A DNA stretch of 64,000 bases, taken from Acidithiobacillus caldus ATCC 51756 (lineage in GTDB: Bacteria; Pseudomonadota; Gammaproteobacteria; Acidithiobacillales; Acidithiobacillaceae). The stretch spans positions 1,185,549-1,249,548 of the forward strand of contig NZ_CP005986.1 in NCBI RefSeq assembly GCF_000175575.2, read 5' to 3'. The position numbers were made by a program, and so were the translations under genes. Below are positions 1 through 64,000 of this stretch, in pieces. The notes below the pieces were generated by a model that ran no database searches, was not told where the DNA came from, and saw only the letters and a list, made by a program, of their open reading frames with translations. How positions within the stretch are numbered: position 1 is the stretch's first letter; the number at the start of each line of letters is the position of its first letter.

Positions 1-200
1 GCACGGGTGGGTCTGCAAACACGACGTACGTGAGCATATCGCCAACTACTGGTACTTTTAGCGTTAAGGCTTCCTACAATACTTGCTCCACTAATTTGAA
101 AAACGCCATTAATTCCGCGCTGGTAGCGCAGAACATATCGGCTTCTGGCACTACTATTACTGGTACCGTTACCGCCAATGGGAACGTGAGTTACCAGTGA
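1..200 (+). CDS. type IV pilin-like protein, C-terminal part only
   Basis: The frame is open from base 3 to a TGA at 198-200; the start lies left of the window. The visible 65 residues are rich in Thr, Ser, Ala and Asn and contain one Cys followed by an amphipathic stretch (CSTNLKNAINSALVAQ). The next pilin ends with the same layout: one Cys, a Ser, then a short helix of Ala/Leu. This resemblance and the adjacent pilin gene are the basis for the call. The N-terminal prepilin signal cannot be seen, so a minor pilin or pseudopilin remains possible. Confidence 0.6.
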   Translation, partial: TGGSANTTYVSISPTTGTFSVKASYNTCSTNLKNAINSALVAQNISASGTTITGTVTANGNVSYQ

Positions 201-214
201 TTTGAGGAATGGTT

Positions 215-245
215 CGCACCCTGGATCATCAGGGTGCGCCTTTCG
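215..245 (+). terminator. hairpin between two tandem pilin genes
   Basis: A perfect 9-bp stem (215-223 with 230-238) closes a 6-base loop and is followed by a short pyrimidine run (cctttc). It lies 15 bases after the stop of the first pilin and 54 bases before the start of the second. The T tract is weak, so it may be a partial terminator or an mRNA-stabilising hairpin that lets the two pilins be expressed at different levels. Confidence 0.55.
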
Positions 246-291
246 GACAGTGTTTTGGGCTCACCAGAACGTTTTCGGAAAGGTGGCAGAC

Positions 292-828
292 ATGTTCACG
301 TATTCACCTGACAGCATCTCGATTGGGAGTGCGCAGAGGGATTGTCAGGAGGGGTTCACTTTGATCGAGTTGATGATTGCTATCGCCATCATCGGGATAC
401 TGTCCGCTATAGCCATACCCCAGTATTTTCGATATATCGAAACAGCCAAGGCGCAGGCGGTAACGGCCAATTTCAAGCTGGCGGTGGGTGCCGTAGCCAA
501 CGCCTATGCCGCCACCAATAACGGTGTCGTCAGCAATGTCTACACCACCTTGAATGGCCAGAGCGCTAAGGATATTGCCGACCCCGTCTACGGTCGGGGT
601 ACGCCGGCCTTTCTGGTGACGGGTGGGGCGCCGGTCTGCGGGCAGGTGGCCATCACGAGTTCCGTCATCAGTGCCGCGGGTCCGGCCAGTGTCACCCTGA
701 CGGTGGGCACGACGGGCTGCAGTGGCAGCCTGGGTACCAGTATCGCCGCGGCCCTGTCCGCCGCCCAGTTTCCCCACGCCGCCAGCAGCGGTGTGGTCGT
801 CCAGCAAAACGGTAGTGTTCAGAACTAG
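292..828 (+). CDS. type IV prepilin
   Basis: A 178-residue type IV pilin, processed by prepilin peptidase and assembled into a pilus fibre at the inner membrane. After a 21-residue leader ending in Gly comes the class III signal FTLIELMIAIAIIGILSAIA with Glu at mature position 5, the residue needed for methylation and assembly. The rest is a small Ala/Gly/Val-rich globular domain with two Cys (one near residue 125 and one near 150) that could form the usual C-terminal disulfide loop. The ATG at 292 is preferred because GGAAAGGTGG lies just upstream. The unusually long leader is the one oddity. It lies immediately after another pilin gene and upstream of the pilus operon. Confidence 0.85.
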   Translation: MFTYSPDSISIGSAQRDCQEGFTLIELMIAIAIIGILSAIAIPQYFRYIETAKAQAVTANFKLAVGAVANAYAATNNGVVSNVYTTLNGQSAKDIADPVYGRGTPAFLVTGGAPVCGQVAITSSVISAAGPASVTLTVGTTGCSGSLGTSIAAALSAAQFPHAASSGVVVQQNGSVQN

Positions 829-850
829 CTTCACCAAAGGAGTCCATGTC

Positions 851-1039
851 ATGAATACGCAAGACCGCATCCGTAACCTGCAGCAACGCCGTCGTCACCT
901 TCTGGCCCGTCGGGAGTGCCGTGGCGCGCCCATCGCCGCCCTGGATCTGGAACTCACGGTGGTACGCAGCGAACTCTTGGCCCTCTACGCGAGTCAACGG
1001 GCCAACCATGTCGCCACTGCGGTCATCCAGGCGAGCTGA
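851..1039 (+). CDS. small basic hypothetical protein
   Basis: A 62-residue protein whose ATG follows AAAGGAG with 8 bases spacing. It begins with an Arg-rich helix (residues 6-24) and continues as a predicted second helix (residues 29-50), so it looks like a helical hairpin. I recognise no family. It sits 22 bases after the pilin and 59 bases before a diguanylate cyclase, and may belong to the same transcript. The ribosome binding site is the main evidence that it is a real gene. Confidence 0.55.
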   Translation: MNTQDRIRNLQQRRRHLLARRECRGAPIAALDLELTVVRSELLALYASQRANHVATAVIQAS

Positions 1040-1098
1040 GCCGCTGGCTCCGACCAACCGCGCCCAGGCGGCGTGGCGACGGTGGAGCTTTGCCTGCG

Positions 1099-2655
1099 AT
1101 GCGCAAATCCGATTCCCACGGCCGCCCAAAGGGCAAGACGCTGCGCCGCTTTCTGGGTCTGACCCCAAGAGCCGGGGAACAGGCCCGGGAGCGTCAGAGC
1201 CATCTGTTGGCGCTGCGCGATGCCCTGGCGCTCCTCATGCCGCCACGGCTGTCGGAGCCGGAGCTCTTGGCGCAGTTCTGTCATCTGGTGCTGGCCCAGG
1301 GGGTGGCGCAGCTGGCGGCCATCGTCCGCCCCGATGCCGAAGATCATATAGATATCCTGGCACTGGCGGGCTCCCGCGCGGTCTTGACGGATCTGCCCCA
1401 TTCCTCCCAGGCCGACAGCCCCGGCGGCAAGACGCCCCTGGCGCTGGCCTGGCGCGAGCAGCGGCCCTTCTACTCCAACCCACTCTTTCAGAATCCCTCC
1501 CTGCAGGCCTGGCACCGGCGTCTGGCCGCTTACGGTCTGCGCTCCACGGCCGTCTTGCCCCTTACCCGGCGCGGTCGCCCTTGGGCCTTGCTGGTCTTGC
1601 TGCAGCGCGAGGAAGTGGACTGGCCCAGCGACAGCCAGATGCTTCTGGAGAGCATCGCGCGTACCCTCTGCGGTGCCCTGGACGATTGGGAAAATGAAAC
1701 GCAGCAGACCCTCCTGGGTACGGGGCTCATGGCCGCCTACGAGAGCGTGGTCCTCACCGACGCGCAGCGGCGGGTGCTCTACGTCAACCAGAGTTTTCAA
1801 CTCATGACGGGCTACGGGCTGGAAGAGGTGAGTCGGCGCGGCCTGCGGGCGCTGCAGGGGCCGGATACGGACGTCCACGAGCTTGCCATCATCGACCAGG
1901 CCCTGCGCGATGGCCACGCCTATAGCGGCACCATCCTCAACTACCGGCGCAACGGCGAGCCTTTCTGGAATCACCTCAGCATCGTGCCGGTGCGGGATCG
2001 GGAAGGACGCATCGGCCACTATGTTGGTATCCAGCGCGATATCAGCGCCGAAAAGGACCTCATGGTCCAGCTGGAATACGAATCGCGCCACGACCGCCTG
2101 ACGGGGCTGGCCAATCGTCGCGCCCTGGACGATGAGCTGGAGGCGGTGATGGCGCGGGTGGATCGCTACGGCACGCGCCTTGCGGCCTGCATGATCGATC
2201 TGGATCACTTCAAGCCCATCAACGACCTCTACGGCCACGATGCCGGTGACCATGTGTTGCGGGTGGTGGCGCGCCGACTGCGCGACAGCCTCCGGCGCAC
2301 GGACTATGTCGCGCGCCTGGGCGGTGACGAGTTCGTCTTGCTGCTGGAAGGGTTCAGGACCATCGATGAGTTGGAGCAGTTGTTCCTGAAGCTTGAAGCC
2401 ACCATCAACGAGACCATCGCCCTGCGCAACCAACAGCTGGTGGGCGTGCGCCTGAGCATGGGCGTCTGCATCTATCCCGAGCACCATGCCCGGGATGCCG
2501 GTGAGCTTTTGCGCTTTGCCGATCAGGCTCTCTACCAGAGCAAAGCCTATAAACAGACGCGCAAGCGCTTCTGGACCTATTGCGATGAGATCGCAGCGAC
2601 CAAAACCCGTTCAAAGCCCACACCATCGGGAATTTCCCAAGGATTACCCTCGTGA
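1099..2655 (+). CDS. GAF-PAS-GGDEF diguanylate cyclase
   Basis: About 518 residues. The N-terminal 190 or so residues look like a GAF-type sensor, residues about 205-325 like a PAS/PAC domain (it contains the typical YVNQSFQLMTGY and YVGIQRDIS signatures), and the C-terminal part is a GGDEF domain with an intact GGDEF at 408-412. An RRTD motif lies five residues before it and fits the inhibitory c-di-GMP-binding I-site, so product feedback is expected. The protein should make c-di-GMP from two GTP. No EAL domain follows. The next gene, a PilZ protein, overlaps by 4 bases and is a plausible effector. The ATG at 1099 was chosen as the first Met giving a coherent N-terminus; its binding site is only fair. 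Confidence 0.85.
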   Translation: MRKSDSHGRPKGKTLRRFLGLTPRAGEQARERQSHLLALRDALALLMPPRLSEPELLAQFCHLVLAQGVAQLAAIVRPDAEDHIDILALAGSRAVLTDLPHSSQADSPGGKTPLALAWREQRPFYSNPLFQNPSLQAWHRRLAAYGLRSTAVLPLTRRGRPWALLVLLQREEVDWPSDSQMLLESIARTLCGALDDWENETQQTLLGTGLMAAYESVVLTDAQRRVLYVNQSFQLMTGYGLEEVSRRGLRALQGPDTDVHELAIIDQALRDGHAYSGTILNYRRNGEPFWNHLSIVPVRDREGRIGHYVGIQRDISAEKDLMVQLEYESRHDRLTGLANRRALDDELEAVMARVDRYGTRLAACMIDLDHFKPINDLYGHDAGDHVLRVVARRLRDSLRRTDYVARLGGDEFVLLLEGFRTIDELEQLFLKLEATINETIALRNQQLVGVRLSMGVCIYPEHHARDAGELLRFADQALYQSKAYKQTRKRFWTYCDEIAATKTRSKPTPSGISQGLPS

Positions 2656-3410
2656 CAACGGAAGTATCTACGGACCAGGTGCCAATGCCGGACCACGTCA
2701 ACCTCCAGCGATTGCTGCCCTTGCGGGCCGGACTCAACATGGCCGACTACCATCTGCTTCTGCTGGGGGAGTTCGAGCGGCAGATCGTCGATCTGCTGCC
2801 GGAGGATCTGTGTACGGCGGTGGATGCCGAGGCGGTGATCTTTGCCGCTGACCCGGACGACGACGGGCACCGTTTTCGGCTGCTAGGCTGTGATGCCGAG
2901 AGCCTGCGCTTTCGCGCAGCGGCGTCCACGCCCTGGCCCAGCTACGGCAAGAGCCTGATCTTTGTGGAGTTGCCGGGGCACTCGGGGATCTATTCCTTTT
3001 TCAGCGAGTTCCGCGACCGCGACGAGGATGGGGTCTACCGCTTCAAGATCCCGCCGCTCCTATACCACCGCCCGACGCGCCTGTCGGCACGTCTGCGTTT
3101 GGAGGGGGAGGTGCTCATCCGCCGCAAAGGGGGCGTGGAGTGCCGGGGACGGGTACACGATTTCAGTCTCAACGGGGCCAGCTTCTTTACGGATCGTGCC
3201 GATCTCTGTCCCGGCGAGGCCTTGCTGGTGGAGTTCGATGTCGTCGACTGCGGCCGCTGTGAGACCGTGGTGACTACGGTGCGGCGCGAGGCGCGCGGTG
3301 GGCCCGAGGGCAATCTGGTGGGAGTGCGCCTGATGCTGACGGAGGCGCAGAGGCGGCGGCTGGAATACCTCTTTCACTGTCGTCGCGACCCCGAGCGCTC
3401 GCGTACGTGA
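2652..3410 (+). CDS. PilZ-domain c-di-GMP receptor (YcgR-like architecture)
   Basis: 252 residues starting at GTG 2652 and overlapping the cyclase stop by 4 bases, so translation is probably coupled. The N-terminal half fits a YcgR-like domain. The C-terminal half is PilZ: the Arg motif is R143-x3-R147 and the second c-di-GMP motif DxSxxG is D170, S172, G175. The gene therefore pairs a c-di-GMP producer with a receptor directly upstream of pilC. Control of pilus activity is the natural guess from position. A flagellar brake role is less likely here, because another YcgR-type gene lies in the flagellar cluster of this window. Confidence 0.8.
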   Translation: MTTEVSTDQVPMPDHVNLQRLLPLRAGLNMADYHLLLLGEFERQIVDLLPEDLCTAVDAEAVIFAADPDDDGHRFRLLGCDAESLRFRAAASTPWPSYGKSLIFVELPGHSGIYSFFSEFRDRDEDGVYRFKIPPLLYHRPTRLSARLRLEGEVLIRRKGGVECRGRVHDFSLNGASFFTDRADLCPGEALLVEFDVVDCGRCETVVTTVRREARGGPEGNLVGVRLMLTEAQRRRLEYLFHCRRDPERSRT

Positions 3411-3479
3411 TGCTCAAGCGTGTGGCGACCTGTGTCGTATCGACTAATTAGGTTCCAAGAATGGAACAGGGAGTAAAGC

Positions 3480-4736
3480 ATGGCGACGGCGCTGGGACGT
3501 AGCAAGGATAGGCTTCAGGAGGCGAAGGCCACGGAGTTCATCTGGGAGGCCAAGTCCCCCGATGGCAAGCGCGTGCTCAAAGGAGAAATGAGCGCTGCCT
3601 CTGCCAACGTCGTGCGCGCCTCGCTACGGCGTCAGGGCCTGGTGCCGACCGTGGTGCGCAAGGTTCCGAAACCCCTCTTTGGCGAGAAGAGCGTCAAGGA
3701 GGCCCAGATCGTGGTGATGGTGCGTCAGCTGTCCACCATGATCAATGCCGGAGTGCCGTTGGTGCAGTCCTTCGAGCTGCTGATCTCGGCCACCTCCCAG
3801 CCGGGCATGAAAAAGCTGCTCAAAGGCATCCTGAAGCACCTCAATGAGGGCGAGTCCCTGTCCCAGTCGCTGGCCCACTATCCCAGGTATTTCGATAGGC
3901 TCTTTGTCTCTCTGGTGCAGGCGGGCGAGCAGGGCGGTATCCTCGATACCATCCTCTTGCGTCTGGCGGACTATCGGGAAAAGAGTCTGGCCCTGAGCAA
4001 GAAGGTCAAATCCGCCATGTTTTACCCCGCCGCCATCATCAGCGTGATGATCGTGGTGGTGGTGATCCTGATGATCTTCGTGATCCCCGTTTTTTCCAAT
4101 CTCTTCAAGAGCTTTGGTGCAACGTTGCCTTTGCTTACACAGATGGTCATCAATCTATCCGATTGGATGAAGGGGCATTGGTACATTGTGGTGCTGCTGC
4201 CCATCGCCGCGGTTTGGGCGTTTATCTACCTCTATAAACGCAATTATCGCTTCAAGACGGTGGTGGATCGCTACAGTCTGAAGATTCCGGTGTTGGGCGA
4301 TATCCTCTTGAAAGGCGCCGTGGCGCGCTTCAACCGGACCCTGGCCACTATGCAGGCGGCGGGTGTACCCATCATGGAGGCGCTGGAAACCCTCTCGCGG
4401 GTATCGGGCAATGCCATCATCGAAAAGAGCATTCTGGATGCCCGCGATGATGTGGCCAGAGGCGGTCGCATTACCACCAAGCTCAAGGAAGACGGCATTT
4501 TCCCCCTCATGGCCACACAGATGCTGGCCATTGGTGAGGAGACGGGCGCCATCGAGACCATGGCCAGCAAGGTGGCGGACTTCTACGAGAACGAGGTCAA
4601 CGAGTCCGTCAACCGCCTGTCTACCTTGATGGAGCCGGCCATCATGGTGGTGCTGGGTATCATCGTGGGCACGCTGGTGATCGCCATGTATATGCCCATC
4701 TTCAAGATGGGGGCGGTGGTGACCCATGGAGGCTAG
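3480..4736 (+). CDS. pilC: type IV pilus inner-membrane platform protein PilC
   Basis: 418 residues, the normal length for PilC/GspF. It has two repeated cytoplasmic helical domains (about 75-195 and 280-400), each followed by hydrophobic segments: about 182-205, 222-245 and a C-terminal one near 385-410. Conserved family wording such as RQLSTMINAGVPLVQSFELL and ATMQAAGVPIMEALETLSRV is present. PilC couples the PilB/PilT motor ATPases to the growing pilus. No pilB or pilD lies beside it; instead it directly precedes the minor-pilin operon and overlaps the next gene by 11 bases. The start ATG follows GGGAG. Confidence 0.92.
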   Translation: MATALGRSKDRLQEAKATEFIWEAKSPDGKRVLKGEMSAASANVVRASLRRQGLVPTVVRKVPKPLFGEKSVKEAQIVVMVRQLSTMINAGVPLVQSFELLISATSQPGMKKLLKGILKHLNEGESLSQSLAHYPRYFDRLFVSLVQAGEQGGILDTILLRLADYREKSLALSKKVKSAMFYPAAIISVMIVVVVILMIFVIPVFSNLFKSFGATLPLLTQMVINLSDWMKGHWYIVVLLPIAAVWAFIYLYKRNYRFKTVVDRYSLKIPVLGDILLKGAVARFNRTLATMQAAGVPIMEALETLSRVSGNAIIEKSILDARDDVARGGRITTKLKEDGIFPLMATQMLAIGEETGAIETMASKVADFYENEVNESVNRLSTLMEPAIMVVLGIIVGTLVIAMYMPIFKMGAVVTHGG

Positions 4737-5295
4737 GCTGGCAATCCCCCGGCCTTCGGTAGCGGGCTTCACTTTGGTGGAGCTCCTCATCATCATTGCC
4801 GTGCTCGGGATTCTGGCGGCCATTGCGGTACCACAATTCAATATCTGGTTGGTTCGGTCGCGGATACAGGCGGCCTCGGGAAATCTGCAACAGGATCTTG
4901 ACTGGGCCGAGGGTTATGCCATCCGCTCGGGGTATCCGGTTTTGGTGCAGATACGAAGCGGCGGAGCCACGGGCTGCTCCTGGACCCTGACGCCCGCGGC
5001 GCCCAATGTTTCTCAGACTGTACCGCAGATGACCGCGGCCAGCTTTGCCAGCCAGTATCCCAACACGAGCTGTGCTGTATTGACGGGGACCACCCTCAGC
5101 AGTGTGGTCAATGTCGGTCCCACGGGCATGGTGTACACCCCCAGTGGGACCATCACTAGTGCCGCCGTTACCTTTGGTACGGGCGGTGCCAATGCCAGCA
5201 GCTACGGATACTGGCTGGTGCAATTGAGCGGCGCGGGCAACCTGCGCAACTGCGCCACCAGCGCCCCCACCAGCAGCGTGTGTAATCTGCAATGA
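4726..5295 (+). CDS. fimT: GspH/FimT-family minor pilin
   Basis: 189 residues with a prepilin signal: leader ending in Gly, then FTLVELLIIIAVLGILAAIA with Glu5. The following residues (IWLVRSRIQAASGNLQQDLD) match the GspH/FimT pattern, in which a long helix leads to a domain built around strands. It opens the minor-pilin set fimT-pilV-pilW-pilX-pilY1, which primes pilus assembly. It overlaps pilC by 11 bases and pilV by 4 bases, showing one translationally coupled operon. fimT versus fimU cannot be decided without an alignment. Confidence 0.82.
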   Translation: MEARLAIPRPSVAGFTLVELLIIIAVLGILAAIAVPQFNIWLVRSRIQAASGNLQQDLDWAEGYAIRSGYPVLVQIRSGGATGCSWTLTPAAPNVSQTVPQMTAASFASQYPNTSCAVLTGTTLSSVVNVGPTGMVYTPSGTITSAAVTFGTGGANASSYGYWLVQLSGAGNLRNCATSAPTSSVCNLQ

Positions 5296-5750
5296 GCAAA
5301 AATATGCCCAGGAATCGTGCTTTCCCGTGTATACGCTCATCGGAGCGGGGATTCAGCCTTATCGAGGCCATGGTTGCGCTGGCCATCTTTGCCATCGGCT
5401 CTTTGGGTATCCTCAGCCTTTTTCTGGGGAGCTTCAGCAGTTCGGCGGAGAATCAGAACCTTACCTCAGGCTATGAGATCGCGCAGAGCGCCATCGGGGT
5501 GCTGCGCGCCAATGGCAGCAATGCTCTGGCCATGAATGGTGCTACGGTGACGCCTTCGGGAGCCAGCAATGTTGCCCTGGCGCCGGTGGCTTCGGTCATG
5601 AGCGCCTATGGCATGGCGCCGCAGGCGCAGGTAAGTCTTACGGTGAGTTCGCTGCTGGGCTCACAACAATGTCCATGCTCGGCAACGGTGTCGGTGAGCT
5701 GGGGTGGTGGCGCCCAGACCTATCAGAGTCAGACGGTGGTGGGGTACTGA
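5292..5750 (+). CDS. pilV: minor pilin PilV
   Basis: 152 residues. A leader ending in RG is followed by FSLIEAMVALAIFAIGSLGI, the typical PilV N-terminus with its Ala-Ile-Phe-Ala-Ile-Gly pattern and Glu at position 5. Two closely spaced Cys (CPCSATV) near the C-terminus are a common minor-pilin feature. The ATG overlaps the fimT stop (ATGA). PilV is incorporated in the pilus-tip complex with PilW, PilX and PilY1. Confidence 0.85.
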   Translation: MSKNMPRNRAFPCIRSSERGFSLIEAMVALAIFAIGSLGILSLFLGSFSSSAENQNLTSGYEIAQSAIGVLRANGSNALAMNGATVTPSGASNVALAPVASVMSAYGMAPQAQVSLTVSSLLGSQQCPCSATVSVSWGGGAQTYQSQTVVGY

Positions 5751-5751
5751 C

Positions 5752-6960
5752 ATGTCCACACAAAACATGGGTCGCGTTGGCGCAGATCGTCTAGCCGAGG
5801 CCGGAATCAGCCTGGTAGAGCTGTTGGTGGGGTTGGTGGTAACCAGCTTGCTCGCCATTGCCGTCTTCAGTTTTTTCCTGAATACCAGCCAGGGGATAAG
5901 TCAACAGAATGCCTCGGGAGAAATGTGGCAGCGGGGCAGGAATGCCCTGGCCTTGATGCGCCAGGCCATCGAGTCGGCCGGTTATGGCTTGCCGAGCTAC
6001 AGTCAATGTCCCAATGGCGTGGTTGGTTCTACGACCAACGGTGTCGGAACCGCCGGCGCACTGGTGGCCATTACGGCTTCTACGCAGAGTTCCGGCAGCG
6101 GCTACGATCCCTCGACTACGGCGGGGATCAACACCTATGCCTTTTCCACGGTTATTGGCGGCGGTGCTTTTGGTGGTGCGCCCACCACCACGGTCAATTC
6201 ACAAAGCGGTGTGAACCTCAAGGTTCAGAGTCTCAACAATCTACAGCCAGGCGATTTAGCACTGATTGCTTTGCCCGGTACGGGCGTCTGTGTCTTTGGA
6301 CAGATGACCAATGTTGCTGGCAAGGGTACGCTCAACTCCGACTGCTCTGTGACGGGCGGGGGCAACTCTCAGGGCAGCAGTGGTACAGTCGTTTTTAACT
6401 CTGGGAAAGGCAATAGTGTTTGTTTCCAGGCCAACCCCAATCAGATATTCAGCCAGGTGAATCCGACGACCGGCGGCACGCTCAATTCTGCAGCGTTTCA
6501 AGGTGCATCTCTCTACGATCTCGGCGCCAGTCAGTTCCTCTTTGAGACCTTTGCCATCCAGGAGAATCCGGCGGGCAGTACTCCAACTTTGGTCATGACG
6601 CAATACACTGGCCTGCAGGCGACACCGCCAACACCGCAGCCGCTGGCCACGGGTGTGGTGGATATGCAGTTGCGCTACGGTGTGGGTAGTAATGGGCAGG
6701 TGCAGAACTGGATTCGCCCAGAAAACTATGCGCCCAGCGCGACCCAACAGATTGTGGCGGTGCAGTTGGCCATGCTCATTCGCAGCGATCGCTACCTGCC
6801 AAATAGTTTGAGCCCCGCAAGTTTCAATATACTGGGAGATACTTATACAGTGCCCACCCAAAACGGGCCGGGCTGCCTCCAGGGAAACTGCCGGCATTAC
6901 AGTTACCATTTATTCCAGACGGTCGTGCCCGTACGTAATGGGATTTGGAGCACGCAATGA
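5752..6960 (+). CDS. pilW: minor pilin PilW
   Basis: 402 residues from ATG 5752, directly after the pilV stop with GGTGGGG upstream. The signal is GISLVELLVGLVVTSLLAIA with Glu at position 5, the usual PilW form (a Gly-Ile-Ser-Leu start in place of Phe). The long Ser/Gly/Thr-rich domain includes several Cys and the PilW-like phrase ATGVVDMQLRYGVG about 310 residues in. PilW bridges the tip minor pilins to the major pilin. The last codons overlap pilX. Confidence 0.85.
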   Translation: MSTQNMGRVGADRLAEAGISLVELLVGLVVTSLLAIAVFSFFLNTSQGISQQNASGEMWQRGRNALALMRQAIESAGYGLPSYSQCPNGVVGSTTNGVGTAGALVAITASTQSSGSGYDPSTTAGINTYAFSTVIGGGAFGGAPTTTVNSQSGVNLKVQSLNNLQPGDLALIALPGTGVCVFGQMTNVAGKGTLNSDCSVTGGGNSQGSSGTVVFNSGKGNSVCFQANPNQIFSQVNPTTGGTLNSAAFQGASLYDLGASQFLFETFAIQENPAGSTPTLVMTQYTGLQATPPTPQPLATGVVDMQLRYGVGSNGQVQNWIRPENYAPSATQQIVAVQLAMLIRSDRYLPNSLSPASFNILGDTYTVPTQNGPGCLQGNCRHYSYHLFQTVVPVRNGIWSTQ

Positions 6961-7583
6961 AGAGCCCGTTTTTGTCCGTAAAGGATTCGTCCGGAGAACG
7001 TGGCGCCATTCTGGTCGTTGTCCTGGTGCTGGTTTTTGCCGTCACCTTGGCACTGCTGGCCTATCTGTATCTCAACAACAACAATACCCTTATCGCCAGT
7101 AATCTTGCGGTTCAGAACATGGCTCAAGAGGCGAGCGATGTTGGACTGGACGATGCGTCTACCTGGCTCAATCAGCTCCCCACTGTTCCTGAGATTCTGG
7201 CGACCAGCAACAGCCAGGCGCTTGCGCCCCGATTTTTCCTCACCATGCCGACGAGCGGTTATCTTGCCAGCAACGTAAATGCAACAACGGCACCAATCCA
7301 GCCGCCCACTGACCCCCAGTTTTGGAGTCAGTGCGCCGCCAACAATCAGTGTTACCAGCTACCCCAGCCCGTTACCGTGGGTAGCCAGCAGTTTCAGGTG
7401 GAATATGTGATCTTCCCCAATGGCTCGCCTAACCAGCCACTCGCAGGGTACGAGCAAAATCAGTCTCGTGCTGGTTCTGTCAGCGCATACTTTTACGTAG
7501 CCTATGTTCACGTCGCCCGGGTCAACGGTGGTGGTTTGGGTGTAACTATCCAAGCGGTATTGCGCAAGGTGCTCGCGTCATGA
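6957..7583 (+). CDS. pilX: minor pilin PilX
   Basis: 208 residues. It begins with a short leader ending in ERG and then AILVVVLVLVFAVTLALLAY, the atypical PilX N-terminus that lacks the Phe1 and Glu5 of major pilins; this is normal for the family. ATG 6957 is chosen over the ATG 12 bases upstream because GGAG lies 6-9 bases before it and it forms the ATGA overlap with the pilW stop. It overlaps pilY1 by 4 bases, so the two are probably made together, fitting the known PilX-PilY1 partnership. Confidence 0.82.
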   Translation: MKSPFLSVKDSSGERGAILVVVLVLVFAVTLALLAYLYLNNNNTLIASNLAVQNMAQEASDVGLDDASTWLNQLPTVPEILATSNSQALAPRFFLTMPTSGYLASNVNATTAPIQPPTDPQFWSQCAANNQCYQLPQPVTVGSQQFQVEYVIFPNGSPNQPLAGYEQNQSRAGSVSAYFYVAYVHVARVNGGGLGVTIQAVLRKVLAS

Positions 7584-9570
7584 GAAAACTTTCCCGAAAA
7601 ATACTGTCGGCGATGCTTGCTGTGGGGCTGAATCTTTTGCCTTTGCAGGGTCTCATCCCACTGGCGGAAGCAGCGGGTGGCCTCAATATACCTAGCAAAG
7701 ATCAGCCGCAGGTGCTGATTATTCTCGATAACTCTCAGGGTATGGCGGGAGTATTGCAGGGCACCGATGGCCTGTCCGGCGCCATCATGACGGGATCCGG
7801 GACAGTCGCAAACAACACGAGTTCCAGTTCACCCACAGCCTATACCGTCAGTAATTTTACGCCCCCGGCTTACCCGACAACACCGGTCAGTAATGGTGCG
7901 TCTGTACCCTATACGGTTGCTTGCGGTTCGTCCGGACTTACGGCGGCTGCCCAGTCTGCCTGTGCCACAATTGGCAATGGTGGATATGTTGACAATTCGC
8001 CATCTATGCTCAACGCTGCAGAGTCTGCAGTGCAGGGGATTGTCAGCAATCCGACCTACGCTGGCAATATCCAGTTTGGTTTGGCCACCTATCAAACGAG
8101 CGGTTCCATTCAGCAGTTTAATACTTGGGTATATTACATGAGTGCCAATAATGGATTTTCATTTGGCAACTCGGAAACGGCGCCTACAGGGTTAATCGCC
8201 GTTCCCAATCCGTGCTATGGTTCTGTATCTGGCAATTACTTCACGCGAAATTCTTGCGCCAACATCTACTTTAATCGGAACCTTCCTAATCTTTCCTACA
8301 ACGCTCAATTATACCAGAGTCCGTATTTATACATTCAGGATACGAGCGACAATCCTATCATTAACGACGTGTTATATGCCAATGGGTTCGGATCGGGAAG
8401 CGAAAACTCTGCTGCGGCCTATCCATCCCCCTACAATCTGGGAAATCTACAGGCATACATGCAGCAAAACACTGGGGTAAATTACGGCGCCTACAGCACA
8501 TCGCTCAGTGCCGGAATGACCCCTACCAGCGCGGGCTATGTTCCACAATCCTTTGAGGTTTGGGAGGCGCAACGGGGCTTTGGTTTCAATGCACCTACCG
8601 TTCCCAATGCAGGTAGGATTGTTGTGTCCATCACCCGTAGTAATAGTAATAATGCGGCCGCTATTCGCAATGCGACGGTGCCTGAGGTATTTCTGAAAAA
8701 CGGGGGTAGTCTACCGAGCAATGCGCCTATCTCGGCAGCTGCCGGTTATTCTCCCGTGGCCGGCGCTTTCACCACAGCACTGCAATACCTTAGCGGTCAG
8801 ACGAATAATCCGCCGCCGACTACCTGCGGAAAAAAATATGTGATCTTCATTACCGACGGTCAGCCTACGCAGGGACTCGGAGGTAACGTTTATCCGCCCC
8901 TGGGGAGCGCGGCAGCTGGGATATTTGGTGTCACGAGCATCACGGCGAGTACTTGGAGTAGCACCAATAACCGAGCAGTGACGGAGGCCATTCAGGCGGT
9001 CCAAAATCTGCAAAGTCAAGGCATCAATACCTACGTCCTTGGGGTAGGTTCTGCCGTTAACCCCAACATTCCGGGGACCACGGCCGCGCAGCAGGCTGAG
9101 GCCCAGCAGGGTTCCTATGTGCTGCAGGCGATGGCTCAGGCCGGCGGCACCCAAAATTATTATTCGGCAACGACTCAGGCCGATGTACAGTCCGCCCTCA
9201 ATAACATCATTGCTAATATCCTGGGCAAGAGCGTGGTATCGAGCTACGCGGCACCGCCAACCGTAACTGTGGGGTCGTTGGAGTTCCAACTCAAGAATGT
9301 CAATCCGGTTACCGGTCAAGGCGATTTGTTTGCCTATCCCCTGACGGCAAACGGCAGTCTGTCAACCACCCCTGCCTGGACAGCCAATGGGATCATGAAT
9401 CAGTCCAACCGTCAGAGTGCGCTGTACACGACTCCTGTGGGAGCCACGTCAACCAATGGCGGCTCGCCGCAAGCGCTTACTGCGGTAGCCTCAAGTAATT
9501 CAGCTGCATTTGCGATCACCAATACCAATTTATCGGCTGCCACCGTGGCAGGCTATACCATCAACCCCTC

Positions 9571-9579
9571 CTTCAACAG
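9571..9579. repeat. left target-site duplication of the IS
   Basis: The nine bases cttcaacag occur immediately left of the element and again immediately right of it at 10999-11007. Length and position fit the 8-9 bp duplications made by IS256-family transposases. Its perfect identity suggests a recent insertion. Confidence 0.9.
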
Positions 9580-9604
9580 GAGCTATGGTCAAGATTGGTG
9601 TATG
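9580..9604 (+). repeat. terminal inverted repeat of the IS, transposase 3' side
   Basis: Begins gagctatggtc and includes tggtgta at 9596-9602. It pairs with 10974-10998 at 19 of 25 positions. The stop codon that ends the truncated pilY1 frame (9614-9616) lies just inside this end. Confidence 0.8.
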
Positions 9605-9622
9605 AGCATTTGCTAACACGAT

Positions 9623-10885
9623 TCAGGCGGCGTCCTGTTGAGGATCCAGCCGGGTTTCGTTGGCAGGCATCCCATCGACAAATGTCACCCCGGCAAAGAG
9701 CTCGCGCAGTCTTTCCGGATGCTGAATCCCGCGCCAGTGTCTCTCTGCCTGCTGGATGAGCTTGTAGCTCAGGCCAAGGAAAGTGGCTCGAGAGACACAG
9801 TTTTTAGTGCGGCTGCTGCGTTGCCGTACGGTGGCGAAGGTCGATTCGATGGCGTTGCTGCTGCGGATATGCCGCCAGTGCTCTGCCGGGAAGTCGAAGA
9901 AGGTCAGCAGCACGTCCCGGTCCTTCTCGAGCTTTGCGACCGCTCTGGGATATTTGGCCTGGTAGTCCCGCACGAAGGCTTGCCAGGCTTTCTCCGCAGC
10001 TTCACGGGTGTCGGCCATCCAGATCGCCTGCAGGGCGGCCTTGGCTTTCCCCTGAAGGCGCTTCGGTAGCTCGTTGAGGATGTTGGCCGTCTTGTGCACC
10101 CAACAGCGCTGATGACGGGTTTGTGGGTAAATCTCGTCCAGGGCGGCCCAGAAACCCATCGCCCCATCTCCTATGGCCAGTAGTGGCGCCTCCTGCAGCC
10201 CGCGGTCGCGCAAGTCCCGCAGGATCTCTAGCCAGGAGGCTTTGGACTCCCGTAAACCGTCGGTGACCGCCACGACCTCCTTCTTGCCCTCGGCCGTCAC
10301 GCCAATAATGACCAAGAGACACATCCGGGGATCGTCCTCCGCCCGCAGCTGGGTATAGACCCCGTCGGCCCACCAATAGGCGTAGCGTTTTCCCTGTAGA
10401 GACCGGCGCTGCCATTGGGCATGCTCTTGCGCCCATTCGACTTTCAAGCGTCCCAGCACGGCCGGAGAAAGCCCCTTGGCCTCCTCGCCCAGGAGAACAG
10501 ACAGCGCCTCGTGCATCCGTCCCGACGATACCCCGTGCAGGTACAACCAGGGGAGCGCTGCGGCCACGGTCCGCGACTTGCGCACGTAGGGCGGTACCAG
10601 GGAAGAACGGAAGACCACGCCCGAACCGGAGCGGTCTCGCACCTTGGGGACCTGTACAGGCACGGGGCCGACCGCTGTCAGGATCTCCCGCTCCGGCAGA
10701 TATCCATTCCGCACGACGGCCCGGCGACCATCGACCATGCGTACCGCGGCATACTCCTCCAGCAGCACCTGCACCTCGCCCTCGATGGCCTGTTGGATCA
10801 GCTGGCGCGCGGACCGCCGCAATAAGCCCTCGATGTTCAGGCCCAACTCTCCCATTCCTCCGTCGAAACCAGTACTCTCTTGCAT
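9623..10885 (-). CDS. IS256-family (mutator-type) transposase
   Basis: 420 residues, usual for the family. The DDE catalytic triad is visible as D174 (WWADGVY), D240 (AIGDGAMGF) and E347 (SNAIESTFATVRQR), and the family CxxH motif is C261-W-V-H264 between the second Asp and the Glu. The N-terminal 100 residues carry the expected helix-rich DNA-binding region. The start at 10885 is chosen because GAGGAG lies 7-12 bases upstream; a longer frame to 10936 lacks such a site. It should catalyse copy-out/paste-in transposition of its own element. Confidence 0.93.
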   Translation of the reverse strand: MQESTGFDGGMGELGLNIEGLLRRSARQLIQQAIEGEVQVLLEEYAAVRMVDGRRAVVRNGYLPEREILTAVGPVPVQVPKVRDRSGSGVVFRSSLVPPYVRKSRTVAAALPWLYLHGVSSGRMHEALSVLLGEEAKGLSPAVLGRLKVEWAQEHAQWQRRSLQGKRYAYWWADGVYTQLRAEDDPRMCLLVIIGVTAEGKKEVVAVTDGLRESKASWLEILRDLRDRGLQEAPLLAIGDGAMGFWAALDEIYPQTRHQRCWVHKTANILNELPKRLQGKAKAALQAIWMADTREAAEKAWQAFVRDYQAKYPRAVAKLEKDRDVLLTFFDFPAEHWRHIRSSNAIESTFATVRQRSSRTKNCVSRATFLGLSYKLIQQAERHWRGIQHPERLRELFAGVTFVDGMPANETRLDPQQDAA

Positions 10886-10973
10886 GGCGCACTCCTCATT
10901 CGTTGCGAATCGGATCCAGAAACCCTTTTCTAGCAACAGTGCGCCACCCTCCTCAAGCTAGTTGTAGACCTCC

Positions 10974-10998
10974 CGTACACCAGATTCGAGCATAGCTC
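10974..10998 (-). repeat. terminal inverted repeat of the IS, transposase 5' side
   Basis: Read on the minus strand it begins gagctatgctc and contains tggtgta at the same offset as the other end, matching 19 of 25 positions. Confidence 0.8.
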
Positions 10999-11007
10999 CT
11001 TCAACAG
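10999..11007. repeat. right target-site duplication of the IS
   Basis: cttcaacag, identical to 9571-9579. The pilY1 frame resumes at 11008 when one copy and the element are removed. Confidence 0.9.
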
Positions 11008-12433
11008 TGGGCAGTATCTAGGGGGCAGAGCGTCTGGCTGGTTCCTGGGTCTACCAAGTTCCGCGCCAGCTGTGGTCTTGACACCCCCAGCCAATGCCGG
11101 GCTGCTGAGCAACGGTGGCAGTTACCTCACCTACGCGGCAAAGCACTCCGCTCGACAGAATGCCGTTCTCTTCTCGGATAACGATGGCTTCCTCTACGCC
11201 CTGGGCTACAACCAGACCGGCAATCCAACCCTGCTCTGGGCCTGGATGCCGGGCTACCTGCTCCCTAGCCTTCAGAATTACAATACATTTTGGCAGGGTA
11301 ATAACATGGGACCCTTTGCTACCATCGATGCGAGTCCAGACGGTGGCAAAAACTGGCACACCTACGTGGTCGGCAGTGCCACGGCCAATGGGTTCGTGGT
11401 CTACGATCTGCAGCTCAAGGGGACATCTGCGCCCAATTTGGGTTCGGTGGTGGCCCAGTATCAGCAGACGGGCTACTCGCAAACGCTCAGCAGTCCTCCG
11501 GTCTTCTATCAGGTGCAGAATGCCGGGCAAAGTAACTATGGGGCTACCTGGGCCATCTACGCCCTCAGTGGTTCATCGGGATCGGCTCTGGGTATTCTCA
11601 ATGTGACCACCGGCACCTGGATGGTAGATCCCTTGCCCTTCACCAACACCGCCACGCCCTATATCGACAGTAGCGGCAACCTTTTCTTGGGCGACGCTAA
11701 CGGCAATGTCTATGAGATGAGCGCGGCAAATTTGCAGACCCTGCTCGCGCAGAAGAAGGACACCTCCATCCCCCTGAGCTCCTCCGGATTTGTTGCCATC
11801 GGCAATTATGCTCCATGGAGTAGTGGCAGCCTAAGCGCCGCGGTTCAGTATATCGGCGGGACCATCTATCAGGGTTTTAACTACCTGCGCGTTCAAGGTG
11901 CCAATGGTATTACGGTGTTCAAACAGAGCAATGGTGTCTGGTCGCCGGTGTGGACTTCGTACACGGGAGGTGCAGGCACTTGGTCCGGTGGTACCCTGAC
12001 ACCATCTACAGGAGGTCCCAATGGTGTCAGCGCTCTCCCGAGCGGCTCTGCCATTACCGATCAGGCACTTCTGGTCGGCGGGCAAGTGATCGTGCCGGTA
12101 ACGGTACCACCTGCCAGCAGCGATACTTGCGGTGTGTCTCTGGCCGAATATTATGTCTTCCATCTCACCAGCGGTGTTTTTCCGTCCGGGAGCTTTGTTT
12201 CAACGAGCGGGGCGCCAATCACCCAAGGTTTTGTCGTGGGTCAGGGTACGGCCTATCGTCCGTCCTTGACGGTGTTCAATGGGCGGGTGTTGCTACAGGG
12301 TGGCGCAGCGCGCAACCGTACGGGCGGCACGACCGGATTTCCCGGCATATTGGGAGGTGGCCTACCAGCGGGTGGCCCCATGGCCTGGCGACTGACCCTC
12401 AGCCCGTAGCAACACACCTCAGCGCAATGAAAA

Positions 12434-12460
12434 GGCCCCCGAATTGGGGGCCGTGTTTCT
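12434..12460 (+). terminator. rho-independent terminator of the pilus operon
   Basis: ggcccccgaattgggggcc (12434-12452) forms an 8-bp GC stem with a small loop and is followed by gtgtttctct. It lies 25 bases after the pilY1 stop, so it should end the pilC-fimT-pilV-pilW-pilX-pilY1 transcript. Confidence 0.8.
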
Positions 12461-12534
12461 CTCGTCCGCCGATTACTTATTAAATATCTGCAGGGTTTGA
12501 TCAGAAAGTTAACGGATAGATAGCCAGCCTGCGC

Positions 12535-12876
12535 TCAGTGGGCGTGTGCCACTTCACCCAGCACCTTGAACACTTCGTTGAAATCCGCCTTGGCGGTTTC
12601 TACGAAGACGCCAACGTGGCCCATGGTGCAGACGGTGTAGTCGCCTGCGGAGACGGCGAAGCCGTGGAAGGGAGCCCAGTGCATCTGGCTGTGCTTGCTG
12701 AAGTTTTCAGCCTGCATCTTGCCCATCATGGTGTTGGCAGCGCACATCATGGCGACCATGTGCGCGGTTTCGTCGTCGATGTGGCCTTCCTTGGCCAGCA
12801 TCTTGCCGTCGGCACTGAACTGTCCGGCAGCCACTGCACCCGCCAACTGCATTACCTTATTGAGATCAGCAGACAT
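12535..12876 (-). CDS. DUF2173-like small protein
   Basis: 113 residues with no signal peptide or membrane segment. Its order of elements (MSADLNKVMQLAGAVAAGQF at the start, a central Met/Ala-rich helix, then a strand-rich end with CTMGHVGVFVE) resembles the DUF2173 proteins common in sulfur-oxidising acidophiles, which share a roadblock/profilin-like fold. Its function is unknown. The start at 12876 is supported by TTGGAGG five bases upstream; the upstream Met at 12900 is not. A clear binding site suggests strong expression. Family assignment is from memory of the pattern and should be treated as probable only. Confidence 0.65.
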   Translation of the reverse strand: MSADLNKVMQLAGAVAAGQFSADGKMLAKEGHIDDETAHMVAMMCAANTMMGKMQAENFSKHSQMHWAPFHGFAVSAGDYTVCTMGHVGVFVETAKADFNEVFKVLGEVAHAH

Positions 12877-13035
12877 GATTACCTCCAAGTATAAAAACAT
12901 CGATTAGACAATAAGTTAGGCCAGTTTCCTGGCCGCTTGAGCAACGCTTATTTAGGAAATCAGGTCAATCTGTTGGAGGGGAGCGTGAGCACACGCCCGT
13001 CAGCGCGGCCCGCCGTGAAGTGGAGTCGGTCGCTC

Positions 13036-13533
13036 TCAGTGGGGCAGGTGGGCAAGGGCGGCTTCGTAGTTGGGCTCGTCTTCGATTCGGGCAACCATCT
13101 CGCTGTGTACTACCTTGCCCTGAGGGTCGAGGACGATGACGGCGCGGGCCAGGAGTCCCTGAAGGGGTCCGCCAGCGATCTCCACCCCGTAATCCGCGCC
13201 GAATTCCGGGTGGCGGAAGCAGGACAGGGTGTGAACACGCTCCAGACCTTCGGCGCCACAGAAACGTTGCTGGGCAAAGGGTAGGTCGGCGGAAATGCAC
13301 AACACGCTGCACTCCGGATGTTTTGCGGCGAGTTCGTTGAAACGGCGCACGGAAGCGGCGCAGGTGGGGGTATCGATACTGGGGAAGATGTTCAGCACCC
13401 GCCAGCCGGTGAAGCTGTCCAGGGCCTTGTCCTCTAGTTGCGCGTTGGTGAGGGTGGCCGGCTTGGCGGTAGCGCCAGCCTCCGGGAAATGACCCTTGAG
13501 GGGGACGGTGTGACCTTTGAGTGTGGGTTGCAT
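13036..13533 (-). CDS. tpx: atypical 2-Cys thiol peroxidase (Tpx)
   Basis: 165 residues, the standard Tpx length. The peroxidatic Cys is C58 in SIDTPTCAASVRRFN and the resolving Cys is C92 in DLPFAQQRFC, both at the family positions. Tpx reduces hydrogen peroxide and alkyl hydroperoxides using thioredoxin. The start at 13533 (MQPTLKGHTV) matches the family N-terminus; the frame extends 17 codons further upstream but without family resemblance. It follows the penicillin-binding protein gene on the same strand by 124 bases and is probably transcribed alone or with weak read-through. Confidence 0.93.
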   Translation of the reverse strand: MQPTLKGHTVPLKGHFPEAGATAKPATLTNAQLEDKALDSFTGWRVLNIFPSIDTPTCAASVRRFNELAAKHPECSVLCISADLPFAQQRFCGAEGLERVHTLSCFRHPEFGADYGVEIAGGPLQGLLARAVIVLDPQGKVVHSEMVARIEDEPNYEAALAHLPH

Positions 13534-13657
13534 CCTTCGGACTCCTTGGGCAGTGCGATGGGTACCGTCTGCCATCCTAACCACTGGCGGCCATTCGGGT
13601 CAAAGCAAAGGCGCGCCCGGCTCGGATCGGGCGCTGTGGGGTGGCGGCTGCGCGTGG

Positions 13658-16144
13658 TCAGAACAGATTTTTGATGGTCTCGATGAGCTTGCTGCCGGAA
13701 TCCGTGGCACTGCCCTCGCCACTCTCGCTGGAAGCGGTGGCGGCCACGGGCGGATAGGCAGCCAGGTAATCGGCGACGCCAACGGGGCTCGCGCTGCTCT
13801 CCGTCGGTCCTGCCACATCGGGTGGCCGGAAAAAGCCGCCCTGGGGTCGGGTGGAGATGGCCGTGCGCATGTAGTGGATCCAGATGGGCAGGGCCTCACG
13901 TGCGCCCGCTGCCCAACGGCCCATGCTGCGATTGTCGTCGTAGCCCACCCAGACCGTGGTGGTGATCTTGGGGGTGAAGCCGTTGAACCAGGCGTTGGTT
14001 TCGTGGTTGGTCGTGCCGGTCTTGCCGGCAATGTCGTTGCGCCCCAGGCTCTGTGCGGCAACGCCGGTGCCGATCTTGATGACCTGCTGCATCATCTCGG
14101 TCATGAGGTAGGCAACCCCCGGTGGGATGGCCGTCTCATCCGGTGGCGGTGCATAGCCCAATGGGCAATTCAGCAGGGAAATCTGGGTACCGTTGGAATT
14201 GACGATCTTGCGGATGAGGTAGGGCTTGGGCAGGAATCCGCCGCTGGAAAACACCGCGTAGCCACGCGCCATCTGCAGGGGGGTGTAGTCGCCGGAACCC
14301 AGGACCATGGAGGGCACCATCGGGATCTGCTTGGGCGGAAAGCCAAAACGCTGCACATATTGGGCCGCGTAGGGTATGCCGATGTCCATGAGGATGCGGA
14401 CGCTGGGCACGTTGTGGGAGTAGGCGAGGTTGGCCCACACCGGGATGGGTGTGCTGGAAAACTTATTGCTGTAGTTGGTGGGGCTGTATACCTGACCGTT
14501 GGGCAGGGTAATGGACAAGGGCGTGTCGGCGATGAGGCTCTGTGGCGTCAGGTAGTGGTCGTGGCCGGCAGCGAGGAGCGCTGGGGCGTCCATGGCCGCG
14601 GCGTAGACGAAGGGTTTGAAGCCCGACCCCGGCTGGCGATAAGCGTAGATGGCGCGGTTGAAGTGACTCATCTCGTAGCTGAAACCGCCGACCAGGGCGG
14701 TGATGGCGCCGGAGCGACTGTCGAGACTCACGAGAGCACCCTGTACCTGGGGGATCTGGGTGAGCTGCCAGCCGGCATGGGGGCCGGGTGAAGACCAGAC
14801 GTTGGCTCCCCATTCCTGCCCGGCACCGGCGGTGCTGGCCTCGACGTAGGGACGCAGCCAGATGAGATCACCGGGATGGAGTACGGCATCCACGCTGCGG
14901 GGCTTCGGTGCGCCGTAACGCGGTCGTGCCCAGCTGACGTCCTTTAGGGTCAAGGTTACCGTCTGCTTGCCCTCCAAGGAAACCTGGGCCGATTTGGCGG
15001 TGCTGCTCTCCACCACGCCCCAGCGCAGGTTGGCTGGATCCCGCGCGGGCAACATACTGGGACGTTTGCCCTTGAGCGCATCTTGCAGGGCAGCGCCGGA
15101 TAGGGTAGCAATGGGCCCGCGATAGGCCTTGGGGTCGAGGCTCGATAGGCCCATGTCGTAGTTTTCCAGACCAACGGCCACGGCACGGTTTGCGGCGATC
15201 TGGTCCTGAGGCACGATGGTGGTATAAACCTTGAGCCCAGAGCGGAAGGTAAAGTCGCTGCCAAACTGCTGGCTCAGCCAGTCGGCAATCCATTCCGTCA
15301 CGTAGGGCGCGGAATTGCTGGCGGTGGTGTGGTACTGGGAGAGGATGGGCTCGGCTTCGGCCTTTTCCACCTGGGCGCGGTCGATGTAACCGCGAATCTC
15401 CATGCGTTTCAGTACGTAGGCGCGCCGCTTCTTGGCCAGCTCCGGATTGACCACCGGGTTGAGGTAAGAGGGCGCGGGTGGCAGGCCGGCAATGGTTGCC
15501 ATCTCGCCCAGGGTCAGTTGGTCGACATTCTTTCCGTAGTAGGTACGCGCCGCCGCCTGCACACCATAGGCGCCCTGGCCCAGGTAAATCTTGTTGAGGT
15601 AGAGCTCGAGGATCTGCTTGCGGCTGAAGTGCTGGGCCAGTTTGTAGGCGAGGAGAATTTCCGCCACTTTGCGGGTGATGGTCTTTTGGGGCGTGAGGTA
15701 GAAGTTGCGCGCAACCTGCTCGGGGATGGTGCTGGCGCCCTGTACCGGCGCCATGTGGATGAGGTCGACCCAGGCCGCGCGCAGGATGCCCGGGAAGCTC
15801 ACGGGATAGTAGAGGGGGTTTTCGCTATAGAAGCGGGCGTTTTCCGCCGCGATGAACGCTTCCTGCAGCTTGACGGGAATGCGGTCCAGGGGTAAGGCAA
15901 AGCGAGTCTGGGGCCCGACGATCTGCAACAGCGAGCCATCGGCGGCGTAGATGCGCAGAGGCTCGTCGGGACGCCACTCCTTGAGTTCGTGCACTGGCGG
16001 CAGGGTTTCCCAGATACGGTAGAGGTAAATGCCGACCCCGATGAAGAGGTTGGCGAGAATGAGCAGGACGATGATGAGCACCCAGCGGCCGATGTGGCGC
16101 TTGGGTTTTTGCTGGCGCGCAGCAGGCGTTCTGGCCTTGGCCAT
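13658..16144 (-). CDS. mrcA: class A penicillin-binding protein (PBP1A-type)
   Basis: 828 residues: cytoplasmic basic tail, one membrane anchor (about 20-43), a GT51 glycosyltransferase domain (about 65-240), and a transpeptidase domain with all three motifs: SGFK in RQPGSGFKPF, SHN in AYSHNVPSVR and KTGT in AGKTGTTNHE. It polymerises and cross-links peptidoglycan in the periplasm. In the GT51 domain the first catalytic Glu is kept (E101), but the usual EDxxFxxHxG reads ENARFYSENP and the usual GASTITQQ reads GASTIPEQ, so two conserved motifs are altered. The third motif RKxxE (E162) is intact. It is divergently transcribed from gltX, 76 bases apart. Confidence 0.9.
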   Translation of the reverse strand: MAKARTPAARQQKPKRHIGRWVLIIVLLILANLFIGVGIYLYRIWETLPPVHELKEWRPDEPLRIYAADGSLLQIVGPQTRFALPLDRIPVKLQEAFIAAENARFYSENPLYYPVSFPGILRAAWVDLIHMAPVQGASTIPEQVARNFYLTPQKTITRKVAEILLAYKLAQHFSRKQILELYLNKIYLGQGAYGVQAAARTYYGKNVDQLTLGEMATIAGLPPAPSYLNPVVNPELAKKRRAYVLKRMEIRGYIDRAQVEKAEAEPILSQYHTTASNSAPYVTEWIADWLSQQFGSDFTFRSGLKVYTTIVPQDQIAANRAVAVGLENYDMGLSSLDPKAYRGPIATLSGAALQDALKGKRPSMLPARDPANLRWGVVESSTAKSAQVSLEGKQTVTLTLKDVSWARPRYGAPKPRSVDAVLHPGDLIWLRPYVEASTAGAGQEWGANVWSSPGPHAGWQLTQIPQVQGALVSLDSRSGAITALVGGFSYEMSHFNRAIYAYRQPGSGFKPFVYAAAMDAPALLAAGHDHYLTPQSLIADTPLSITLPNGQVYSPTNYSNKFSSTPIPVWANLAYSHNVPSVRILMDIGIPYAAQYVQRFGFPPKQIPMVPSMVLGSGDYTPLQMARGYAVFSSGGFLPKPYLIRKIVNSNGTQISLLNCPLGYAPPPDETAIPPGVAYLMTEMMQQVIKIGTGVAAQSLGRNDIAGKTGTTNHETNAWFNGFTPKITTTVWVGYDDNRSMGRWAAGAREALPIWIHYMRTAISTRPQGGFFRPPDVAGPTESSASPVGVADYLAAYPPVAATASSESGEGSATDSGSKLIETIKNLF

Positions 16145-16220
16145 GTTTCTCCCTTGGTGTAACTGCCTCTTGGCGCTGGAGCGCGTTGCCGAGGACCCTC
16201 CAGCCGCCTATGATACCACG

Positions 16221-17642
16221 ATGATTCAGAAGAGTCGCTTTGCGCCCAGCCCCACCGGATACCTGCACCTCGGCAATGCGCGCACGGCCCTCTTTGCCTG
16301 GCTGGCGGCGCGGCACGATGGTGGACATTTTCTGCTGCGCATCGAGGACACCGACCGAGAGCGCTCGCCGCAGCAATACGAAGATGCCCTGCTGGAGGAT
16401 CTGCGCTGGCTTGGGTTGGACTGGGATGAGGGGCCGGATTGCGGGGGTGACTTCGGTCCTTATCGGCAGATGGAGCGGTTGGGGATCTACGGGGAGCTTT
16501 ACCAGCGCCTGCTGGATGCTCACTTGGCCTACCCCTGTTATTGCACGCCCGAGATGCTGGCGGCTGAGCGGGAAGCGCAGCGGGCGGCTGGCCGTGCGCC
16601 GCGCTACTCCGGCCGTTGTCGCGAGCTGGATGCCGCCGCGCGGGCCGAGCTCGAGGCCCTTGGTCGGCAACCCAGTCTGCGCTTTCGGGTGGCGTCGACC
16701 GGTCGCCTGCGCGTGGATGACCTCATCTGGGGTGAACGGGAATACTCCCTGGAGGACCTGGGGGATTTCGTCATTCGCCGCAGCGACGGCTCGCCAGCCT
16801 TCTTCTTTGCCAACGCCGTCGACGACGCGCTCATGGGTGTCGATCTCGTTCTCCGCGGAGAGGATCACCTCAGTAATACGCCGCGGCAGATTCTGATTCT
16901 GCAGGCCCTGGGGATGAAGGCACCTACCTACGGGCACCTGCCGCTGCTCTTGGGCAGCGATGGTCAGCCCTTGTCCAAGCGCCACGGCGCCGCCAGCCTG
17001 CGCGATCTGCGCGCAGAAGGCTTTTTGCCCGAGGCCGTGCGCAACTATCTGGCGCGGCTGGGGCACCATTATGGCGAGGCGGATGGTCGACTCCTGACGG
17101 ACGAGGAATTGCGTCGGGAATTTCGCCTGGATGCCATCGGTCGCGCTCCGGCGCACTTCGATCTGGCCCAGCTGGAGCATTGGCAGGCGCAGGCCGTTCA
17201 ATCATCGACCACGGAGCAGCTGGCACAATGGCTTGCACCGGTGCTGGACGAGTCCTTGTCGCCCGCCGAGCGTCTCGCCTTTGTGGAACTGATCCGCCCC
17301 AATATCCGTTTCCCGGCGCAGGCGCGGGATTGGTTGCAACGCTTTGTGCGTGACCCCGAGCCCGACGAGGAGGCGCTGGACGTGTTGCGGGAGACCCCAG
17401 AGGCGTTCTGGATGGTGGCGGCAGCGACCTTCGAGGCGGAAAATGGTGACTGGAAAGACTGGGTCACCGCCTTGCAGGAAGCCAGCGGGCGCCGCGGGCG
17501 TGCCCTTTTTCAGCCCCTGCGTGCGGCGCTTACGGGGCGCCTGCACGGTCCAGAGCTTGCCGGCTGGTGCAGGCTGCTGGGGGCGGAGCGCTGCCGGCAG
17601 CGCCTGTCCCAGGCAGGGCGCCGAGCACGGGTAGCGGTCTGA
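16221..17642 (+). CDS. gltX: glutamyl-tRNA synthetase
   Basis: 473 residues. The class I signature HIGH appears as HLGN (16-19) after FAPSPTGYL, and the KMSKS loop as PLSKRHGAA near residue 250. The catalytic core also has LLRIEDTDRERS, typical of GluRS. It charges tRNA-Glu; Acidithiobacillus species are known to carry two GluRS enzymes with different tRNA preference, and I cannot tell which this is. The start MIQKSRFAPSPTG fits the family; upstream in-frame codons run into the opposite gene. It is followed by cysS after 24 bases, probably as an operon. Confidence 0.93.
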   Translation: MIQKSRFAPSPTGYLHLGNARTALFAWLAARHDGGHFLLRIEDTDRERSPQQYEDALLEDLRWLGLDWDEGPDCGGDFGPYRQMERLGIYGELYQRLLDAHLAYPCYCTPEMLAAEREAQRAAGRAPRYSGRCRELDAAARAELEALGRQPSLRFRVASTGRLRVDDLIWGEREYSLEDLGDFVIRRSDGSPAFFFANAVDDALMGVDLVLRGEDHLSNTPRQILILQALGMKAPTYGHLPLLLGSDGQPLSKRHGAASLRDLRAEGFLPEAVRNYLARLGHHYGEADGRLLTDEELRREFRLDAIGRAPAHFDLAQLEHWQAQAVQSSTTEQLAQWLAPVLDESLSPAERLAFVELIRPNIRFPAQARDWLQRFVRDPEPDEEALDVLRETPEAFWMVAAATFEAENGDWKDWVTALQEASGRRGRALFQPLRAALTGRLHGPELAGWCRLLGAERCRQRLSQAGRRARVAV

Positions 17643-17666
17643 GTTTCTGTCCTTTCGAGGTCTGCC

Positions 17667-19082
17667 ATGAGCGAGAGTCTGCCCCCCATCCACATTCACG
17701 ACAGCATGGAGGGGCGCAAGCTGCCCCTGAGTCTCGTGCAGCCCGGCAAGGTCGGTATCTATGTCTGTGGCATGACGGTCTACGATTTCTGTCACCTGGG
17801 CCACGCTCGGGTCATGGTGACCTTCGATACCGTGGTGCGCTACCTGCGCGCGCGCGGCCTGGAGGTGACCTACGTGCGCAACATCACGGATATCGACGAC
17901 AAGATCATCCGGCGGGCGGCGGAACGGGGCGAAGGCTTGGATAGCCTGACCCAGCGCTTCATTGACGCCATGCACGAGGACGAGGTGGCCCTGGGGTGCA
18001 TTGCACCCACCGTGGAACCGCGAGCCACCCAGCACGTGGGCCAGATGCTGGAGCTCATCGAGACCCTGGTGCGCCGTGGTCATGCCTATGCGCCGGGTAA
18101 TGGCGATGTCTACTATGCCGTGCGCAGTTTTCCCGCGTATGGTCGCCTCTCGGGTCGTAGTCTGGAGGAGCTGCACAGTGGTGCGCGTGTGGAACCGGGT
18201 GAAGACAAACGCGATCCCCTGGACTTTGCCCTGTGGAAGGCTGCCAAGCCCGGCGAGCCGGCCTGGGATTCCCCCTGGGGCCCGGGTCGACCGGGCTGGC
18301 ACATCGAGTGTTCGGCCATGTCCCAGGAGACCCTGGGCTGTCGTTTCGATATCCATGGCGGTGGCGCCGACCTGCTCTTTCCCCACCACGAGAATGAGAT
18401 CGCGCAGTCTCAGGGGGCAGGTTGCGCTTTTGCCCAGCATTGGATGCACAACGGCTTCGTTCGCATCGACGAGGAGAAAATGTCCAAGTCGCTGGGCAAC
18501 TTTCGTCTGGTGCGGGATCTTTTACCGATCTACGGTGGTGAGGTGCTGCGCTTTTTCATCCTCAACAGCCACTACCGCAGCCCCCTCAATTTCAGTGAAA
18601 AACTCCTGGAGCAGGCGCGCTCGGGGCTGACGCGACTGTACACGGCCCTGCGCGAGCTTCCCGATGACGACGGCTCGATCCTGCCCGAAGACTCATGGGG
18701 CCCGAGATTTCACAGTGCCATGGCCGACGATTTCCATACCCCGGAAGCGCTGGCGGTGCTCTTTGATCTCGCGCGCGAGATCAACCGCCGCCGCGATGCC
18801 GGTGAACCTTTCGCGGCACTGGCGAGGCGCCTGCGCGAGCTGGGCGCGGTGCTGGGTATCCTGCAACGGCGGCCGGAGGATTTCTTGCGCGGCGACGCCG
18901 CAGGTATCGATGTGGACTGGATCGAGGGCCGCATTGCCGCCCGCGCTGCGGCACGCCGGGAACGCAACTTTGCCGAGGCCGATCGTCTGCGCAAGGAGCT
19001 GGAGGAGTGCGGTATCCTTCTGGAGGACGGGCCCGGGGGCACGACTTGGCGTCAGGCTGGAGGTCGTGGCGGAGTGGCGTGA
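17667..19082 (+). CDS. cysS: cysteinyl-tRNA synthetase
   Basis: 471 residues. The class I HIGH motif is HLGH (43-46) within CHLGHARVM, the KMSKS motif is intact in [10 protein letters not shown], and the zinc ligands include C34 ([10 protein letters not shown]), the Cys in HIECSAMS and the His/Glu of [11 protein letters not shown]. It activates cysteine and charges tRNA-Cys. It lies downstream of gltX in the same orientation. The C-terminal helical bundle ends at a TGA at 19080-19082, 104 bases before the convergent rne tail. Confidence 0.95.
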
Positions 19083-19186
19083 GGGCAGGGCCCCCTCCAG
19101 CGGCCCGGCGGGAGGCGCCCGGTCGCGGGACTCAGGAAAGGGCAGCTTGCCCGTGCACCGAGCCCGGGGCCGACGGCCTCGGTCTC

Positions 19187-19477
19187 TTAGCCGGTCCCCT
19201 GCTGCTCCGAATCCTGGCCTGCGGCGGCGCTACCAGGATGCTCCTCGACCGTCTCCACGACCTGCTCCAATAGGCTTTGTTGTTCACCTGCCACCGTCTG
19301 CATGTTGCCGGGACCAGGCTCAACCGAGGTGGAGGCAGTGTCCGTTAGGTTCCGCGCGGTGCCATGCTCTGCGCCTGGGGCAGATGCTTCGGCGGTCTCC
19401 GCCAGGGTGTGTGCCGCTGCCAAGGGAATACTGGCAGGTGCCGCGGCGCCGTCGACGGCGGAGGCGGGAACCATCAT
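19187..19477 (-). pseudogene. open continuation of the rne reading frame after an amber codon
   Basis: Directly after the TAG that ends rne, the same frame stays open for 96 codons (MMVPASAVDG... to a TAA at 19187-19189). Its composition (Ala, Glu, Gln, Pro rich; a short acidic coiled-coil-like stretch LLEQVVETVEE) resembles the disordered C-terminal scaffold of RNase E, as does the sequence just before the stop. A single C-to-T change of a CAG codon would explain the TAG. It may be a decayed tail, a read-through tail or a sequencing error. No binding site precedes its first Met. Confidence 0.5.
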
Positions 19478-21598
19478 CTAGTGCCAGTCGTCGGCGCGAG
19501 GAATCCGGGTCGCGGGGTAGCGCAGGGCTTCGTCGGCGGGAGGCTCCGGGCTCGATGCGGGGTCACTCCATTCCAAGGCTTCCTTCGGGCGGCGTACCTC
19601 TCTCCCCGGCGGAGCGACTTCCAAATCCATTGCCGTGGTCGGGGGCGCTGCATCGGCCTCGTCGTTGCCGTCATGGGGACGCTCGTCCTGCCCACTCTGG
19701 CGCCGCGCCCGTGCCCGCCGACCACCTCGGCGTCTGCGCCGACTGCGTCCGGATGGAGTTTCCGTATCCCCAGAAGCTTTGGTCTCCACGTCGCCGCTCA
19801 CGGGTTCGGCAGCAGGGGGGATGGCCTCCTCGCCCAGGGCGCGGGTAAGGAAGGTCTGGGAATCCACGGGTTCGTAGCGCGACACCAGGGCCCGAACGAA
19901 ACGAGCAAGGATGCCCTCGCTGGGGGGCGTCGCCGTCTTGGATGCGGATTTGTCCCGCTGCTGTGGGCTTTGGGGCAGCGTTTTTGGAGGCGGCAACACG
20001 CTGGGTGGTGGCGGTGCCGTCAGAGGATTGAGCGCCGCCTGGGCCGCCCCGTTCTGGGCTCGGGCCGGGCGGTTGGGCAGGTCGCGCAGGTTGCGGCTGC
20101 TGTTGGTCCGTTCGTTGTGGGCCGGCGTCGCTTCCGCCTTGACCCGCTGGATCTCGTAGTGCGGGGTGAGGAGGGCGGGATCGGGAATTATAGTGATGCG
20201 GGTGTTGCTCTTGGCCTCCAGCTCCAGCAGCGGGAGCCGTTTTTCATTCAGGAGATAGACGGCCACGTCCACGGGCACCTTGCACTCCACCTCTGCCGCC
20301 CCGGCCTTGAGCGCTTCCTCGTGCAACAGGCGCAGCACGTGCAGAGCCGTCCCTTCGCAGCCACGGATCTGGCCCGTGCCACTGCAACGGGGGCAGGGTT
20401 CGTAGGAGGCCTCCTCCAGACTCGCGCCGAGCCTTTGGCGCGACATTTCCAGCAGACCGAAACGGGAGATGCGCCCCACCTGCACCCGGGCGCGGTCCAG
20501 CTTGAGGGCCTCCTTCAGACGCGATTCCACCTCGCGCTGATGCTTGGGCGATTCCATGTCGATGAGATCGACGACGATGAGACCGCCCAGATCGCGCAGG
20601 CGGATTTGCCGGGCGACTTCCTCCGCCGCCTCGAGATTGGTCTGGAAGGCCGTCTCGGCAATGTCCTGGCCCTTGGTGGATTTGCCGGAGTTGACGTCGA
20701 TGGCAACGAGGGCCTCGGTGTGGTCGATGACGATGGCACCGCCCGACTCCAGACGCACCTCGCGGCTGAAGGCCGACTCGATCTGCTGCTCGATCTGGTA
20801 GCGGCTGAAGAGGGGGATGTCGTTGTCGTAGAGCTTCAGCCGATTCAGCACCTTGGGCATCATGGCCGTCATGAACTGCTGGGCCGCCTGGAAGGCACTC
20901 TCGTCGTCGATGAGCACCTCGCCGATGTCCTCGGAGAAATGATCGCGCAGGGCGCGCACCACGACGTTGCCTTCCTGATAGATGAGGAAGGGCGCAGGCG
21001 CTTTCTCCGCCGCCTCGACGATGGCTTGCCAGATTTGCTTGAGGTACTCGAGATCCCGCTGCAGGGCCTCGAAATCCTGGCCGATACCGGCGGTGCGGGC
21101 GATGACCCCCATGTTGTCCGGAATATCCAGCATCTGCAGGTGCTGGCGGATCTGGGTGCGGTCTTCGCCCTCGATGCGACGGGAAACCCCGCCGGCGCGC
21201 GGATTGTTGGGCATGAGCACGAGGTAGCGCCCCGCCAGGCTGACGAAGGTGGTCAGGGCGGCACCCTTGCTGGAGCGCTCTTCCTTGTCCACCTGCACGA
21301 TGACCTCTTGTCCCTCGCGCACCAGGTCCTGGATACGCTTGCGTCCTGGCTGCTCGGGTTGACTGAAGTATTCCCGGGAGATCTCCTTGAGGGGAAGGAA
21401 GCCGTGGCGCTCGGCCCCGTAGTCGACGAAGGCGGCTTCGAGGCTGGGCTCGATGCGGGTGATACGCCCTTTATAGACGTTGCTCTTTTTCTGTTCCCTG
21501 AAGGTGTGTTCGATATCGAGATCGAGGAGTTTTTGACCATCGACGAGGGCCACCCGCAACTCCTCAGGATGGGTGGCATTGATCAGCATGCGTTTCAT
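19478..21598 (-). CDS. rne: ribonuclease E
   Basis: 706 residues from ATG 21598 ([20 protein letters not shown], the family start). An S1 RNA-binding region (about 35-120) is followed by the catalytic domain with the metal-binding Asp residues in [10 protein letters not shown] and IVVDLIDME, and the Zn-link CPRCSGTG that joins protomers. After about residue 500 the chain becomes low-complexity: Pro-rich, then an Arg-rich block [15 protein letters not shown] that fits an RNA-binding segment of the degradosome scaffold. It processes rRNA and tRNA and starts mRNA decay. It is divergent from rluC, as in many proteobacteria. The chain ends at TAG 19478-19480; see the tail entry. Confidence 0.93.
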
Positions 21599-21778
21599 TA
21601 TGTTCTCTCTTCTCCCGCGCTCGACCCCGTTTGGGGGAGCGCAGCGTATATGTATGGGATCGACGGGTGGCCCGACGATGACGACGAGGGGATGGTGCAC
21701 TCTCACTGCACGGCATCCCGAGTCGAAATATATGTCATAAGAGAATAGAATCGCAAACGCACGGGGCGGGAGGTGAGC

Positions 21779-22729
21779 ATGGTGGACAATGGCGTACGCC
21801 ATTGGCAGGTAACGGCGGAGGAGGCGGGGCAGAGGCTGGATAATTTCCTGCTGCGGGTGCTGAAGGGGGTGCCGCGCTCGCATATCTATAAGATCCTGCG
21901 CAGTGGCGAGGTGCGCGTCAACAAGGGGCGAGCGCGTCCCCACTACCATCTCCACCTGGGCGACGTCCTGCGTCTGCCGCCGGTGCGCAGCGCCGATCCT
22001 GCGGCCGTCCCACGCCTCCCGGAACAACTCGCCGTCGACCTGCGCGAGCGGGTGCTCTTTGAGGACGATCGGGTGCTGGTGCTGGACAAGCCTGCGGGTA
22101 TGGCGGTACATGGCGGCTCCGGCATCCGCTACGGGGTCATCGAGGCACTGCGTCAACTGCGTCCCGATCTGCGGGAGCTGGAGTTGGTCCACCGTCTGGA
22201 CCGCGACACCTCCGGCTGTCTGCTGCTGAGTAAACGCCGTTCGGCCCTGCGCAGCCTGCATCAGGCACTGCGCGAGGAGGCCATGGACAAGCGCTACCTG
22301 GCCCTGGTGGGTGGGCGCTGGAAGGGCGCGGAGCGGGTGGTGAAGCTACCGCTGCGCAAGAACATTTTGCAGTCCGGCGAGCGCATCGTGCGGGTGGATG
22401 AGGACCAGGGAAAGCCTGCCCGGACCCGTTTCTATCGCGAGGAGGACCTGGGTATCGCAACCCTCTTACGGGCGGAACTGGATACCGGTCGAACCCATCA
22501 GATCCGCGTGCACCTACAGGCCATCGGGCACCCCACTGCCGGGGATTCCAAATACGGTGACGAGACCTTCAATGGGGCCATGCGCGCTCTGGGTTTGCGC
22601 CGCCTGTTCCTGCATGCCGCCTTTCTCGCCTTTCCGCATCCGCGGGATGAGCGGATCGTCCGCGTCGAGGCGCCGCTGCCGGCCGATCTGGATGCCGTCC
22701 TTCAGCGTCTGCGGGTGGCGGAGCCATGA
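21779..22729 (+). CDS. rluC: 23S rRNA pseudouridine synthase RluC
   Basis: 316 residues. An S4 RNA-binding domain (about 15-75) precedes the RluA-family catalytic domain, whose signature is [11 protein letters not shown] with catalytic D141. RluC-type enzymes modify uridines 955, 2504 and 2580 of 23S rRNA; RluD is the alternative, but the position next to rne favours RluC. ATG 21779 is chosen because GGGAGG precedes it by 5 bases; GTG 21773 is too close to that site. The next gene overlaps its stop by 4 bases. Confidence 0.9.
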
Positions 22730-23397
22730 CGGCCACGCGGGCGGAACGCCCCAGTCTTTTGATTTTCGACTGGGATGGGACACTCATGGACAGTGTCGCC
22801 CTGATCTGTCGCTGTCTCGAGGCGGCCTTCGCCTATGCCGGGCTGCCCGGCCGTAGTCTGGCAGACTATCGCAGCATCATCGGGCTGGGCCTGGGCGACG
22901 CCCTTGCCCGTCTTGCTCCCGAAGCGGACGAGCGGGCGCGCAGCCGCATTCTGGAGGGTTATCGACGCTGTTATTTTGCTGCGGACCCGGAGGACACGCC
23001 CCTCTTCCCGGGGGTAGAAGATAGCCTCAAATCCCTGCGGGAGTCGGGCTTCACGCTCGCGGTGGCCACGGGCAAGGCGCGCCGCGGTTTGGATCGCGCT
23101 CTCGACGCTCACCCATCCCTACGCCCACTGTTTGCCGCGACGCGCTGCGCCGATGAGAGTCGCTCCAAGCCCCACCCGCAGATGCTCATGGAGATTCTCG
23201 CGGCCACGGGCAGAAAGGCCTCAGAGGCGTGGATGATTGGCGATACCGTCCACGATGTGGCCATGGCCCGCGCGGCTGGGATGGCAGCCCTGGGGGTATC
23301 CTGTGGGGTGGACGATGTCCATACCCTGGAGCGGGAGGGAGCCTTTGCCGTGCTCTCGGGACCTGCGCAGCTACCGGACTTCATCGCTAGAACCTGA
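22726..23397 (+). CDS. HAD-superfamily hydrolase, phosphoglycolate-phosphatase-like
   Basis: 223 residues with HAD motifs: I with nucleophile D15 and acid/base D17 (FDWDGTLMDS), II in VATGKARRG, III with Lys in SKPHP, and IV in GDTVHDVAMA. The helical cap lies between motifs I and II, as in the Gph/YjjG group. It is translationally coupled to rluC, a pairing seen in other gammaproteobacteria. The substrate is not readable; 2-phosphoglycolate or a nucleotide is likely. Confidence 0.85.
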   Translation: MTATRAERPSLLIFDWDGTLMDSVALICRCLEAAFAYAGLPGRSLADYRSIIGLGLGDALARLAPEADERARSRILEGYRRCYFAADPEDTPLFPGVEDSLKSLRESGFTLAVATGKARRGLDRALDAHPSLRPLFAATRCADESRSKPHPQMLMEILAATGRKASEAWMIGDTVHDVAMARAAGMAALGVSCGVDDVHTLEREGAFAVLSGPAQLPDFIART

Positions 23398-23466
23398 GGC
23401 AGTCGAGGCCCACCAGCTTTCTAACCGCGGCTCCGGGCATTGACACGGCCCGATGGGACCGTAATC

Positions 23467-23491
23467 ATGTTATATATGCATATACATAGCG
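23467..23491. promoter_or_regulatory. AT-rich inverted repeat upstream of modB, possible ModE-type operator
   Basis: A perfect 12-bp palindrome tatatgcatata (23473-23484) sits inside an imperfect larger inverted repeat ending in tagcg. Molybdate operators contain TATA-rich half sites flanked by CG, so this fits loosely, and it is placed about 150 bases before the transporter genes in an otherwise GC-rich gap. It could equally be just the promoter -10 region. Confidence 0.35.
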
Positions 23492-23638
23492 TTCCTCCTC
23501 CGCCTGCGCACTTTGCCCGCGGGGATTCGTGATGGAGGCCAGGGCTCATTTCCGGTCCCGTCGCGTCCGTCGCGGTGCAAGCGACCAGTACGCCATCCTC
23601 AGGCGATGGGATGTGCGGGTGCGGCGCTGGGCTGCTGG

Positions 23639-24457
23639 ATGGATGGGAACAGCGTGAGTGGCGGAGGCAGGGCGGGGAGCCCGTCGCGAGGCCATGCGGC
23701 CAGTGGTGGACATCTGCCTCTGGCGCTGCTCAGCGCACTGGCACTGTTGTTCATACTGGCGCCGTTTTCGGCCCTGGTTTTTGCCACCGACTGGCGCCAT
23801 TTTCACTTCGTCGTGGGGGATCTGCGCGCCGCTCGAGTTTCCTTCCTTTATAGTACGGTGGCAGTGGTCATCGTCGTCGTTTTGGGCACACCGCTGGCCT
23901 GGTGGCTGGCGCACCGGCGCTCCCGCTGGTGGCTGGATGCCTTGGTCCTGATGCCGCTCTTGACGCCGCCCCTGGCGCTGGGCATTCTGCTGGCCTCCTT
24001 CTACGGTCCGTACTCCCTGTTGGGCTTGCAACTGTCCCGCCTTGGTCTGCAACTCTCCAATTCCGTTCCCGCCTTCATCCTTGCGCAGATCTACGGGGCC
24101 ATGCCCTATTTCGTTCTGGCGGCACGAGCCGCCTTCGAGGCAGTCCCCGGGGAACTGGAAGACATCAGCCGCAGCCTGGGCCGCAATGCCTGGTATACTT
24201 TCTGGCACGTCACCCTACCGCTGGCCCGGCTGGGACTCGCGGCCGGTATCGCCCTGGCCTGGGTGCGGGCCATGGGCGAGTTTGGAATCGTCCTGATCGT
24301 CGCCTACTTCCCCCAGGGCATCCCGGTGAAGCTCTGGGTGAACCTACAAGATATCGGATTGTCGGCGGTCTATCCTCTACTCTGGTTCTTTTTCTTGGTG
24401 GCCATCCCGGTCCCACTGTTTCTGGGCCTGTACTCCCGCCGACGCGTGCTGGTCTGA
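23639..24457 (+). CDS. modB: molybdate/tungstate-type ABC transporter permease
   Basis: About 272 residues. After a Gly/Ser-rich N-terminus there are six hydrophobic segments (about 30-50, 72-95, 100-125, 133-150, 190-212, 240-262) and the ABC-docking EAA loop reads EAVPGELEDISRSLGRNAW. This is the ModB/CysT permease pattern. It overlaps modC by 1 base. No binding-protein gene (modA) is beside it. The start is uncertain: ATG 23639 and GTG 23654 lack strong binding sites. Tungstate (TupB) or sulfate specificity cannot be excluded from sequence alone. Confidence 0.75.
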   Translation: MDGNSVSGGGRAGSPSRGHAASGGHLPLALLSALALLFILAPFSALVFATDWRHFHFVVGDLRAARVSFLYSTVAVVIVVVLGTPLAWWLAHRRSRWWLDALVLMPLLTPPLALGILLASFYGPYSLLGLQLSRLGLQLSNSVPAFILAQIYGAMPYFVLAARAAFEAVPGELEDISRSLGRNAWYTFWHVTLPLARLGLAAGIALAWVRAMGEFGIVLIVAYFPQGIPVKLWVNLQDIGLSAVYPLLWFFFLVAIPVPLFLGLYSRRRVLV

Positions 24458-25467
24458 TGGTGGATATCTCCTACCGCCTGGCGGAACCCATTGCCCTGCA
24501 GATATCCCTACAGGTAGAAGGCTTCACCGTGCTGCTCGGCCTGTCCGGCTCGGGCAAGAGCACTCTGCTGCGCGCCATTGCCGGTCTCACGGCAGCCGAG
24601 GGCGAGCCTTACGCCGGCCTGCCGCCCCACCGCCGCAGGGTCGGCTACCTGCCCCAAGGCTACGCACTTTTTCCCCACCTGCGTGCCTGGGAAAATGTAG
24701 CCTACCCGATGCCCCGGCAGGGTGCTCGGCAACGCGCCATGGAGCTTCTGGAACGGGTGGGGCTGCGCGAGTTGGCGCAACGCTATCCGGCGGAGCTCTC
24801 GGGTGGTCAGAAGCAGCGCGTCGCATTGGCACGAGCCATGGCGCGCGGCCCCGAGATATTGCTGCTGGATGAGCCGACTTCGGCCCTGGATGTACCGACC
24901 CGGGACGAGATCCTCGCAGAACTCCTGCGTGAGGTACGGGATTTTGGGGTGCCGGTCCTCGCCGTCAGCCACGATCCACAGCTCTGTCTCTATGCCGATC
25001 GGGTGGCCGTTCTGGCGGACGGCGTCATAGCCCAGGAAGGAACGGCGCAGGCCCTCATGGAGAAACCCCGCAACGCGCAGGTCGGCCGCTTTTTTGGTTA
25101 CGTCGAGGTCGGCCGTGGCCGGATCGCGGCGTTGGGGCAGAGTGCGGATACCGCAGAAGTCGTCGTCGACGCACGGCGTCTCGATGCCCGTCTGGCAGTC
25201 CCGAGTCTGGGTGAGGGGAGCCTGGTGCGCCTCGGCTGTCGCCCGACGGAGGTGCGCTTGGCAGGCGAGGGGGCCATCCCACCCGGTTATCAGCGCCTCG
25301 AACTCACGGTCCGCAATGCCCACCGAGAAGGATCTTTTTGGCGGCTGGATGGCACTGCCCCCATAAACCTCCCCCTACGCATCCCGCAGGCGCTCTGGCG
25401 TGCAGGCCCGCGCCGGCACCTCGCGGTGGATATTGCCAGCAGCGAGCTCTTGCTTTGGTCACTATGA
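24457..25467 (+). CDS. modC: molybdate-type ABC transporter ATP-binding protein
   Basis: 336 residues. Walker A is GLSGSGKST (28-36), the signature is LSGGQKQR, Walker B is ILLLDEP and the switch His lies in VSHDPQ. The last 100 or so residues form an extra domain after the ATPase, with GSLVRLGCRPTEVRL resembling the ModC regulatory (TOBE-like) region. It powers the permease encoded just upstream. The one-base overlap with modB indicates co-translation. Molybdenum is needed for molybdoenzymes; the window shows no cofactor-synthesis gene. Confidence 0.8.
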   Translation: MVDISYRLAEPIALQISLQVEGFTVLLGLSGSGKSTLLRAIAGLTAAEGEPYAGLPPHRRRVGYLPQGYALFPHLRAWENVAYPMPRQGARQRAMELLERVGLRELAQRYPAELSGGQKQRVALARAMARGPEILLLDEPTSALDVPTRDEILAELLREVRDFGVPVLAVSHDPQLCLYADRVAVLADGVIAQEGTAQALMEKPRNAQVGRFFGYVEVGRGRIAALGQSADTAEVVVDARRLDARLAVPSLGEGSLVRLGCRPTEVRLAGEGAIPPGYQRLELTVRNAHREGSFWRLDGTAPINLPLRIPQALWRAGPRRHLAVDIASSELLLWSL

Positions 25468-25771
25468 AGAACTCACCGACGGGGCGGGCTACATAGCTGC
25501 CGATGCGGACCCAGCGATATTCGTCGTGCCGATGATATCTGACCGAGAGGACAGATTATCGGATGCATATGGCCATTTTGGCTGGTCAGCCTCCTCATGT
25601 CTTCTCGGCAGTCCGAAACGCGAATCCTTGCGTAACGCCAAGTTGGCCCGCCGTTAGTCTTACCCAGCCTCTTGTGTTAATGTACCGATATCCGCCGCAT
25701 TTAGTGATTATAAGTATTATGTTGGACGTCTTTAAGCATCGGGCGATGGCCGTGGTCCTGCCTGACCTGTC
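25468..25771. other. intergenic region, 304 bp
   Basis: No convincing gene, RNA or terminator. Its right half is richer in A and T than the preceding genes (for example cgcatttagtgattataagtattatg) and probably carries the promoter of the next gene; composition shifts from here to about 28.4 kb. Confidence 0.5.
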
Positions 25772-27016
25772 ATGACCGCTCGTTTTTTCTGTACGGTAGA
25801 TCAAGTGCCCGAGAAACGGGTACAAAAATCTGGGGGCAATCTGGCGCTGCCGCTGGTAGCGCTTGCCTTGATCTTTGGCTTTGGGCTATTGCAGCCGGCC
25901 ACAAGCTTTGCGAAACCCATCATTCGCTTGCGCAGCCTTGAATCCCGGATAACCGAAACGCCAAGACTGAAAGAGCAAAATAACGACATTACGGCAGCAA
26001 AAGAAAACATCAGGATGCTCAAGGCGGAGAGCTCGGCGATTTTTCAGGGACGAATCAAGGTGGGGCACTACAGTCATTTCAATTACGATGGAATCCCGCG
26101 CAACTATATTGCCAAACCAAAAATTGGTTTCAAATATTACTTGTTCGGCGGAAACAAATACCTTAAGCACATAATTGATCGTGCGCAGCCTCGTTATTAC
26201 CTCGATATATCGAGTTACGATAGCGCTTTTCGAGAAACAAAAAAGGAAGTCGCCAAATATTATTTAAGCTACTGGAGCCATTATGAAGCCGATGCCATGC
26301 TGTCGAGAGTGTCAAGAATCAAAAAATACGAGAATAGGCTGTCAAAGCTCTGTCATTCACAGTTCCGACGTTTTCAGTTGACCGTGTATCTGGAGAAGAT
26401 GCATGCGCAGATAGCGAGGCGAAAACTGTCCGAACTGCTGGGACGAACATTGCCAGCATTCATTCCCCGGCTGCCCGGTCGTGGCGTAGCCGAAAAAATC
26501 CATAAGAGCTCGATTTTGCAAAAACATCCGGGCATAGCAGGGCTCATACGTTACTACAGTGATCAGAAGAAACTTGGATGGTTGCGTTTCGTGAACGTAA
26601 AATTCAAGGCGTTCCTTCGTCCCTCCTATTATCCCAGCGCAGGTCGCACAAAGCTTGCCGTAATCGGCGGAGTTTATGTAAATATACCTTTTGATATCCT
26701 TGGCGCAGAGAGGCACGCAAACGCTCAGCTCGCTGCGCAAAGGGAGAATATTTTGCTCAAATTACAGCAAGACGGTTACAAAGAGAAGGAGCAGGAGCGT
26801 ATCGAAAAGATTAGAATGCCTATCTATAGCAGAGAGGTTCGGTTCTGGAAGCATCGTGCTGAACACTATTATCGTCGGCTGATACGGCAAGAACCCATGA
26901 CCCTGGCAAAATCTTCAGAGGCCGGAGAATTGGCAAGAACGCTTGTCCAGTACCGCAAAGCTACATTGAAGTGGATAGCGGCAGCGGCGCATCTTGCACT
27001 CATTCGCTTTGGCTAG
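25772..27016 (+). CDS. divergent TolC/outer-membrane-efflux-like helical protein
   Basis: 414 residues, close to TolC-family length. A hydrophobic segment (about 24-46, ending SFAK) looks like a signal peptide with a long N-region. The mature part shows the outer-membrane-efflux order twice: long charged helices, then a short strand region (VGHYSHFNY; later LAVIGGVYVNIPFDILG followed by an Ala/Gln helix, which recalls the LSWPLFDGG-type segment). The assignment is from pattern only. Codons are noticeably more AT-rich than neighbouring genes, and no pump or adaptor gene lies nearby, which suggests acquisition. No clear binding site precedes the ATG; an in-frame GTG at 25805 is an alternative start. 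Confidence 0.45.
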   Translation: MTARFFCTVDQVPEKRVQKSGGNLALPLVALALIFGFGLLQPATSFAKPIIRLRSLESRITETPRLKEQNNDITAAKENIRMLKAESSAIFQGRIKVGHYSHFNYDGIPRNYIAKPKIGFKYYLFGGNKYLKHIIDRAQPRYYLDISSYDSAFRETKKEVAKYYLSYWSHYEADAMLSRVSRIKKYENRLSKLCHSQFRRFQLTVYLEKMHAQIARRKLSELLGRTLPAFIPRLPGRGVAEKIHKSSILQKHPGIAGLIRYYSDQKKLGWLRFVNVKFKAFLRPSYYPSAGRTKLAVIGGVYVNIPFDILGAERHANAQLAAQRENILLKLQQDGYKEKEQERIEKIRMPIYSREVRFWKHRAEHYYRRLIRQEPMTLAKSSEAGELARTLVQYRKATLKWIAAAAHLALIRFG

Positions 27017-27026
27017 AGGGCAGTGA

Positions 27027-27052
27027 GGCGTGTTGGTAAACACGCCTTTTTT
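27027..27052 (+). terminator. strong rho-independent terminator
   Basis: ggcgtgtt-ggta-aacacgcc (27027-27046) followed by six T. It lies 10 bases after the stop of the TolC-like gene and 65 bases from the end of sor, which converges from the right. The T tract serves the plus strand only. Confidence 0.9.
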
Positions 27053-27116
27053 CACTGCGAGGCCGTCCAAGCGACGACCTGCCCCGTTTCCGGGTGCGAT
27101 GGTCTTGGGCTCTTGG

Positions 27117-28052
27117 TCAGAGCACAAGTTTGCGCCGCCATTGCCCCTGCTCCATCATGGGTGCGAAGAAGAGGTAATATGGGCCGCGATCCAGGTGTGC
27201 GAGTACCCCATGGTTGTGGATTTGTCGCAGTTCATAATCCACCATGGCATAGCCGATACCCATGTGCGCCATCTCCGGGGATTCCCACTCCATGTGTACC
27301 AGGTACTGCGTTGGCCGTTGACCAGGGATCTGTGGCTTGTCCGGTATGGCCGTCCCGTGGTTGGTGGCATAAGCCGGTGGATTCGCTCCTAAAGTCGCCT
27401 TCATCATTCCTTCAGGATCCAATTGGAAGGAACCGATAGCCGATACGCCGAACTGTTTGAGAATCATCCATCCGACCATGCCGGGGATATTCTCCTTCAT
27501 CCAGGTGAGGGTGGCGACAGCGCCCTTCTCAAAGTCTTTTTCGTGTCCATCCGACACCCAATGATCACCAAGGGCGATACACCGTTGGCTGGCCAGGGCA
27601 ACTTTAGAAACCGGCTTCTGGGCAGCGAAAGCCGCGCCTAACTGTGCCGGCACGTCCGTCATACCCATGATCCTGGGTAAATCGGAACGTACAATTTCAT
27701 AATATGGCTCCCACGGCCCTTCGATGACCATATCGAGACAGCTGCCACATAATTCATAAATTTCCTTGAAGTTGTCGTGGTGCATTTCCTCGTGCGATTT
27801 GACATCCTGCCACACCGTATACTGATACATTGCCATGGGGTTGATGGTGTCGCGCATGTCCACCGCACCACCGCCATAACGACCGGCCATGGGATGCATA
27901 CCCGTCTGCAGGAGTTGCTCGAAACCCAGAAAGCCCGGGTGAGAGGCAGTGGTGATACATACCTTCGGGCCTACTTTCATCATGGTTGCGAAACTTTCGG
28001 GACGGTTGACGACCTTGGATTGATTGATTGCGACGATAGGATTTTTGTCCAC
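27117..28052 (-). CDS. sor: sulfur oxygenase reductase
   Basis: 311 residues. This cytoplasmic iron enzyme disproportionates elemental sulfur with oxygen to sulfite, thiosulfate and sulfide, without external cofactors. All key residues are present: the catalytic Cys C32 in GPKVCITTASHPGF, the pair C102/C105 in CGSC, and the mononuclear iron ligands H87, H91 (HEEMH) and E115 (GPWEPYYEI). The family 24-mer forms a hollow shell with an internal active site. The start is GTG 28052 with TTGGAGG seven bases upstream; the first residues match the family N-terminus. It diverges from sqr, which can reoxidise the sulfide it makes. Among bacteria SOR is known mainly from At. caldus relatives. Confidence 0.96.
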   Translation of the reverse strand: MDKNPIVAINQSKVVNRPESFATMMKVGPKVCITTASHPGFLGFEQLLQTGMHPMAGRYGGGAVDMRDTINPMAMYQYTVWQDVKSHEEMHHDNFKEIYELCGSCLDMVIEGPWEPYYEIVRSDLPRIMGMTDVPAQLGAAFAAQKPVSKVALASQRCIALGDHWVSDGHEKDFEKGAVATLTWMKENIPGMVGWMILKQFGVSAIGSFQLDPEGMMKATLGANPPAYATNHGTAIPDKPQIPGQRPTQYLVHMEWESPEMAHMGIGYAMVDYELRQIHNHGVLAHLDRGPYYLFFAPMMEQGQWRRKLVL

Positions 28053-28094
28053 ATTGCCTCCAAGCTGATAGCCAAAAAAATTACTTCCCTTTTC

Positions 28095-28123
28095 ATCCTA
28101 GGCGCGGTTATTATTTCTGTCAA
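28095..28123 (-). promoter_or_regulatory. sigma-70 type promoter of sor
   Basis: On the minus strand a perfect -35 TTGACA (28118-28123) and a -10 TAGGAT (28095-28100) are separated by 17 bases. The predicted start lies near 28088, giving a leader of about 36 bases before the GTG. The match suggests constitutive or strong housekeeping expression, although a regulator may still act further upstream. Confidence 0.7.
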
Positions 28124-28386
28124 ACCCTTACGTCAAATATTTTTCGCGTAATTCAATATGTCCTTTTTAAATTTTGCTTCCGACTTAAGGATATTCGCAA
28201 ATTATTACAAAAAGAATAAGAATACCGGCATATATCCTGAGGTCAGGGTGCATTGGAACTTTGCAAGTTCATGGCGGTCTCACTGGCAGTGAATGATTTA
28301 CAGGCGCTTTGCTCTAAGACGAATCCGGTCTAGAGTGAGTGAGGCGTGACGGTTTGATGCAGTGATACAACAGACAGGAGGATGTG
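28124..28386. other. sor-sqr divergent regulatory region
   Basis: AT-rich DNA from 28124 to about 28240, then ordinary composition. It must hold the sqr promoter; I see no near-consensus site (ttgctc and tagagt with 16 bases between them, at about 28308-28335, is a weak candidate) and no clear -24/-12 element. sqr has AGGAGG at 28376-28381. Confidence 0.4.
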
Positions 28387-29679
28387 ATGAGCAACAAGCC
28401 TCATGTAGTGGTTTTGGGGGGAAATTTCGCCGGGCTGGGTGCGGCCCAGAAGATTCGGGAATTTGCCGGCGATGCCGTGCGCATCACGGTCATCGATCGG
28501 AAGAATTTTCTGTTGTTTGTTCCGAACATTCCAGCGGAGGTCTTTGAAGGACGCGATCCGGCCAAGACGCTGAGCATGGATCTGCGCTCGACATTAGCAG
28601 AAGACGATATCGGTTTTATCCAGGCGGAAGTGCAAGCCCTGGATCCCGACGCCAAGCGGATCGATTTCGTGCCGAGTGAGCGACCGGGAGCGGCGCCGGA
28701 GTCCATGCACTACGATTATGTGGTGGTCGCCGTGGGTAATCGCCTTGCTTTCGATCGGATCGAGGGTTTTGCCGAACACGGTCATACCTGCACCGATTTC
28801 TACTATGGGAACAAGCTCCGGCATTTTCTCGAGCACGAATATCGGGGTGGCCCGGTGGCCATCGGGTCGGCGCGCTTCCACCAGGGCGATGGCACCAAGG
28901 ACATCAAACTCTATGGTGGTCATGCCTTCCCGAGTGCCGAGGCCGCCTGCGAGGGTCCGCCCGTCGAGACCATGCTGTCCATGGCTACCTGGCTCAAGGA
29001 GCACGGCAAGGGTGGTCCGGACAAGATCACGGTGTTCACACCCGCCAAGCTCATCGCCGAGGATGCCGGTGAGCAGGTCGTGGGCAAGCTGCTGGAGATC
29101 GCCTCGGGCATGGGTTTCCATTACCTCAACGAGACCCAAGACATTACCCGCATCACCCACGAGGGCGTGGAATTTGCCAACGGCAAGAGCGTGGAAGCCG
29201 AACTCAAGCTCGTTTTCCCGGACTGGGTACCCCACGATTTCCTGAAGGGCCTGCCCATCAGCGACAGCGAGGGATTTGTGGTGACCGACGTCACCATGCG
29301 CAATCCCAAGTACCCCAACGTGTTTGCGGCGGGCGACGCGGCGGCCATCACCGTGCCCAAGCTGGGGGGCATCGGCCACGCCGAGGGCGAGATCGTCGGC
29401 AAGCAGATTGCCAAGGACGTGGGGCGCATGGCGGCGGAGGAGGCGGACAAGCCGCTGGAGCCGGTGGTCTACTGCATTGGCGACATGGGGGCCAACCAAG
29501 CCTTTTACATCCGCTCCAACAGTTGGTTTGGCGGACCCGACCAGGTGCTGAAGATGGGGCACGTGCCGTTCTTGTTGAAGATGCAGTACAAGAACCTCTT
29601 CTTCAAGACCCGGGGTAAGATGCCGGAGTGGGGCCTGGACGCTTCCAAGCTGCTGGCGGAGAAACTTTTCGCCGCCTGA
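28387..29679 (+). CDS. sqr: sulfide:quinone oxidoreductase
   Basis: 430 residues. This FAD-dependent peripheral membrane enzyme oxidises sulfide to sulfur or polysulfide and reduces the quinone pool. The N-terminal dinucleotide fold GGNFAGLGAA (11-20), the second FAD motif NVFAAGDAAAI, and three Cys (C135, C188, C363) at spacing fitting the catalytic and bridging Cys of SQR are visible. The C-terminus has two amphipathic stretches (PFLLKMQYKNLFFK and beyond) that could bind the membrane. ATG 28387 follows AGGAGG by 5 bases; GTG 28384 is too close. Its head-to-head position with sor suggests it recaptures electrons from SOR-derived sulfide. A flavocytochrome c flavoprotein is a less likely reading, as no cytochrome gene is near. 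Confidence 0.9.
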   Translation: MSNKPHVVVLGGNFAGLGAAQKIREFAGDAVRITVIDRKNFLLFVPNIPAEVFEGRDPAKTLSMDLRSTLAEDDIGFIQAEVQALDPDAKRIDFVPSERPGAAPESMHYDYVVVAVGNRLAFDRIEGFAEHGHTCTDFYYGNKLRHFLEHEYRGGPVAIGSARFHQGDGTKDIKLYGGHAFPSAEAACEGPPVETMLSMATWLKEHGKGGPDKITVFTPAKLIAEDAGEQVVGKLLEIASGMGFHYLNETQDITRITHEGVEFANGKSVEAELKLVFPDWVPHDFLKGLPISDSEGFVVTDVTMRNPKYPNVFAAGDAAAITVPKLGGIGHAEGEIVGKQIAKDVGRMAAEEADKPLEPVVYCIGDMGANQAFYIRSNSWFGGPDQVLKMGHVPFLLKMQYKNLFFKTRGKMPEWGLDASKLLAEKLFAA

Positions 29680-29688
29680 CGCTGCCTT

Positions 29689-29733
29689 GGGTCCGCCCGG
29701 GAGGCGGCGCAGTCGGTATCCGCAGGCGGACCC
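29689..29733 (+). other. long-loop inverted repeat between sqr and the DUF1641 gene
   Basis: gggtccgcc (29689-29697) and ggcggaccc (29725-29733) are perfect 9-bp inverted copies with a 27-base loop, starting 9 bases after the sqr stop. No T tract follows, so it is more likely an mRNA-processing or stabilising hairpin than a terminator. Confidence 0.4.
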
Positions 29734-29810
29734 GGAGCATCTTGGACCGAGGGGAGGGTCGCAAGACCCTTTCCTTCCGGTTTTGCCTAATCCAAACAGG
29801 GAGAATTGCC

Positions 29811-30680
29811 ATGGCAGTAACCGAAGAAAGCCGAGCGGCCCCCAATCTGACAGCGGAACAATGGGCGGGACTCGCGCGCCTGGGGGATCTGGCGCAGGGA
29901 ATGGAGGCGTTGATGGGTAGCCCCGTCGCGGCGCTGCCCATGCGTCTGGCCGTGCAGGCAGGCGACTGGAACGAGCGCTACGCGCTGGACGAGAGCCTGC
30001 GTGAGTTACTGGAGACGGTGCAGGCCCTGCGTGCGGCTGGCGTATTGCGGCTGCTGCGGGAGAATGCGGCATTCGTGATGGAGAGCCTGGACCTTCTGCG
30101 TCCCCTCCTGCCCAAACTCCTGGAGATCTTGAAATCCGTGCCGCTGGAGGAGCTCGTGGCGGCGGGGCGGAGCCTTGCCGACCTCCTGCCCAAGGTCCAG
30201 GCTTTGATCCACTTTCTCCAGGGTGCCGCAGGTCAGGATCTGGCGCGCGCCCTGCGCCGGGCTGGCGATCTGTGGGAAGAGACCCGCGCCGATGAGTCCG
30301 TCGTCGCGACCTTGAAGCTTCTGCGGCGCTTGCAGGAGGACGGCAATCTCGAGCGGCTTGCCGATCTTAGCGAGCAGATCGGACTACTGGCGGAAACCAT
30401 CGATCTGTCGGCTCTAGTCGGTAATCTCATCGAGGAAAATCGCGAGAATCCGCTGTTGAATAGTTTTGCTGCGCTCGTGCATCTGGGCAATTCCCTCTCC
30501 CACGCCCTGGCGGAGAGCGCCGAGCACGCGGCCAAGGGGGATCATCGCGGTGGAATCAGTGGGCTGTACCACATGCTCAAGGACCCGGAGGTTCAGCGCG
30601 GTATGCGGGTCGTGGCGGCTCTGCCCGTCTATCTGGAAAAGTCGGGGGTAATCCGAGCCCGTTCCCCTGCGGCAGGATAG
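29811..30680 (+). CDS. DUF1641-family protein
   Basis: 289 residues, almost entirely helical and rich in Leu, Ala and Glu, with no signal peptide. Repeating heptad-like Leu patterns (for example LLRPLLPKLLEILKSVPLEE) and a C-terminal GISGLYHMLKDPEVQRGM segment match the DUF1641 family. Such genes are often found next to SQR-like flavoproteins or formate dehydrogenases, and a scaffold or quinone-site partner has been supposed; the function is not established. The ATG follows GGGAG by 8 bases. It is 131 bases downstream of sqr in the same direction. Confidence 0.75.
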   Translation: MAVTEESRAAPNLTAEQWAGLARLGDLAQGMEALMGSPVAALPMRLAVQAGDWNERYALDESLRELLETVQALRAAGVLRLLRENAAFVMESLDLLRPLLPKLLEILKSVPLEELVAAGRSLADLLPKVQALIHFLQGAAGQDLARALRRAGDLWEETRADESVVATLKLLRRLQEDGNLERLADLSEQIGLLAETIDLSALVGNLIEENRENPLLNSFAALVHLGNSLSHALAESAEHAAKGDHRGGISGLYHMLKDPEVQRGMRVVAALPVYLEKSGVIRARSPAAG

Positions 30681-30720
30681 TCTAGACTGAAGTGGAGTCT
30701 TGGCCACCGAAGAGGTCCCC

Positions 30721-33096
30721 ATGTCCGCGACAGAACCCGCTCCCCATGCGCAAAGTTCCCATCCGGTCTGGGCCACGGCGCAAAAAAGCCTGGTAGGTAC
30801 CGCCCTGGGCCCCAGTCGCCTGTGGTTTACCATCGGGCGTGGCATTGTCACGGAGGTCTTTTACCCGCGCATAGATGTTCCTGCCATTCGCGATCTGGGT
30901 TTTTTGATCAGCGATGGTGACGGTTTCTGGCTGGAAATCAAGACGAATCCCAACTGGAACCAAAGTCTGGCCGACAGTCAGGTACCTTTACCGGTCATCG
31001 AGCACCTTCACGAGCGGTTTCGTCTGCGTTTTTCGGTGGTAGCGGATCCCAAGCGGGATGTGCTGCTGTTGGATTACGATCTGGAGGCCGAGCCCTCTCT
31101 CCAGTGCTTTGCGCTCTGCGCCGCTCGACTGGGTGGTGATGCGACGGCCAATCGTGCCTGGACGGGGGAGTGGGAGGGCCGGGAACTCCTCTGGGCAGAG
31201 CAGGGGCCATTTGGACTCGCCTTGCTCTGTCGCGATGCCGAGGGTAAACCGGCCTACGGGCGCCGCAGTGTCGGTGAGGTGGGCGCCAGCGACCTTTGGC
31301 AGGACTTTGCCCAGCACAGTGGCGTCATGACCTGGCACTACGATGCGGCAGGCCCCGGTGAGGTGGCCATGGCCGGAGAGCTTCCTCACCGTGGTACCCT
31401 GGCCCTGGGTCTAGGGACGAGCAAGGAGGCAGCGGCCACCAATGCCTGGGCAAGCCTCACCCAAGGTTTCGCTGAGATTCGTGAGCAATATCAGGGTGCT
31501 TGGCTGCAGTGGCACAGTATGCACAAGACGCCGCGCGGTTTTCGGCGCCGCTTCTCGCCGGCCATGCAGAATCTTTACCGCCGCTCCAAGAATGTGCTCA
31601 AGGTGCACGCCGACCGCACCTTCCCCGGGGCGCTGGTGGCCAGTCTTTCGGTACCCTGGGGTGAGGCTAGCAGTAGTCGTGGTGGCTATCATCTGGTCTG
31701 GTCTCGGGATCTCGTGGAAAGCGCCGGGGCGGCGCTGGCGGCAGGGATGGTGGAGGAAGCACGGGAGGTGTTGTGCTACCTCATCAGCACCCAGCAGGCC
31801 GATGGCCACTGGTTGCAGAATCAGTGGCTGGGCGGTAAGCCCTTCTGGCAGGGAATTCAACTGGATGAGGCCGGCTTTCCCGTCATCCTCGCGGCACTCT
31901 TGCGGGACCAGGGGGCGCTGGGCGAGATCCTGGTCGACGACATGGTGCGCAGGGCGCTGGCCTTCATCCTGCGGGAGGGGCCGACGACCGGGCAGGATCG
32001 CTGGGAAGAGGACGCCGGCGTAAACCCCTTCACCTTGGCCGTCGTCATTGCCGCCCTGATCGAGGGGGCTGAGTTTCTGGGGGGCAAGGCGGGTGCCTGC
32101 GCGCAGATGGTGGCCGATTACTGGAATGCCCGGCTCGAGGACTGGACCTTTGTCCGCGATACCGAGTTGGCCCGGGTCCACGGCGTCCGCGGTTATTATC
32201 TGCGCATAGCACCTGAGGATATCCTGGTACAGGATGGCGCCAAGGACGAATGGGTACAAATCAAGAATCGTGCCCACGATCCTCACCTGCCGGCCAGTGA
32301 GCAGGTTGCCACAGACTTCCTCCAGCTGGTCCGCTTCGGCCTACGCACAGCGGACGACCCGCACATCGTCGACTCGGTCAAGGTCATGGATGCGGTGTTG
32401 CGCTGCGACACCCCCAATGGACCGGTATGGCATCGCTACAACGGCGATGGCTACGGCGAGCACGCCGATGGCAGCCCCTTCGACGGCACCGGCATCGGAC
32501 GTGGCTGGCCGCTTTTGGTGGGTGAGCGCGGCCACTACGCCCTGCTTGCCGGAGAGGATGTCCGCCCATACCTGCAGACGATGACGGCCATGACCGGTGT
32601 GGGGGGGCTGCTTCCGGAACAGGTCTGGGACCGGGATCCCATCCCCGAAAAGGGGCTTTTCCCCGGTCAGCCCAGCGGTTCGGCCATGCCGCTGGTCTGG
32701 GCCCACGGCGAATTCATCAAACTCTGCCATAGCGTCGTTGCCAAGATGCCGGTGGATCGGCCCTCGGCCACCTGGGCTCGCTATCAGGGAAAGCGGCCCG
32801 AGTTGTCCTATCGCCTGTGGCGCCTGCGTCAGCGTCCGCGTCGCCTGCGCGTGGGGCAGGAATTGCGGGTGTTGTTGCACCGACCTTTCCGGGTGCACTG
32901 GGGAATCAACGGTTGGCGCGAGATACAGGACACCGTCAGCGAGGATTGGGATCTGGGCCAAGTGGCGTTCCTGGCCACAGAGAAGTTGCCTGTAGGTACC
33001 GAACTGCAGTGGACCATCCAGTGGCAGGACGACGGTTCCTGGCTGGGCGAGGATTTTTCCTTGAGCGTCGTGGAGGCTGAAGATGCTGAACATTGA
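30721..33096 (+). CDS. GH15 glucoamylase / glucodextranase-like glycoside hydrolase
   Basis: 791 residues without a signal peptide, so probably cytoplasmic. The N-terminal 260 residues form the beta-sandwich typical of bacterial GH15 (IGRGIVTEVFYPRIDVPAIRD). The (alpha/alpha)6 barrel follows, with GGYHLVWSRDLVESA, the general acid region WEEDAGVNPF and the catalytic-base region PLVWAHGEFIKL. The last 100 residues are an extra strand-rich domain. It should release glucose from alpha-1,4 glucans such as stored glycogen. ATG 30721 has AGAGG upstream. It overlaps the next gene, a glucose-dehydrogenase-like SDR, by 14 bases. Confidence 0.88.
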   Translation: MSATEPAPHAQSSHPVWATAQKSLVGTALGPSRLWFTIGRGIVTEVFYPRIDVPAIRDLGFLISDGDGFWLEIKTNPNWNQSLADSQVPLPVIEHLHERFRLRFSVVADPKRDVLLLDYDLEAEPSLQCFALCAARLGGDATANRAWTGEWEGRELLWAEQGPFGLALLCRDAEGKPAYGRRSVGEVGASDLWQDFAQHSGVMTWHYDAAGPGEVAMAGELPHRGTLALGLGTSKEAAATNAWASLTQGFAEIREQYQGAWLQWHSMHKTPRGFRRRFSPAMQNLYRRSKNVLKVHADRTFPGALVASLSVPWGEASSSRGGYHLVWSRDLVESAGAALAAGMVEEAREVLCYLISTQQADGHWLQNQWLGGKPFWQGIQLDEAGFPVILAALLRDQGALGEILVDDMVRRALAFILREGPTTGQDRWEEDAGVNPFTLAVVIAALIEGAEFLGGKAGACAQMVADYWNARLEDWTFVRDTELARVHGVRGYYLRIAPEDILVQDGAKDEWVQIKNRAHDPHLPASEQVATDFLQLVRFGLRTADDPHIVDSVKVMDAVLRCDTPNGPVWHRYNGDGYGEHADGSPFDGTGIGRGWPLLVGERGHYALLAGEDVRPYLQTMTAMTGVGGLLPEQVWDRDPIPEKGLFPGQPSGSAMPLVWAHGEFIKLCHSVVAKMPVDRPSATWARYQGKRPELSYRLWRLRQRPRRLRVGQELRVLLHRPFRVHWGINGWREIQDTVSEDWDLGQVAFLATEKLPVGTELQWTIQWQDDGSWLGEDFSLSVVEAEDAEH

Positions 33097-33868
33097 CCTG
33101 CATGGGCGGGTAGCTCTGGTGACCGGTGCCAGCGGTGGCCTCGGTCGGGCCATCGCCACGACCTTGGCGGCAGCAGGTGCGCGGGTGGCCGTCCACTATG
33201 GCAAGGACGCCAAGGGTGCGGCGGGCGTCGTCGCAGATATCCGCCAGCAAGGTGGCGAGGCGGAGGCTTTTGGTGCCGATGTAGCCGATGCGAACGCCGT
33301 CGCGGATCTCGTCGGCGCCGCGCACCGGCATTTCGGTGCGCTCGATATTCTGGTCAACAACGCCGGGATGGACGGACCGCGCCAATTGGTGGGTGCGGAC
33401 AAGCCCGACGCCTGGCAAAAAGTCATCGCCGTCGATCTCCTCGGTCCGTACTACTGCGCCCGTGCGGCCGTCTCCCTCATGGAGCAGGCAAGACGGGGGG
33501 TGATCATCAATGTCACTTCGGTACACGAGTTCATCCCCTGGGAAGGCTACAGCGCCTATGCCAGTGCCAAGGCGGGGCTATCCATGTTCACCAAGACTCT
33601 GGCTCAGGAAACGGCAGACAGGGGTATACGCGTCGTTGCCATTGCCCCCGGGGCCATCCAGACGCCCATCAATGCCAGCGTCTGGGGCAATCCCGACAGC
33701 CTCAAGGATCTGGACCAGAAGATCGCCATGGGGCGGCTGGGAAGGCCGGAAGAGGTGGCTCAGGTCATTGCCTTTCTGGCCAGTGACCTCGCGAGCTATA
33801 TCACGGGTACTACCTTGGCGGTGGATGGCGGCATGCTCATTTATCCCGACTTCCGCCACGGTGGCTGA
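33083..33868 (+). CDS. SDR oxidoreductase, glucose 1-dehydrogenase-like
   Basis: 261 residues. Classical short-chain dehydrogenase: nucleotide motif TGASGGLG (14-21), NNAG (92-95), catalytic S146, Y159 and K163 (YSAYASAK), and the C-terminal GTTLAVDGGM. The pattern is closest to NAD(P)-dependent glucose 1-dehydrogenases. Because its start lies inside the end of the GH15 gene, the two should be co-translated: glucan hydrolysis, then oxidation of glucose to gluconolactone. Substrate assignment rests on this context as well as resemblance; other SDR sugars or acyl substrates are possible. Confidence 0.82.
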   Translation: MLNIDLHGRVALVTGASGGLGRAIATTLAAAGARVAVHYGKDAKGAAGVVADIRQQGGEAEAFGADVADANAVADLVGAAHRHFGALDILVNNAGMDGPRQLVGADKPDAWQKVIAVDLLGPYYCARAAVSLMEQARRGVIINVTSVHEFIPWEGYSAYASAKAGLSMFTKTLAQETADRGIRVVAIAPGAIQTPINASVWGNPDSLKDLDQKIAMGRLGRPEEVAQVIAFLASDLASYITGTTLAVDGGMLIYPDFRHGG

Positions 33869-33974
33869 ACACCGAAGCGGATAGCCACCCTCCCGATCTC
33901 ACCCCAACGACTTCGACAGACCATGGCCCTACAGTGGCCACCGAGTGCAAGGCCCGATCCGTGCCTCCTGGCTA

Positions 33975-35810
33975 TCAGTGAATGGTGGGGTCCAGGGGTA
34001 GGTACGAGAAGAATCCGTAGGGCCGTGCCGCCATGAGCAGGGTACGCATCTGCGTGAGTTCGCTATCCTTCCATAGGGCACTGCCCCCGAGGCCCAGATC
34101 CAGCATCCCCTGGGGCAGGATGCCCAGGGCGAGATTCCCCAGCAGGTTCTGCACGGAGATCTTTTCGGGAATGGGTAGATAGCGCACATCGTAATGATGA
34201 GGCTCGAGTTTGGCGAGCTTGGCGGCCTCGGCTATGGCCTCCTGCAGGCCACCCAACTGGTTGACGAGGCCCATGTGGTAGGCGGCTATACCGCTCCAGG
34301 CGCGGCCTTGGGCATCTTTTTCGGCCTGGGCAAAAGGTAGGTGGCGCGCCGTGGCCACGAGACTCACGAAATGGTGGTAGAGGTAATCCACCACGGCCTG
34401 ATAGGCCTTCTGCTCGCTATCCGTCAGGGGCATCATGGGCGAGGGGTGGGCACCGCCGGCAGGCATGCTCACACCCGATACGGTGATACCCAACTTGTGC
34501 AAGGTGCCGGAGTAATCGGGAAAGAGCATGAAGACCCCGATGTCGGCGGTGATGGTGGTGGGCTCGGCGAAGATCTCGTCGGCGCCCGTGGACAGCCAGT
34601 AGGCCCCCGAGGCGCCCAGGCTACCCATGGAGACCACCACGGGCTTGCCCGCCTTGCGCAGACGCAGGATGGCCTTGCGAATGGCCTCGGCCGTCGTCAC
34701 ATCGCCGCCGGGGCTGCTGACCTGCAGGACCACAGCCTTGACCGCCTTGTCCTTGCGTAGGGCGTCCAGTTGGGCGACGGTGGGTTCTGTAGCGACGACG
34801 CCCGCTTTTTCGACGTCACCCGGTACCAACATACCGTCGATGGGGACGACGGCAATCTGGTGCTGCGGATGGTTCGCCGATGGCGGCACATTCTGCAGAA
34901 AAGCGTCGAGGCTGACCCGTTGCAGATCTTTTTCCGGTTGCTGCAGAGCCTTGGCCATTGCAGCCTCAAAATCCTGCTTGTCCCCCAGTCGAGTGATCAG
35001 GCCCTCCGACAGGGCTAGCTGCGCAGCATTCCCCTTGCTCGTTTGGATGAGCTCCGGGAGCTGAGTGGCGTAGCGATCCACCTGCGTCACCGGAATGTGA
35101 CGGCCCTGGGCGATGCCCTCGGCATAGCTGTGCCACCAGACCCTGAGCCACTCCTCGTTTTCTTCCCGCGCTGCGGCGGACATGTCGTTGCGGATGAGAG
35201 GTTCCATGGCGGACTTGTACTTGCCCTGGCGGAAACTGTAGACCCTGACGCCGATCTTGTCGAAAAAGTCCTTGAAATAGAGTCCCTTGGTGGTAAATCC
35301 GGTGAACAGGACGACACCGAGGTGCGGCAGGAAAATCTGGTTGGCCTGGGCTGCCAGAAAATAGCTGGCCTGACTGTAATTGGGCGCAAAGGCATAGATG
35401 GGCTTGCCGCTTGCGCGGAAGGTTTGCAGCGCCTTGGCCACGGTCTGGAGTTGGGTGATACTGCCGCCGCCAAAATCGCTGAGGTTGAGTTCCAACAGGC
35501 GAATGTGGGGGTCCTTGGCCGCTGCGTCGATGGCACGGACCAATCGGTGCACCACGACATCCTGAGCTTGGTTTTGGCCCAAACCCGGGAAGGAGTCCGC
35601 CCAGGGACTGGCCTCGGCATAGCGCAGGGTACCATGGGGCGCGATCGTGAGGATGCCGTCCTTGGGCAGGGGGGCTACCGGCTGCAGCAGCTTGACCACG
35701 ACGACGGCAGCAATGACCAGGATGAACAGCGTGAGGAGGTTGAGCAGGGTCAGACGAACCCAGTGCAAAAAGCGGCCGATCCAGAGGAAGGGTTTGCGCC
35801 AGCCGGACAT
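33975..35810 (-). CDS. sppA: signal peptide peptidase SppA, 67-kDa type
   Basis: 611 residues, the long double-domain SppA. One N-terminal membrane anchor (about 18-40) leaves the rest in the periplasm. The catalytic dyad is split between the domains as in E. coli: Lys K199 (GKYKSAMEPL) and Ser S401 (MGSLGASGAYW). It degrades signal peptides left in the membrane after secretion. ATG 35810 has AAGGAGG 9-15 bases upstream. It converges with the SDR gene, 106 bases apart. Confidence 0.93.
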   Translation of the reverse strand: MSGWRKPFLWIGRFLHWVRLTLLNLLTLFILVIAAVVVVKLLQPVAPLPKDGILTIAPHGTLRYAEASPWADSFPGLGQNQAQDVVVHRLVRAIDAAAKDPHIRLLELNLSDFGGGSITQLQTVAKALQTFRASGKPIYAFAPNYSQASYFLAAQANQIFLPHLGVVLFTGFTTKGLYFKDFFDKIGVRVYSFRQGKYKSAMEPLIRNDMSAAAREENEEWLRVWWHSYAEGIAQGRHIPVTQVDRYATQLPELIQTSKGNAAQLALSEGLITRLGDKQDFEAAMAKALQQPEKDLQRVSLDAFLQNVPPSANHPQHQIAVVPIDGMLVPGDVEKAGVVATEPTVAQLDALRKDKAVKAVVLQVSSPGGDVTTAEAIRKAILRLRKAGKPVVVSMGSLGASGAYWLSTGADEIFAEPTTITADIGVFMLFPDYSGTLHKLGITVSGVSMPAGGAHPSPMMPLTDSEQKAYQAVVDYLYHHFVSLVATARHLPFAQAEKDAQGRAWSGIAAYHMGLVNQLGGLQEAIAEAAKLAKLEPHHYDVRYLPIPEKISVQNLLGNLALGILPQGMLDLGLGGSALWKDSELTQMRTLLMAARPYGFFSYLPLDPTIH

Positions 35811-36059
35811 CGGGGTCTACCTCCTTGCAGCCATTCGTTTTGGTGGATCTGGGAATCGCCAGGACGCCATCAGCCCACAGCATAGTGGAAGCCGGCAGGA
35901 GCGGGCAAGGAAAAGCCCCCTGACGCCATGCCGCCCACGGCGCTTATGCCAGGATTCCTCAGTACCAGGCAAGACGCCTACCCCGTCGTGCCCCCATGCT
36001 CTGGTAAAGACGTGCCTACACTGCGCCCGGTCCCGTATTTACGCGGCAGCTCTGGGACA

Positions 36060-37055
36060 TCAAAGATCTGCGGGGCGTTCCTCCGGCGGTGCCATGAATT
36101 CCGGCCCGACGGGATCGGGGATGTTTTTCTGGAGGATGTCGTCGATTTCGCGGAGATTATCGGCGTCCAGGTGCCAGCCCAAGGCCTCCTCCAGATTTTC
36201 TAGCTGTTCCGGTCGCCGTGCGCCCCAGAGGGCACAGACTACATCTGGCTGATCCAACAGCCAACGCAGCGCAAGACCAAGCAGACTGTGGCCGAGGCGA
36301 TGGGCGAGGGTGTCCAGCTGCCCTGCCGCCGCCAGATAGTGCTGAAAATGTGGAGCCTGAAACTTGGGGTCGACACGGCGCAGGTCATCCCCGTCGAAGG
36401 TGCGCCCCGCGGTCATCTTGCCCGATAATAGACCGCGACAGAGCGCGCCGTAGGCGACGATAGGGATGCGCCGCTCATGACAGAAGGGCAAGATCTCTTT
36501 TTCTATTCCGCGCTCAAATAGATTGTAGGGTAACTGGTTGGCGGCGATACCTGTTCCCTGGAGAAATTTCTGCATATCCGCAGGCTGAAAGTTGCTGACT
36601 GCGATCTCTCGAATTTTGCCCTCGCGGCGCAAGGACTCCAGGGTTTGCGCCGCTTCCGCAAAATCGCTTTGACGATCGGGCCAATGCACGAAGTAGAGAT
36701 CGATGTGGTCGATCCCCAGGCGGCGCAGGGAGTCCTCTACCTCCTGCCGCAGTCGCGCCGGGCGGCTGTCGCGGAAGACCTTGCCATCTCGCCAGGTGAG
36801 GCCAACTTTGGTGGCAACGTAGGGCCGTTCTGAGACAGGAATCTGACGGATCGCCTTACCCACGATATCCTCGGCGCGGCCAAAACCATAGACGGGGGCC
36901 GTATCGATGGCGTTGATGCCAAGGTCCAGGGCGCGATGAATGGTAGCCATGGCGTCTCGCTCATCGCTGCCCCCCCACATCCAGCCACCAATGGCCCAAG
37001 TGCCCAGGGCGATCTTTGATACTTGGTGCAGAGAGGCGATATCGGCGTATTCCAT
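36060..37055 (-). CDS. aldo/keto reductase
   Basis: 331 residues, a TIM-barrel NADPH-dependent carbonyl reductase of the AKR family. The tetrad is visible: D51 (NAIDTAPVYG), Y56, K83 (VATKVG) and H124 (LYFVHWPD). ALRWLLDQPDVVCALWGARRPEQLEN near the end is the cofactor-binding region. The substrate is unknown; removal of reactive aldehydes is common for such enzymes. GAGGAG lies 7 bases before the ATG, and a perfect 20-bp palindrome lies 38 bases upstream, suggesting dedicated control. Confidence 0.88.
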   Translation of the reverse strand: MEYADIASLHQVSKIALGTWAIGGWMWGGSDERDAMATIHRALDLGINAIDTAPVYGFGRAEDIVGKAIRQIPVSERPYVATKVGLTWRDGKVFRDSRPARLRQEVEDSLRRLGIDHIDLYFVHWPDRQSDFAEAAQTLESLRREGKIREIAVSNFQPADMQKFLQGTGIAANQLPYNLFERGIEKEILPFCHERRIPIVAYGALCRGLLSGKMTAGRTFDGDDLRRVDPKFQAPHFQHYLAAAGQLDTLAHRLGHSLLGLALRWLLDQPDVVCALWGARRPEQLENLEEALGWHLDADNLREIDDILQKNIPDPVGPEFMAPPEERPADL

Positions 37056-37093
37056 AATGGCTCCTCTATCCCGTAAAACACAGTTCGGTATCT

Positions 37094-37113
37094 ACCGTTA
37101 TCCGGATAACGGT
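37094..37113. promoter_or_regulatory. perfect 20-bp palindrome, candidate operator of the aldo/keto reductase
   Basis: accgttatccggataacggt is identical to its own reverse complement, and ggtatc occurs on both sides. It lies 38 bases upstream of the AKR start codon, where a repressor or activator dimer would act. No T tract follows on either strand, so it is not a terminator. Confidence 0.6.
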
Positions 37114-37494
37114 ATCCTAAGTATAGCAAAAAAGATGAGGCACCGCTGCCCATCGCTGGACCGGCACCACGCACGACACGCTAACCACCCGGATTATCCC
37201 GATCAGAGAATCAAAATACTCCTATATTAGATGTAGTAAAGTACCCTATAATTATTATCTTATATAAAAGAAATCTTTGTTATGAAGCTTATTTTAGGCT
37301 TGCTCATTGGACAATGGGACGACTACACTAAAGGCAATCGAAAGCGCGTCATGACGGCAATCGCAAGTGGATATGCGGTATAGGTATGGTCCCCGTGATG
37401 CTTTTGCTTTCGGTAGCCGTGTCAAAGTTCTTCGGCTCGTGCAGGTTCGAGGAGTTCAGGTTCAAATCAGGAATGGTCAAAGTCGAGGTGCAAC
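37114..37494. other. intergenic region, 381 bp
   Basis: AT-rich up to about 37300 (aattattatcttatataaaag), then mixed. A 33-codon frame at 37282-37383 has no binding site and is not called. The hdeD promoter is expected here, but no near-consensus element stands out. Confidence 0.4.
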
Positions 37495-38088
37495 ATGAAC
37501 GATACAATTACATCCTCATCACCAGCCTTTGTGCGGCGTAGTGGTGGTTTCTATTCAGCCCCGCTCTTGGCGCTGCGCGGTTTAGCCGCATTCGCCTTCG
37601 TTCTGGCGGCACTACTGGATTTCAGGGATACCATCCACCTGCTGGTATGGTTCTTCTCGATTTATGTATTCTTTGATGGCGCCTACGCGCTGACCGTTGC
37701 CGCTGGTCACTCTCCGGGCAGCACGCTCAATCGGATTGCCATTGCTTTCAAAGGGGTCATCGGCATCCTCGCCGGAATCGTTGCCATCTCCCTCTTTTTG
37801 CAGGGCGGCTCCATGACGACCATACTCCTTACGGTCTTCGTCTGGGTGGCCCTCGCCGGGGTGATCGAAGGCGTATGGGTGTTCAAGATGGTGAAGAACA
37901 AGGAACTCTTGCTCATCGTCGGTTCCGGCGCTTACCTTGCACTGGCCGTTGCCCTGCAGTTCATGTTCGCCGTAGCGCCAAGTGAGGGTACTGCCGTCTA
38001 TAACTGGATCATCATCGGTTTCTCGGCAGCCTTCGGTCTGGGCATGCTCATCATGAGTTGGCTCCTGCGCCGGGCCATGATGGCCTGA
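37495..38088 (+). CDS. HdeD-family membrane protein
   Basis: 197 residues with six hydrophobic segments (about 23-43, 46-67, 81-101, 105-125, 137-160, 165-190), the architecture of HdeD/DUF308. The family includes E. coli HdeD, linked to acid resistance at high cell density, which fits an acidophile. GAGGTG lies 5 bases before the ATG. The mechanism is unknown. It is alone between a 381-bp gap and a convergent small gene. Confidence 0.8.
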   Translation: MNDTITSSSPAFVRRSGGFYSAPLLALRGLAAFAFVLAALLDFRDTIHLLVWFFSIYVFFDGAYALTVAAGHSPGSTLNRIAIAFKGVIGILAGIVAISLFLQGGSMTTILLTVFVWVALAGVIEGVWVFKMVKNKELLLIVGSGAYLALAVALQFMFAVAPSEGTAVYNWIIIGFSAAFGLGMLIMSWLLRRAMMA

Positions 38089-38125
38089 CGGGCTGCGGGT
38101 TGCCCCATACGCTCCTGGCCTCGAT

Positions 38126-38392
38126 CTATTCGGACCGCCACTGGTTTATCAGGTGCAGGGCGATACGGATGAGGATGTGAGCGCAGAACCACAGTAGGAA
38201 AAATCGCAGCGTTGCCAGCAACAGCCCTCCCCACCAGGGGAGGGTTTGTAGCGTTTGGGCGTCGACGGCCAACCAGGGACCGTGCGCCAGCGCGATGGCC
38301 AGCGCCAGAGTCAACGCCCACCCCTTTACCGCCGGCCGCAGTGCGCGGCGATCGCTCGGGTTCTCGTCGGGCGGTGTTTTTTTCTTGGCCAC
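38126..38392 (-). CDS. small two-helix membrane protein of unknown function
   Basis: 88 residues: a charged Lys/Asp/Arg-rich N-terminus (1-22), a hydrophobic segment (about 25-44), a Trp-rich turn, and a second hydrophobic segment (about 52-80) ending in a basic tail. No family is recognised. It follows the MCP gene by 18 bases on the same strand and may be the last gene of the chemosensory transcript, so a link to chemosensing is possible but unproven. Confidence 0.55.
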   Translation of the reverse strand: MAKKKTPPDENPSDRRALRPAVKGWALTLALAIALAHGPWLAVDAQTLQTLPWWGGLLLATLRFFLLWFCAHILIRIALHLINQWRSE

Positions 38393-38410
38393 GCGCCACC
38401 CTGCCAGAGA

Positions 38411-39748
38411 TTACAGGCTCACCAAGACACGCTCGCGCCACTGCAGCCACTGCTGCTGCAGCTTTTGCTCCAGCTTTTGCAACTGGGTTAGGCCACTGGC
38501 ACTCGCATCCGGTTCTTTTGCGACTTTGGCGACGGCCGCTGCAAGCTGGCGAATCTGTTGCTGCAATTGCTGTATAGCGACCAGTTCCGGGGCCTGCTTG
38601 CCACGCTCGCCGGCCATGGCAGCCTGCAGCTCCTGAAAAAACGCATCACCGGAGCCAAGCAGTCTGTCCACACTGCCATCACCATGGCCGAGTAGGGCCG
38701 CACGCAGCTGCCAGAACCACAGGGCCTGCGCCATGCCTATCTGGTTGAGGCGCAGGATCAGCGGCATGTCGCTGTGCTCGGGACCCGTCCCGAGCTGTTG
38801 CAACTCCTCATCCATGCCAGCGAGTTCCGTGGCCAGACTGGCGTAAGCGCTGCGCAGCGCTTCGGTAGTCCGCTCCAGGGCCTCCAGATGACTGGTCATG
38901 AGCTCGGCCGCAGCGTTGTCCTGAGCTCGGGAGAGGACGATGGCGGCCATGTCGTCGCTGGTCTTTTGCGCCGACCGATTGGCCATGCCCAGAACCTCCG
39001 CCACGGTCTCCAGAGAATCGCCGCCCCGACGTAGGTGGAGGATGCTGGTACTCACGCCCTGATCAACGGAGGCAGCGCCTTCGCTGATGGCGGCGGCGGA
39101 ATTCCGGATTTCGCTAGCCGCAGCGGCGGAGCTTTGCGCCAGTTTCTTGACCTCGTCCGCCACCACTGCGAAGCCACGACCGTGCTCGCCGGCGCGGGCT
39201 GCCTCGATGGCGGCGTTGAGTGCGAGCAGATTGGTTTGCTTGGCAATCTCCTGAACTTTGAGCGCCAGGTTGGTGATGGTCCGGGTCTGCTGAAGGAAGG
39301 CCTGAACCGTTTTCCCCATGGCCACCACGCTCTGCTCGACGAGGTCCATTTCGCCGATGAGCTCAGACAGGCGCTCATTGCCGAGACGCACGTCGCGCAC
39401 GGTCTCCGCAGCTAGCTCCTGACTCTCTTCTAGCTTGTGTGCCGTTTCTTGGATGGAGGCCAACAAGGCATGACCCTGGGCTTGCAGGGATTGCAGATCC
39501 ACCTCAGTTTCCCCCAGGTTCTGATCGCAGGTGTGATCCAGGTCGTGGATGGCGCCGAGACGTTCCAGCACCTTCAACAGGCGATCGGTGGTGCGACTGT
39601 CGCGCTGCAAGGGTCCGCGCTGCCAGCGGCACAAAGGCAAAAGACTGTTCTGCAGTTCGGGATCTTCGCGAACGAGCGCCGCGGCATCGTCATCGCCGTC
39701 GAGACAGGCGAGGAGCAGGGACAACAGAGAGCTGGTATCGGTGGGCAT
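38411..39748 (-). CDS. soluble methyl-accepting chemotaxis protein
   Basis: 445 residues with no transmembrane segment, so the receptor is cytoplasmic. The signalling hairpin tip is fully conserved ([20 protein letters not shown] followed by [13 protein letters not shown] at about residues 168-210). The first 80 residues are a small N-terminal domain of unknown type. The C-terminal 120 residues are helical, with [16 protein letters not shown], which loosely recalls a CZB zinc-binding domain but lacks its Cys. It is in the same operon as cheV and the diiron protein, which may provide its input. AAGGAG precedes the ATG by 6 bases. Confidence 0.85.
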
Positions 39749-39760
39749 GGTGCGTCTCCT

Positions 39761-40714
39761 TCAAGATGCTATGGCGCGGACGACTGCCCGGGCAAGATCG
39801 TCCGGCGAAAATTTGGCGACGTAGCCATCGGCGCCCACACCGTGGGCATGCGCCTCGTTGGCACTGCCCGAAAGGCTGGAGTGAATGACCACCGGCAAAT
39901 CGCGTAGGCTCTCGTTTTCCTTTATTTTTCGGGTCAGGGTGAAGCCGTCCATCTCGGGCATTTCCAGATCGGTGAGTACCATGGCAACGCGGTTACGAAT
40001 GGGGACACCGGCGGACTTGGCGGCGCTAGCCAGTTCCAGGAGCCGGTCCCAGGCCTCACGACCGGTCTTGGTGGCGATGAAGGGCAGGCTCAGCGCCGTA
40101 AGTGCCTTTTCGATCTGGTGGCGGGCGACGGCAGAATCGTCGGCGTAGAGAATGACGGAGCCCGGCGGGATCTGCACGGCGCTGTGCGTGCTCAGTTCAT
40201 CGCCACTGCGAAAACGCGACGGCAGCACCTGCCGAAGAATCTGCTCGACGTCGAGCACCAGGGCGAGACGCGAGGTCTCTTCATCCTCGTCGAGTCGTGC
40301 CAGGCTCGTCACCAGGCCACCCACTGCGGCACCTTCGGCGGAGAGCACTCGTGACCATTCCAGACGCACGATCTCGTCTACGTCCTCGACGGCAAAACCC
40401 TGTACCGAGCGCTCGTATTCCGTCACCAGCAGAATATTGCGTTCTTCGACCTTGCAGCCCACCACCGCCGGCAAATCGATGACGGGCAGGATCTGGCCGC
40501 GAATGTTGGCCACCCCCAGGACGTGTTGTGGTGCGCCCGGCATAGGCGTGATGCGCGGCATGACCAGGGCTTCCCGCACCTTGAACACATTGATACCGAA
40601 TAGCTCCCGGCTGCCACTGTGGGCATCGTTACCCAGACGGAATACCAAAAGTTCAAACTTGTTGGTGCCCGCCAGCTGGGCACGCTCATCGACATCGCGT
40701 AGGACGGGGTTCAT
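39761..40714 (-). CDS. cheV: chemotaxis coupling/response protein CheV
   Basis: 317 residues: a CheW-like domain (about 18-170, with HVLGVANIRGQILPVIDL) followed by a receiver domain (about 185-317) whose phosphoacceptor Asp lies in VLTDLEMPEMDGF. CheV couples receptors to CheA and may dampen signalling when phosphorylated. Because no separate cheW occurs in the window, CheV may be the main coupler of this operon. The start at 40714 is the first Met of the CheV-like sequence; the longer frame upstream overlaps the next gene and has no resemblance. Confidence 0.9.
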   Translation of the reverse strand: MNPVLRDVDERAQLAGTNKFELLVFRLGNDAHSGSRELFGINVFKVREALVMPRITPMPGAPQHVLGVANIRGQILPVIDLPAVVGCKVEERNILLVTEYERSVQGFAVEDVDEIVRLEWSRVLSAEGAAVGGLVTSLARLDEDEETSRLALVLDVEQILRQVLPSRFRSGDELSTHSAVQIPPGSVILYADDSAVARHQIEKALTALSLPFIATKTGREAWDRLLELASAAKSAGVPIRNRVAMVLTDLEMPEMDGFTLTRKIKENESLRDLPVVIHSSLSGSANEAHAHGVGADGYVAKFSPDDLARAVVRAIAS

Positions 40715-40731
40715 GGTTCGGGCTCCAGATA

Positions 40732-41484
40732 TCAAATGGAAAGGGCGCTTCCCACATCCAAGGCCTCGAACCAGTCGAGAAAGCGCTCGACGTTGGCCCC
40801 GCTGTAGATGGCCCCGTGCTGTGGGCAGAGGTGGTCGATATCCAGTTTGCGTACCCGCTCTATCCAGTCTTTCTTGGCAGCGTTGGAGGGCATCCACCGA
40901 CGGTGAAAATACTCGGCGCGGGCGATGTGTTCGGCAAAGGCCTTGCCGGACTGATCGCGGCGATCGACGTAGGGACCGTGTCCGGGGCCCAATAGGGCAG
41001 CGCCCACATCGCCCGAGAAAAGCACCTTGGCCTCTGGATCGTAAACGTGGAAATTGGCCGAGGAGTGCAGGTAGTGCGCGGGGATGAATTCCAAACGGCG
41101 ACCGCCGATGACCAGATCTGCGCCCTCATCGGGAATACCGTGCAAAGGTGCATCCAATGCCCCGTAGTGACGGATGAAGCCCTCCCAGAGTCGCGGCACA
41201 TGCCACTGAATCTGGGCGTTGCAGGCATTCCACAGGGGCAGACTGGAGGCGATGTCCGGATCCTGGTGAGAGACAAATGCGGCACGCAGACTGCTGGGGG
41301 GTAGGATTTCCATGAGGGCTGCGAAAACCTGGGGGAAGATTTCGAAGCCGCCTGGGTCGAGGATGAGCGCTTGACCCTTGGATTCCATGACGTAAACATT
41401 GGAATCGATGACCCGGCGCTCCTCCTGGTCATAGATGATCCACCAGCAGTGATCGTGAAACTCAAATACGGGGGCTGCTTTCAT
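40732..41484 (-). CDS. diiron metallo-beta-lactamase-fold protein (ODP-like sensor)
   Basis: 250 residues, a metallo-beta-lactamase fold of the flavodiiron type but without the flavodoxin domain. Metal ligands can be placed at H73, D75, D77 (SHQDPD), H140 (YLHSSANF), D159 (LFSGD) and H223 (CPQHG). Ile replaces the usual His after D77. This matches the stand-alone oxygen-binding diiron proteins (ODP) described beside chemotaxis genes in Treponema, which sense oxygen and iron. Here it sits between cheV and the unknown gene after cheA, so a sensor role is favoured over oxygen reduction or hydrolysis. It overlaps the upstream gene by 23 bases. The start is supported by GGAG. Confidence 0.75.
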   Translation of the reverse strand: MKAAPVFEFHDHCWWIIYDQEERRVIDSNVYVMESKGQALILDPGGFEIFPQVFAALMEILPPSSLRAAFVSHQDPDIASSLPLWNACNAQIQWHVPRLWEGFIRHYGALDAPLHGIPDEGADLVIGGRRLEFIPAHYLHSSANFHVYDPEAKVLFSGDVGAALLGPGHGPYVDRRDQSGKAFAEHIARAEYFHRRWMPSNAAKKDWIERVRKLDIDHLCPQHGAIYSGANVERFLDWFEALDVGSALSI

Positions 41485-42082
41485 AAGCCAGATTCTCCAA
41501 TTGGGTCTTGTAGCGCCGGATGGCATCGGCGACCGCCGCTACCGCCTCACCCATGTCCCTAGATACGCGCATCAGCGGGGCGCCAACGGCTTCCACCAGT
41601 GCGGCCTCGATGCGACCGTTGGTAACCACGTATTCCTGTTCCTCGATACCTTCCAGTAACTTTTCTACCGTTGCCAGAAGTCGGCGGAGGATGAGGTGGG
41701 CCTGTTCCTCTTCCCCAAGGATGCGCTCTGTCCAGGCTTTTCGGCTGTCGCTCAGTGACGCACAGCGAGTGCCGCGGATGCCGAGCCGGCGCTCCATCTC
41801 CAGAATGCTGTCCTGCAGCCGACCGTGTTGGAGTATGCGCATCTGCACTTCGATGAGCGGAGCGATGTCCGCCTGCAGCCGGGCTGCGGCTTCCCGAAGC
41901 CTGGCGGCGCGCTCGCGAAAGGCCTGCGCGACGACGCCGTAACCGGCCAAGGCCTTGCCGTGGCGTTTCACCAGTATCATGGCGTTAAGGGCCCTCCGAT
42001 CGATGTCGCGCAGGGACTTTTCCATGTCCCGCTGGGCTTGAAAGGAGGCATCCACCAGTTGCAGCACGGCATCCATCTTCAT
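41462..42082 (-). CDS. conserved helical protein of unknown function in the che operon
   Basis: 206 residues, nearly all helical, with no membrane segment. The pattern (VVAQAFRERAARLREAAARLQ, then EEQEYVVTNGRIEAALVEAVGA) resembles sensory four-helix bundles. It overlaps cheA by 4 bases and the diiron protein gene by 23 bases, so the three should be co-translated. A partner of the diiron protein or of the soluble MCP is a reasonable guess; I do not recognise the family. Confidence 0.6.
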   Translation of the reverse strand: MKMDAVLQLVDASFQAQRDMEKSLRDIDRRALNAMILVKRHGKALAGYGVVAQAFRERAARLREAAARLQADIAPLIEVQMRILQHGRLQDSILEMERRLGIRGTRCASLSDSRKAWTERILGEEEQAHLILRRLLATVEKLLEGIEEQEYVVTNGRIEAALVEAVGAPLMRVSRDMGEAVAAVADAIRRYKTQLENLAYESSPRI

Positions 42083-44004
42083 GGCAGGGTCTCCCGCGTG
42101 TATTGCACCGTGGCGGCTTCCAGCGCCTTCTGAACGATGCTGGCAGGGTCAAGAATGAGAACCACCTGGCCTTGTCCGGAGATGGTGGCACCCTGATACC
42201 AGTTGGGATCCGAGAGAAAATCCAGAGCTTTGACTACCGAATCCTCGGTACCGAGGACTTCGGAAACCAGCAGGAGTCCTCGGTCCGTCAGCACCCCCTC
42301 ACTGGCTTCCACGCCCAGTCGCAGTGGCCGCTGGTGCAAGATTTGGCCGAGATCCACCAGAGGCACGACGTTATCGCTGTCCACCCGGTAGACGCTCTGC
42401 CCCCCCAGGTGATGTTGCCGCCGCGGATCGATATCCAGAAGACCGTTGATACTGGAAATGGGTAGGGCATAGATCTCGCGCCGCAGGCGCAGATAAAGCA
42501 CCGGTAACACCGCCAGAGTGAGCGGAAATTCCAGCGCTACGGTAGTACCCTGTCCGGCCTGGGTGGTGAGATCGAGACGTCCGCGCAGGGCACGGGTGGT
42601 TTCGCGGACTACATCCATGCCGACGCCGCGGCCAGAGATGTCCGTCACCCGCTCGTTGGTGGAGAAGCCTGGCCGAAAAATCAGCTCGATGGCGTCCTGC
42701 TCGCTCAAACGTGTTGCCTGCTCCGCTGTAATCAGGCCCTTTTCCACGGCCTTGGCGGCGACCTTTTGGGCGTCGATGCCGTGTCCATCGTCGCTGACCT
42801 CGATCCGGACCTTGTCACCAAGATGGACGGCAGCCACGCGAATTCGAGCTTCTCTGGGCTTTCCCAATGCTTCGCGCTCGGCTGGGTATTCGATGCCGTG
42901 ATCGAGACTGTTGCGCAAAAGATGGGTGAGGGGCGCAGACAGGGCGTCGACAACGGTCTTGTCGATCTCCACCTCCTCACCGACGATTTCCAGACGAACC
43001 TCTTTACCCAACTGCCGGGAGGCGTCCCGAACGACCCGCGGTAGCTGTTGAAACAGCCTCTTGCAGGGCTGCATGCGCAGCCGCATGACGGTGTTTTGCA
43101 GATCGTTGACGGTGAGGTCCATTTCGCGAGCGATCCGCGCCATATCCTCGTCACCGTCGAGGATCTTGGCCGCCGCCGCCGTCAGGCGATTGCGCAGAAG
43201 CACCAGTTCCCCGACCTGATTCATGACGGCATCCAGGCGCTGCGCATCCACGCGCAGGGTACTTTCGCCAAATTCATTGGCTGTGGGGGGCGAATGCACG
43301 GCTTTGGCATGGCTTGGTGGCGAAGCGTTTGCCTGCTCATCCCGGACCAGGGCGGCAGGCTCTGGGCTCGGTGCCGGCGATGGGGATGGCGAGGCTCCAC
43401 CCAGCCCCGGGGCGCCGTCGCCATAGAGCTTATCTAGGTAGGCCTCGAATTCCTCCTGAGAGATCTCGTCCGTCGTCTGACCTTGCTCTTCGCTGGCGTG
43501 GGCGGTTTGGAGTCGCCCCAGTGCGGCCGCAAGATCGGCGGTGGAAATTTCGTCACTAGCCGTCGTCGTTGTTCCTGGCGCGGGTGCGTCGGCGACTGCA
43601 GGGGTTTGCTGTGCCGCGTTCTGTGCGCGTGCGGCAGTGAGCTCGCGTATGGTCCTGGCCAGTTCCTCGGGTCCAGGGCTTGGCTCCTCTCCCAGGGCCA
43701 GGGTGTTCAACATGTCGGCGATGACATCTATGCCGCGCAGGATGCCATCGATGACCGCCGGGGTTACGGCCACAGCATGCTCCCGCAGCCGATCGAGCAG
43801 GTCCTCCAGGTGGTGTGCCCAATCCACCAAGGCAGTGGCCTCGAGAAAGCCAGCGCCGCCCTTGAGGGTGTGGAAAGCACGGAAAAGTGACGCCAGAATA
43901 TTGTCGTCCTGCGGGTCCGCTTCCAGCCGCAAGGCCATATCCTGAGCCTGTTCCAGAAGCTCACGGGCTTCCGGCAGGTAGTCTTCGAGGATTTCCCGAT
44001 CCAC
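42079..44004 (-). CDS. cheA: chemotaxis histidine kinase CheA
   Basis: 641 residues. An HPt domain with phospho-His H45 (FRAFHTLKGGAG), a linker with two short repeats (DEISTADLAAAL and DEISQEEFEAYL), a dimerisation domain, the ATPase domain (N box HLLRNSLDHG, G1 VSDDGHGID, G2 GRGVGMDVV) and a C-terminal CheW-like domain. No CheY/CheB-binding P2 domain is evident; the acidic DEIS repeats occupy its place. It phosphorylates CheY (and the CheV receiver) in response to receptors. It is third in the operon after cheY and cheZ. Confidence 0.93.
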   Translation of the reverse strand: MDREILEDYLPEARELLEQAQDMALRLEADPQDDNILASLFRAFHTLKGGAGFLEATALVDWAHHLEDLLDRLREHAVAVTPAVIDGILRGIDVIADMLNTLALGEEPSPGPEELARTIRELTAARAQNAAQQTPAVADAPAPGTTTTASDEISTADLAAALGRLQTAHASEEQGQTTDEISQEEFEAYLDKLYGDGAPGLGGASPSPSPAPSPEPAALVRDEQANASPPSHAKAVHSPPTANEFGESTLRVDAQRLDAVMNQVGELVLLRNRLTAAAAKILDGDEDMARIAREMDLTVNDLQNTVMRLRMQPCKRLFQQLPRVVRDASRQLGKEVRLEIVGEEVEIDKTVVDALSAPLTHLLRNSLDHGIEYPAEREALGKPREARIRVAAVHLGDKVRIEVSDDGHGIDAQKVAAKAVEKGLITAEQATRLSEQDAIELIFRPGFSTNERVTDISGRGVGMDVVRETTRALRGRLDLTTQAGQGTTVALEFPLTLAVLPVLYLRLRREIYALPISSINGLLDIDPRRQHHLGGQSVYRVDSDNVVPLVDLGQILHQRPLRLGVEASEGVLTDRGLLLVSEVLGTEDSVVKALDFLSDPNWYQGATISGQGQVVLILDPASIVQKALEAATVQYTRETLP

Positions 44005-44005
44005 C

Positions 44006-44467
44006 CTAGATTCCTAGATCGCGCAGAATGGCGTCCACGTCATCCTGTCCCATGGCAACGGTATCGGCCTGCGTATCGTTGACGTCTGTTGGCGCGGCGA
44101 CACCAGCGTCGGCGAGCAGCAAACGTATTCGGTGCTCCACCATTTGCAGAAGCGCCAGAGCCTGCTGCAGACGCTGACCCGCCAGATCTTGGCCCTGTTG
44201 ACTCGCCACGATCTGTCGGAACACCGCCTCCAGCTCGTCATAGGCGGAATCTGCAGGGATGTTTCCCTGGCGCAGGTCCCTCAGCAGCGCCTGACCGTGT
44301 TCTACGTAAGCGATGGTCGCCAGAGTCTGTTTCCCTGTGAGTTCCAAAGCTTCCCGCAGAGGTTGATGGGCTCCCGATAATTCCGCGCTGGCCCCCAAGC
44401 GTCGCAGCCCCTCCCGTAGCAGGTTTTCGGTCCCTCCGAGCAGATCACCCGAGCTTCCGGAAGTCAT
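44006..44467 (-). CDS. cheZ: CheY-P phosphatase CheZ
   Basis: 153 residues, shorter than the 214 of E. coli CheZ. The active-site helix is visible with D94 and Gln Q98 in [10 protein letters not shown] (E. coli QDLTGQ), and the C-terminal CheY-binding tail reads [10 protein letters not shown]. The two long helices of the hairpin core are kept; the N-terminal and linker parts are reduced. It overlaps cheY by 4 bases. Its presence ties this operon to flagellar control rather than to pilus or biofilm chemosensing. Confidence 0.85.
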
Positions 44468-44886
44468 TGCTGCACCTCCGCCGCCGCCTGTTGCAGGCGG
44501 CGAAAAATGGCATCCAGCTTTTCGCGGAGCGTTTCCGCATTGAAGGGCTTGACGATATAGCCGTTGACGCCCGCCTTGGCCGCTTCCAGTATGTTTTCAC
44601 GCTTGGCCTCGGCGGTAACCATGAGGACGGGTGTATGCCGGAGCCTGGGATCGGCACGGATGGCGCGCAGCAGATCGATGCCCTGCATATTCGGCATGTT
44701 CCAGTCGGAAACGACGAGATCGAAGGGCTTCGCCCGAAGCTTCTGCAATGCCTGGACCCCGTCCTCGGCCTCGTCGAAATTACTGAAGCCCAGTTCGCGC
44801 AGCAGGTTGCGGATGATGCGCCGCATGGTGGAGAAATCGTCCACCACCAGGATCTGCATGCTCTTGTCTACTTGGTCGAGCCCCAT
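44464..44886 (-). CDS. cheY: chemotaxis response regulator CheY
   Basis: 140 residues, a single receiver domain: acidic pair D16/D17, phosphoacceptor D61 ([11 protein letters not shown]), T91 and K113 (IVKPF). The sequence [13 protein letters not shown] is typical of flagellar CheY. Phospho-CheY binds FliM to switch rotation. The start at 44886 is chosen because GAGGAGGAGCAGGAG lies just upstream; the frame extends further but without resemblance. It is the first gene of the cheY-cheZ-cheA operon. Confidence 0.93.
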
Positions 44887-44942
44887 ACTGCTCCTGCTCC
44901 TCCTCGATTTCCGGTGTGTTGAGCCGGCGTCCACGGGTGATA

Positions 44943-44958
44943 AGCAACTTCCATTCCC
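44943..44958 (-). promoter_or_regulatory. candidate sigma-54 promoter of the che operon
   Basis: On the minus strand gGGAATGGAAGTTGCT has GG and GC separated by exactly 10 bases and a perfect TTGC, but the -24 part (GGAATG for GGCACG) is imperfect. The start would be near 44932, about 46 bases before cheY. Confidence 0.5.
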
Positions 44959-45008
44959 CGTTCTCGACGCACCTTCCTGTCACGCTTTGTAAAAACGACA
45001 CGAACGTC

Positions 45009-45038
45009 AAAAAACTGAAGCCGCCCGTGGGCGGCTTC
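45009..45038 (-). terminator. rho-independent terminator after the SPOR gene
   Basis: On the minus strand gaagccgcccacgggcggcttc (45017-45038) forms a 9-bp GC stem followed by agttttttg. It lies 20 bases after the SPOR stop and should end the motB-SPOR transcript, insulating the cheY operon downstream. Confidence 0.85.
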
Positions 45039-45057
45039 GCTCGGGGCCTCGTTTGCC

Positions 45058-45744
45058 TCACTGTGGCGGCGACCAATACTGGGGGTAGCCCATATCCCGG
45101 GTCAGCTTGTCCTGGTGAATACGGGCGGCAACGGCGGCTGCCGCTTGCCGGTTCGGTAGGGGTCCCACCAGCACCCGATACAGGGCGTTGGCGGGCAGAT
45201 TGCCAATGCAGACACTGAAGTTGCCTTGACGCAAACGATTGCTCAGGTCTGTGGCCTGACTGAGGCGTCCAAAGGCTCCCTGCTGCGCGTACCAGCCGGC
45301 AACGCTACAGGTGGTTCCCGGTAAAGCGACGGACGTCTTCTTGCTGGCCGCAGTTTTCGCGGTATGCTCCGGCGCCGGTGCTTGCATCGGGACTGTGGCA
45401 GGAGACGGTACCGTCGTGGTCTTGGTGGCGGGGGAACGCAGTGGACTCGCTGGCTGAGTTTCCGATCCTGCGACGGCGGGCTGCGACGAGGTCGTTGCAG
45501 CGGTCCCGCCCACCGCGACCGAGCTTTCGCTAGCCGCCGTAGAGGGTGTGCGCGCGGCGGAGACCGGCGGCAACTTCAGGTATACGCTCGAGCTGGCCGT
45601 TCCCTGCGCCGCCCGGACTGGGGGATTTTGACGATGTGGCCAGGCATTGAAGATCCAGATACCCAGCACCAGGAGCATCAACCCCAGTATGGCCCAGCGC
45701 AGACCTGCCTGACGGCGCTCCAGAGTCGATTCCCCCTTACGCAT
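45058..45744 (-). CDS. membrane-anchored SPOR-domain protein
   Basis: 228 residues: short cytoplasmic tail, one membrane segment (about 15-33), a Ser/Thr/Ala/Pro-rich periplasmic linker (about 40-140), and a C-terminal SPOR domain (about 148-228; GWYAQQGAFGRLSQATDLSNRL and YRVLVGPLPNRQAA). SPOR domains bind peptidoglycan lacking stem peptides. Two Cys (CSVAG and CIGNL) could form a disulfide. It is 17 bases after motB and ends at a strong terminator. A link to the cell wall around the flagellar motor is possible. Confidence 0.8.
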   Translation of the reverse strand: MRKGESTLERRQAGLRWAILGLMLLVLGIWIFNAWPHRQNPPVRAAQGTASSSVYLKLPPVSAARTPSTAASESSVAVGGTAATTSSQPAVAGSETQPASPLRSPATKTTTVPSPATVPMQAPAPEHTAKTAASKKTSVALPGTTCSVAGWYAQQGAFGRLSQATDLSNRLRQGNFSVCIGNLPANALYRVLVGPLPNRQAAAAVAARIHQDKLTRDMGYPQYWSPPQ

Positions 45745-45761
45745 TCCCTTCCTCCTCAGCG

Positions 45762-46601
45762 TCAGCCGCGCTGCTCGATGTTTCCAGCCATTATCGGATC
45801 TCGGCCCAGTTTACTCGGATTTTGCGGCGCGACCACCACGATGCTCACACGTCGGTTCATGGCCAGCCCGGCAGCGGTGTTATTGGGTTCGATGGGATGA
45901 TACTGGCCGTAACCTGCCGCGACCAGATGTTCCGGATTGACACCCTCAGCGATGAAGAGCTCCGTCACCGCCACCGCCCGCGCCGCCGAGAGGTACCAGT
46001 TGGAAGGAAACTGCGCCGTGCGGATGGGTAGATCGTTGGTGAAGCCATTGACCTGGATCTGGTAGGGCACGGTTTTGAGAATTTTTGCGATGGCCGCGAG
46101 ATTTTGCTGGGCTTCGGGCGTCAGCGTGGCTTGGCCGGAGGGAAAGAGTATCTTGGCATTGAGATCGATGACGACGCCCAGTGCGCTGCTGTGTATGGCC
46201 ACACTCCCGTCGCGTATGAGCGGCTGCAAAAGCTTCTCCATCTGCTTTTGGAGTTGCTGCAAGTCCGTGTTGCTCTTGGGAGCTTGGGCCTTGGGGCTGA
46301 CCACTCCTTTGGCGACGCTCGGAGTTGCCGCAATCTTGGCGACGGCGGGCAGCGGCGGCAACTTCAGAACCGAAGTGGGGCCCGCGCTCTCGGCTGGATT
46401 CTGCACTGGTGTGATACTCATGGGATGGCCGGTAAAAGCGGAGACCAGCGTCTCGGATAGCACCCGGTACTTGCCCTCGTTGACGGAGGAAATGGCATAC
46501 ATGACGACGAAGAAGGCGAAGAGCAGGGTAATGAAGTCGGCGTAGGAAACCAGCCAGCGCTCGTGATTTTCCCACTCTTCCTCTTGCTTGCGACGCGACA
46601 T
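45762..46601 (-). CDS. motB: flagellar motor stator protein MotB (MotB/MotD type)
   Basis: 279 residues. One N-terminal membrane helix contains the proton-binding D22 in SYADFITLLFAFFVVMYAIS; the plug region follows, then a Pro/Ala linker, then the OmpA-like peptidoglycan-binding domain (VNGFTNDLPIRTAQFPSNWYLS and RRVSIVV). D22 indicates proton, rather than sodium, coupling as the default, though this is not decisive. The start at 46601 has AGGAG 8 bases upstream. The partner motA is not adjacent: upstream is the divergent ycgR gene. The wording is close to MotD of two-stator bacteria. Confidence 0.9.
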   Translation of the reverse strand: MSRRKQEEEWENHERWLVSYADFITLLFAFFVVMYAISSVNEGKYRVLSETLVSAFTGHPMSITPVQNPAESAGPTSVLKLPPLPAVAKIAATPSVAKGVVSPKAQAPKSNTDLQQLQKQMEKLLQPLIRDGSVAIHSSALGVVIDLNAKILFPSGQATLTPEAQQNLAAIAKILKTVPYQIQVNGFTNDLPIRTAQFPSNWYLSAARAVAVTELFIAEGVNPEHLVAAGYGQYHPIEPNNTAAGLAMNRRVSIVVVAPQNPSKLGRDPIMAGNIEQRG

Positions 46602-46678
46602 ATCCGGATCTCCTGTAGGGATGCAACGATGAAGTATTAGACGGTGCTCGGGATTTTTCCAGAACCGCAACCGGTGGA

Positions 46679-46694
46679 TGGCACGAATGCTGCT
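46679..46694 (+). promoter_or_regulatory. sigma-54 promoter of ycgR
   Basis: TGGCACGAATGCTGCT matches the -24/-12 consensus TGGCACGRNNNTTGCW at all fixed positions but one (C for the first T of TTGC), with GG and GC 10 bases apart. The predicted start is near 46705, about 28 bases before the ATG. Confidence 0.8.
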
Positions 46695-46732
46695 TTGACA
46701 CCGCCATCGTCATCGTAGTAGGGAGCCTGGTC

Positions 46733-47464
46733 ATGGATACACATCCGGACTTCATCAACGCCTTGTTCTCGCCCGCTCAGCGGCAGGAAAGGACGCAAGG
46801 TCCACGCCTTCTTGCCGACCTGCAGCAGCATCGCCATCTGCAGGCGCTCGTCACTCGGCCCATGTGCTATGCGCAGACGGAGTTGCTGAGTGTCTCTGAG
46901 CCCGACGGCCCAGTCATCGATGAGCTGCGTCCCGATGCCGCGCAGGCGGCACTCCAGGCGGGATCGGAACTGCTGTTGTGGGGATTGGCCCGTGGCATTC
47001 CCACGGGTATTGCCGTGCGGATGGTGCGCCACGAAGTCTGGCAGGGCTATGGCGCATTCCGTCTGCTGTTGCCGGTACAGATCTACCAATTGCAACGCCG
47101 TCAGAGTCTGCGCGCTGAAGCGCCATCGGATATGCGCGTGACCTTGCAGCGCCGGGGCGCGAGGACCCTGGACGGGGTAGTGCGAGACGTCAGCGCGGGC
47201 GGCCTGTCCTGCCGTGTCGCGGTACCACGCGACTATCCCCTGAGTGTGGGCGAGGTTTTGGAGGCCGTGCATTTCGATTTTGCGGGCGAACGCCAGGTCG
47301 TGCGGGCACAGATACGTCACCTGCAGGGCCCCTTGCGTCACTCCGGCGCGATCCAGCAGGACCTGGGTCTGGCCTTTGCGGCCGCCCCGGCACAACTGCA
47401 AGAGCGGATAATCCACTATGCCATGCGCTGCAATCGTCAAGAATTACGCCGCGCCTACCTGTAA
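46733..47464 (+). CDS. ycgR: YcgR-type flagellar brake, PilZ domain
   Basis: 243 residues. An N-terminal YcgR domain (about 10-118) precedes a PilZ domain with R123-x3-R127 in QRRQSLR and D152, S154, G157 in DVSAGGLS. When c-di-GMP binds, such proteins act on the motor or stator to slow swimming. It is divergent from motB and driven by a strong sigma-54-type element, consistent with co-expression with the flagellum. It converges on fliW and overlaps its 3' end by 21 bases. Confidence 0.88.
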   Translation: MDTHPDFINALFSPAQRQERTQGPRLLADLQQHRHLQALVTRPMCYAQTELLSVSEPDGPVIDELRPDAAQAALQAGSELLLWGLARGIPTGIAVRMVRHEVWQGYGAFRLLLPVQIYQLQRRQSLRAEAPSDMRVTLQRRGARTLDGVVRDVSAGGLSCRVAVPRDYPLSVGEVLEAVHFDFAGERQVVRAQIRHLQGPLRHSGAIQQDLGLAFAAAPAQLQERIIHYAMRCNRQELRRAYL

Positions 47465-47935
47465 GGAGCCATCGTCGTCGCGACGGTATAGTTGTAGGCA
47501 GTGGTCGTGCAGGGTCACCGGGAGCCCTGCTGCAGGCTCTGTGGGCAAGCCCCTGGTGGGTGCGCGTTCCAGGATGATCTGGTGGAAACTGTGCCGGGCC
47601 GCGTCGAAGAGGAGGGGAGCCTGATGGTGGGCCCGTAACTCCTCACCCGGTGCCTGGGGGAGAATGACCATGACTAGAACCGTGGGATCGACGCTGCTCT
47701 GACCCGGTATCTGTTTTCTGTCGTAGGTCAGGCCAAAGTTTAGCGGGTCCGTGAGCAGGAAGGAAACGTTCGCGTCTGCCAGAGACTGTAACCAAACGAA
47801 AGGTCCCTGCTCGCGTAGATGCAACAGGGCATAGTCCGTGTACTGTGCAAAGCCCAGAAGGGGCGGATCACTGCGCCAGCGACAGCGCTCCGGAATGCAC
47901 AGGGGGCCGAAACGGGTAGAGAATGGGGTATTCAT
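47444..47935 (-). CDS. fliW: flagellar assembly factor FliW
   Basis: 163 residues of the FliW fold (GFAQYTDYALLHL, PFVWLQSLADANVSFLLTDP and DPTVLVMVILPQAP). FliW binds CsrA and flagellin in turn, so that CsrA is released to block flagellin translation when flagellin accumulates. The gene overlaps csrA by 4 bases, the classic arrangement. Its final 21 bases overlap the convergent ycgR end. Confidence 0.9.
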   Translation of the reverse strand: MNTPFSTRFGPLCIPERCRWRSDPPLLGFAQYTDYALLHLREQGPFVWLQSLADANVSFLLTDPLNFGLTYDRKQIPGQSSVDPTVLVMVILPQAPGEELRAHHQAPLLFDAARHSFHQIILERAPTRGLPTEPAAGLPVTLHDHCLQLYRRDDDGSLQVGAA

Positions 47936-48219
47936 GACCTGTCCTCGTGCGGGATGGCTTCCGTGCCGGACTCTGCTGCGGGGATAATCTGCTCCCGCAG
48001 CGGGTGCTCCTGAAGCCAGCGGTCCAGATCCGCGGGATTGGTGTGGGCGGCGCGATTGCCCTCACGCACGCTTTCGCGTAGTTCCTCGCGGAGGATCAAC
48101 AGGTCTCTGCGGCTTTCGATGCCGATGCGAACCTGTCCATCCTCGATCCGAGTCACCACGATACGGATGTCGTCGCCAATACAGATGGCTTGACCACTGC
48201 GACGCGTGAGTACCAGCAC
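47932..48219 (-). CDS. csrA: carbon storage regulator CsrA, extended C-terminus
   Basis: 95 residues, longer than the usual 61-70. The RNA-binding core (residues 1-47: LVLTRRSGQAICIGDDIRI, then VRIGIESRRDLLILREEL) is intact, including an Arg just after the GIESRRDL block. The extra C-terminal 35 residues are charged and of unknown role; an extension is common in the FliW-dependent CsrA branch. The start is GTG 48219, 1 base after the flgN stop, and depends on translational coupling as no binding site is evident. Confidence 0.88.
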   Translation of the reverse strand: MLVLTRRSGQAICIGDDIRIVVTRIEDGQVRIGIESRRDLLILREELRESVREGNRAAHTNPADLDRWLQEHPLREQIIPAAESGTEAIPHEDRS

Positions 48220-48220
48220 G

Positions 48221-48616
48221 TCAGGCGCTGCCCAGATGATGACCCTGGGACGCGGTCATGACCTGGCCGATCCCATCATATAGCGGCAAATCCCCGCCGA
48301 AGAGCACTTGCCAGGCGCCCTCATGGAAGCGTCGCAGGGTAGCGATGAGTCGTCCGTTGTGTTCGTTCTGGCGCCGGAGTTCAAGGAGCAGATCCTGTCG
48401 GACGCGCCAGAGATCATCGTCGGTGGGGGAAGTGTGCGACCAGCGTGTCGCCGAGCTCTGGAGTTGGTCGTACAGCCGCAGCTTTTCGGCGGAGAGTCGT
48501 TCCACCTCGCTCCAATTGCCGTCTTCCAGCGCCTGCCGCTCCTCAACCATCAGGGTCAGCGCTTGCCGAAGCAGGTCGACCTGTCGCTGCAGGCTGGGAT
48601 CGGGTGTGGTGCTCAT
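48221..48616 (-). CDS. flgN: FlgN-family flagellar export chaperone
   Basis: 131 residues, helical, with the FlgN layout: an N-terminal long helix pair (LRQALTLMVEERQALEDGNWSEVERLSAEKL) and a C-terminal helix (NGRLIATLRRFHEGAWQVLFG). FlgN carries the hook-filament junction proteins FlgK and FlgL, both encoded downstream on the other strand. It overlaps flgM by 4 bases, the standard pairing. Confidence 0.82.
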   Translation of the reverse strand: MSTTPDPSLQRQVDLLRQALTLMVEERQALEDGNWSEVERLSAEKLRLYDQLQSSATRWSHTSPTDDDLWRVRQDLLLELRRQNEHNGRLIATLRRFHEGAWQVLFGGDLPLYDGIGQVMTASQGHHLGSA

Positions 48617-48945
48617 GCACCGGAGGCCTTGTTCTTGGGCAACATCTGCAATTGATCCTGACGCAGACCTTTGGCTATCTCGGCGGGTGATGCACGGTAG
48701 CTACCCGCGGCGATGGCGGCCTGGATGGCTGCCAGGTCGACCCGGGCGGGCCGGCTGTCGCCCACCTGCAGCGTCTGCGCTGCTGCCGAAAGGGTAACCT
48801 GGTCCTGTATCGGCGTGTTGGCGCCAGCCGATCCCTGGGCGCGCGCGGTGCTCTTGTCGCCGGCCGTTCCGGACCGCTTGGCGTCGCCGGGATTCTGCAC
48901 TTCACTCGGTGTCACAGCACCGTGGTAAGGCGTAATGCTGGTCAT
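48613..48945 (-). CDS. flgM: anti-sigma-28 factor FlgM
   Basis: 110 residues, disordered and Ala/Gly/Thr/Gln-rich in the first half; the second half holds the sigma-binding helices (DLAAIQAAIAAGSYRASPAEIAKGLRQDQ). FlgM holds FliA inactive until it is exported through a completed hook. The start at 48945 (MTSITPYHG) is preferred to the longer frame to 48996. A loosely sigma-28-like sequence, tcaagttc with gtcgtaga 15 bases after the tcaag, lies about 35-65 bases upstream on the minus strand. Confidence 0.88.
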   Translation of the reverse strand: MTSITPYHGAVTPSEVQNPGDAKRSGTAGDKSTARAQGSAGANTPIQDQVTLSAAAQTLQVGDSRPARVDLAAIQAAIAAGSYRASPAEIAKGLRQDQLQMLPKNKASGA

Positions 48946-49028
48946 GACGGATGTCTCCACTCGGGCTTCACCAGTGTCTACGACACATTGAAGCAAGAAC
49001 TTGAGTTGAATTCAAAAAAGATCGCTCC

Positions 49029-49739
49029 TCAAAAGGGCACCCGCACCGTCGCCACGGCAGTGACCGTCCCCCGGACGACGCGACCGGACTGCAGGTTGCG
49101 CACCAGGATACTCTGTCCGGGATGGCCGTTTTCTATGGCTTGCGCCAGGGTGGTAATGCGTACCCCGTCACCCTCTGCCACCAGAGTGACGTTGTTACCA
49201 CCGTGCACCCAGATGGGTGCGGCCAGCATGCTCTGGGTGATGGGCTGTCCGGCCACGGTGCCGAAACGCAGGGTCCGCCCCGTGGCTTCGCTGAGGCTGG
49301 ACAAAGGCGTGCCAGCCAGGCTTGCCGCATTTCCAGGCATGAGAGCAAGATCGCCGGCGGTGAGCACGGTTCCCGCCGTCAAGGAGTGGGCGGCGACGAC
49401 GATTTTCTGGCTCTGTACGATCCGCACGGGCACGTAGACGGTCCAAGGCACCGGTTTGGCGCACTGGACCGCAACGGTCTGCGCGGAGTACGGGTCGCCG
49501 GTGCCGAAGAAGCTCAGTTCGAGCCGCTGGCAGGAAGGATACTGGACACCCGCGGGGGGGCCGCCCAAGCGCAGATCGGCGGGCGTCGGGTGATTGGGAT
49601 TCTGTTCCCCGACAAAACGCTCGACGGCCTGGCGAATGGTCGCCGCACTTTCACTGGTGGTCGCGGCGCCAAAGACAGGCCATGTGAGTAGGGTCACCGC
49701 CAGACCCATCCAGCGGCAAGCGGAGAACCAAGTCAGCAC
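49029..49739 (-). CDS. flgA: P-ring assembly chaperone FlgA
   Basis: 236 residues with an N-terminal signal peptide (about 1-25) and a C-terminal SAF domain (about 120-236: VVAAHSLTAGTVLTAGDLALMPG and GRTLRFGTVAGQPITQSML). FlgA acts in the periplasm to help FlgI form the P ring. It heads the minus-strand set flgA-flgM-flgN-csrA-fliW and diverges from flgB. Two Cys (CQRLEL and VQCAKP) likely form the family disulfide. Confidence 0.92.
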   Translation of the reverse strand: MLTWFSACRWMGLAVTLLTWPVFGAATTSESAATIRQAVERFVGEQNPNHPTPADLRLGGPPAGVQYPSCQRLELSFFGTGDPYSAQTVAVQCAKPVPWTVYVPVRIVQSQKIVVAAHSLTAGTVLTAGDLALMPGNAASLAGTPLSSLSEATGRTLRFGTVAGQPITQSMLAAPIWVHGGNNVTLVAEGDGVRITTLAQAIENGHPGQSILVRNLQSGRVVRGTVTAVATVRVPF

Positions 49740-49944
49740 CTTTCTGTAACCTCACGCACATTCCTGTATCGGTCCAAGCTCAAGCAAAACACGCGCCAGG
49801 ATTTTTTCTCGACGACGAGGACGCCTGCTACGTTTCGTGCCTGGCCTCGCACGGCAGCGGCAAAGCCTTGCCGCCAGATGCCCCGTTTTTGCCGCCGGAC
49901 CGGCAAAGCGGCTTTATGACCTCGACATAAGCCCATATCTGCTT

Positions 49945-49960
49945 GGGCACGCTCCTTGCT
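49945..49960 (+). promoter_or_regulatory. sigma-54 promoter of the flgBCDEFGHIJ operon
   Basis: gGGCACGCTCCTTGCT has a perfect GGCACG and TTGCT with GG and GC 10 bases apart. The start would be near 49971, about 24 bases before flgB. This places the rod/hook operon in an RpoN-dependent class of the flagellar hierarchy. Confidence 0.85.
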
Positions 49961-49994
49961 ATGTCGCTGTAGGTAGTTTTCTGGAGTTCTGCCC

Positions 49995-50408
49995 ATGACG
50001 AGCTTATTGGATCAAACGCTGGACCCACTGGCGGATGCCCTCAAGGTAAGTGGTTATCGTCAACAGCTCTTGGCGGCGAACATAGCCAATGCCAACACCC
50101 CGAACTATCGGGCTGTGGATATTCCCTTTGCAAAGACCTTGGCAGCCGTACAACGGGGTGCTGAGGGCAGTCTGCCCATGAAGACCGACAGTACTCGCCA
50201 GTTTTCGGGCATCGCCCCTGGTCAGAATCTTGCTGCCTTCGTCCAGTATCAGCGCGGCAATGCGGTGGGGCTCGACGGTAACTCGGTGGATATGGATCGT
50301 GAGCAGGCGAGTTTTCTGAAGAACAGTATTGGTTATCAGGCGGACGTCACCTTCCTCACGGGCAAGATCAAAACCTTGCTATCCGCCATAACGGGTACCA
50401 CGCAATAA
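49995..50408 (+). CDS. flgB: flagellar rod protein FlgB
   Basis: 137 residues. The N-terminal rod signature is [19 protein letters not shown], and the C-terminal helix ends in [20 protein letters not shown], as in FlgB. It is a proximal rod component exported by the type III system. GGAG precedes the ATG by 7 bases, and a sigma-54 promoter lies directly upstream; this is the first gene of the long operon. Confidence 0.94.
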
Positions 50409-50434
50409 GTTTCAACGCTTCGGGGGGTGTACGA

Positions 50435-50851
50435 ATGTCTCTATTTTCCGTATTGGATGTTGCAAGTTCTGCACTGACGGCGCAGAGCTATCGGCTGAAT
50501 GTCGTGGCCAGCAACCTGGCCAATGCGAATTCCGCCACCAGTTCCGATGGTCAGCCCTATCGCGCGCGCGAGGTGGTATTCGCGGCGACGCCGCTGCACT
50601 CCGGTCAGGCGCCAGCGGGGGTCGAAGGTGTCCAAGTGGCTGGCGTCGTTGAAAAACCTGGCCCTTTGAAATTGGTATACGAGCCAGGCAACCCCGCTGC
50701 CAATGCCGAAGGCTACGTGCAAATGCCCAACGTCAATCCGGTGGATGAGATGGTCAACATGATTTCGGCATCGCGGGCCTATCAAGCGAATGTGAATGTC
50801 ATGAATACCACCAAAGCTCTGCTACAGAAAACGCTGACCCTAGGAGCATGA
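50435..50851 (+). CDS. flgC: flagellar rod protein FlgC
   Basis: 138 residues with the flagellar rod signature [11 protein letters not shown] and the C-terminal FlgC wording [20 protein letters not shown]. It forms the rod with FlgB and FlgF. It follows flgB by 26 bases, with GGGGGG upstream of the ATG. Confidence 0.95.
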
Positions 50852-50852
50852 C

Positions 50853-51548
50853 ATGTCCATCAGCCAACTTACCTCCGCTACCAATCCCTTTTATGCCTCA
50901 TTGCAGGGTTCTGGCACTACCAGTTCTGGAAGCGCGAGTTCCGGTAGCAGCGGCCTGGCCAGTGCCAGCACCTTCTACAATTTGCTCGTCACCCAACTGA
51001 CCAATCAGGATCCGCTCAATCCCCTGAGCAATCAGGACCTGTCGGCACAGCTTGCACAATTCAGCGTTGCCAACGGGGTCCAGGCCATTCAATCGTCTTT
51101 GACCGGCCTCATGAGCCAGATCAATCAAAATCAGGGTCTGCAGGCTGCCTCGCTCATCGGCAAATCGGTCACGACCTCGGGAAATCGGTTGCAACTTAGT
51201 GATGGCTCGGCGACGGCCGCCTACGATCTGGCCTCCCCAGCCAACTCGGTGAACGTGCTGGTGCAAAATACGGCGGGGCAGACTGTGGCAGTGCTGCCCC
51301 AAGGCCCCCAGGGCGCTGGTCTGCAAAGCTTCAGCTGGAATGGTCAGGACAATCAGGGCAATCCCTTGCCAGCCGGTGCCTATCAATTTTCGGTGCAAGC
51401 GACAGGGGCCAATGGCCAGCCCGTGAGCAGCACGAGCTATATGTCGGGCGTGGTCCAGAGTGTGACCCTTGGCAGCAGTGGGCCAACCTTGCATTTGAGT
51501 GGAGTCGACGGTTCTGTCCCATTCAACGCAGTTCAGAACATTCTTTGA
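50853..51548 (+). CDS. flgD: hook-capping scaffold FlgD
   Basis: 231 residues. The N-terminal FlgD signature FYNLLVTQLTNQDPLNPLSN (about 43-62) and the core beta domain with ASPANSVNVLV and WNGQDNQGNPLPAGAYQFSV are present. FlgD caps the growing hook and is shed after completion. One base separates it from flgC. Confidence 0.94.
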   Translation: MSISQLTSATNPFYASLQGSGTTSSGSASSGSSGLASASTFYNLLVTQLTNQDPLNPLSNQDLSAQLAQFSVANGVQAIQSSLTGLMSQINQNQGLQAASLIGKSVTTSGNRLQLSDGSATAAYDLASPANSVNVLVQNTAGQTVAVLPQGPQGAGLQSFSWNGQDNQGNPLPAGAYQFSVQATGANGQPVSSTSYMSGVVQSVTLGSSGPTLHLSGVDGSVPFNAVQNIL

Positions 51549-51559
51549 GGAGAGGGATC

Positions 51560-52819
51560 ATGGGTGCTTTTTCTACTGCCTTGAGCGGACTGCAAGCGGC
51601 CAATACCGATCTGCAGGTGCTTGGAAACAATATCTCCAATGCCAATACGGTAGGATTCAAGAGCTCCAACGCAGAGTTTGCCGACGCCTACGGCGCGGCG
51701 CTGGTAGGCTCGGCACCGACCTACGGACAGGTGGGTATAGGTACGCGGGTCATGACCGTAGCTCAGCAGTTTACTCAGGGCAACATTCAAACCACCAATA
51801 ATCCGCTGGATGTGGCCATCAATGGGAATGGTTTTTTTCAACTGAATTACAACGGCGATATTGTCTATAGTCGTAATGGGCAATTCCAGCTGAATTCCGG
51901 CGGGGTGATCGTCGACGGTAATGGTGCCGAGCTTTTGGGAATCCAGGCACAGAATGGAAAGCTGACGGGTGCTACGGGCCCTCTGACCGTCAGTCAAAAT
52001 GCACTGCCACCGCAAGCGTCATCGGGAATCACGCTGGCCTTGAACCTCAATTCTACCAACCAGAATCTGTCCGGTGCTGCTTTCAATATCAACGATCCCA
52101 ATACCTATAATTACTCCACCAGCAACACCATCTACGATAGCTTGGGCACCCCGCAGCTGGTAACGACCTACTACCAGTTGGTTTCGGGTGGTACCGGGTC
52201 CACCACGGCGACCTCCGGCGAAACCTGGAATGTCTATTACTCTGCCACCGGCACTACGGGCAGCGGGGGAATTACCTCCGGCTCACTCGGTCAACTGGTT
52301 TTTTCCAGCACGGGGCAGCTGGTTTCTGGCGGTCCCTTCAATGTCAATCCGCCCCTCAATTGGCAAGATGGGGCGCAAAGCAGCACGCTCAATGTATCCT
52401 ACAGCGGCAGTACGAATTACAACGCGCCCAATGCCGTAGTGTCGGCTACCACCAACGGTTATGGCGTTGGCCAATTGACGGGACTATCCATTGACCCCGG
52501 CGGTAATATCTACGCACGCTACAGCAACGGCCAATCGCAGGTGCTTGGGCAGATTGCCCTGACTCGGTTTGCCAACAACAACGGCCTGCAGAATCTGGGG
52601 AACAACTACTGGGCGTCCAGCTACTCCTCCGGATTGCCGTTGAGTGGTGCTCCCGGTAGCACCAACCTGGGGGTCCTGCAGTCCGGTGCGGTGGAGCAGT
52701 CGAATGTCAATCTATCTCAAGATCTCGTCAACCTCATCGTCGCCCAGCAGGCCTATCAGGCAAACGCCCAGACCATCAAGACCCAGAATACCGTCGTCCA
52801 GACCTTGCTCAGTTTGTGA
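51560..52819 (+). CDS. flgE: flagellar hook protein FlgE
   Basis: 419 residues. The start MGAFSTALSGLQAANTDLQV and rod/hook signature NNISNANTVGFK are typical, as is the C-terminal D0 helix ending NAQTIKTQNTVVQTLLSL. Between them lies the FlgE core (NGFFQLNYNGD at 90-100). ATG 51560 follows GAGAGG; the frame extends 5 codons upstream only. The Ser/Thr/Gly/Asn-rich middle is the surface domain of the hook. Confidence 0.95.
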   Translation: MGAFSTALSGLQAANTDLQVLGNNISNANTVGFKSSNAEFADAYGAALVGSAPTYGQVGIGTRVMTVAQQFTQGNIQTTNNPLDVAINGNGFFQLNYNGDIVYSRNGQFQLNSGGVIVDGNGAELLGIQAQNGKLTGATGPLTVSQNALPPQASSGITLALNLNSTNQNLSGAAFNINDPNTYNYSTSNTIYDSLGTPQLVTTYYQLVSGGTGSTTATSGETWNVYYSATGTTGSGGITSGSLGQLVFSSTGQLVSGGPFNVNPPLNWQDGAQSSTLNVSYSGSTNYNAPNAVVSATTNGYGVGQLTGLSIDPGGNIYARYSNGQSQVLGQIALTRFANNNGLQNLGNNYWASSYSSGLPLSGAPGSTNLGVLQSGAVEQSNVNLSQDLVNLIVAQQAYQANAQTIKTQNTVVQTLLSL

Positions 52820-52832
52820 CCGGTAGGTCTCC

Positions 52833-53573
52833 ATGGATACCCTATATATTGCAATGACCGGCGCCAAGGCGATTCTGGAACGCCAGACCGCCACGGCAAA
52901 CAATCTGGCCAACGCCAATACCACGGGATTTCGGGCGGAAATGGCGCAATTTCGCGCTCTGCCCGTATATGGCCAGGGATTGCCGACCCGGGTGTATACC
53001 GCCACCACCGGGGAAAGCTGGGATTTTCGCAGTGGTCCCATCGTGCGCACGGGCCGGGCCTTGGACGTCGCGGTGAACGGTCCGGGCTGGATGGCGGTAC
53101 AGGCACCCGATGGAAAGGAGGCCTATACGCGAGACGGCAATCTCCAGGTCAACGGCCAAGGCCTACTGGTTACGGCAACCGGGCATCCGGTTCTGGGCGT
53201 CAATGGGACGCCCATATCCTTGCCGCCCATGAGTCATCTCACCATTGGCGCCGATGGCGTGATCTCGGGTATTCCGGCCGGTAATCTGCCGGACGGCCTG
53301 ATGGCCATCAATCAGATCAAATTGGTCAATCCTCCCGCCAATCAGCTGCGCCAGAGTAGCGATGGCCTGTTCGTCAACGTCGATGGTAAGGCCGCGCCTG
53401 AGGATGGGAAGGTAGTGCTCGAAAGTGGCGCTCTGGAGGGCAGTAATGTCAATCCCATCCATGCCATGGTCCAGATGTTGCAAGACAGTCGCCAATTCGA
53501 GATGCAGACCAAGTTGATGCAGACCATTTCGCAGGATCGGGATGCAGCCAATCAGATCCTGATTCTCTCCTAG
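52833..53573 (+). CDS. flgF: flagellar rod protein FlgF
   Basis: 246 residues. The N-terminus [30 protein letters not shown] and the C-terminal [26 protein letters not shown] are FlgF hallmarks. It is a proximal rod subunit. It lies 13 bases after flgE. Confidence 0.93.
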
Positions 53574-53587
53574 GAGGAGTTTTTACC

Positions 53588-54373
53588 ATGATGCGCTCCT
53601 TGTATGTAGCAGCAACTGGGCTTGAAGGTGAGCAGACGAAGATGGATGTCATTGCCAATAACCTGGCGAACGTCAATACCACCGGTTTCAAGCAGTCACG
53701 CGCTGTGTTTCAGGATCTCCTTTATCAGAATCTACGCCAGCCCGGTGCGCAATCGTCCCAAACGACCCAATATCCCTCTGGGCTGCAATTGGGTACCGGA
53801 GTGCGGGTGGTGGCGACGGAGCGTCTCATGACCCAGGGTAATCTCACGAGCACGGGCAATGCCCTGGATCTCGGTATCAATGGGCAGGGGTTTTTCCAGA
53901 TCATGCAGCCGGACGGCACCATCGCCTATACCCGCGACGGTACCTTCCAGCTCAATAATCAGGGCCAATTGGTCACCAGCAATGGGTATCTCCTGCAGCC
54001 GCCGGTGACCATCCCTCCCAACGCCCAGAGTATCACCATCGGCACCGACGGTACGGTATCGGTGGTTCTGCCGGGACAAAGCCAGCCGCAACAGGTGGGG
54101 AGCATACAGCTTGCCAATTTCATCAATCCCACGGGCTTGCAAAGCATCGGAGACAACCTGTACCTACAGACGGGTTCATCGGGTGCACCGCAAACGGGAC
54201 AGCCCACCCTCAACGGACTGGGCTCGGTGCAACAGGGCTATCTGGAGTCTTCCAATGTCAATGTGGTATCGGAACTCGTGGACATGATAGCGACCCAGAG
54301 GGCGTACGAAATCAACAGCAAGGCGGTGTCCACCTCGGATTCCATGTTGGGTTACGCCATCCAGAATCTCTGA
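53588..54373 (+). CDS. flgG: distal rod protein FlgG
   Basis: 261 residues, the near-invariant FlgG length. [20 protein letters not shown], then [16 protein letters not shown] and the FlgG-specific [14 protein letters not shown] region are clear. It ends with [25 protein letters not shown] precedes the ATG. It builds the distal rod that passes through the P and L rings encoded next. Confidence 0.96.
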
Positions 54374-54397
54374 AGAATCCCGCCCTGGAGGGAACTC

Positions 54398-55135
54398 GTG
54401 AACGCGACACCGTCTGGCTCAGCCGCCTGGCTCCGTGGAATTCTGCAGCTGACGACGCTGCTCTTGGCCGTCCTGTATCTGTCGGCCTGTGCCGAGATGG
54501 GTGGCGGTCATCGCAATCTCAAGCCATTGCAGCCCCTCGCCATTCCGGCGGAGCCTGCATCGCTGAATGCCCATCCGGCCAATGGCGCCATCTGGCAGGA
54601 CGGCACCAATGTCTCCTTGTTTTCGGATAATCGAGCAAACCGGGTGGGTGACCTCATCACCGTGTTGATTCAGGAAAACTCCAGTGCCTCCAACAACACC
54701 AACACGGCCATCAATACGTCCGACAGCCTGTCGGCGGCACTCACGAATTTCTTTGGCATCACACCGGCTTTTGGCAGTGTAGCGGGGAAGGCTTTCAGCC
54801 CGAGCATGGGTGCTACCAGTGGCCAGAAATACGGTGGCACCGGTGCGACGACCCAGAGCAACACCTTTACGGCTACCCTGGAAGCGACGGTGGTGCGCGT
54901 CATGGGTAACGGTAATCTGGTCATCGAAGGCTCGAAGGAAGTCATGCTCAACGGCGGCCATGAGTTCATTCGCGTCGCCGGGGTGGTGCGTGCCGCCGAC
55001 GTTACCCCCCAGAATACCGTTTACTCCACACAAATTGCCGATGCACGGGTGGAATACAGCGGCGATGGGACCATATATTCCGCCGCCCGCATGCCGTGGC
55101 TGGCACGATTCTTCCTTTCTCTCTGGCCGTTCTGA
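54398..55135 (+). CDS. flgH: L-ring lipoprotein FlgH
   Basis: 245 residues from GTG 54398, supported by GGAGGG six bases upstream. The N-terminus is a lipoprotein signal with lipobox LSAC and lipidation at C31. Conserved FlgH wording includes ANRVGDLITVLIQENSSASN and FTATLEATVVRVMGNGNLVIEG. It forms the outer-membrane bushing of the flagellar rod. Confidence 0.95.
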   Translation: MNATPSGSAAWLRGILQLTTLLLAVLYLSACAEMGGGHRNLKPLQPLAIPAEPASLNAHPANGAIWQDGTNVSLFSDNRANRVGDLITVLIQENSSASNNTNTAINTSDSLSAALTNFFGITPAFGSVAGKAFSPSMGATSGQKYGGTGATTQSNTFTATLEATVVRVMGNGNLVIEGSKEVMLNGGHEFIRVAGVVRAADVTPQNTVYSTQIADARVEYSGDGTIYSAARMPWLARFFLSLWPF

Positions 55136-55143
55136 GAGAGGAC

Positions 55144-56295
55144 ATGGCTATGCTTGGAATACTTCGTGGTGCCGGGGCGACGCGATCGCTGGCGTTGCGG
55201 ATATTGCTCCTGGGCGCTCTGGTGGGCTTTGGTATTGCCCCCGTGGCGGCAGAGACGGTGCGCAACCTGGTCTCCGTGGGTGGTGTCCGCAGCAATCAGC
55301 TGGTGGGTTATGGATTGGTGGTGGGCCTCAATGGCACAGGCGATCAGGCCACTCAGGTCCCCTACACCACACAATCCCTGCTCAACATGTTTCAGCGTCT
55401 GGGGATCAATCTGCCACCTTCCGTTGCCACCAATCTGCAACCCAAGGACGTCGCTGCGGTCATCGTGACGGCGCACCTGCCGCCCTTTGCACAACCGGGG
55501 CAGACCATCAACGTCACGGTATCGGCGGTGGGTAATGCCTCCAGCCTCGCGGGGGGTACCCTGTTGATGACGCCCCTCAAAGGCGCTGACGGGCAGACCT
55601 ATGCCGTCGCTCAGGGGAATATCATCGTCAGTGGATTTGGTGCCAGCGCCAACGGAAATTCGACTCAGGTGAACGTGACCACTGCGGGCACGATTCCCAA
55701 TGGAGCCAATGTCGAGCGTGCCGTGGCCAGCGGTTTCGATCAGCCCGGTCCATTGCAGTTGCAGCTGCATACCCCGAGCTTTACCACGGCAGCACGCATT
55801 GCCGATGTCATCAATCAGCGCCTCGGCTATGGCGTCGCGCAAGCGGTCAACGCCGGGGTGGTACAGGTTCAGGCGCCGGCGGACCCCAATGCGCGCGTCA
55901 ATTTTTTGTCGATCATCGAAAATCTGTCGGTGGATCCCGAAGCTCCCATTGCCAAGGTGGTGGTGGATGCGCGCAGCGGCACGGTGGTGCTTGGACAGAA
56001 CGTGACTCTGGGGGCCTGCGCCGTCGCCCATGGCAATCTCTCCGTGACCATCTCCCAAAAGTATCTGGTGAGCCAGCCCAACCCTCTGGGTGCCGGGCAA
56101 ACGGCGGTGGTGCCGGATACCAACGTCAAGGTGAAGCAGCCTCAGGCAAAGCTGCTCATGTTCGAGCCTGGGGTAACCCTGGAGGCCGTGGTGCGCGCGC
56201 TCAATGCCGTTGGCGCAAGTCCGAGCGATCTCATCGCCATTCTGCAGGCCATGAAGGCAGCAGGTGCGCTGCACGCGCAGTTGGAGGTGATCTGA
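55144..56295 (+). CDS. flgI: P-ring protein FlgI
   Basis: 383 residues. A signal peptide ends near VAAETVRNLVSVGG, and GVRSNQLVGYGLVVGLNGTGD follows, the FlgI signature. The C-terminal LFEPGVTLEAVVRALNAVGASPSDLIAILQAMKAAGALHA is typical. ATG 55144 with GAGAGG upstream is preferred; the frame continues back into flgH. It forms the periplasmic P ring with help from FlgA. Confidence 0.95.
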   Translation: MAMLGILRGAGATRSLALRILLLGALVGFGIAPVAAETVRNLVSVGGVRSNQLVGYGLVVGLNGTGDQATQVPYTTQSLLNMFQRLGINLPPSVATNLQPKDVAAVIVTAHLPPFAQPGQTINVTVSAVGNASSLAGGTLLMTPLKGADGQTYAVAQGNIIVSGFGASANGNSTQVNVTTAGTIPNGANVERAVASGFDQPGPLQLQLHTPSFTTAARIADVINQRLGYGVAQAVNAGVVQVQAPADPNARVNFLSIIENLSVDPEAPIAKVVVDARSGTVVLGQNVTLGACAVAHGNLSVTISQKYLVSQPNPLGAGQTAVVPDTNVKVKQPQAKLLMFEPGVTLEAVVRALNAVGASPSDLIAILQAMKAAGALHAQLEVI

Positions 56296-57254
56296 TGTCC
56301 GGATCTGCTGTCTTGCCTCAGACGACCACCACGGTTGCCGGCAATGCACTGAGCTTTTCCGGCCTCGATCGCTTGCGCGAGGAAGCGCGCGCCCACGACC
56401 CTGCCGCCATCCTGGCCGTGGCCAAGCAATTCGAATCGGTGCTCTTGCAGGAACTCCTCTCCAGCATGTCCAAGACCTCCTTTGGGCCCGATCTTCTGGG
56501 AGAAAATGCCGGCCCCATGTACCGCTCGCTCTTCAACCAGCAAATTGCGCAGAACATAAGCGAGGGCAAGGGAATTGGCCTAGCCAGTACGCTCGCCAAA
56601 GAAATAGGCAGTCGTTATGGTCTTCATTGGGGTCGGACGGAGTCGGGTGATAGAGCGAGTGCTGCGGCGGATGGCACTTTTGCCGCACCAGCGCGCAACC
56701 TCGGGCTAGCCTCGCCTACTCCCGAGTCCGCAGCCATGGCCAATGCCCAGGATGTCGCTCAACCCTCTGCGAGCCTGGTTCAGCGCGCCAAGGCCTTCGT
56801 CCAAAGGATTTTGCCGGCGGTGCAGAGTGCTGCGCAGCAGCTGGGGGTATCGCCCGTCGCCATTCTTGCCCAGGCGGCTCTGGAGACGGGTTGGGGTAGC
56901 CACGCCATGGGCCACAACCTTTTTGGTATAAAGGCGGGGGGTGACTGGAAAGGGGCGAGCGCCAGCAGTTTGACCAGCGAGTTTGTGCAAGGCATGCGCC
57001 AGGTGGAGCAGGCGAGCTTTCGCGCCTACGACTCGTTCAAGGCCAGTGTCGAAAACTATACGAACTTGCTGCTGCACAGTCCGCGCTATCGTGAGGCCCT
57101 CGGCCAGGGCCAGGATATCGCTGCCTTTGCCAGCGCCCTGCAGGCTGGGGGCTATGCCACGGATCCCCACTATGCCAGCAAAATCGTGGCCATTGCCCAG
57201 AGCCCGTTGATGCAGCAAGTCCTGGCACAAACCGATTTGGCGGAGAGTCCTTGA
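56295..57254 (+). CDS. flgJ: rod-cap muramidase FlgJ
   Basis: 319 residues with both FlgJ halves: the N-terminal rod-scaffold domain (about 35-105; AVAKQFESVLLQELLSSM) and a C-terminal GH73 glucosaminidase domain (about 165-312) with catalytic E197 in AALETGWGSH. It opens the peptidoglycan for the rod. It overlaps the flgI stop by 1 base. Confidence 0.94.
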   Translation: MSGSAVLPQTTTTVAGNALSFSGLDRLREEARAHDPAAILAVAKQFESVLLQELLSSMSKTSFGPDLLGENAGPMYRSLFNQQIAQNISEGKGIGLASTLAKEIGSRYGLHWGRTESGDRASAAADGTFAAPARNLGLASPTPESAAMANAQDVAQPSASLVQRAKAFVQRILPAVQSAAQQLGVSPVAILAQAALETGWGSHAMGHNLFGIKAGGDWKGASASSLTSEFVQGMRQVEQASFRAYDSFKASVENYTNLLLHSPRYREALGQGQDIAAFASALQAGGYATDPHYASKIVAIAQSPLMQQVLAQTDLAESP

Positions 57255-57312
57255 GTTTTCATTACAGCGTGACGTTAAACCGTATGTGGTCCGGTAGGGA
57301 GGAATGGTCTCC

Positions 57313-57657
57313 ATGGATGCGGAGAAAGAGGAGCTGGAGACGGTCCTGGCGCTGACGGCGATACTCCGGGATCGTTTGGCGCGGCTCGACGATGCGGCGC
57401 TCACCTCCGCATCCGGGTCGGCGCAGGAGGCGGCCTTGCTCCTGAAACTCGGCTCATTTGCTACCCCGCGGCGATCTCCTCCTTCTCCCGCCTTGCAGAG
57501 GGCCGTGTTGGAGTTGCAGGAAAAGGTTCAGGGGTTGGATCACCAATTGCGCCTGCGAATGGCGGCGGTGACCGCCGGCCTGAAAGCGCTGGCGAATGGC
57601 GTGGATGGACCGTCCAGTCCATCCCGGGGCGTGGGCCGATCATTGGGGAGTGCCTAA
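57313..57657 (+). CDS. small helical protein between flgJ and flgK, possibly FlgN-like
   Basis: 114 residues from ATG 57313, which has AGGGAGG 10 bases upstream; ATG 57304 is too close to that site. The chain has a leading coiled-coil-like helix (DAEKEELETVLALTAILRDRLARL), a Ser/Pro linker, and a second helix (ALQRAVLELQEKVQGLDHQLRLRM). This recalls FlgN/FliT-type chaperones, and position next to their substrate FlgK supports it, but a normal flgN exists at 48.2-48.6 kb. Function is unassigned. Confidence 0.6.
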   Translation: MDAEKEELETVLALTAILRDRLARLDDAALTSASGSAQEAALLLKLGSFATPRRSPPSPALQRAVLELQEKVQGLDHQLRLRMAAVTAGLKALANGVDGPSSPSRGVGRSLGSA

Positions 57658-57658
57658 C

Positions 57659-59713
57659 ATGTCCGGTGTCAGCGGAATTCTCAGCAGCGCCTTGAGTGGC
57701 TTACAGGTGGCTCAGGATGCCTTGCAGGTTACCGGCAACAACATCGCCAACGTCAATACGCCCGGTTACAGTCAAGAATCCGTGGTCCAGTCCAGCCTGC
57801 CGACGACCTTTCTGGGCGGGCAATACTACGGTAACGGTGCGCAGGTCAGCTCCGTTCAGCGCGCCTACAGCAGTTTTCTTCAGTCCCAGGTCTGGAGTGC
57901 CACTGCCCAAGCCAGTGGCCAGAGCACCCTGTCCACTTCTTTGCAAGGATTGCTGGGCACCCTGAGCGGCGGTGCCATCGCATCCTCCATCAACCAATTC
58001 TTTTCCGGCGCGGCTCAGGTGGCGGCAAGCCCGGAGAGCGTCCCGGCGCGTCAGGCTTTGCTCAGTAATGCGCAGTCCCTGAGCCAGACCTTCAACTCCC
58101 TGGCCCAGCAGCTCGACTTCATCAATACGGGAGTCAATCAGCAGATTTCCCAGTCGGTGCAGGAAATCAATACCCTGAGCAATGGGATTGCCCAGCTCAA
58201 CAGCCAGATAGCGTCCTTGCAGGGGCAGGGAAACGGTAACCCCAACAGCTTGTTGGACCAACGCGATCAGCTCATCACCGAGCTCAATGCCCAGGTGGGG
58301 GTGCAGGTCCTGCCCCAAAGTGGCGGGCAGGTCAACGTCTACCTCAGTAACGGCCAGGTACTGGTGGCCGACAGCAAAGCCTTTTCCCTCCAGACCCAGC
58401 CCAATCCTTACGACGGCCAGTCCCTGAACGTGGGCTATCTCGGCCCCAATGGTGGACCCGGCGCCGATATCAGCACGGGACTCTCGGGGGGTGTCCTGGG
58501 AGGACTCCTGCAGTTTCGCAGTCAGTCGCTCATACCCGCCCAAAATGGTCTCGGTCTACTGGCCGATGGTCTGGCGGCCTCCGTCAATGCGCAGCAGGCC
58601 CAGGGCCTGGACCTCAATGGCAATCCCGGTGCGCCACTTTTCCAACTCGGGGGAGTGCAGATTTTTGCTCACCAAGGCAACACCGGCAGCGCCAGCGTTT
58701 CGGGACAGATCCGTGATGTCGCCGCACTGACGGCAGACAACTACATCGTGAGCTACCAGGGCAGCGGGCAGTGGTCCGTGCAGGATCAAAGCACTGGACA
58801 GATCTTGAGCAGCTATAGTGGCTCGGGTACTCCGCCATCCGGGACTTTTTCCGTACAAAGCTCGGGGGGCGCGCAGGTATTGTCCTTCGCGGGGGTACAG
58901 GTGAGTGTGTCCGGCAACCCAGGCAATGGTGACCGCTTTCTGGTAGAGCCCACCCATCTCGGTGCGGTTTCACTGCAAACGGTGCTGAGCAATCCGGCGC
59001 AGATTGCCGCAGCCAGCCCCTATGTCTCGAGCCCGGGTGAGTTGGTGAATGGTGCTTTACAGAACGCCAATCTGGGTAATCTCACGCTGTCCAGTGGGAG
59101 CTATGTCTCGACGGCGCCTTCGGGATCGACGGTGGTGTCCGGCCTTGCCAGTTTCCCGACTCCCTTGCAGATTACCCTGAGCTCTGGAGGCAGTTCCGGA
59201 AGCTCGGTGAGCTACGTCGTCAGCAGCGGCTCGGGAACGAGTTCCGGTGTAATCGCCACGGGTTCCGTTACCCTGGGCGGGAGTGGAAGCTTCATCGACA
59301 TTGCCTACCCCGGAACCCCCGGGGGGTACTGGCAGGTAAATCTCTCGGGAAGCATGGCCGCTTCTGGTGATGCCTTTACGCTCAGTCCGGGCGGTCCTGG
59401 GAGCAATGGCAACGCCGCTGCCCTGGCGGCATTAGGCACAGACAGTATCCTCGGCAACGGCCAGAGCACCTTCAATGATCAGACGGCGCAGTTGCTGACT
59501 CAGGTGACTACCCAGGCCCAACAGGCCCAGAGCAATGCCCAGGCCCAGGGCAACCTGCTCAGTCAGGCCCAGGCGGCCCAGCAGTCGGTGTCTGGGGTGA
59601 ACCTCGACCAGGAGGCCGCCAATCTCATCCAGTACCAGCAGGCTTATCAGGCGGCGGCCAAGGCCATATCCGTAGGCAACAGCCTGTTCCAGTCCCTCCT
59701 ACAGGCTTTGTGA
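57659..59713 (+). CDS. flgK: hook-filament junction protein FlgK (HAP1)
   Basis: 684 residues, at the upper end for the family. The start (ILSSALSGLQVAQDALQVTG), NNIANVNTPGYSQESV and the C-terminal helix (QEAANLIQYQQAYQAAAKAI) are typical. The middle (about 340-620) is Ser/Gly-rich and repetitive, an enlarged surface domain. ATG 57659 follows GGGGAG by 8 bases. It joins hook to filament together with FlgL. Confidence 0.94.
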   Translation: MSGVSGILSSALSGLQVAQDALQVTGNNIANVNTPGYSQESVVQSSLPTTFLGGQYYGNGAQVSSVQRAYSSFLQSQVWSATAQASGQSTLSTSLQGLLGTLSGGAIASSINQFFSGAAQVAASPESVPARQALLSNAQSLSQTFNSLAQQLDFINTGVNQQISQSVQEINTLSNGIAQLNSQIASLQGQGNGNPNSLLDQRDQLITELNAQVGVQVLPQSGGQVNVYLSNGQVLVADSKAFSLQTQPNPYDGQSLNVGYLGPNGGPGADISTGLSGGVLGGLLQFRSQSLIPAQNGLGLLADGLAASVNAQQAQGLDLNGNPGAPLFQLGGVQIFAHQGNTGSASVSGQIRDVAALTADNYIVSYQGSGQWSVQDQSTGQILSSYSGSGTPPSGTFSVQSSGGAQVLSFAGVQVSVSGNPGNGDRFLVEPTHLGAVSLQTVLSNPAQIAAASPYVSSPGELVNGALQNANLGNLTLSSGSYVSTAPSGSTVVSGLASFPTPLQITLSSGGSSGSSVSYVVSSGSGTSSGVIATGSVTLGGSGSFIDIAYPGTPGGYWQVNLSGSMAASGDAFTLSPGGPGSNGNAAALAALGTDSILGNGQSTFNDQTAQLLTQVTTQAQQAQSNAQAQGNLLSQAQAAQQSVSGVNLDQEAANLIQYQQAYQAAAKAISVGNSLFQSLLQAL

Positions 59714-59723
59714 GGAGCGAATC

Positions 59724-61025
59724 ATGCGCGTGAGTACCCCCGAGTTCTACCAGAGCAGCCTTTCTGGCCTGCTCAATCAACAGAGCACGCTGAACAATTT
59801 GTCTCAGCAGCTTTCCACCGGTAACGTGCTGATCGATCCCAGTAGCAATCCCGTGGCCTATGCCCAAACCTTGAATCTGTCGGCACGTATCGCCAATCTC
59901 AATCAGTACCAGCAGAGCAACAATTACGCCCAGCAAAACCTGCAACTGAGCAGCAGTACGCTACAGAGTGTGAGTACCCTCATCAATCAGGTACAGCAAC
60001 TTGCCGTTCAGATGAACAACGGTACCGTCAATGGCAACGACCTACAGAATGCCGTCACGGCCATGCAGGGCAATCTTCAGCAATTGGTGCAGCTGGCCAA
60101 CACCCAGGACGCTAATGGGAGCTATATCTTCGGCGGTTCCGAAAGCAATCGCCCGCCTTTCCAATTGCAGAGCAACGGCAGTGTGCAATATCTGGGGGAC
60201 TCGGCCCAGAAGACACTGCAGATTGGCCCGGGGCTCAGCGTCCCGAGTTCCCAGGCAGGCAATGCTATTTTCATGAATGTTCCGGCGGGTAACGGCACCT
60301 TTACGGTGGTGCCCTCGGGCAGCAACTATAGCGCATCCTCGGGAGCTAGTAGCGGTAATGTCGGGACAACCACCTTGGGGCCGGGTGCGGTGGTGGATGC
60401 AAAGGCCGCCAACGATTTTTTTGTAGCCCAAGGCGGACAACTGGTAGTTACCATCAGTAACGGTACCTCCGGTCTCACCTATAGCGTGAGCAGCGGTGTG
60501 GGTAGTGGGATGGCGAGTTCTGGAATAGTCGCCTCGGGCACCTATACACCCGGTATGAGCATTTCCGTCCCCTCCGCCGGGGGCGCTAGCCCCATGCTCA
60601 GTGTGAGCGCGGCGGGTGAGCCGGCACCCGGACAGAGCGCGACATTCACCCTGCAGCCGGCAGGTACGCAAAGCATATTTCAAACCTTTCAGAATCTTAT
60701 CCAGGCCCTGCAAGCGGGAAGTGGTTCTCCTGGAGCTAACACCCAGCGTGCCCAAGGCATCAGCAACGCTCTAGCAAACCTGAGTCAATTTCAAACCACG
60801 CTCCTCAGCACCCAGGCCACCATCGGCAGTGAATTACAGCAGGCGCAAAATGTCAGCAACCTCAACACCAATCTACTGCAGCAGTTCCAGACGACCCAAG
60901 GCAATCTGCAGGATGTCAGTTACCCTCAGGTCATAACCCAGTTCCAGCAGAGCAGCACAGCGCTGCAGGCGGCGCAGAAGGCGTTTGTGCAGGTGCAGGG
61001 GTTGAGTCTCTTTCAGTATATATGA
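59724..61025 (+). CDS. flgL: hook-filament junction protein FlgL (HAP3)
   Basis: 433 residues with flagellin-like ends: MRVSTPEFYQSSLSGLLNQQ, then LSQQLSTGNVLIDPSSNPVAYA, and a C-terminal helix ending QAAQKAFVQVQGLSLFQYI. The central part carries the FlgL element ANTQDANGSYIFGGSESNRPPF and a Ser/Gly-rich insert. AGGAG lies before the ATG. It is the last recognised structural gene of the operon; no flagellin follows within the window. Confidence 0.94.
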   Translation: MRVSTPEFYQSSLSGLLNQQSTLNNLSQQLSTGNVLIDPSSNPVAYAQTLNLSARIANLNQYQQSNNYAQQNLQLSSSTLQSVSTLINQVQQLAVQMNNGTVNGNDLQNAVTAMQGNLQQLVQLANTQDANGSYIFGGSESNRPPFQLQSNGSVQYLGDSAQKTLQIGPGLSVPSSQAGNAIFMNVPAGNGTFTVVPSGSNYSASSGASSGNVGTTTLGPGAVVDAKAANDFFVAQGGQLVVTISNGTSGLTYSVSSGVGSGMASSGIVASGTYTPGMSISVPSAGGASPMLSVSAAGEPAPGQSATFTLQPAGTQSIFQTFQNLIQALQAGSGSPGANTQRAQGISNALANLSQFQTTLLSTQATIGSELQQAQNVSNLNTNLLQQFQTTQGNLQDVSYPQVITQFQQSSTALQAAQKAFVQVQGLSLFQYI

Positions 61026-61057
61026 CGCCGTGTTGGTAACGCATGAGGGTGCGAGTA

Positions 61058-64000
61058 ATGGCTGAGCAATACTTGTGGCAGGAACTCGACGCAAATCCCA
61101 CGGACACAGTTTTGGATGCCTATCACAGCAATCCACGCACTGATCTTTTGAGCCTCCTGAAGAGAGAACCAAGACGAGTGCTGGACATTGGCTGTGCCGG
61201 CGGGGCTACTGGTAAACTGCTTATGCAACGATATAGAGCAGTAGAACTGTGGGGTATTGAGGCAAATCCTGCCATGGCCCGGATTGCGGCGCAGCATTAC
61301 CATCGGGTCATTCCCGAACCGTTCGATAAGGTTGATCTCTGGGCGTATGGACTTGACTCAGAATCAGTTGATACGGTATTGCTCGCAGATGTTCTCGAGC
61401 ATATGGCCAATCCATGGAAAGCGCTGGTCGCTCTGCGTTCGTGGCTTACCAGCGATGCGCAGATCTTGGTAAGCCTTCCAAATCTGAGAAATGCATGGAT
61501 ATTGGGTCAATTGGCAGCGGGAAGATTTCAATATGAATCCTCAGGAATACTGGATATTACACACCTCCGCTTTTTCACAAGAATTGAGGCAATCAGGATG
61601 CTTTCAGAAACGGGTTATAACATTGAGGATGTTCGATATGGCCCGGATCAGCGATTCCTGTCAACTCCGAAGCCATCGATATATCCCTCCGAAGTTTCCG
61701 CCGGGGGCATGACCATCCATGTGCAGTCGGAGGAGGAATATGTTGAACTAACGAGTCTGCAGGTATTTATTCGCGCTGGGAAACATCAGAGAGCATTGAC
61801 AGAGGATTCTTTGTCCGGTACCTCGGATATTAGTGTCTTGCCTTGGGAGGTACTACACCAGGGCTCCGTAAAGGGCTCCAGTGTAGCCGTTCTGCTGCAT
61901 CTATTTTATCCAGATCTTTGGCCGGAACTTTTTTCCCAGTTGCGCACAATTCCTGGCGCACCCGATCTGTACATATCGCTGTGTTCTGAATCGCGCCATG
62001 CACTCGTTGAAATTACGCAAGATTGGCCTTCGGCGAAGGTTATTTTGGTTCCCAATCGCGGGCGCGATATTGCTCCTCGCTTGCAACTGGCCAAACTGGC
62101 ACAGGCGAGCGGTAGCGAATTATTACTGTTTATCCATGGTAAGCGATCGCCACACCTCAAGGACTTAAAGGAAGAGCATGTTAAAGGTACTTTCCTGGAG
62201 CATAGAGACGGAGATCGTTGGCGCCGGGAGCTTATCGGTCCACTTTGCCATAATGCAGCAGAAATCCTAGAGAAGTTTCGGTGCGAGCCACAGCTCGGAA
62301 TGGTTGGTCCGGCCGGTTTCTGGATAAATTTGATGCCCGACGCGAATTTTTTGCTACTCCAGCAACTGACACAGAAACTGGGCCTGAGCATTTGTTTCGG
62401 ACAGGATGGATTTTTTGCGGGAAGCATGTTCTGGGCGCGCGTTTCGGCCCTAGCGCCTGTATGGTCTGAGGTTGACCTTTCCTCGCATTTTGAAGACGAA
62501 ACCGGGAAGCTCGATAAAACCCTGGCCCACGCCTATGAGCGAGTTTTTGCAGCTCAAGTTAGCAGATCTGGTTTCAGAGTGGAGGACAGCGATGGCAAAC
62601 TTATGCTTGAACCAAGCCCCGACCCCCGTCCTTGGTTGACCGTTCGGCGGTGTCTTGAAGCAGAGCGGGTGTGGTCGCGGGATTGGCATCCTAATAGACA
62701 GATTAAGTTGGCTTATGTGTTATTGATTGGTGATAATCGAGGTCTGGAAAAGACGAAGCAAAGTATAGAACAGCAGTGGCTTGCGGTAGGCGATACTGCC
62801 TTGGTTCGCGCCGATGAGAGCGGACTGTTGGCTACGTTAAATATGATAGCAGCCTCCGAGGTCTGGGACTGGATCGCGTTCATTGACGCCGGGGATACGC
62901 TTTCGGCTGATGCCACGTTTCGTGTTGAACGAGCCATCGCTGATCACCCTGAATGGCAGGTCATCTACAGTGACGAGGACTCGCTCACAGCGGATGGGGA
63001 GCATGTAAATCCGCACTGTAAGCCTGACTTCAATATCGACTACTTGCGCAGTCTGCCCTATGTGGGTGGGCTTCTGGTCATTCGACGAGACCTTTTTCTG
63101 GAGCTCGGTGGTTTTGATCCGGCGGCGGATGGTGCGGAGGACTACGACCTGGTATTGCGGGCCTGGGAACGTGTTGGGGACGCTGGGATCGGTCATATTG
63201 CGGAGGTCTTATACCATCGACGTCAGGGAGGCGGGCATTGTCTGCTGTCCGTCCAGGAGATCCTTGCGGCGAGCAAGGCAGCGCTGGAACGGCATTTGCG
63301 GCGTTTGAACATCGCAGCGGAAGTTCTGCCTGGCCCCTTTCCGCCAGCCACCCGCGTGCGCTATCCGCTGACGTCGACGCCCGTGGTCTCCATCGTGATC
63401 CCTACACGCAATCAGTTGCCCATGCTGCAGCGTTGCGTAGAATCCGTGATCGAGAAAACGCGCTATCCCCACTACGAGATACTCATCGTCGACAACGATA
63501 GCGATGAACCCGAGGCGGTGAAGTATCTGGAGCTTTTGGCGGCCCAGGAAGAAAGTTTCGGTGGCAGGCTACGTGTTATTCGACATCCCGGAGCCTTCAA
63601 TTTCTCAGCCATGAATAATCGTGCTGTGGACCTCGCACGCGGCGAGTACATCCTTCTGCTCAATAACGACACGGCCGTTTTGCACGAGGATTGGCTGGAC
63701 GAGATGGTCAGTCAGGCACTGCGTCCGGAGGTGGGTATCGTTGGGGCAAAGCTGCTTTTCCCCGATGGTCGGATCCAGCATGCTGGGGTCATTTTGGGTT
63801 TGTGCGGTCCGGCGGAGCATCCCTTCATTGGTCAGCCCGCGGAATACCGCGGTTATTTTGGTCGTGCTATGCTCACCCAGAATCTATCGGCGGTGACTGG
63901 GGCATGTCTGCTGATTTCCAAAGCACTGTACCAGGCCGTTGGTGGACTGGACGAGCACGATTTTCGGGTGTCCTACAACGATGTGGATCTATGCCTCAAG
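61058..64000 (+). CDS. giant methyltransferase-RgpF-like-glycosyltransferase fusion, 3' end beyond window
   Basis: The frame is open for at least 981 codons and leaves the window. Residues about 1-215 are a SAM methyltransferase with motif I VLDIGCAGG (41-49) and the post-motif LADVLEHMANPW. Residues about 235-500 resemble RgpF-type rhamnan synthesis proteins: NRGRDIAP near 333 and FIHGKRSPH near 360. Two GT2-like regions follow, one with VIYSDEDSL near 638 and a second complete start VSIVIPTRN near 776 with the DxD-type LNNDTAVL near 868. The start ATG 61058 has GAGGGT 8 bases upstream; ATG 61043 is possible. It starts 32 bases after flgL, so it is probably read from the flagellar operon. 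Flagellin or surface glycan synthesis is the likely role. Confidence 0.82.
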   Translation, partial: MAEQYLWQELDANPTDTVLDAYHSNPRTDLLSLLKREPRRVLDIGCAGGATGKLLMQRYRAVELWGIEANPAMARIAAQHYHRVIPEPFDKVDLWAYGLDSESVDTVLLADVLEHMANPWKALVALRSWLTSDAQILVSLPNLRNAWILGQLAAGRFQYESSGILDITHLRFFTRIEAIRMLSETGYNIEDVRYGPDQRFLSTPKPSIYPSEVSAGGMTIHVQSEEEYVELTSLQVFIRAGKHQRALTEDSLSGTSDISVLPWEVLHQGSVKGSSVAVLLHLFYPDLWPELFSQLRTIPGAPDLYISLCSESRHALVEITQDWPSAKVILVPNRGRDIAPRLQLAKLAQASGSELLLFIHGKRSPHLKDLKEEHVKGTFLEHRDGDRWRRELIGPLCHNAAEILEKFRCEPQLGMVGPAGFWINLMPDANFLLLQQLTQKLGLSICFGQDGFFAGSMFWARVSALAPVWSEVDLSSHFEDETGKLDKTLAHAYERVFAAQVSRSGFRVEDSDGKLMLEPSPDPRPWLTVRRCLEAERVWSRDWHPNRQIKLAYVLLIGDNRGLEKTKQSIEQQWLAVGDTALVRADESGLLATLNMIAASEVWDWIAFIDAGDTLSADATFRVERAIADHPEWQVIYSDEDSLTADGEHVNPHCKPDFNIDYLRSLPYVGGLLVIRRDLFLELGGFDPAADGAEDYDLVLRAWERVGDAGIGHIAEVLYHRRQGGGHCLLSVQEILAASKAALERHLRRLNIAAEVLPGPFPPATRVRYPLTSTPVVSIVIPTRNQLPMLQRCVESVIEKTRYPHYEILIVDNDSDEPEAVKYLELLAAQEESFGGRLRVIRHPGAFNFSAMNNRAVDLARGEYILLLNNDTAVLHEDWLDEMVSQALRPEVGIVGAKLLFPDGRIQHAGVILGLCGPAEHPFIGQPAEYRGYFGRAMLTQNLSAVTGACLLISKALYQAVGGLDEHDFRVSYNDVDLCLK

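Follow-up and report, generated by a model that had tools for sequence, protein, structure and literature searches.

A tandem of two chemoreceptor tips encoded beside an oxygen-binding diiron protein in Acidithiobacillus caldus, probably a sensorless mini-receptor

RESULTS AND DISCUSSION

A Small Gene Between cheA and a Diiron Protein Gene

The window analyzed here, a stretch of 64,000 nucleotides from Acidithiobacillus caldus ATCC 51756, carries a chemotaxis cluster with the gene order CheY, CheZ-like protein, CheA, HP206, ODP, CheW-REC protein, and MCP. HP206 is our working name for a protein of 206 residues, and ODP stands for the oxygen-binding diiron protein encoded next to it. The features of this region are:

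44464..44934, minus strand, CheY-type response regulator (open reading frame list and Pfam; start codon provisional)
44006..44467, minus strand, CheZ-like protein (match below the Pfam cut-off)
42079..44004, minus strand, CheA kinase (Pfam)
42079..42082, minus strand, ATGA overlap of 4 nt comprising the cheA stop and the HP206 start
41462..42082, minus strand, HP206 gene with ATG start, 206-aa tandem-tip protein (open reading frame list, homologue search, and codon positions)
41462..41484, minus strand, 23-nt overlap of the HP206 3' end with the ODP start (ODP ATG at 41484)
40732..41484, minus strand, oxygen-binding diiron protein, ODP (PF19583; Pfam 221.8 bits, cut-off 27.2)
39761..40717, minus strand, CheW-REC (CheV-like) coupling protein (Pfam)
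38411..39748, minus strand, MCP of 445 aa (Pfam)

Both overlaps of the 206-aa gene given in a preliminary description, 4 nt with cheA and 23 nt with the diiron gene, are confirmed by the letters of the window. HP206 is a real gene, given that 26 full-length copies (the window's own included) were found in 23 of the 96 genomes searched and that changes between HP206 and four orthologues fall mainly at third codon positions (e.g., 56/48/109). The other 25 copies show 48–64% identity. Open reading frames antisense to the gene are mechanical, and searches of plasmids and of viral contigs returned no HP206 relatives. The overlap with ODP varies in length; among 78 measured named loci, for which start codons were picked by script, it is exactly 23 nt in six, the two genes overlap to some extent in 38, and they overlap or lie at most 30 nt apart in 69.

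The window's diiron protein matches solved ODPs (6qrq, E 3.2e-56; 6qnm, E 2.7e-44) and is, by these matches, a genuine ODP. Six of its residues (His73, Asp75, Asp77, His137, Asp159, and His223) stand at the positions of flavodiiron-type ligands, and none of the six varies among 24 sequences.

Both Halves of HP206 Resemble MCP Hairpin Tips

HP206 had been put down as an unrecognized protein, but profiles identify it as a tandem of two MCP tips:

41903..42004, minus strand, tip 1 core, residues 27-60 (IDRRALNAMILVKRHGKALAGYGVVAQAFRERAA), from a weak Pfam MCPsignal match, profile matches, and residue counts
41531..41644, minus strand, tip 2 core, residues 147-184 (EEQEYVVTNGRIEAALVEAVGAPLMRVSRDMGEAVAAV), from the C-half profile, hhalign register with shuffles, and residue counts

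The sequence of HP206 matches Pfam MCPsignal (PF00015) over residues 31-76, which covers the hairpin tip, at 16 bits and E 0.011, below the cut-off of 34.6. The NCBIfam search gave coiled-coil noise only (Rad50) and a single-sequence search of the PDB was uninformative, so that results came from profiles alone. MCPsignal is matched at E ≤ 0.1 by 42 of 54 diverse family members (best 9.7e-15), and the best solved match of the 54-row family profile is a soluble receptor, 3g6b (Tm14; E 1.7e-14). The C-half profile alone also ranks receptor tips first (3ur1, 1.3e-7; 4jpb, 1.4e-7; 3g6b, 3.1e-7); unrelated coiled coils turn up in both the full-family and the C-half searches.

Aligned to 24 local MCPs with hhalign, the N-half scores 81.6 (highest of 60 block shuffles, 36.6) and the C-half 52.5 (highest of 60 block shuffles, 27.3), and the two halves of the family score 25.3 against each other (shuffle maximum 20.5). 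Tip 1 corresponds to approximately residues 375-408 of Tsr and keeps the equivalents of Asn381, Arg388, Gly390, and Gly395, with Glu385 missing. In tip 2, where N-x-x-I-E-A-A stands in register with N-A-A-I-E-A-A of the MCPs, the Glu385 equivalent (E159) is kept and Arg388, Gly395, and Phe396 are missing. By these profile comparisons both halves of HP206 are homologous to MCP hairpin tips, each in the correct register. Since the second half has an in-register, shuffle-proof, and profile-detectable tip of its own, the chain consists, as judged by sequence, of two receptor tips in tandem, whereas an ordinary MCP has one hairpin per chain and forms a homodimer.

Conservation across the family is concentrated in both tips; the stalk is poorly conserved, and thus no ODP site is evident. 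Three members from Methylophaga and a Piscirickettsiaceae MAG (L219:4352-5008, L254:4349-5008, and L256:4367-5008) have a distinct, more MCP-like second tip, with the motif VEAASxGExGVSFEAV.

Predicted Structure

The helical character proposed for the protein is borne out by two AlphaFold models, both all-helical: that of HP206 (pLDDT 95.0, pTM 0.86) and that of the Methylotuvimicrobium buryatense member (L208; pLDDT 94.6, pTM 0.86). The latter has four helices (2-50, 53-104, 111-164, and 168-204). It breaks at tip 1, where DSSP finds no break in the HP206 model (helix 3-102). The loop between the hairpins of HP206 is placed by AlphaFold secondary structure at:

41762..41776, minus strand, inter-hairpin loop, residues 103-107

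Both models match designed single-chain four-helix proteins (Z 17, rmsd 1.9–2.2 over 175 residues), and both fit one chain folded as a four-helix bundle, in effect a pseudo-dimer of a single short receptor. A Foldseek search of the HP206 model against the PDB gave no match at E ≤ 0.001; generic helical bundles ranked there, and the MCP signaling domain was absent among the 50 matches listed. Toxin-like helical bundles (ClyA and AhlB, in the VIA lists) scored Z ~12–13, which is the tool's background for helical bundles, and were discarded as candidates.

Strict Pairing With One ODP Subfamily

ODP-family proteins (PF19583) occur in 78 of the 369 genomes of our class sample. From a list of 119 matches, 100 rows from 97 regions were taken up; those set aside were a row with an internal stop, a fragment, and 13 flavodiiron-like rows with weak matches (E > 1e-29), and the four other rows all have an HP gene. 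All 29 ODPs that score at least 207 bits against the window ODP have an HP-family open reading frame directly upstream on the same strand, as opposed to none of the 71 that score at most 181 bits. The dividing line of 200 bits was set after the scores were seen and falls in the gap from 181 to 207. One HP gene (L084) was missed with the first profile and found with a wider one (E 5e-12).

The pairing was also approached from the HP side. In a comparison of coordinates, all 27 short-frame matches at E < 1e-11 have an ODP match immediately downstream, and an ODP adjoins 33 of 33 family members (L034 from coordinates). The preliminary description would have been undermined by homologues occurring mainly without the diiron gene; this was checked and is not the case. 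In a phylum sample of 398 genomes, where ordinary MCPs are mixed in from about E 1e-17, short-frame matches at E < 1e-30 occur in only six genomes, all of the same class, and five of five new HP-carrying genomes have an adjoining ODP. Among the best 80 of 590 matches, the HP gene is present at 79 named ODP loci, the exception (L229) lying at a contig edge; of the 79 HP genes, two are not complete, as L214 runs into a contig edge and L234 contains an internal gap. The hosts include Acidithiobacillus, Thiomonas, Vibrio, Shewanella, Colwellia, Methylobacter, Dechloromonas, Chitinibacter, and others. ODP also lies directly downstream of HP in all 26 loci of the 96-genome search (one is split and some are cut by contig edges). 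Thus, the HP family is strictly paired with one ODP subfamily, the chemotaxis type.

Association With CheA

The overlap with cheA, from which coupled translation with CheA had been proposed, is present in the window and does not hold in general, as most pairs have no visible che genes alongside. In the 96-genome search, CheA is directly upstream of HP in 25 of 26 loci, and the remaining locus is cut short by a contig edge. At 52 of the 78 named loci, by contrast, no CheA, CheW/CheV, CheZ, or long MCP was found in the flanks examined (35 with full 5-kb flanks), che genes being called by BLAST to the window's own proteins, by which distant ones can be missed. Nevertheless, a CheA-type domain is present in all 30 class-sample genomes with the HP-ODP pair, compared with 217 of 369 overall (Fisher 6e-8, uncorrected for relatedness); this is the laxer tally, and a strict one of 185 of 369 drops 32 weak rows by eye. 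Surroundings without visible che genes, in genomes that encode CheA, are to be expected of a sensor that plugs into an existing array. A close relative from the same genus (G001, 2.0 Mb) has a match to neither HP206 nor CheA, consistent with joint loss of chemotaxis.

Division of Canonical Residues Between the Tips

The two tips have kept different parts of the canonical residue set, at positions numbered as in Tsr. Counted for tip 1 versus tip 2 in 54 members, Asn381 is found in 54 versus 17, Glu385 in 0 versus 54, Arg388 in 46 versus 5, and Gly395 in 49 versus 2. Among 74 representatives at 70% identity the corresponding counts are 74 versus 25, 0 versus 69, 60 versus 10, and 67 versus 3. 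The full set is not found on one hairpin: in a set of 140 sequences, which includes close relatives and alongside which the 74 representatives were counted, Glu385 occurs in tip 1 of none and Arg388 in tip 2 of 16. All four residues are invariant in the 24 local MCPs, although only Glu385, Arg388, and Gly395 are independent observations there, because the motif used for picking these proteins fixes Asn381. Glu391, Gly393, and Arg394 are mostly lost from both tips, and array binding may therefore be altered or lost.

From these counts, the HP tips divide between them residues that homodimers keep on both sides. Within a trimer of ordinary receptor dimers, each dimer turns one subunit toward the axis and its second subunit toward CheA/CheW (PMC4692393, in excerpt), and Glu385 locks to Arg388 of the neighboring dimer (PMC8144572, in excerpt). 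Since Arg388 has been kept for the most part in tip 1, and tip 2 alone has Glu385, a trimer of HP206 in the same orientation would be without the usual Glu385-Arg388' lock, and HP206 would therefore have to join trimers of ordinary receptors. We tentatively suggest that the protein may be a natural asymmetric single-chain receptor dimer, each tip fixed for one subunit place (trimer axis or CheA/CheW side), that would join ordinary-receptor trimers as part of a portable oxygen/iron module.

HP206 as a Probable Mini-Receptor for ODP

Because what looks like a fused receptor pair is encoded directly before ODP, HP206 probably plugs the sensor into the steering machinery. We consider it likely that HP206 is a sensorless single-chain mini-receptor, the dedicated partner of the adjacent ODP, that carries oxygen/iron signals into the CheA array. 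The two tandem MCP hairpin tips would fold into one four-helix bundle resembling a receptor-dimer tip, and at the CheA/CheW layer HP206 would stand in for one dimer amid the ordinary receptors. ODP would bind HP206, and its oxygen/iron state would alter the HP206 bundle and in turn CheA activity. By analogy with known receptors, we infer array insertion, ODP binding, and kinase control by HP206. The preliminary reading, a helical protein connecting the diiron sensor to the signaling array, holds as to the helices, the link to the diiron protein, and the plausibility of a link to the array via HP206; the unrecognized status and the novelty relative to Treponema fall away, and the overlap with cheA cannot be generalized.

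Among known proteins, Tm14 of Thermotoga maritima (213 aa; 3g6b, 3ur1, and 4jpb) is the best solved match of the family profile and of the C-half, and presumably also lacks a sensor domain. In Tm14 the profile match covers a single, central tip, which means one hairpin per chain, whereas HP206 has two short ones. ODP itself is described as an auxiliary sensory subunit in contact with its cognate receptors (PMC6978683), and two gene orders in which it is coupled to MCP genes have been published (PMC7319448, in a passage summarizing earlier work, taken to be Muok 2019). The Treponema system does have a described counterpart, contrary to what had been supposed: in T. denticola, there is genetic coupling between ODP and TDE2496, which is homologous to MCPs, has neither membrane nor sensing modules, and modulates CheA (excerpts of PMC7666581). 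HP206 likewise would be a sensorless receptor, its gene adjoining that of a chemotaxis-type ODP, and the window ODP is clearly related to the solved ODPs; compared by description, in those excerpts, TDE2496 differs as an MCP homologue from a protein with two short tips per chain.

Natural single-chain MCP-like proteins with two MCP signaling units, of function reported as unknown, are described in the accessible part of PMC4692393. Those of R. centenum, as described there, have two such units in one soluble chain, as does HP206, which is judged soluble from its sequence, but HP206 is tip-only, linked to ODP, and has asymmetric tips. The same source reports engineered E. coli Tsr~Tsr, in which covalently joined subunits form arrays and control CheA; as described there, these are full-length identical subunits with a long linker, whereas in HP206 the halves differ and are connected, at the stalk end, by a loop only about five residues long. 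CheO of Campylobacter has no known sensory domain, according to the text available of PMC9665402, and the available parts of PMC6746300 and PMC10653840 hold nothing relevant to HP206. No mention of a tandem or single-chain, short asymmetric partner of ODP was found in the open-licence papers searched. Single-chain MCPs of natural origin, and receptors without a sensor to which ODP is coupled, are already known; the ODP-linked asymmetric mini-receptor would add a new form to them.

Alternative Explanations

HP206 could instead be a structural factor of arrays, its tips binding the CheA/CheW layer and shaping or recruiting arrays, with ODP co-expressed or acting in parallel and passing no signal through it. 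Such a role would suit the overlap with cheA in the window and the adjoining cheA in 25 of 26 loci, the conserved tips on a variable stalk, and the altered CheA ordering in T. denticola arrays upon deletion of ODP (PMC7666581, in excerpt). However, the constant neighbor is ODP and not CheA, 52 of 78 named loci showing no che genes in the flanks examined, and we regard this explanation as unlikely. Clearly less likely still is an ODP-dedicated chaperone, maturation factor, or inhibitor derived from a degenerate receptor, its MCP likeness reflecting ancestry with no array function: the strict ODP pairing and the loss of part of the tip residues are as expected for such a protein, but selection has kept tip residues (Asn381 in tip 1 of 74/74, Glu385 in tip 2 of 69/74) while the stalk varies, and the pair is restricted to CheA genomes in the sample. 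That HP206 is a generic helical protein whose MCP resemblance reflects shared coiled-coil composition is hardly credible, since the weak single-sequence scores (Pfam E 0.011) and the unrelated coiled coils among the profile matches are outweighed by block- and column-shuffle controls, the exact register at both tips, the top rank of receptor tips in the full and C-half searches, and invariant tip residues.

Implications of a Probable Single-Chain Receptor

On the mini-receptor reading, HP206 would be a natural single-chain MCP-like protein with a proposed function, and HP206-ODP would bring oxygen/iron taxis, as a portable set of two genes, to hosts across Gammaproteobacteria. Receptor subunits in arrays occupy two environments and ordinary mutations hit both, which single-chain receptors were engineered to avoid (PMC4692393, in excerpt). 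The HP family looks like a natural single-chain receptor with diverged sides and partitioned tip residues, and therefore may show which residues matter on which side, offering a direct test of side-specific residue roles. If the asymmetric-dimer reading is true, HP206-ODP would equip the existing array of its host, whichever that may be, with oxygen/iron sensing.

Variants of the Locus

In one genome (G023; L005/L044), the ODP gene is split into two overlapping frames and HP206 is intact, by decay or sequencing error. Many relatives have an extra MCP gene of ~430 aa between the ODP and CheV-like genes, which is absent from the window (40717-40735). The A. caldus genome encodes a third ODP-family protein, of the other subfamily (L163, G000:C1:1465198-1465797), which is without an HP206 partner and is counted among the 71 above. 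It also carries a second, diverged HP206-ODP pair (L031, G000:C1:1918303-1918884), which sits in a second che cluster with the order CheY, CheZ, CheA, HP, ODP, MCP, and CheV-like protein.

Follow-up and report, generated by a model that had tools for sequence, protein, structure and literature searches.

What does a giant gene with methyltransferase and glycosyltransferase domains do directly behind flgL in Acidithiobacillus caldus ATCC 51756, at a place where flagellin is expected? The gene runs off the end of the 64,000-nucleotide stretch analysed here (C1:1185549-1249548, hereafter the window), and the whole genome sequence was used to read beyond that end. Part of the second contig of this genome matches plasmids of A. 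caldus at 92%. A preliminary description of the window had proposed a flagellin glycosylation system. This proposal is strongly supported by the adjacent fliC gene, by the way the enzyme tracks flagellin across the family, by a copy in a second flagellar cluster and by a core that recurs in the Pseudomonas enzyme encoded at the fgt1 position. We consider it very probable that the gene encodes a predicted multi-domain flagellin O-glycosyltransferase of the Fgt1 kind, in which a constant core carries N-terminal modules that have been exchanged across the family.

Extent and domain structure of the giant gene

The frame is open from an ATG at 61058 to the window end (at least 981 codons in the ORF listing) and lies 32 bases behind the flgL stop at 61025, as the preliminary description had it. 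A further in-frame ATG at 61043 would shorten this gap to 17 bases and lengthen the protein from 1394 to 1399 aa, but the later start is preferred because the first residue of the homologues in G009 and G019 aligns with M6 (61058). Past the window the gene extends to a stop at 65242 (window numbering), a fifth domain appears, and fliC follows 105 bases on. A frame of this length is far beyond chance, and full-length homologues of about 1395-1420 aa occur in other species with 62-68% identity.

The protein consists of five domains in the order SAM methyltransferase, RgpF, GT2, GT2 and GT4-like (Table 1). The four regions recognised earlier within the window all hold up as Methyltransf_23, RgpF, GT2a and GT2b. 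The methyltransferase reaches 51.4 bits against a curated Pfam cut-off of 27, and its phmmer match to the methyltransferase 3cc8 has an E value of 1e-26. RgpF (PF05045) reaches 89.5 bits against a cut-off of 25, although the match covers only profile positions 263-498 of 503; searched by sequence against solved structures, this domain gave no credible match, and the list from its fold comparison was filled by GT2 matches, so that it is barely a test of RgpF. GT2a is seen only weakly and in part by Pfam, and the structure model gives it a full GT-A fold, while the Pfam GT2 match of GT2b spans aa 783-962. Both GT2 domains keep their catalytic motifs in Acidithiobacillus and near relatives.

The fifth domain (GT4c, aa 1065-1399, outside the window) scores below the Pfam cut-off. 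A model of the corresponding L130 domain (pLDDT 92.4) has a GT-B fold and superposes on 7qsg with Z 25.5 and an rmsd of 3.1 across 299 residues. Of the EX7E motif, the second Glu is invariant and the first is Ala, Cys, Gly or Ser in 40/40 sequences. WsaF, a solved rhamnosyltransferase that also belongs to GT4, likewise lacks the first Glu and has Pro at this site (PMC2943079), and GT4c is therefore called GT4-like by its fold. None of the NCBIfam equivalog cut-offs was reached by the giant protein, the best being MftF with 97.9 bits against a cut-off of 280.

Table 1. Features of the giant gene in the window, with Uma2-family genes at related loci
Feature	Position	Strand	Basis
flgL (hook-filament junction protein), directly upstream of the giant gene	59724..61025	+	position and homology; Flagellin_N match
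Giant gene, in-window part, running on to 65242; probable start 61058, alternative 61043	61043..64000	+	ORF; homologue starts
SAM methyltransferase domain, exchangeable module 1, aa 35-195	61145..61627	+	Pfam Methyltransf_23 E 1.3e-13; phmmer to 3cc8
Outer exchange boundary, the linker (aa 250-264) that separates module 1 from RgpF	61790..61834	+	own aa 249, 250, 264 as starting points of similarity to proteins whose first module differs
RgpF domain, exchangeable module 2, aa 272-506	61856..62560	+	Pfam E 2.7e-25
Linker aa 499-531, inner exchange boundary, start of the constant core	62537..62635	+	similarity to other architectures begins at own aa 499-531
Core domain GT2a, aa 553-770, GT-A fold; motifs GD617-618, YxDE642-645	62699..63352	+	model and fold comparison, Z 15-18; motif columns
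Core domain GT2b, aa 783 to about 1060, cut by window end; NND874-876	63389..64000	+	Pfam GT2 E 2.2e-23; motif columns
Uma2-family gene	L042:7609-8172	opposite	Pfam
Uma2-family gene	L046:6161-6724	opposite	position and length
Uma2-family gene	L050:6157-6720	opposite	position and length
Uma2-family gene	L056:8058-8621	opposite	position and length
Uma2-family gene	L060:8501-9097	opposite	Pfam

Flagellar neighbourhood and co-occurrence with flagellin

The gene order is flgK-flgL-giant-fliC-flaG-fliD-fliS. The fliC gene encodes 524 aa with Flagellin_N and Flagellin_C domains, and beyond it lie the flaG-like gene, fliD, fliS, sigma-54-type regulators and then fliF onward. A sigma-28-like site (TAAAGTTT-N12-GTCGTTAA) begins 98 bases upstream of fliC, just past the giant stop, and most relatives have a similar site (TCAAGTTT-N11-GCCGTTAT or GTCGTTAA) 93-101 bases before fliC. 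Since this site falls between the giant stop and fliC, it appears that the giant gene is probably transcribed together with flgL, and fliC from a late promoter of its own. Invertible or repeat-driven switching was also looked for at the giant locus, which holds only the short imperfect repeats that chance would lead one to expect.

Across the family, the enzyme is present in 23 of the 29 genomes. Every genome with fliC carries the enzyme (23/23), while none of those without a flagellin match does (0/5); in the remaining genome (G016) only flgL is seen, cut by a contig end. The genomes are related, so a simple probability computed from these counts would be too generous, though there is no exception among them. 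The pattern suggests that all flagellated members of this acid-mine family glycosylate their flagellin. In this family the gene, already listed for Acidithiobacillus as a 'glycosyltransferase' located between FlgL and FliC, seems to have been annotated only under that name so far (PMC5468388).

The same genome holds a second complete flagellar cluster (C1 about 1928000-1963000; L041, L039, L040), with homologues of flhA, flhB, fliR, fliI, fliM, fliN, fliG, fliF, fliC, flgL and flgK through flgE at 31-64% identity and with its own flgL, giant and fliC genes. Here PilZ and DUF4915 genes lie between flgL and the giant gene, whose product of 1183 aa comprises a methyltransferase and the core, the latter 51% identical to that of the window giant. 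Beside this cluster (L040, C1 about 1964000) recurs, 99.8% identical, a window gene of 437 aa (9623-10936) that is probably an insertion sequence.

Enzymes of rhamnan and O-antigen synthesis commonly have RgpF and GT2 domains, and by this token the giant protein might be a lipid-linked or surface polysaccharide enzyme (O-antigen, capsule) that sits in a flagellar operon by accident. However, no polysaccharide genes lie on either side of the giant gene; O-antigen or capsule genes to its right, which the preliminary description had named as the finding that would speak against a flagellar role, were looked for in the whole genome sequence and not found. Moreover, the presence of the enzyme follows fliC, each of the two flagellar clusters has its own copy, and distant genera have the gene at the same location. 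A polysaccharide function is thus very improbable, and modification of flagellin is the preferred reading.

Two further peculiarities were seen at related loci. Several relatives have a gene of the Uma2 family (putative nuclease) between the giant gene and fliC (Table 1), and tandem flagellin genes occur in L042:8408-10663, L050:3849-5918 and L056:8860-10713, where the first copy, of about 620-750 aa, is enlarged by an insert between conserved ends.

Relatives of the core and known flagellin glycosylation systems

The core is found well outside the family. It was matched at E 1e-100 or better in 42 of 369 genomes of the class Gammaproteobacteria, and in fully read loci the ORFs that carry it are 1176-2717 aa long and have it at their C-terminal end; one locus departs from this pattern, and one ORF is truncated by the start of a contig. 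In 16/31 class-level loci fliC lies on the same strand within 1.5 kb downstream; about half of the members thus have no fliC directly downstream, the contig ending there in some cases. Relatives include Thiomonas bhubaneswarensis, whose giant protein (1409 aa) has the identical five-domain layout, as well as Ferrovum, Dyella, Iodobacter, Lonsdalea and Pseudomonas. The earlier suggestion that the system is suited to acid is not supported, because Pseudomonas, Dyella and Iodobacter, most of them no acid specialists, also have the core in their flagellar regions. A search for plasmid copies of the C-terminal domain gave only one match, a relative with 53% identity on an 847 kb megaplasmid of P. 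aeruginosa (NZ_CP131792.1:404187-405197).

Pseudomonas provides the link to a known function. The cores of Pseudomonas and Acidithiobacillus are about 50% identical, and in P. viridiflava, with a locus 56% identical to the window giant over GT2b-GT4c, a form of 1866 aa lies immediately before fliC. Two loci in Pseudomonas genomes related to P. viridiflava (L218, L219) have flgL, a protein of 1192-1198 aa with the core and then a GT2 protein of 970 aa; next comes fliC in L218 and FabH in L219, in which no flagellin was scored ahead of fliD. The fgt1-fgt2 island of P. syringae has the same layout, and there Fgt1 transfers rhamnose to a flagellin serine (PMC3927599) and the loss of Fgt1 results in non-glycosylated flagella (PMC12915359; PMC3402453). 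As in that island, the window giant lies between flgL and fliC, and it shares its GT2-GT2-GT4 core with the Pseudomonas enzyme at the fgt1 position, which stands in this comparison for the published Fgt1 sequence. Together, the shared core and the layout tie the core to flagellin O-glycosylation. The Pseudomonas form differs in being split into two proteins (about 1195 and 970 aa) accompanied by a FabH gene, in starting with a GT2 domain where the window giant has a methyltransferase and RgpF, and in having a degenerate metal motif in GT2b that is kept in Acidithiobacillus.

Other systems resemble the giant enzyme in part. In the polymorphic islands of P. aeruginosa, likened here by description, the genes lie upstream of fliC and the flagellin glycan varies between strains on a common first rhamnose (PMC3958885); however, variety there is reported to come from which genes an island contains, and in Acidithiobacillus it lies inside one ORF. 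WsaE of the Geobacillus stearothermophilus S-layer combines an N-terminal methyltransferase with two glycosyltransferase domains, and its methylation caps the chain (PMC2943079). Compared by description, it shares with the giant enzyme the union of these activities in a single protein, but it belongs to an S-layer cluster and acts on a lipid-linked chain. Fusions of a glycosyltransferase with a methyltransferase in flagellin modification are already known from the Clostridioides difficile type B flagellin GT2, with methyl-rhamnose as product, and from the enterobacterial GT41-methyltransferase proteins (PMC5207246, PMC4875605), although these have another domain make-up and the C. difficile gene lies after fliC.

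Exchange of front modules on a constant core

In the main system of the family, the C-terminal core of 870-880 aa is 72-96% identical, while total length ranges from 1162 to 1813 aa. We counted eleven front architectures, among them methyltransferase-RgpF (as in the window), FkbM-RgpF, GT2-RgpF, methyltransferase-GT9, methyltransferase-GT4, methyltransferase-GT2-GT4, GT4-GT2 and GT2 alone. The points of exchange sit in linkers, at aa 249-264 and 499-531 of the window giant. G022 and G025 share 97% identity in flgL and 96% in the core, and their front halves are without any similarity; G015 and G003 (flgL 90%, core 87%) have no front similarity either, and the proteins of G009 and G013 are 95% identical from RgpF on and begin with methyltransferases of different families. 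The core tree of 24 proteins calls for a minimum of 14 changes of front type, and types A, C, D and I each turn up at separate places. The number of changes and this recurrence argue for exchange and not for divergence alone; as read from these sequences, recombination in the linkers between domains has repeatedly swapped N-terminal modules on a constant core. Third-position G+C in the window giant is 0.42-0.60 over aa 1-700 (front) and 0.60-0.78 in the rear, and the lower value fits a later arrival of the front half.

One could suppose instead that the N-terminal variety reflects fast divergence of a single ancestral front half, given that the front is less conserved than the core within architecture A too. 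However, the fronts belong to different Pfam families (Methyltransf_23, FkbM, GT9, GT4, GT2, RgpF), they show no detectable similarity in proteins with 96% core identity, and the same front type returns on distant cores, all of which makes divergence without exchange extremely improbable. Module exchange thus remains the preferred explanation. A protein search of the same genome for silent spare N-terminal modules gave only the second giant protein and weak matches to single GT2 domains.

The usual account of variety in flagellin glycans is which whole genes an island holds, whereas here variety arises within one gene with a fixed core. We found no description of module exchange in flagellin glycosyltransferases among open-access papers, which is not proof of absence; that front modules are swapped within one gene while its core stays fixed is apparently new.

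A possible mechanism of glycan assembly

The giant enzyme is presumably cytoplasmic and would act on FliC before its export by the flagellar secretion system. From the domains and their homologues we infer catalytic activity, in which the GT2-GT2-GT4 core would attach the first sugar, probably rhamnose, to Ser/Thr residues of FliC and then extend it. The sugar is proposed by homology to Pseudomonas, and the dTDP-rhamnose gene rmlD is present in the genome. Given that the first rhamnose is added by Fgt1, that the fgt1-type enzymes of Pseudomonas have lost the metal motif of GT2b and that GT4c is conserved, GT4c is the prime candidate for making the attachment. On this base the RgpF and methyltransferase modules would place an outer sugar, again probably a deoxyhexose, followed by an O-methyl cap. 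It is plausible, as the preliminary description had suggested, that a single enzyme makes a methylated oligosaccharide in full.

It is also possible that only some domains of the same flagellin glycosyltransferase are active, for example GT4c alone adding one rhamnose, and that the rest serves as scaffold or in acceptor binding. The NND motif of GT2b is indeed lost in the Pseudomonas fgt1-type enzymes and in several distant members, while GT4c is conserved everywhere, so one sugar per domain is no rule. However, neither GT2 domain has lost its motifs in Acidithiobacillus and its near relatives, and where N-terminal modules are exchanged, complete catalytic families of another kind take their place; we regard partial activity as rather unlikely.

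The N-terminal position of methylation and the methyl cap made by WsaE suggest, as the simplest hypothesis, that the domain order from C- to N-terminus follows the glycan from base to tip. Module exchange would then permit related bacteria to keep the sugar base on flagellin and to alter its exposed end. Perhaps the enzyme even works as a collinear assembly line, in which a single gene swaps its N-terminal modules at two fixed linkers and so alters only the tip without touching the attachment core, a scenario that we put forward tentatively as a possibility short of even chances. Natural modules on a fixed core make the relation between domain order and sugar order directly testable, and such exchangeable modules are ready-made parts for placing defined glycans on flagellin. 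In two relatives (L048:4663-9638 and L055:3625-8635) nucleotide-sugar genes are inserted between flgL and the giant gene, comprising DegT aminotransferases, WbqC, FdtA, Gfo/Idh, ATP-grasp and methyltransferases, and these inserts point to amino-deoxyhexose outer sugars in those species.
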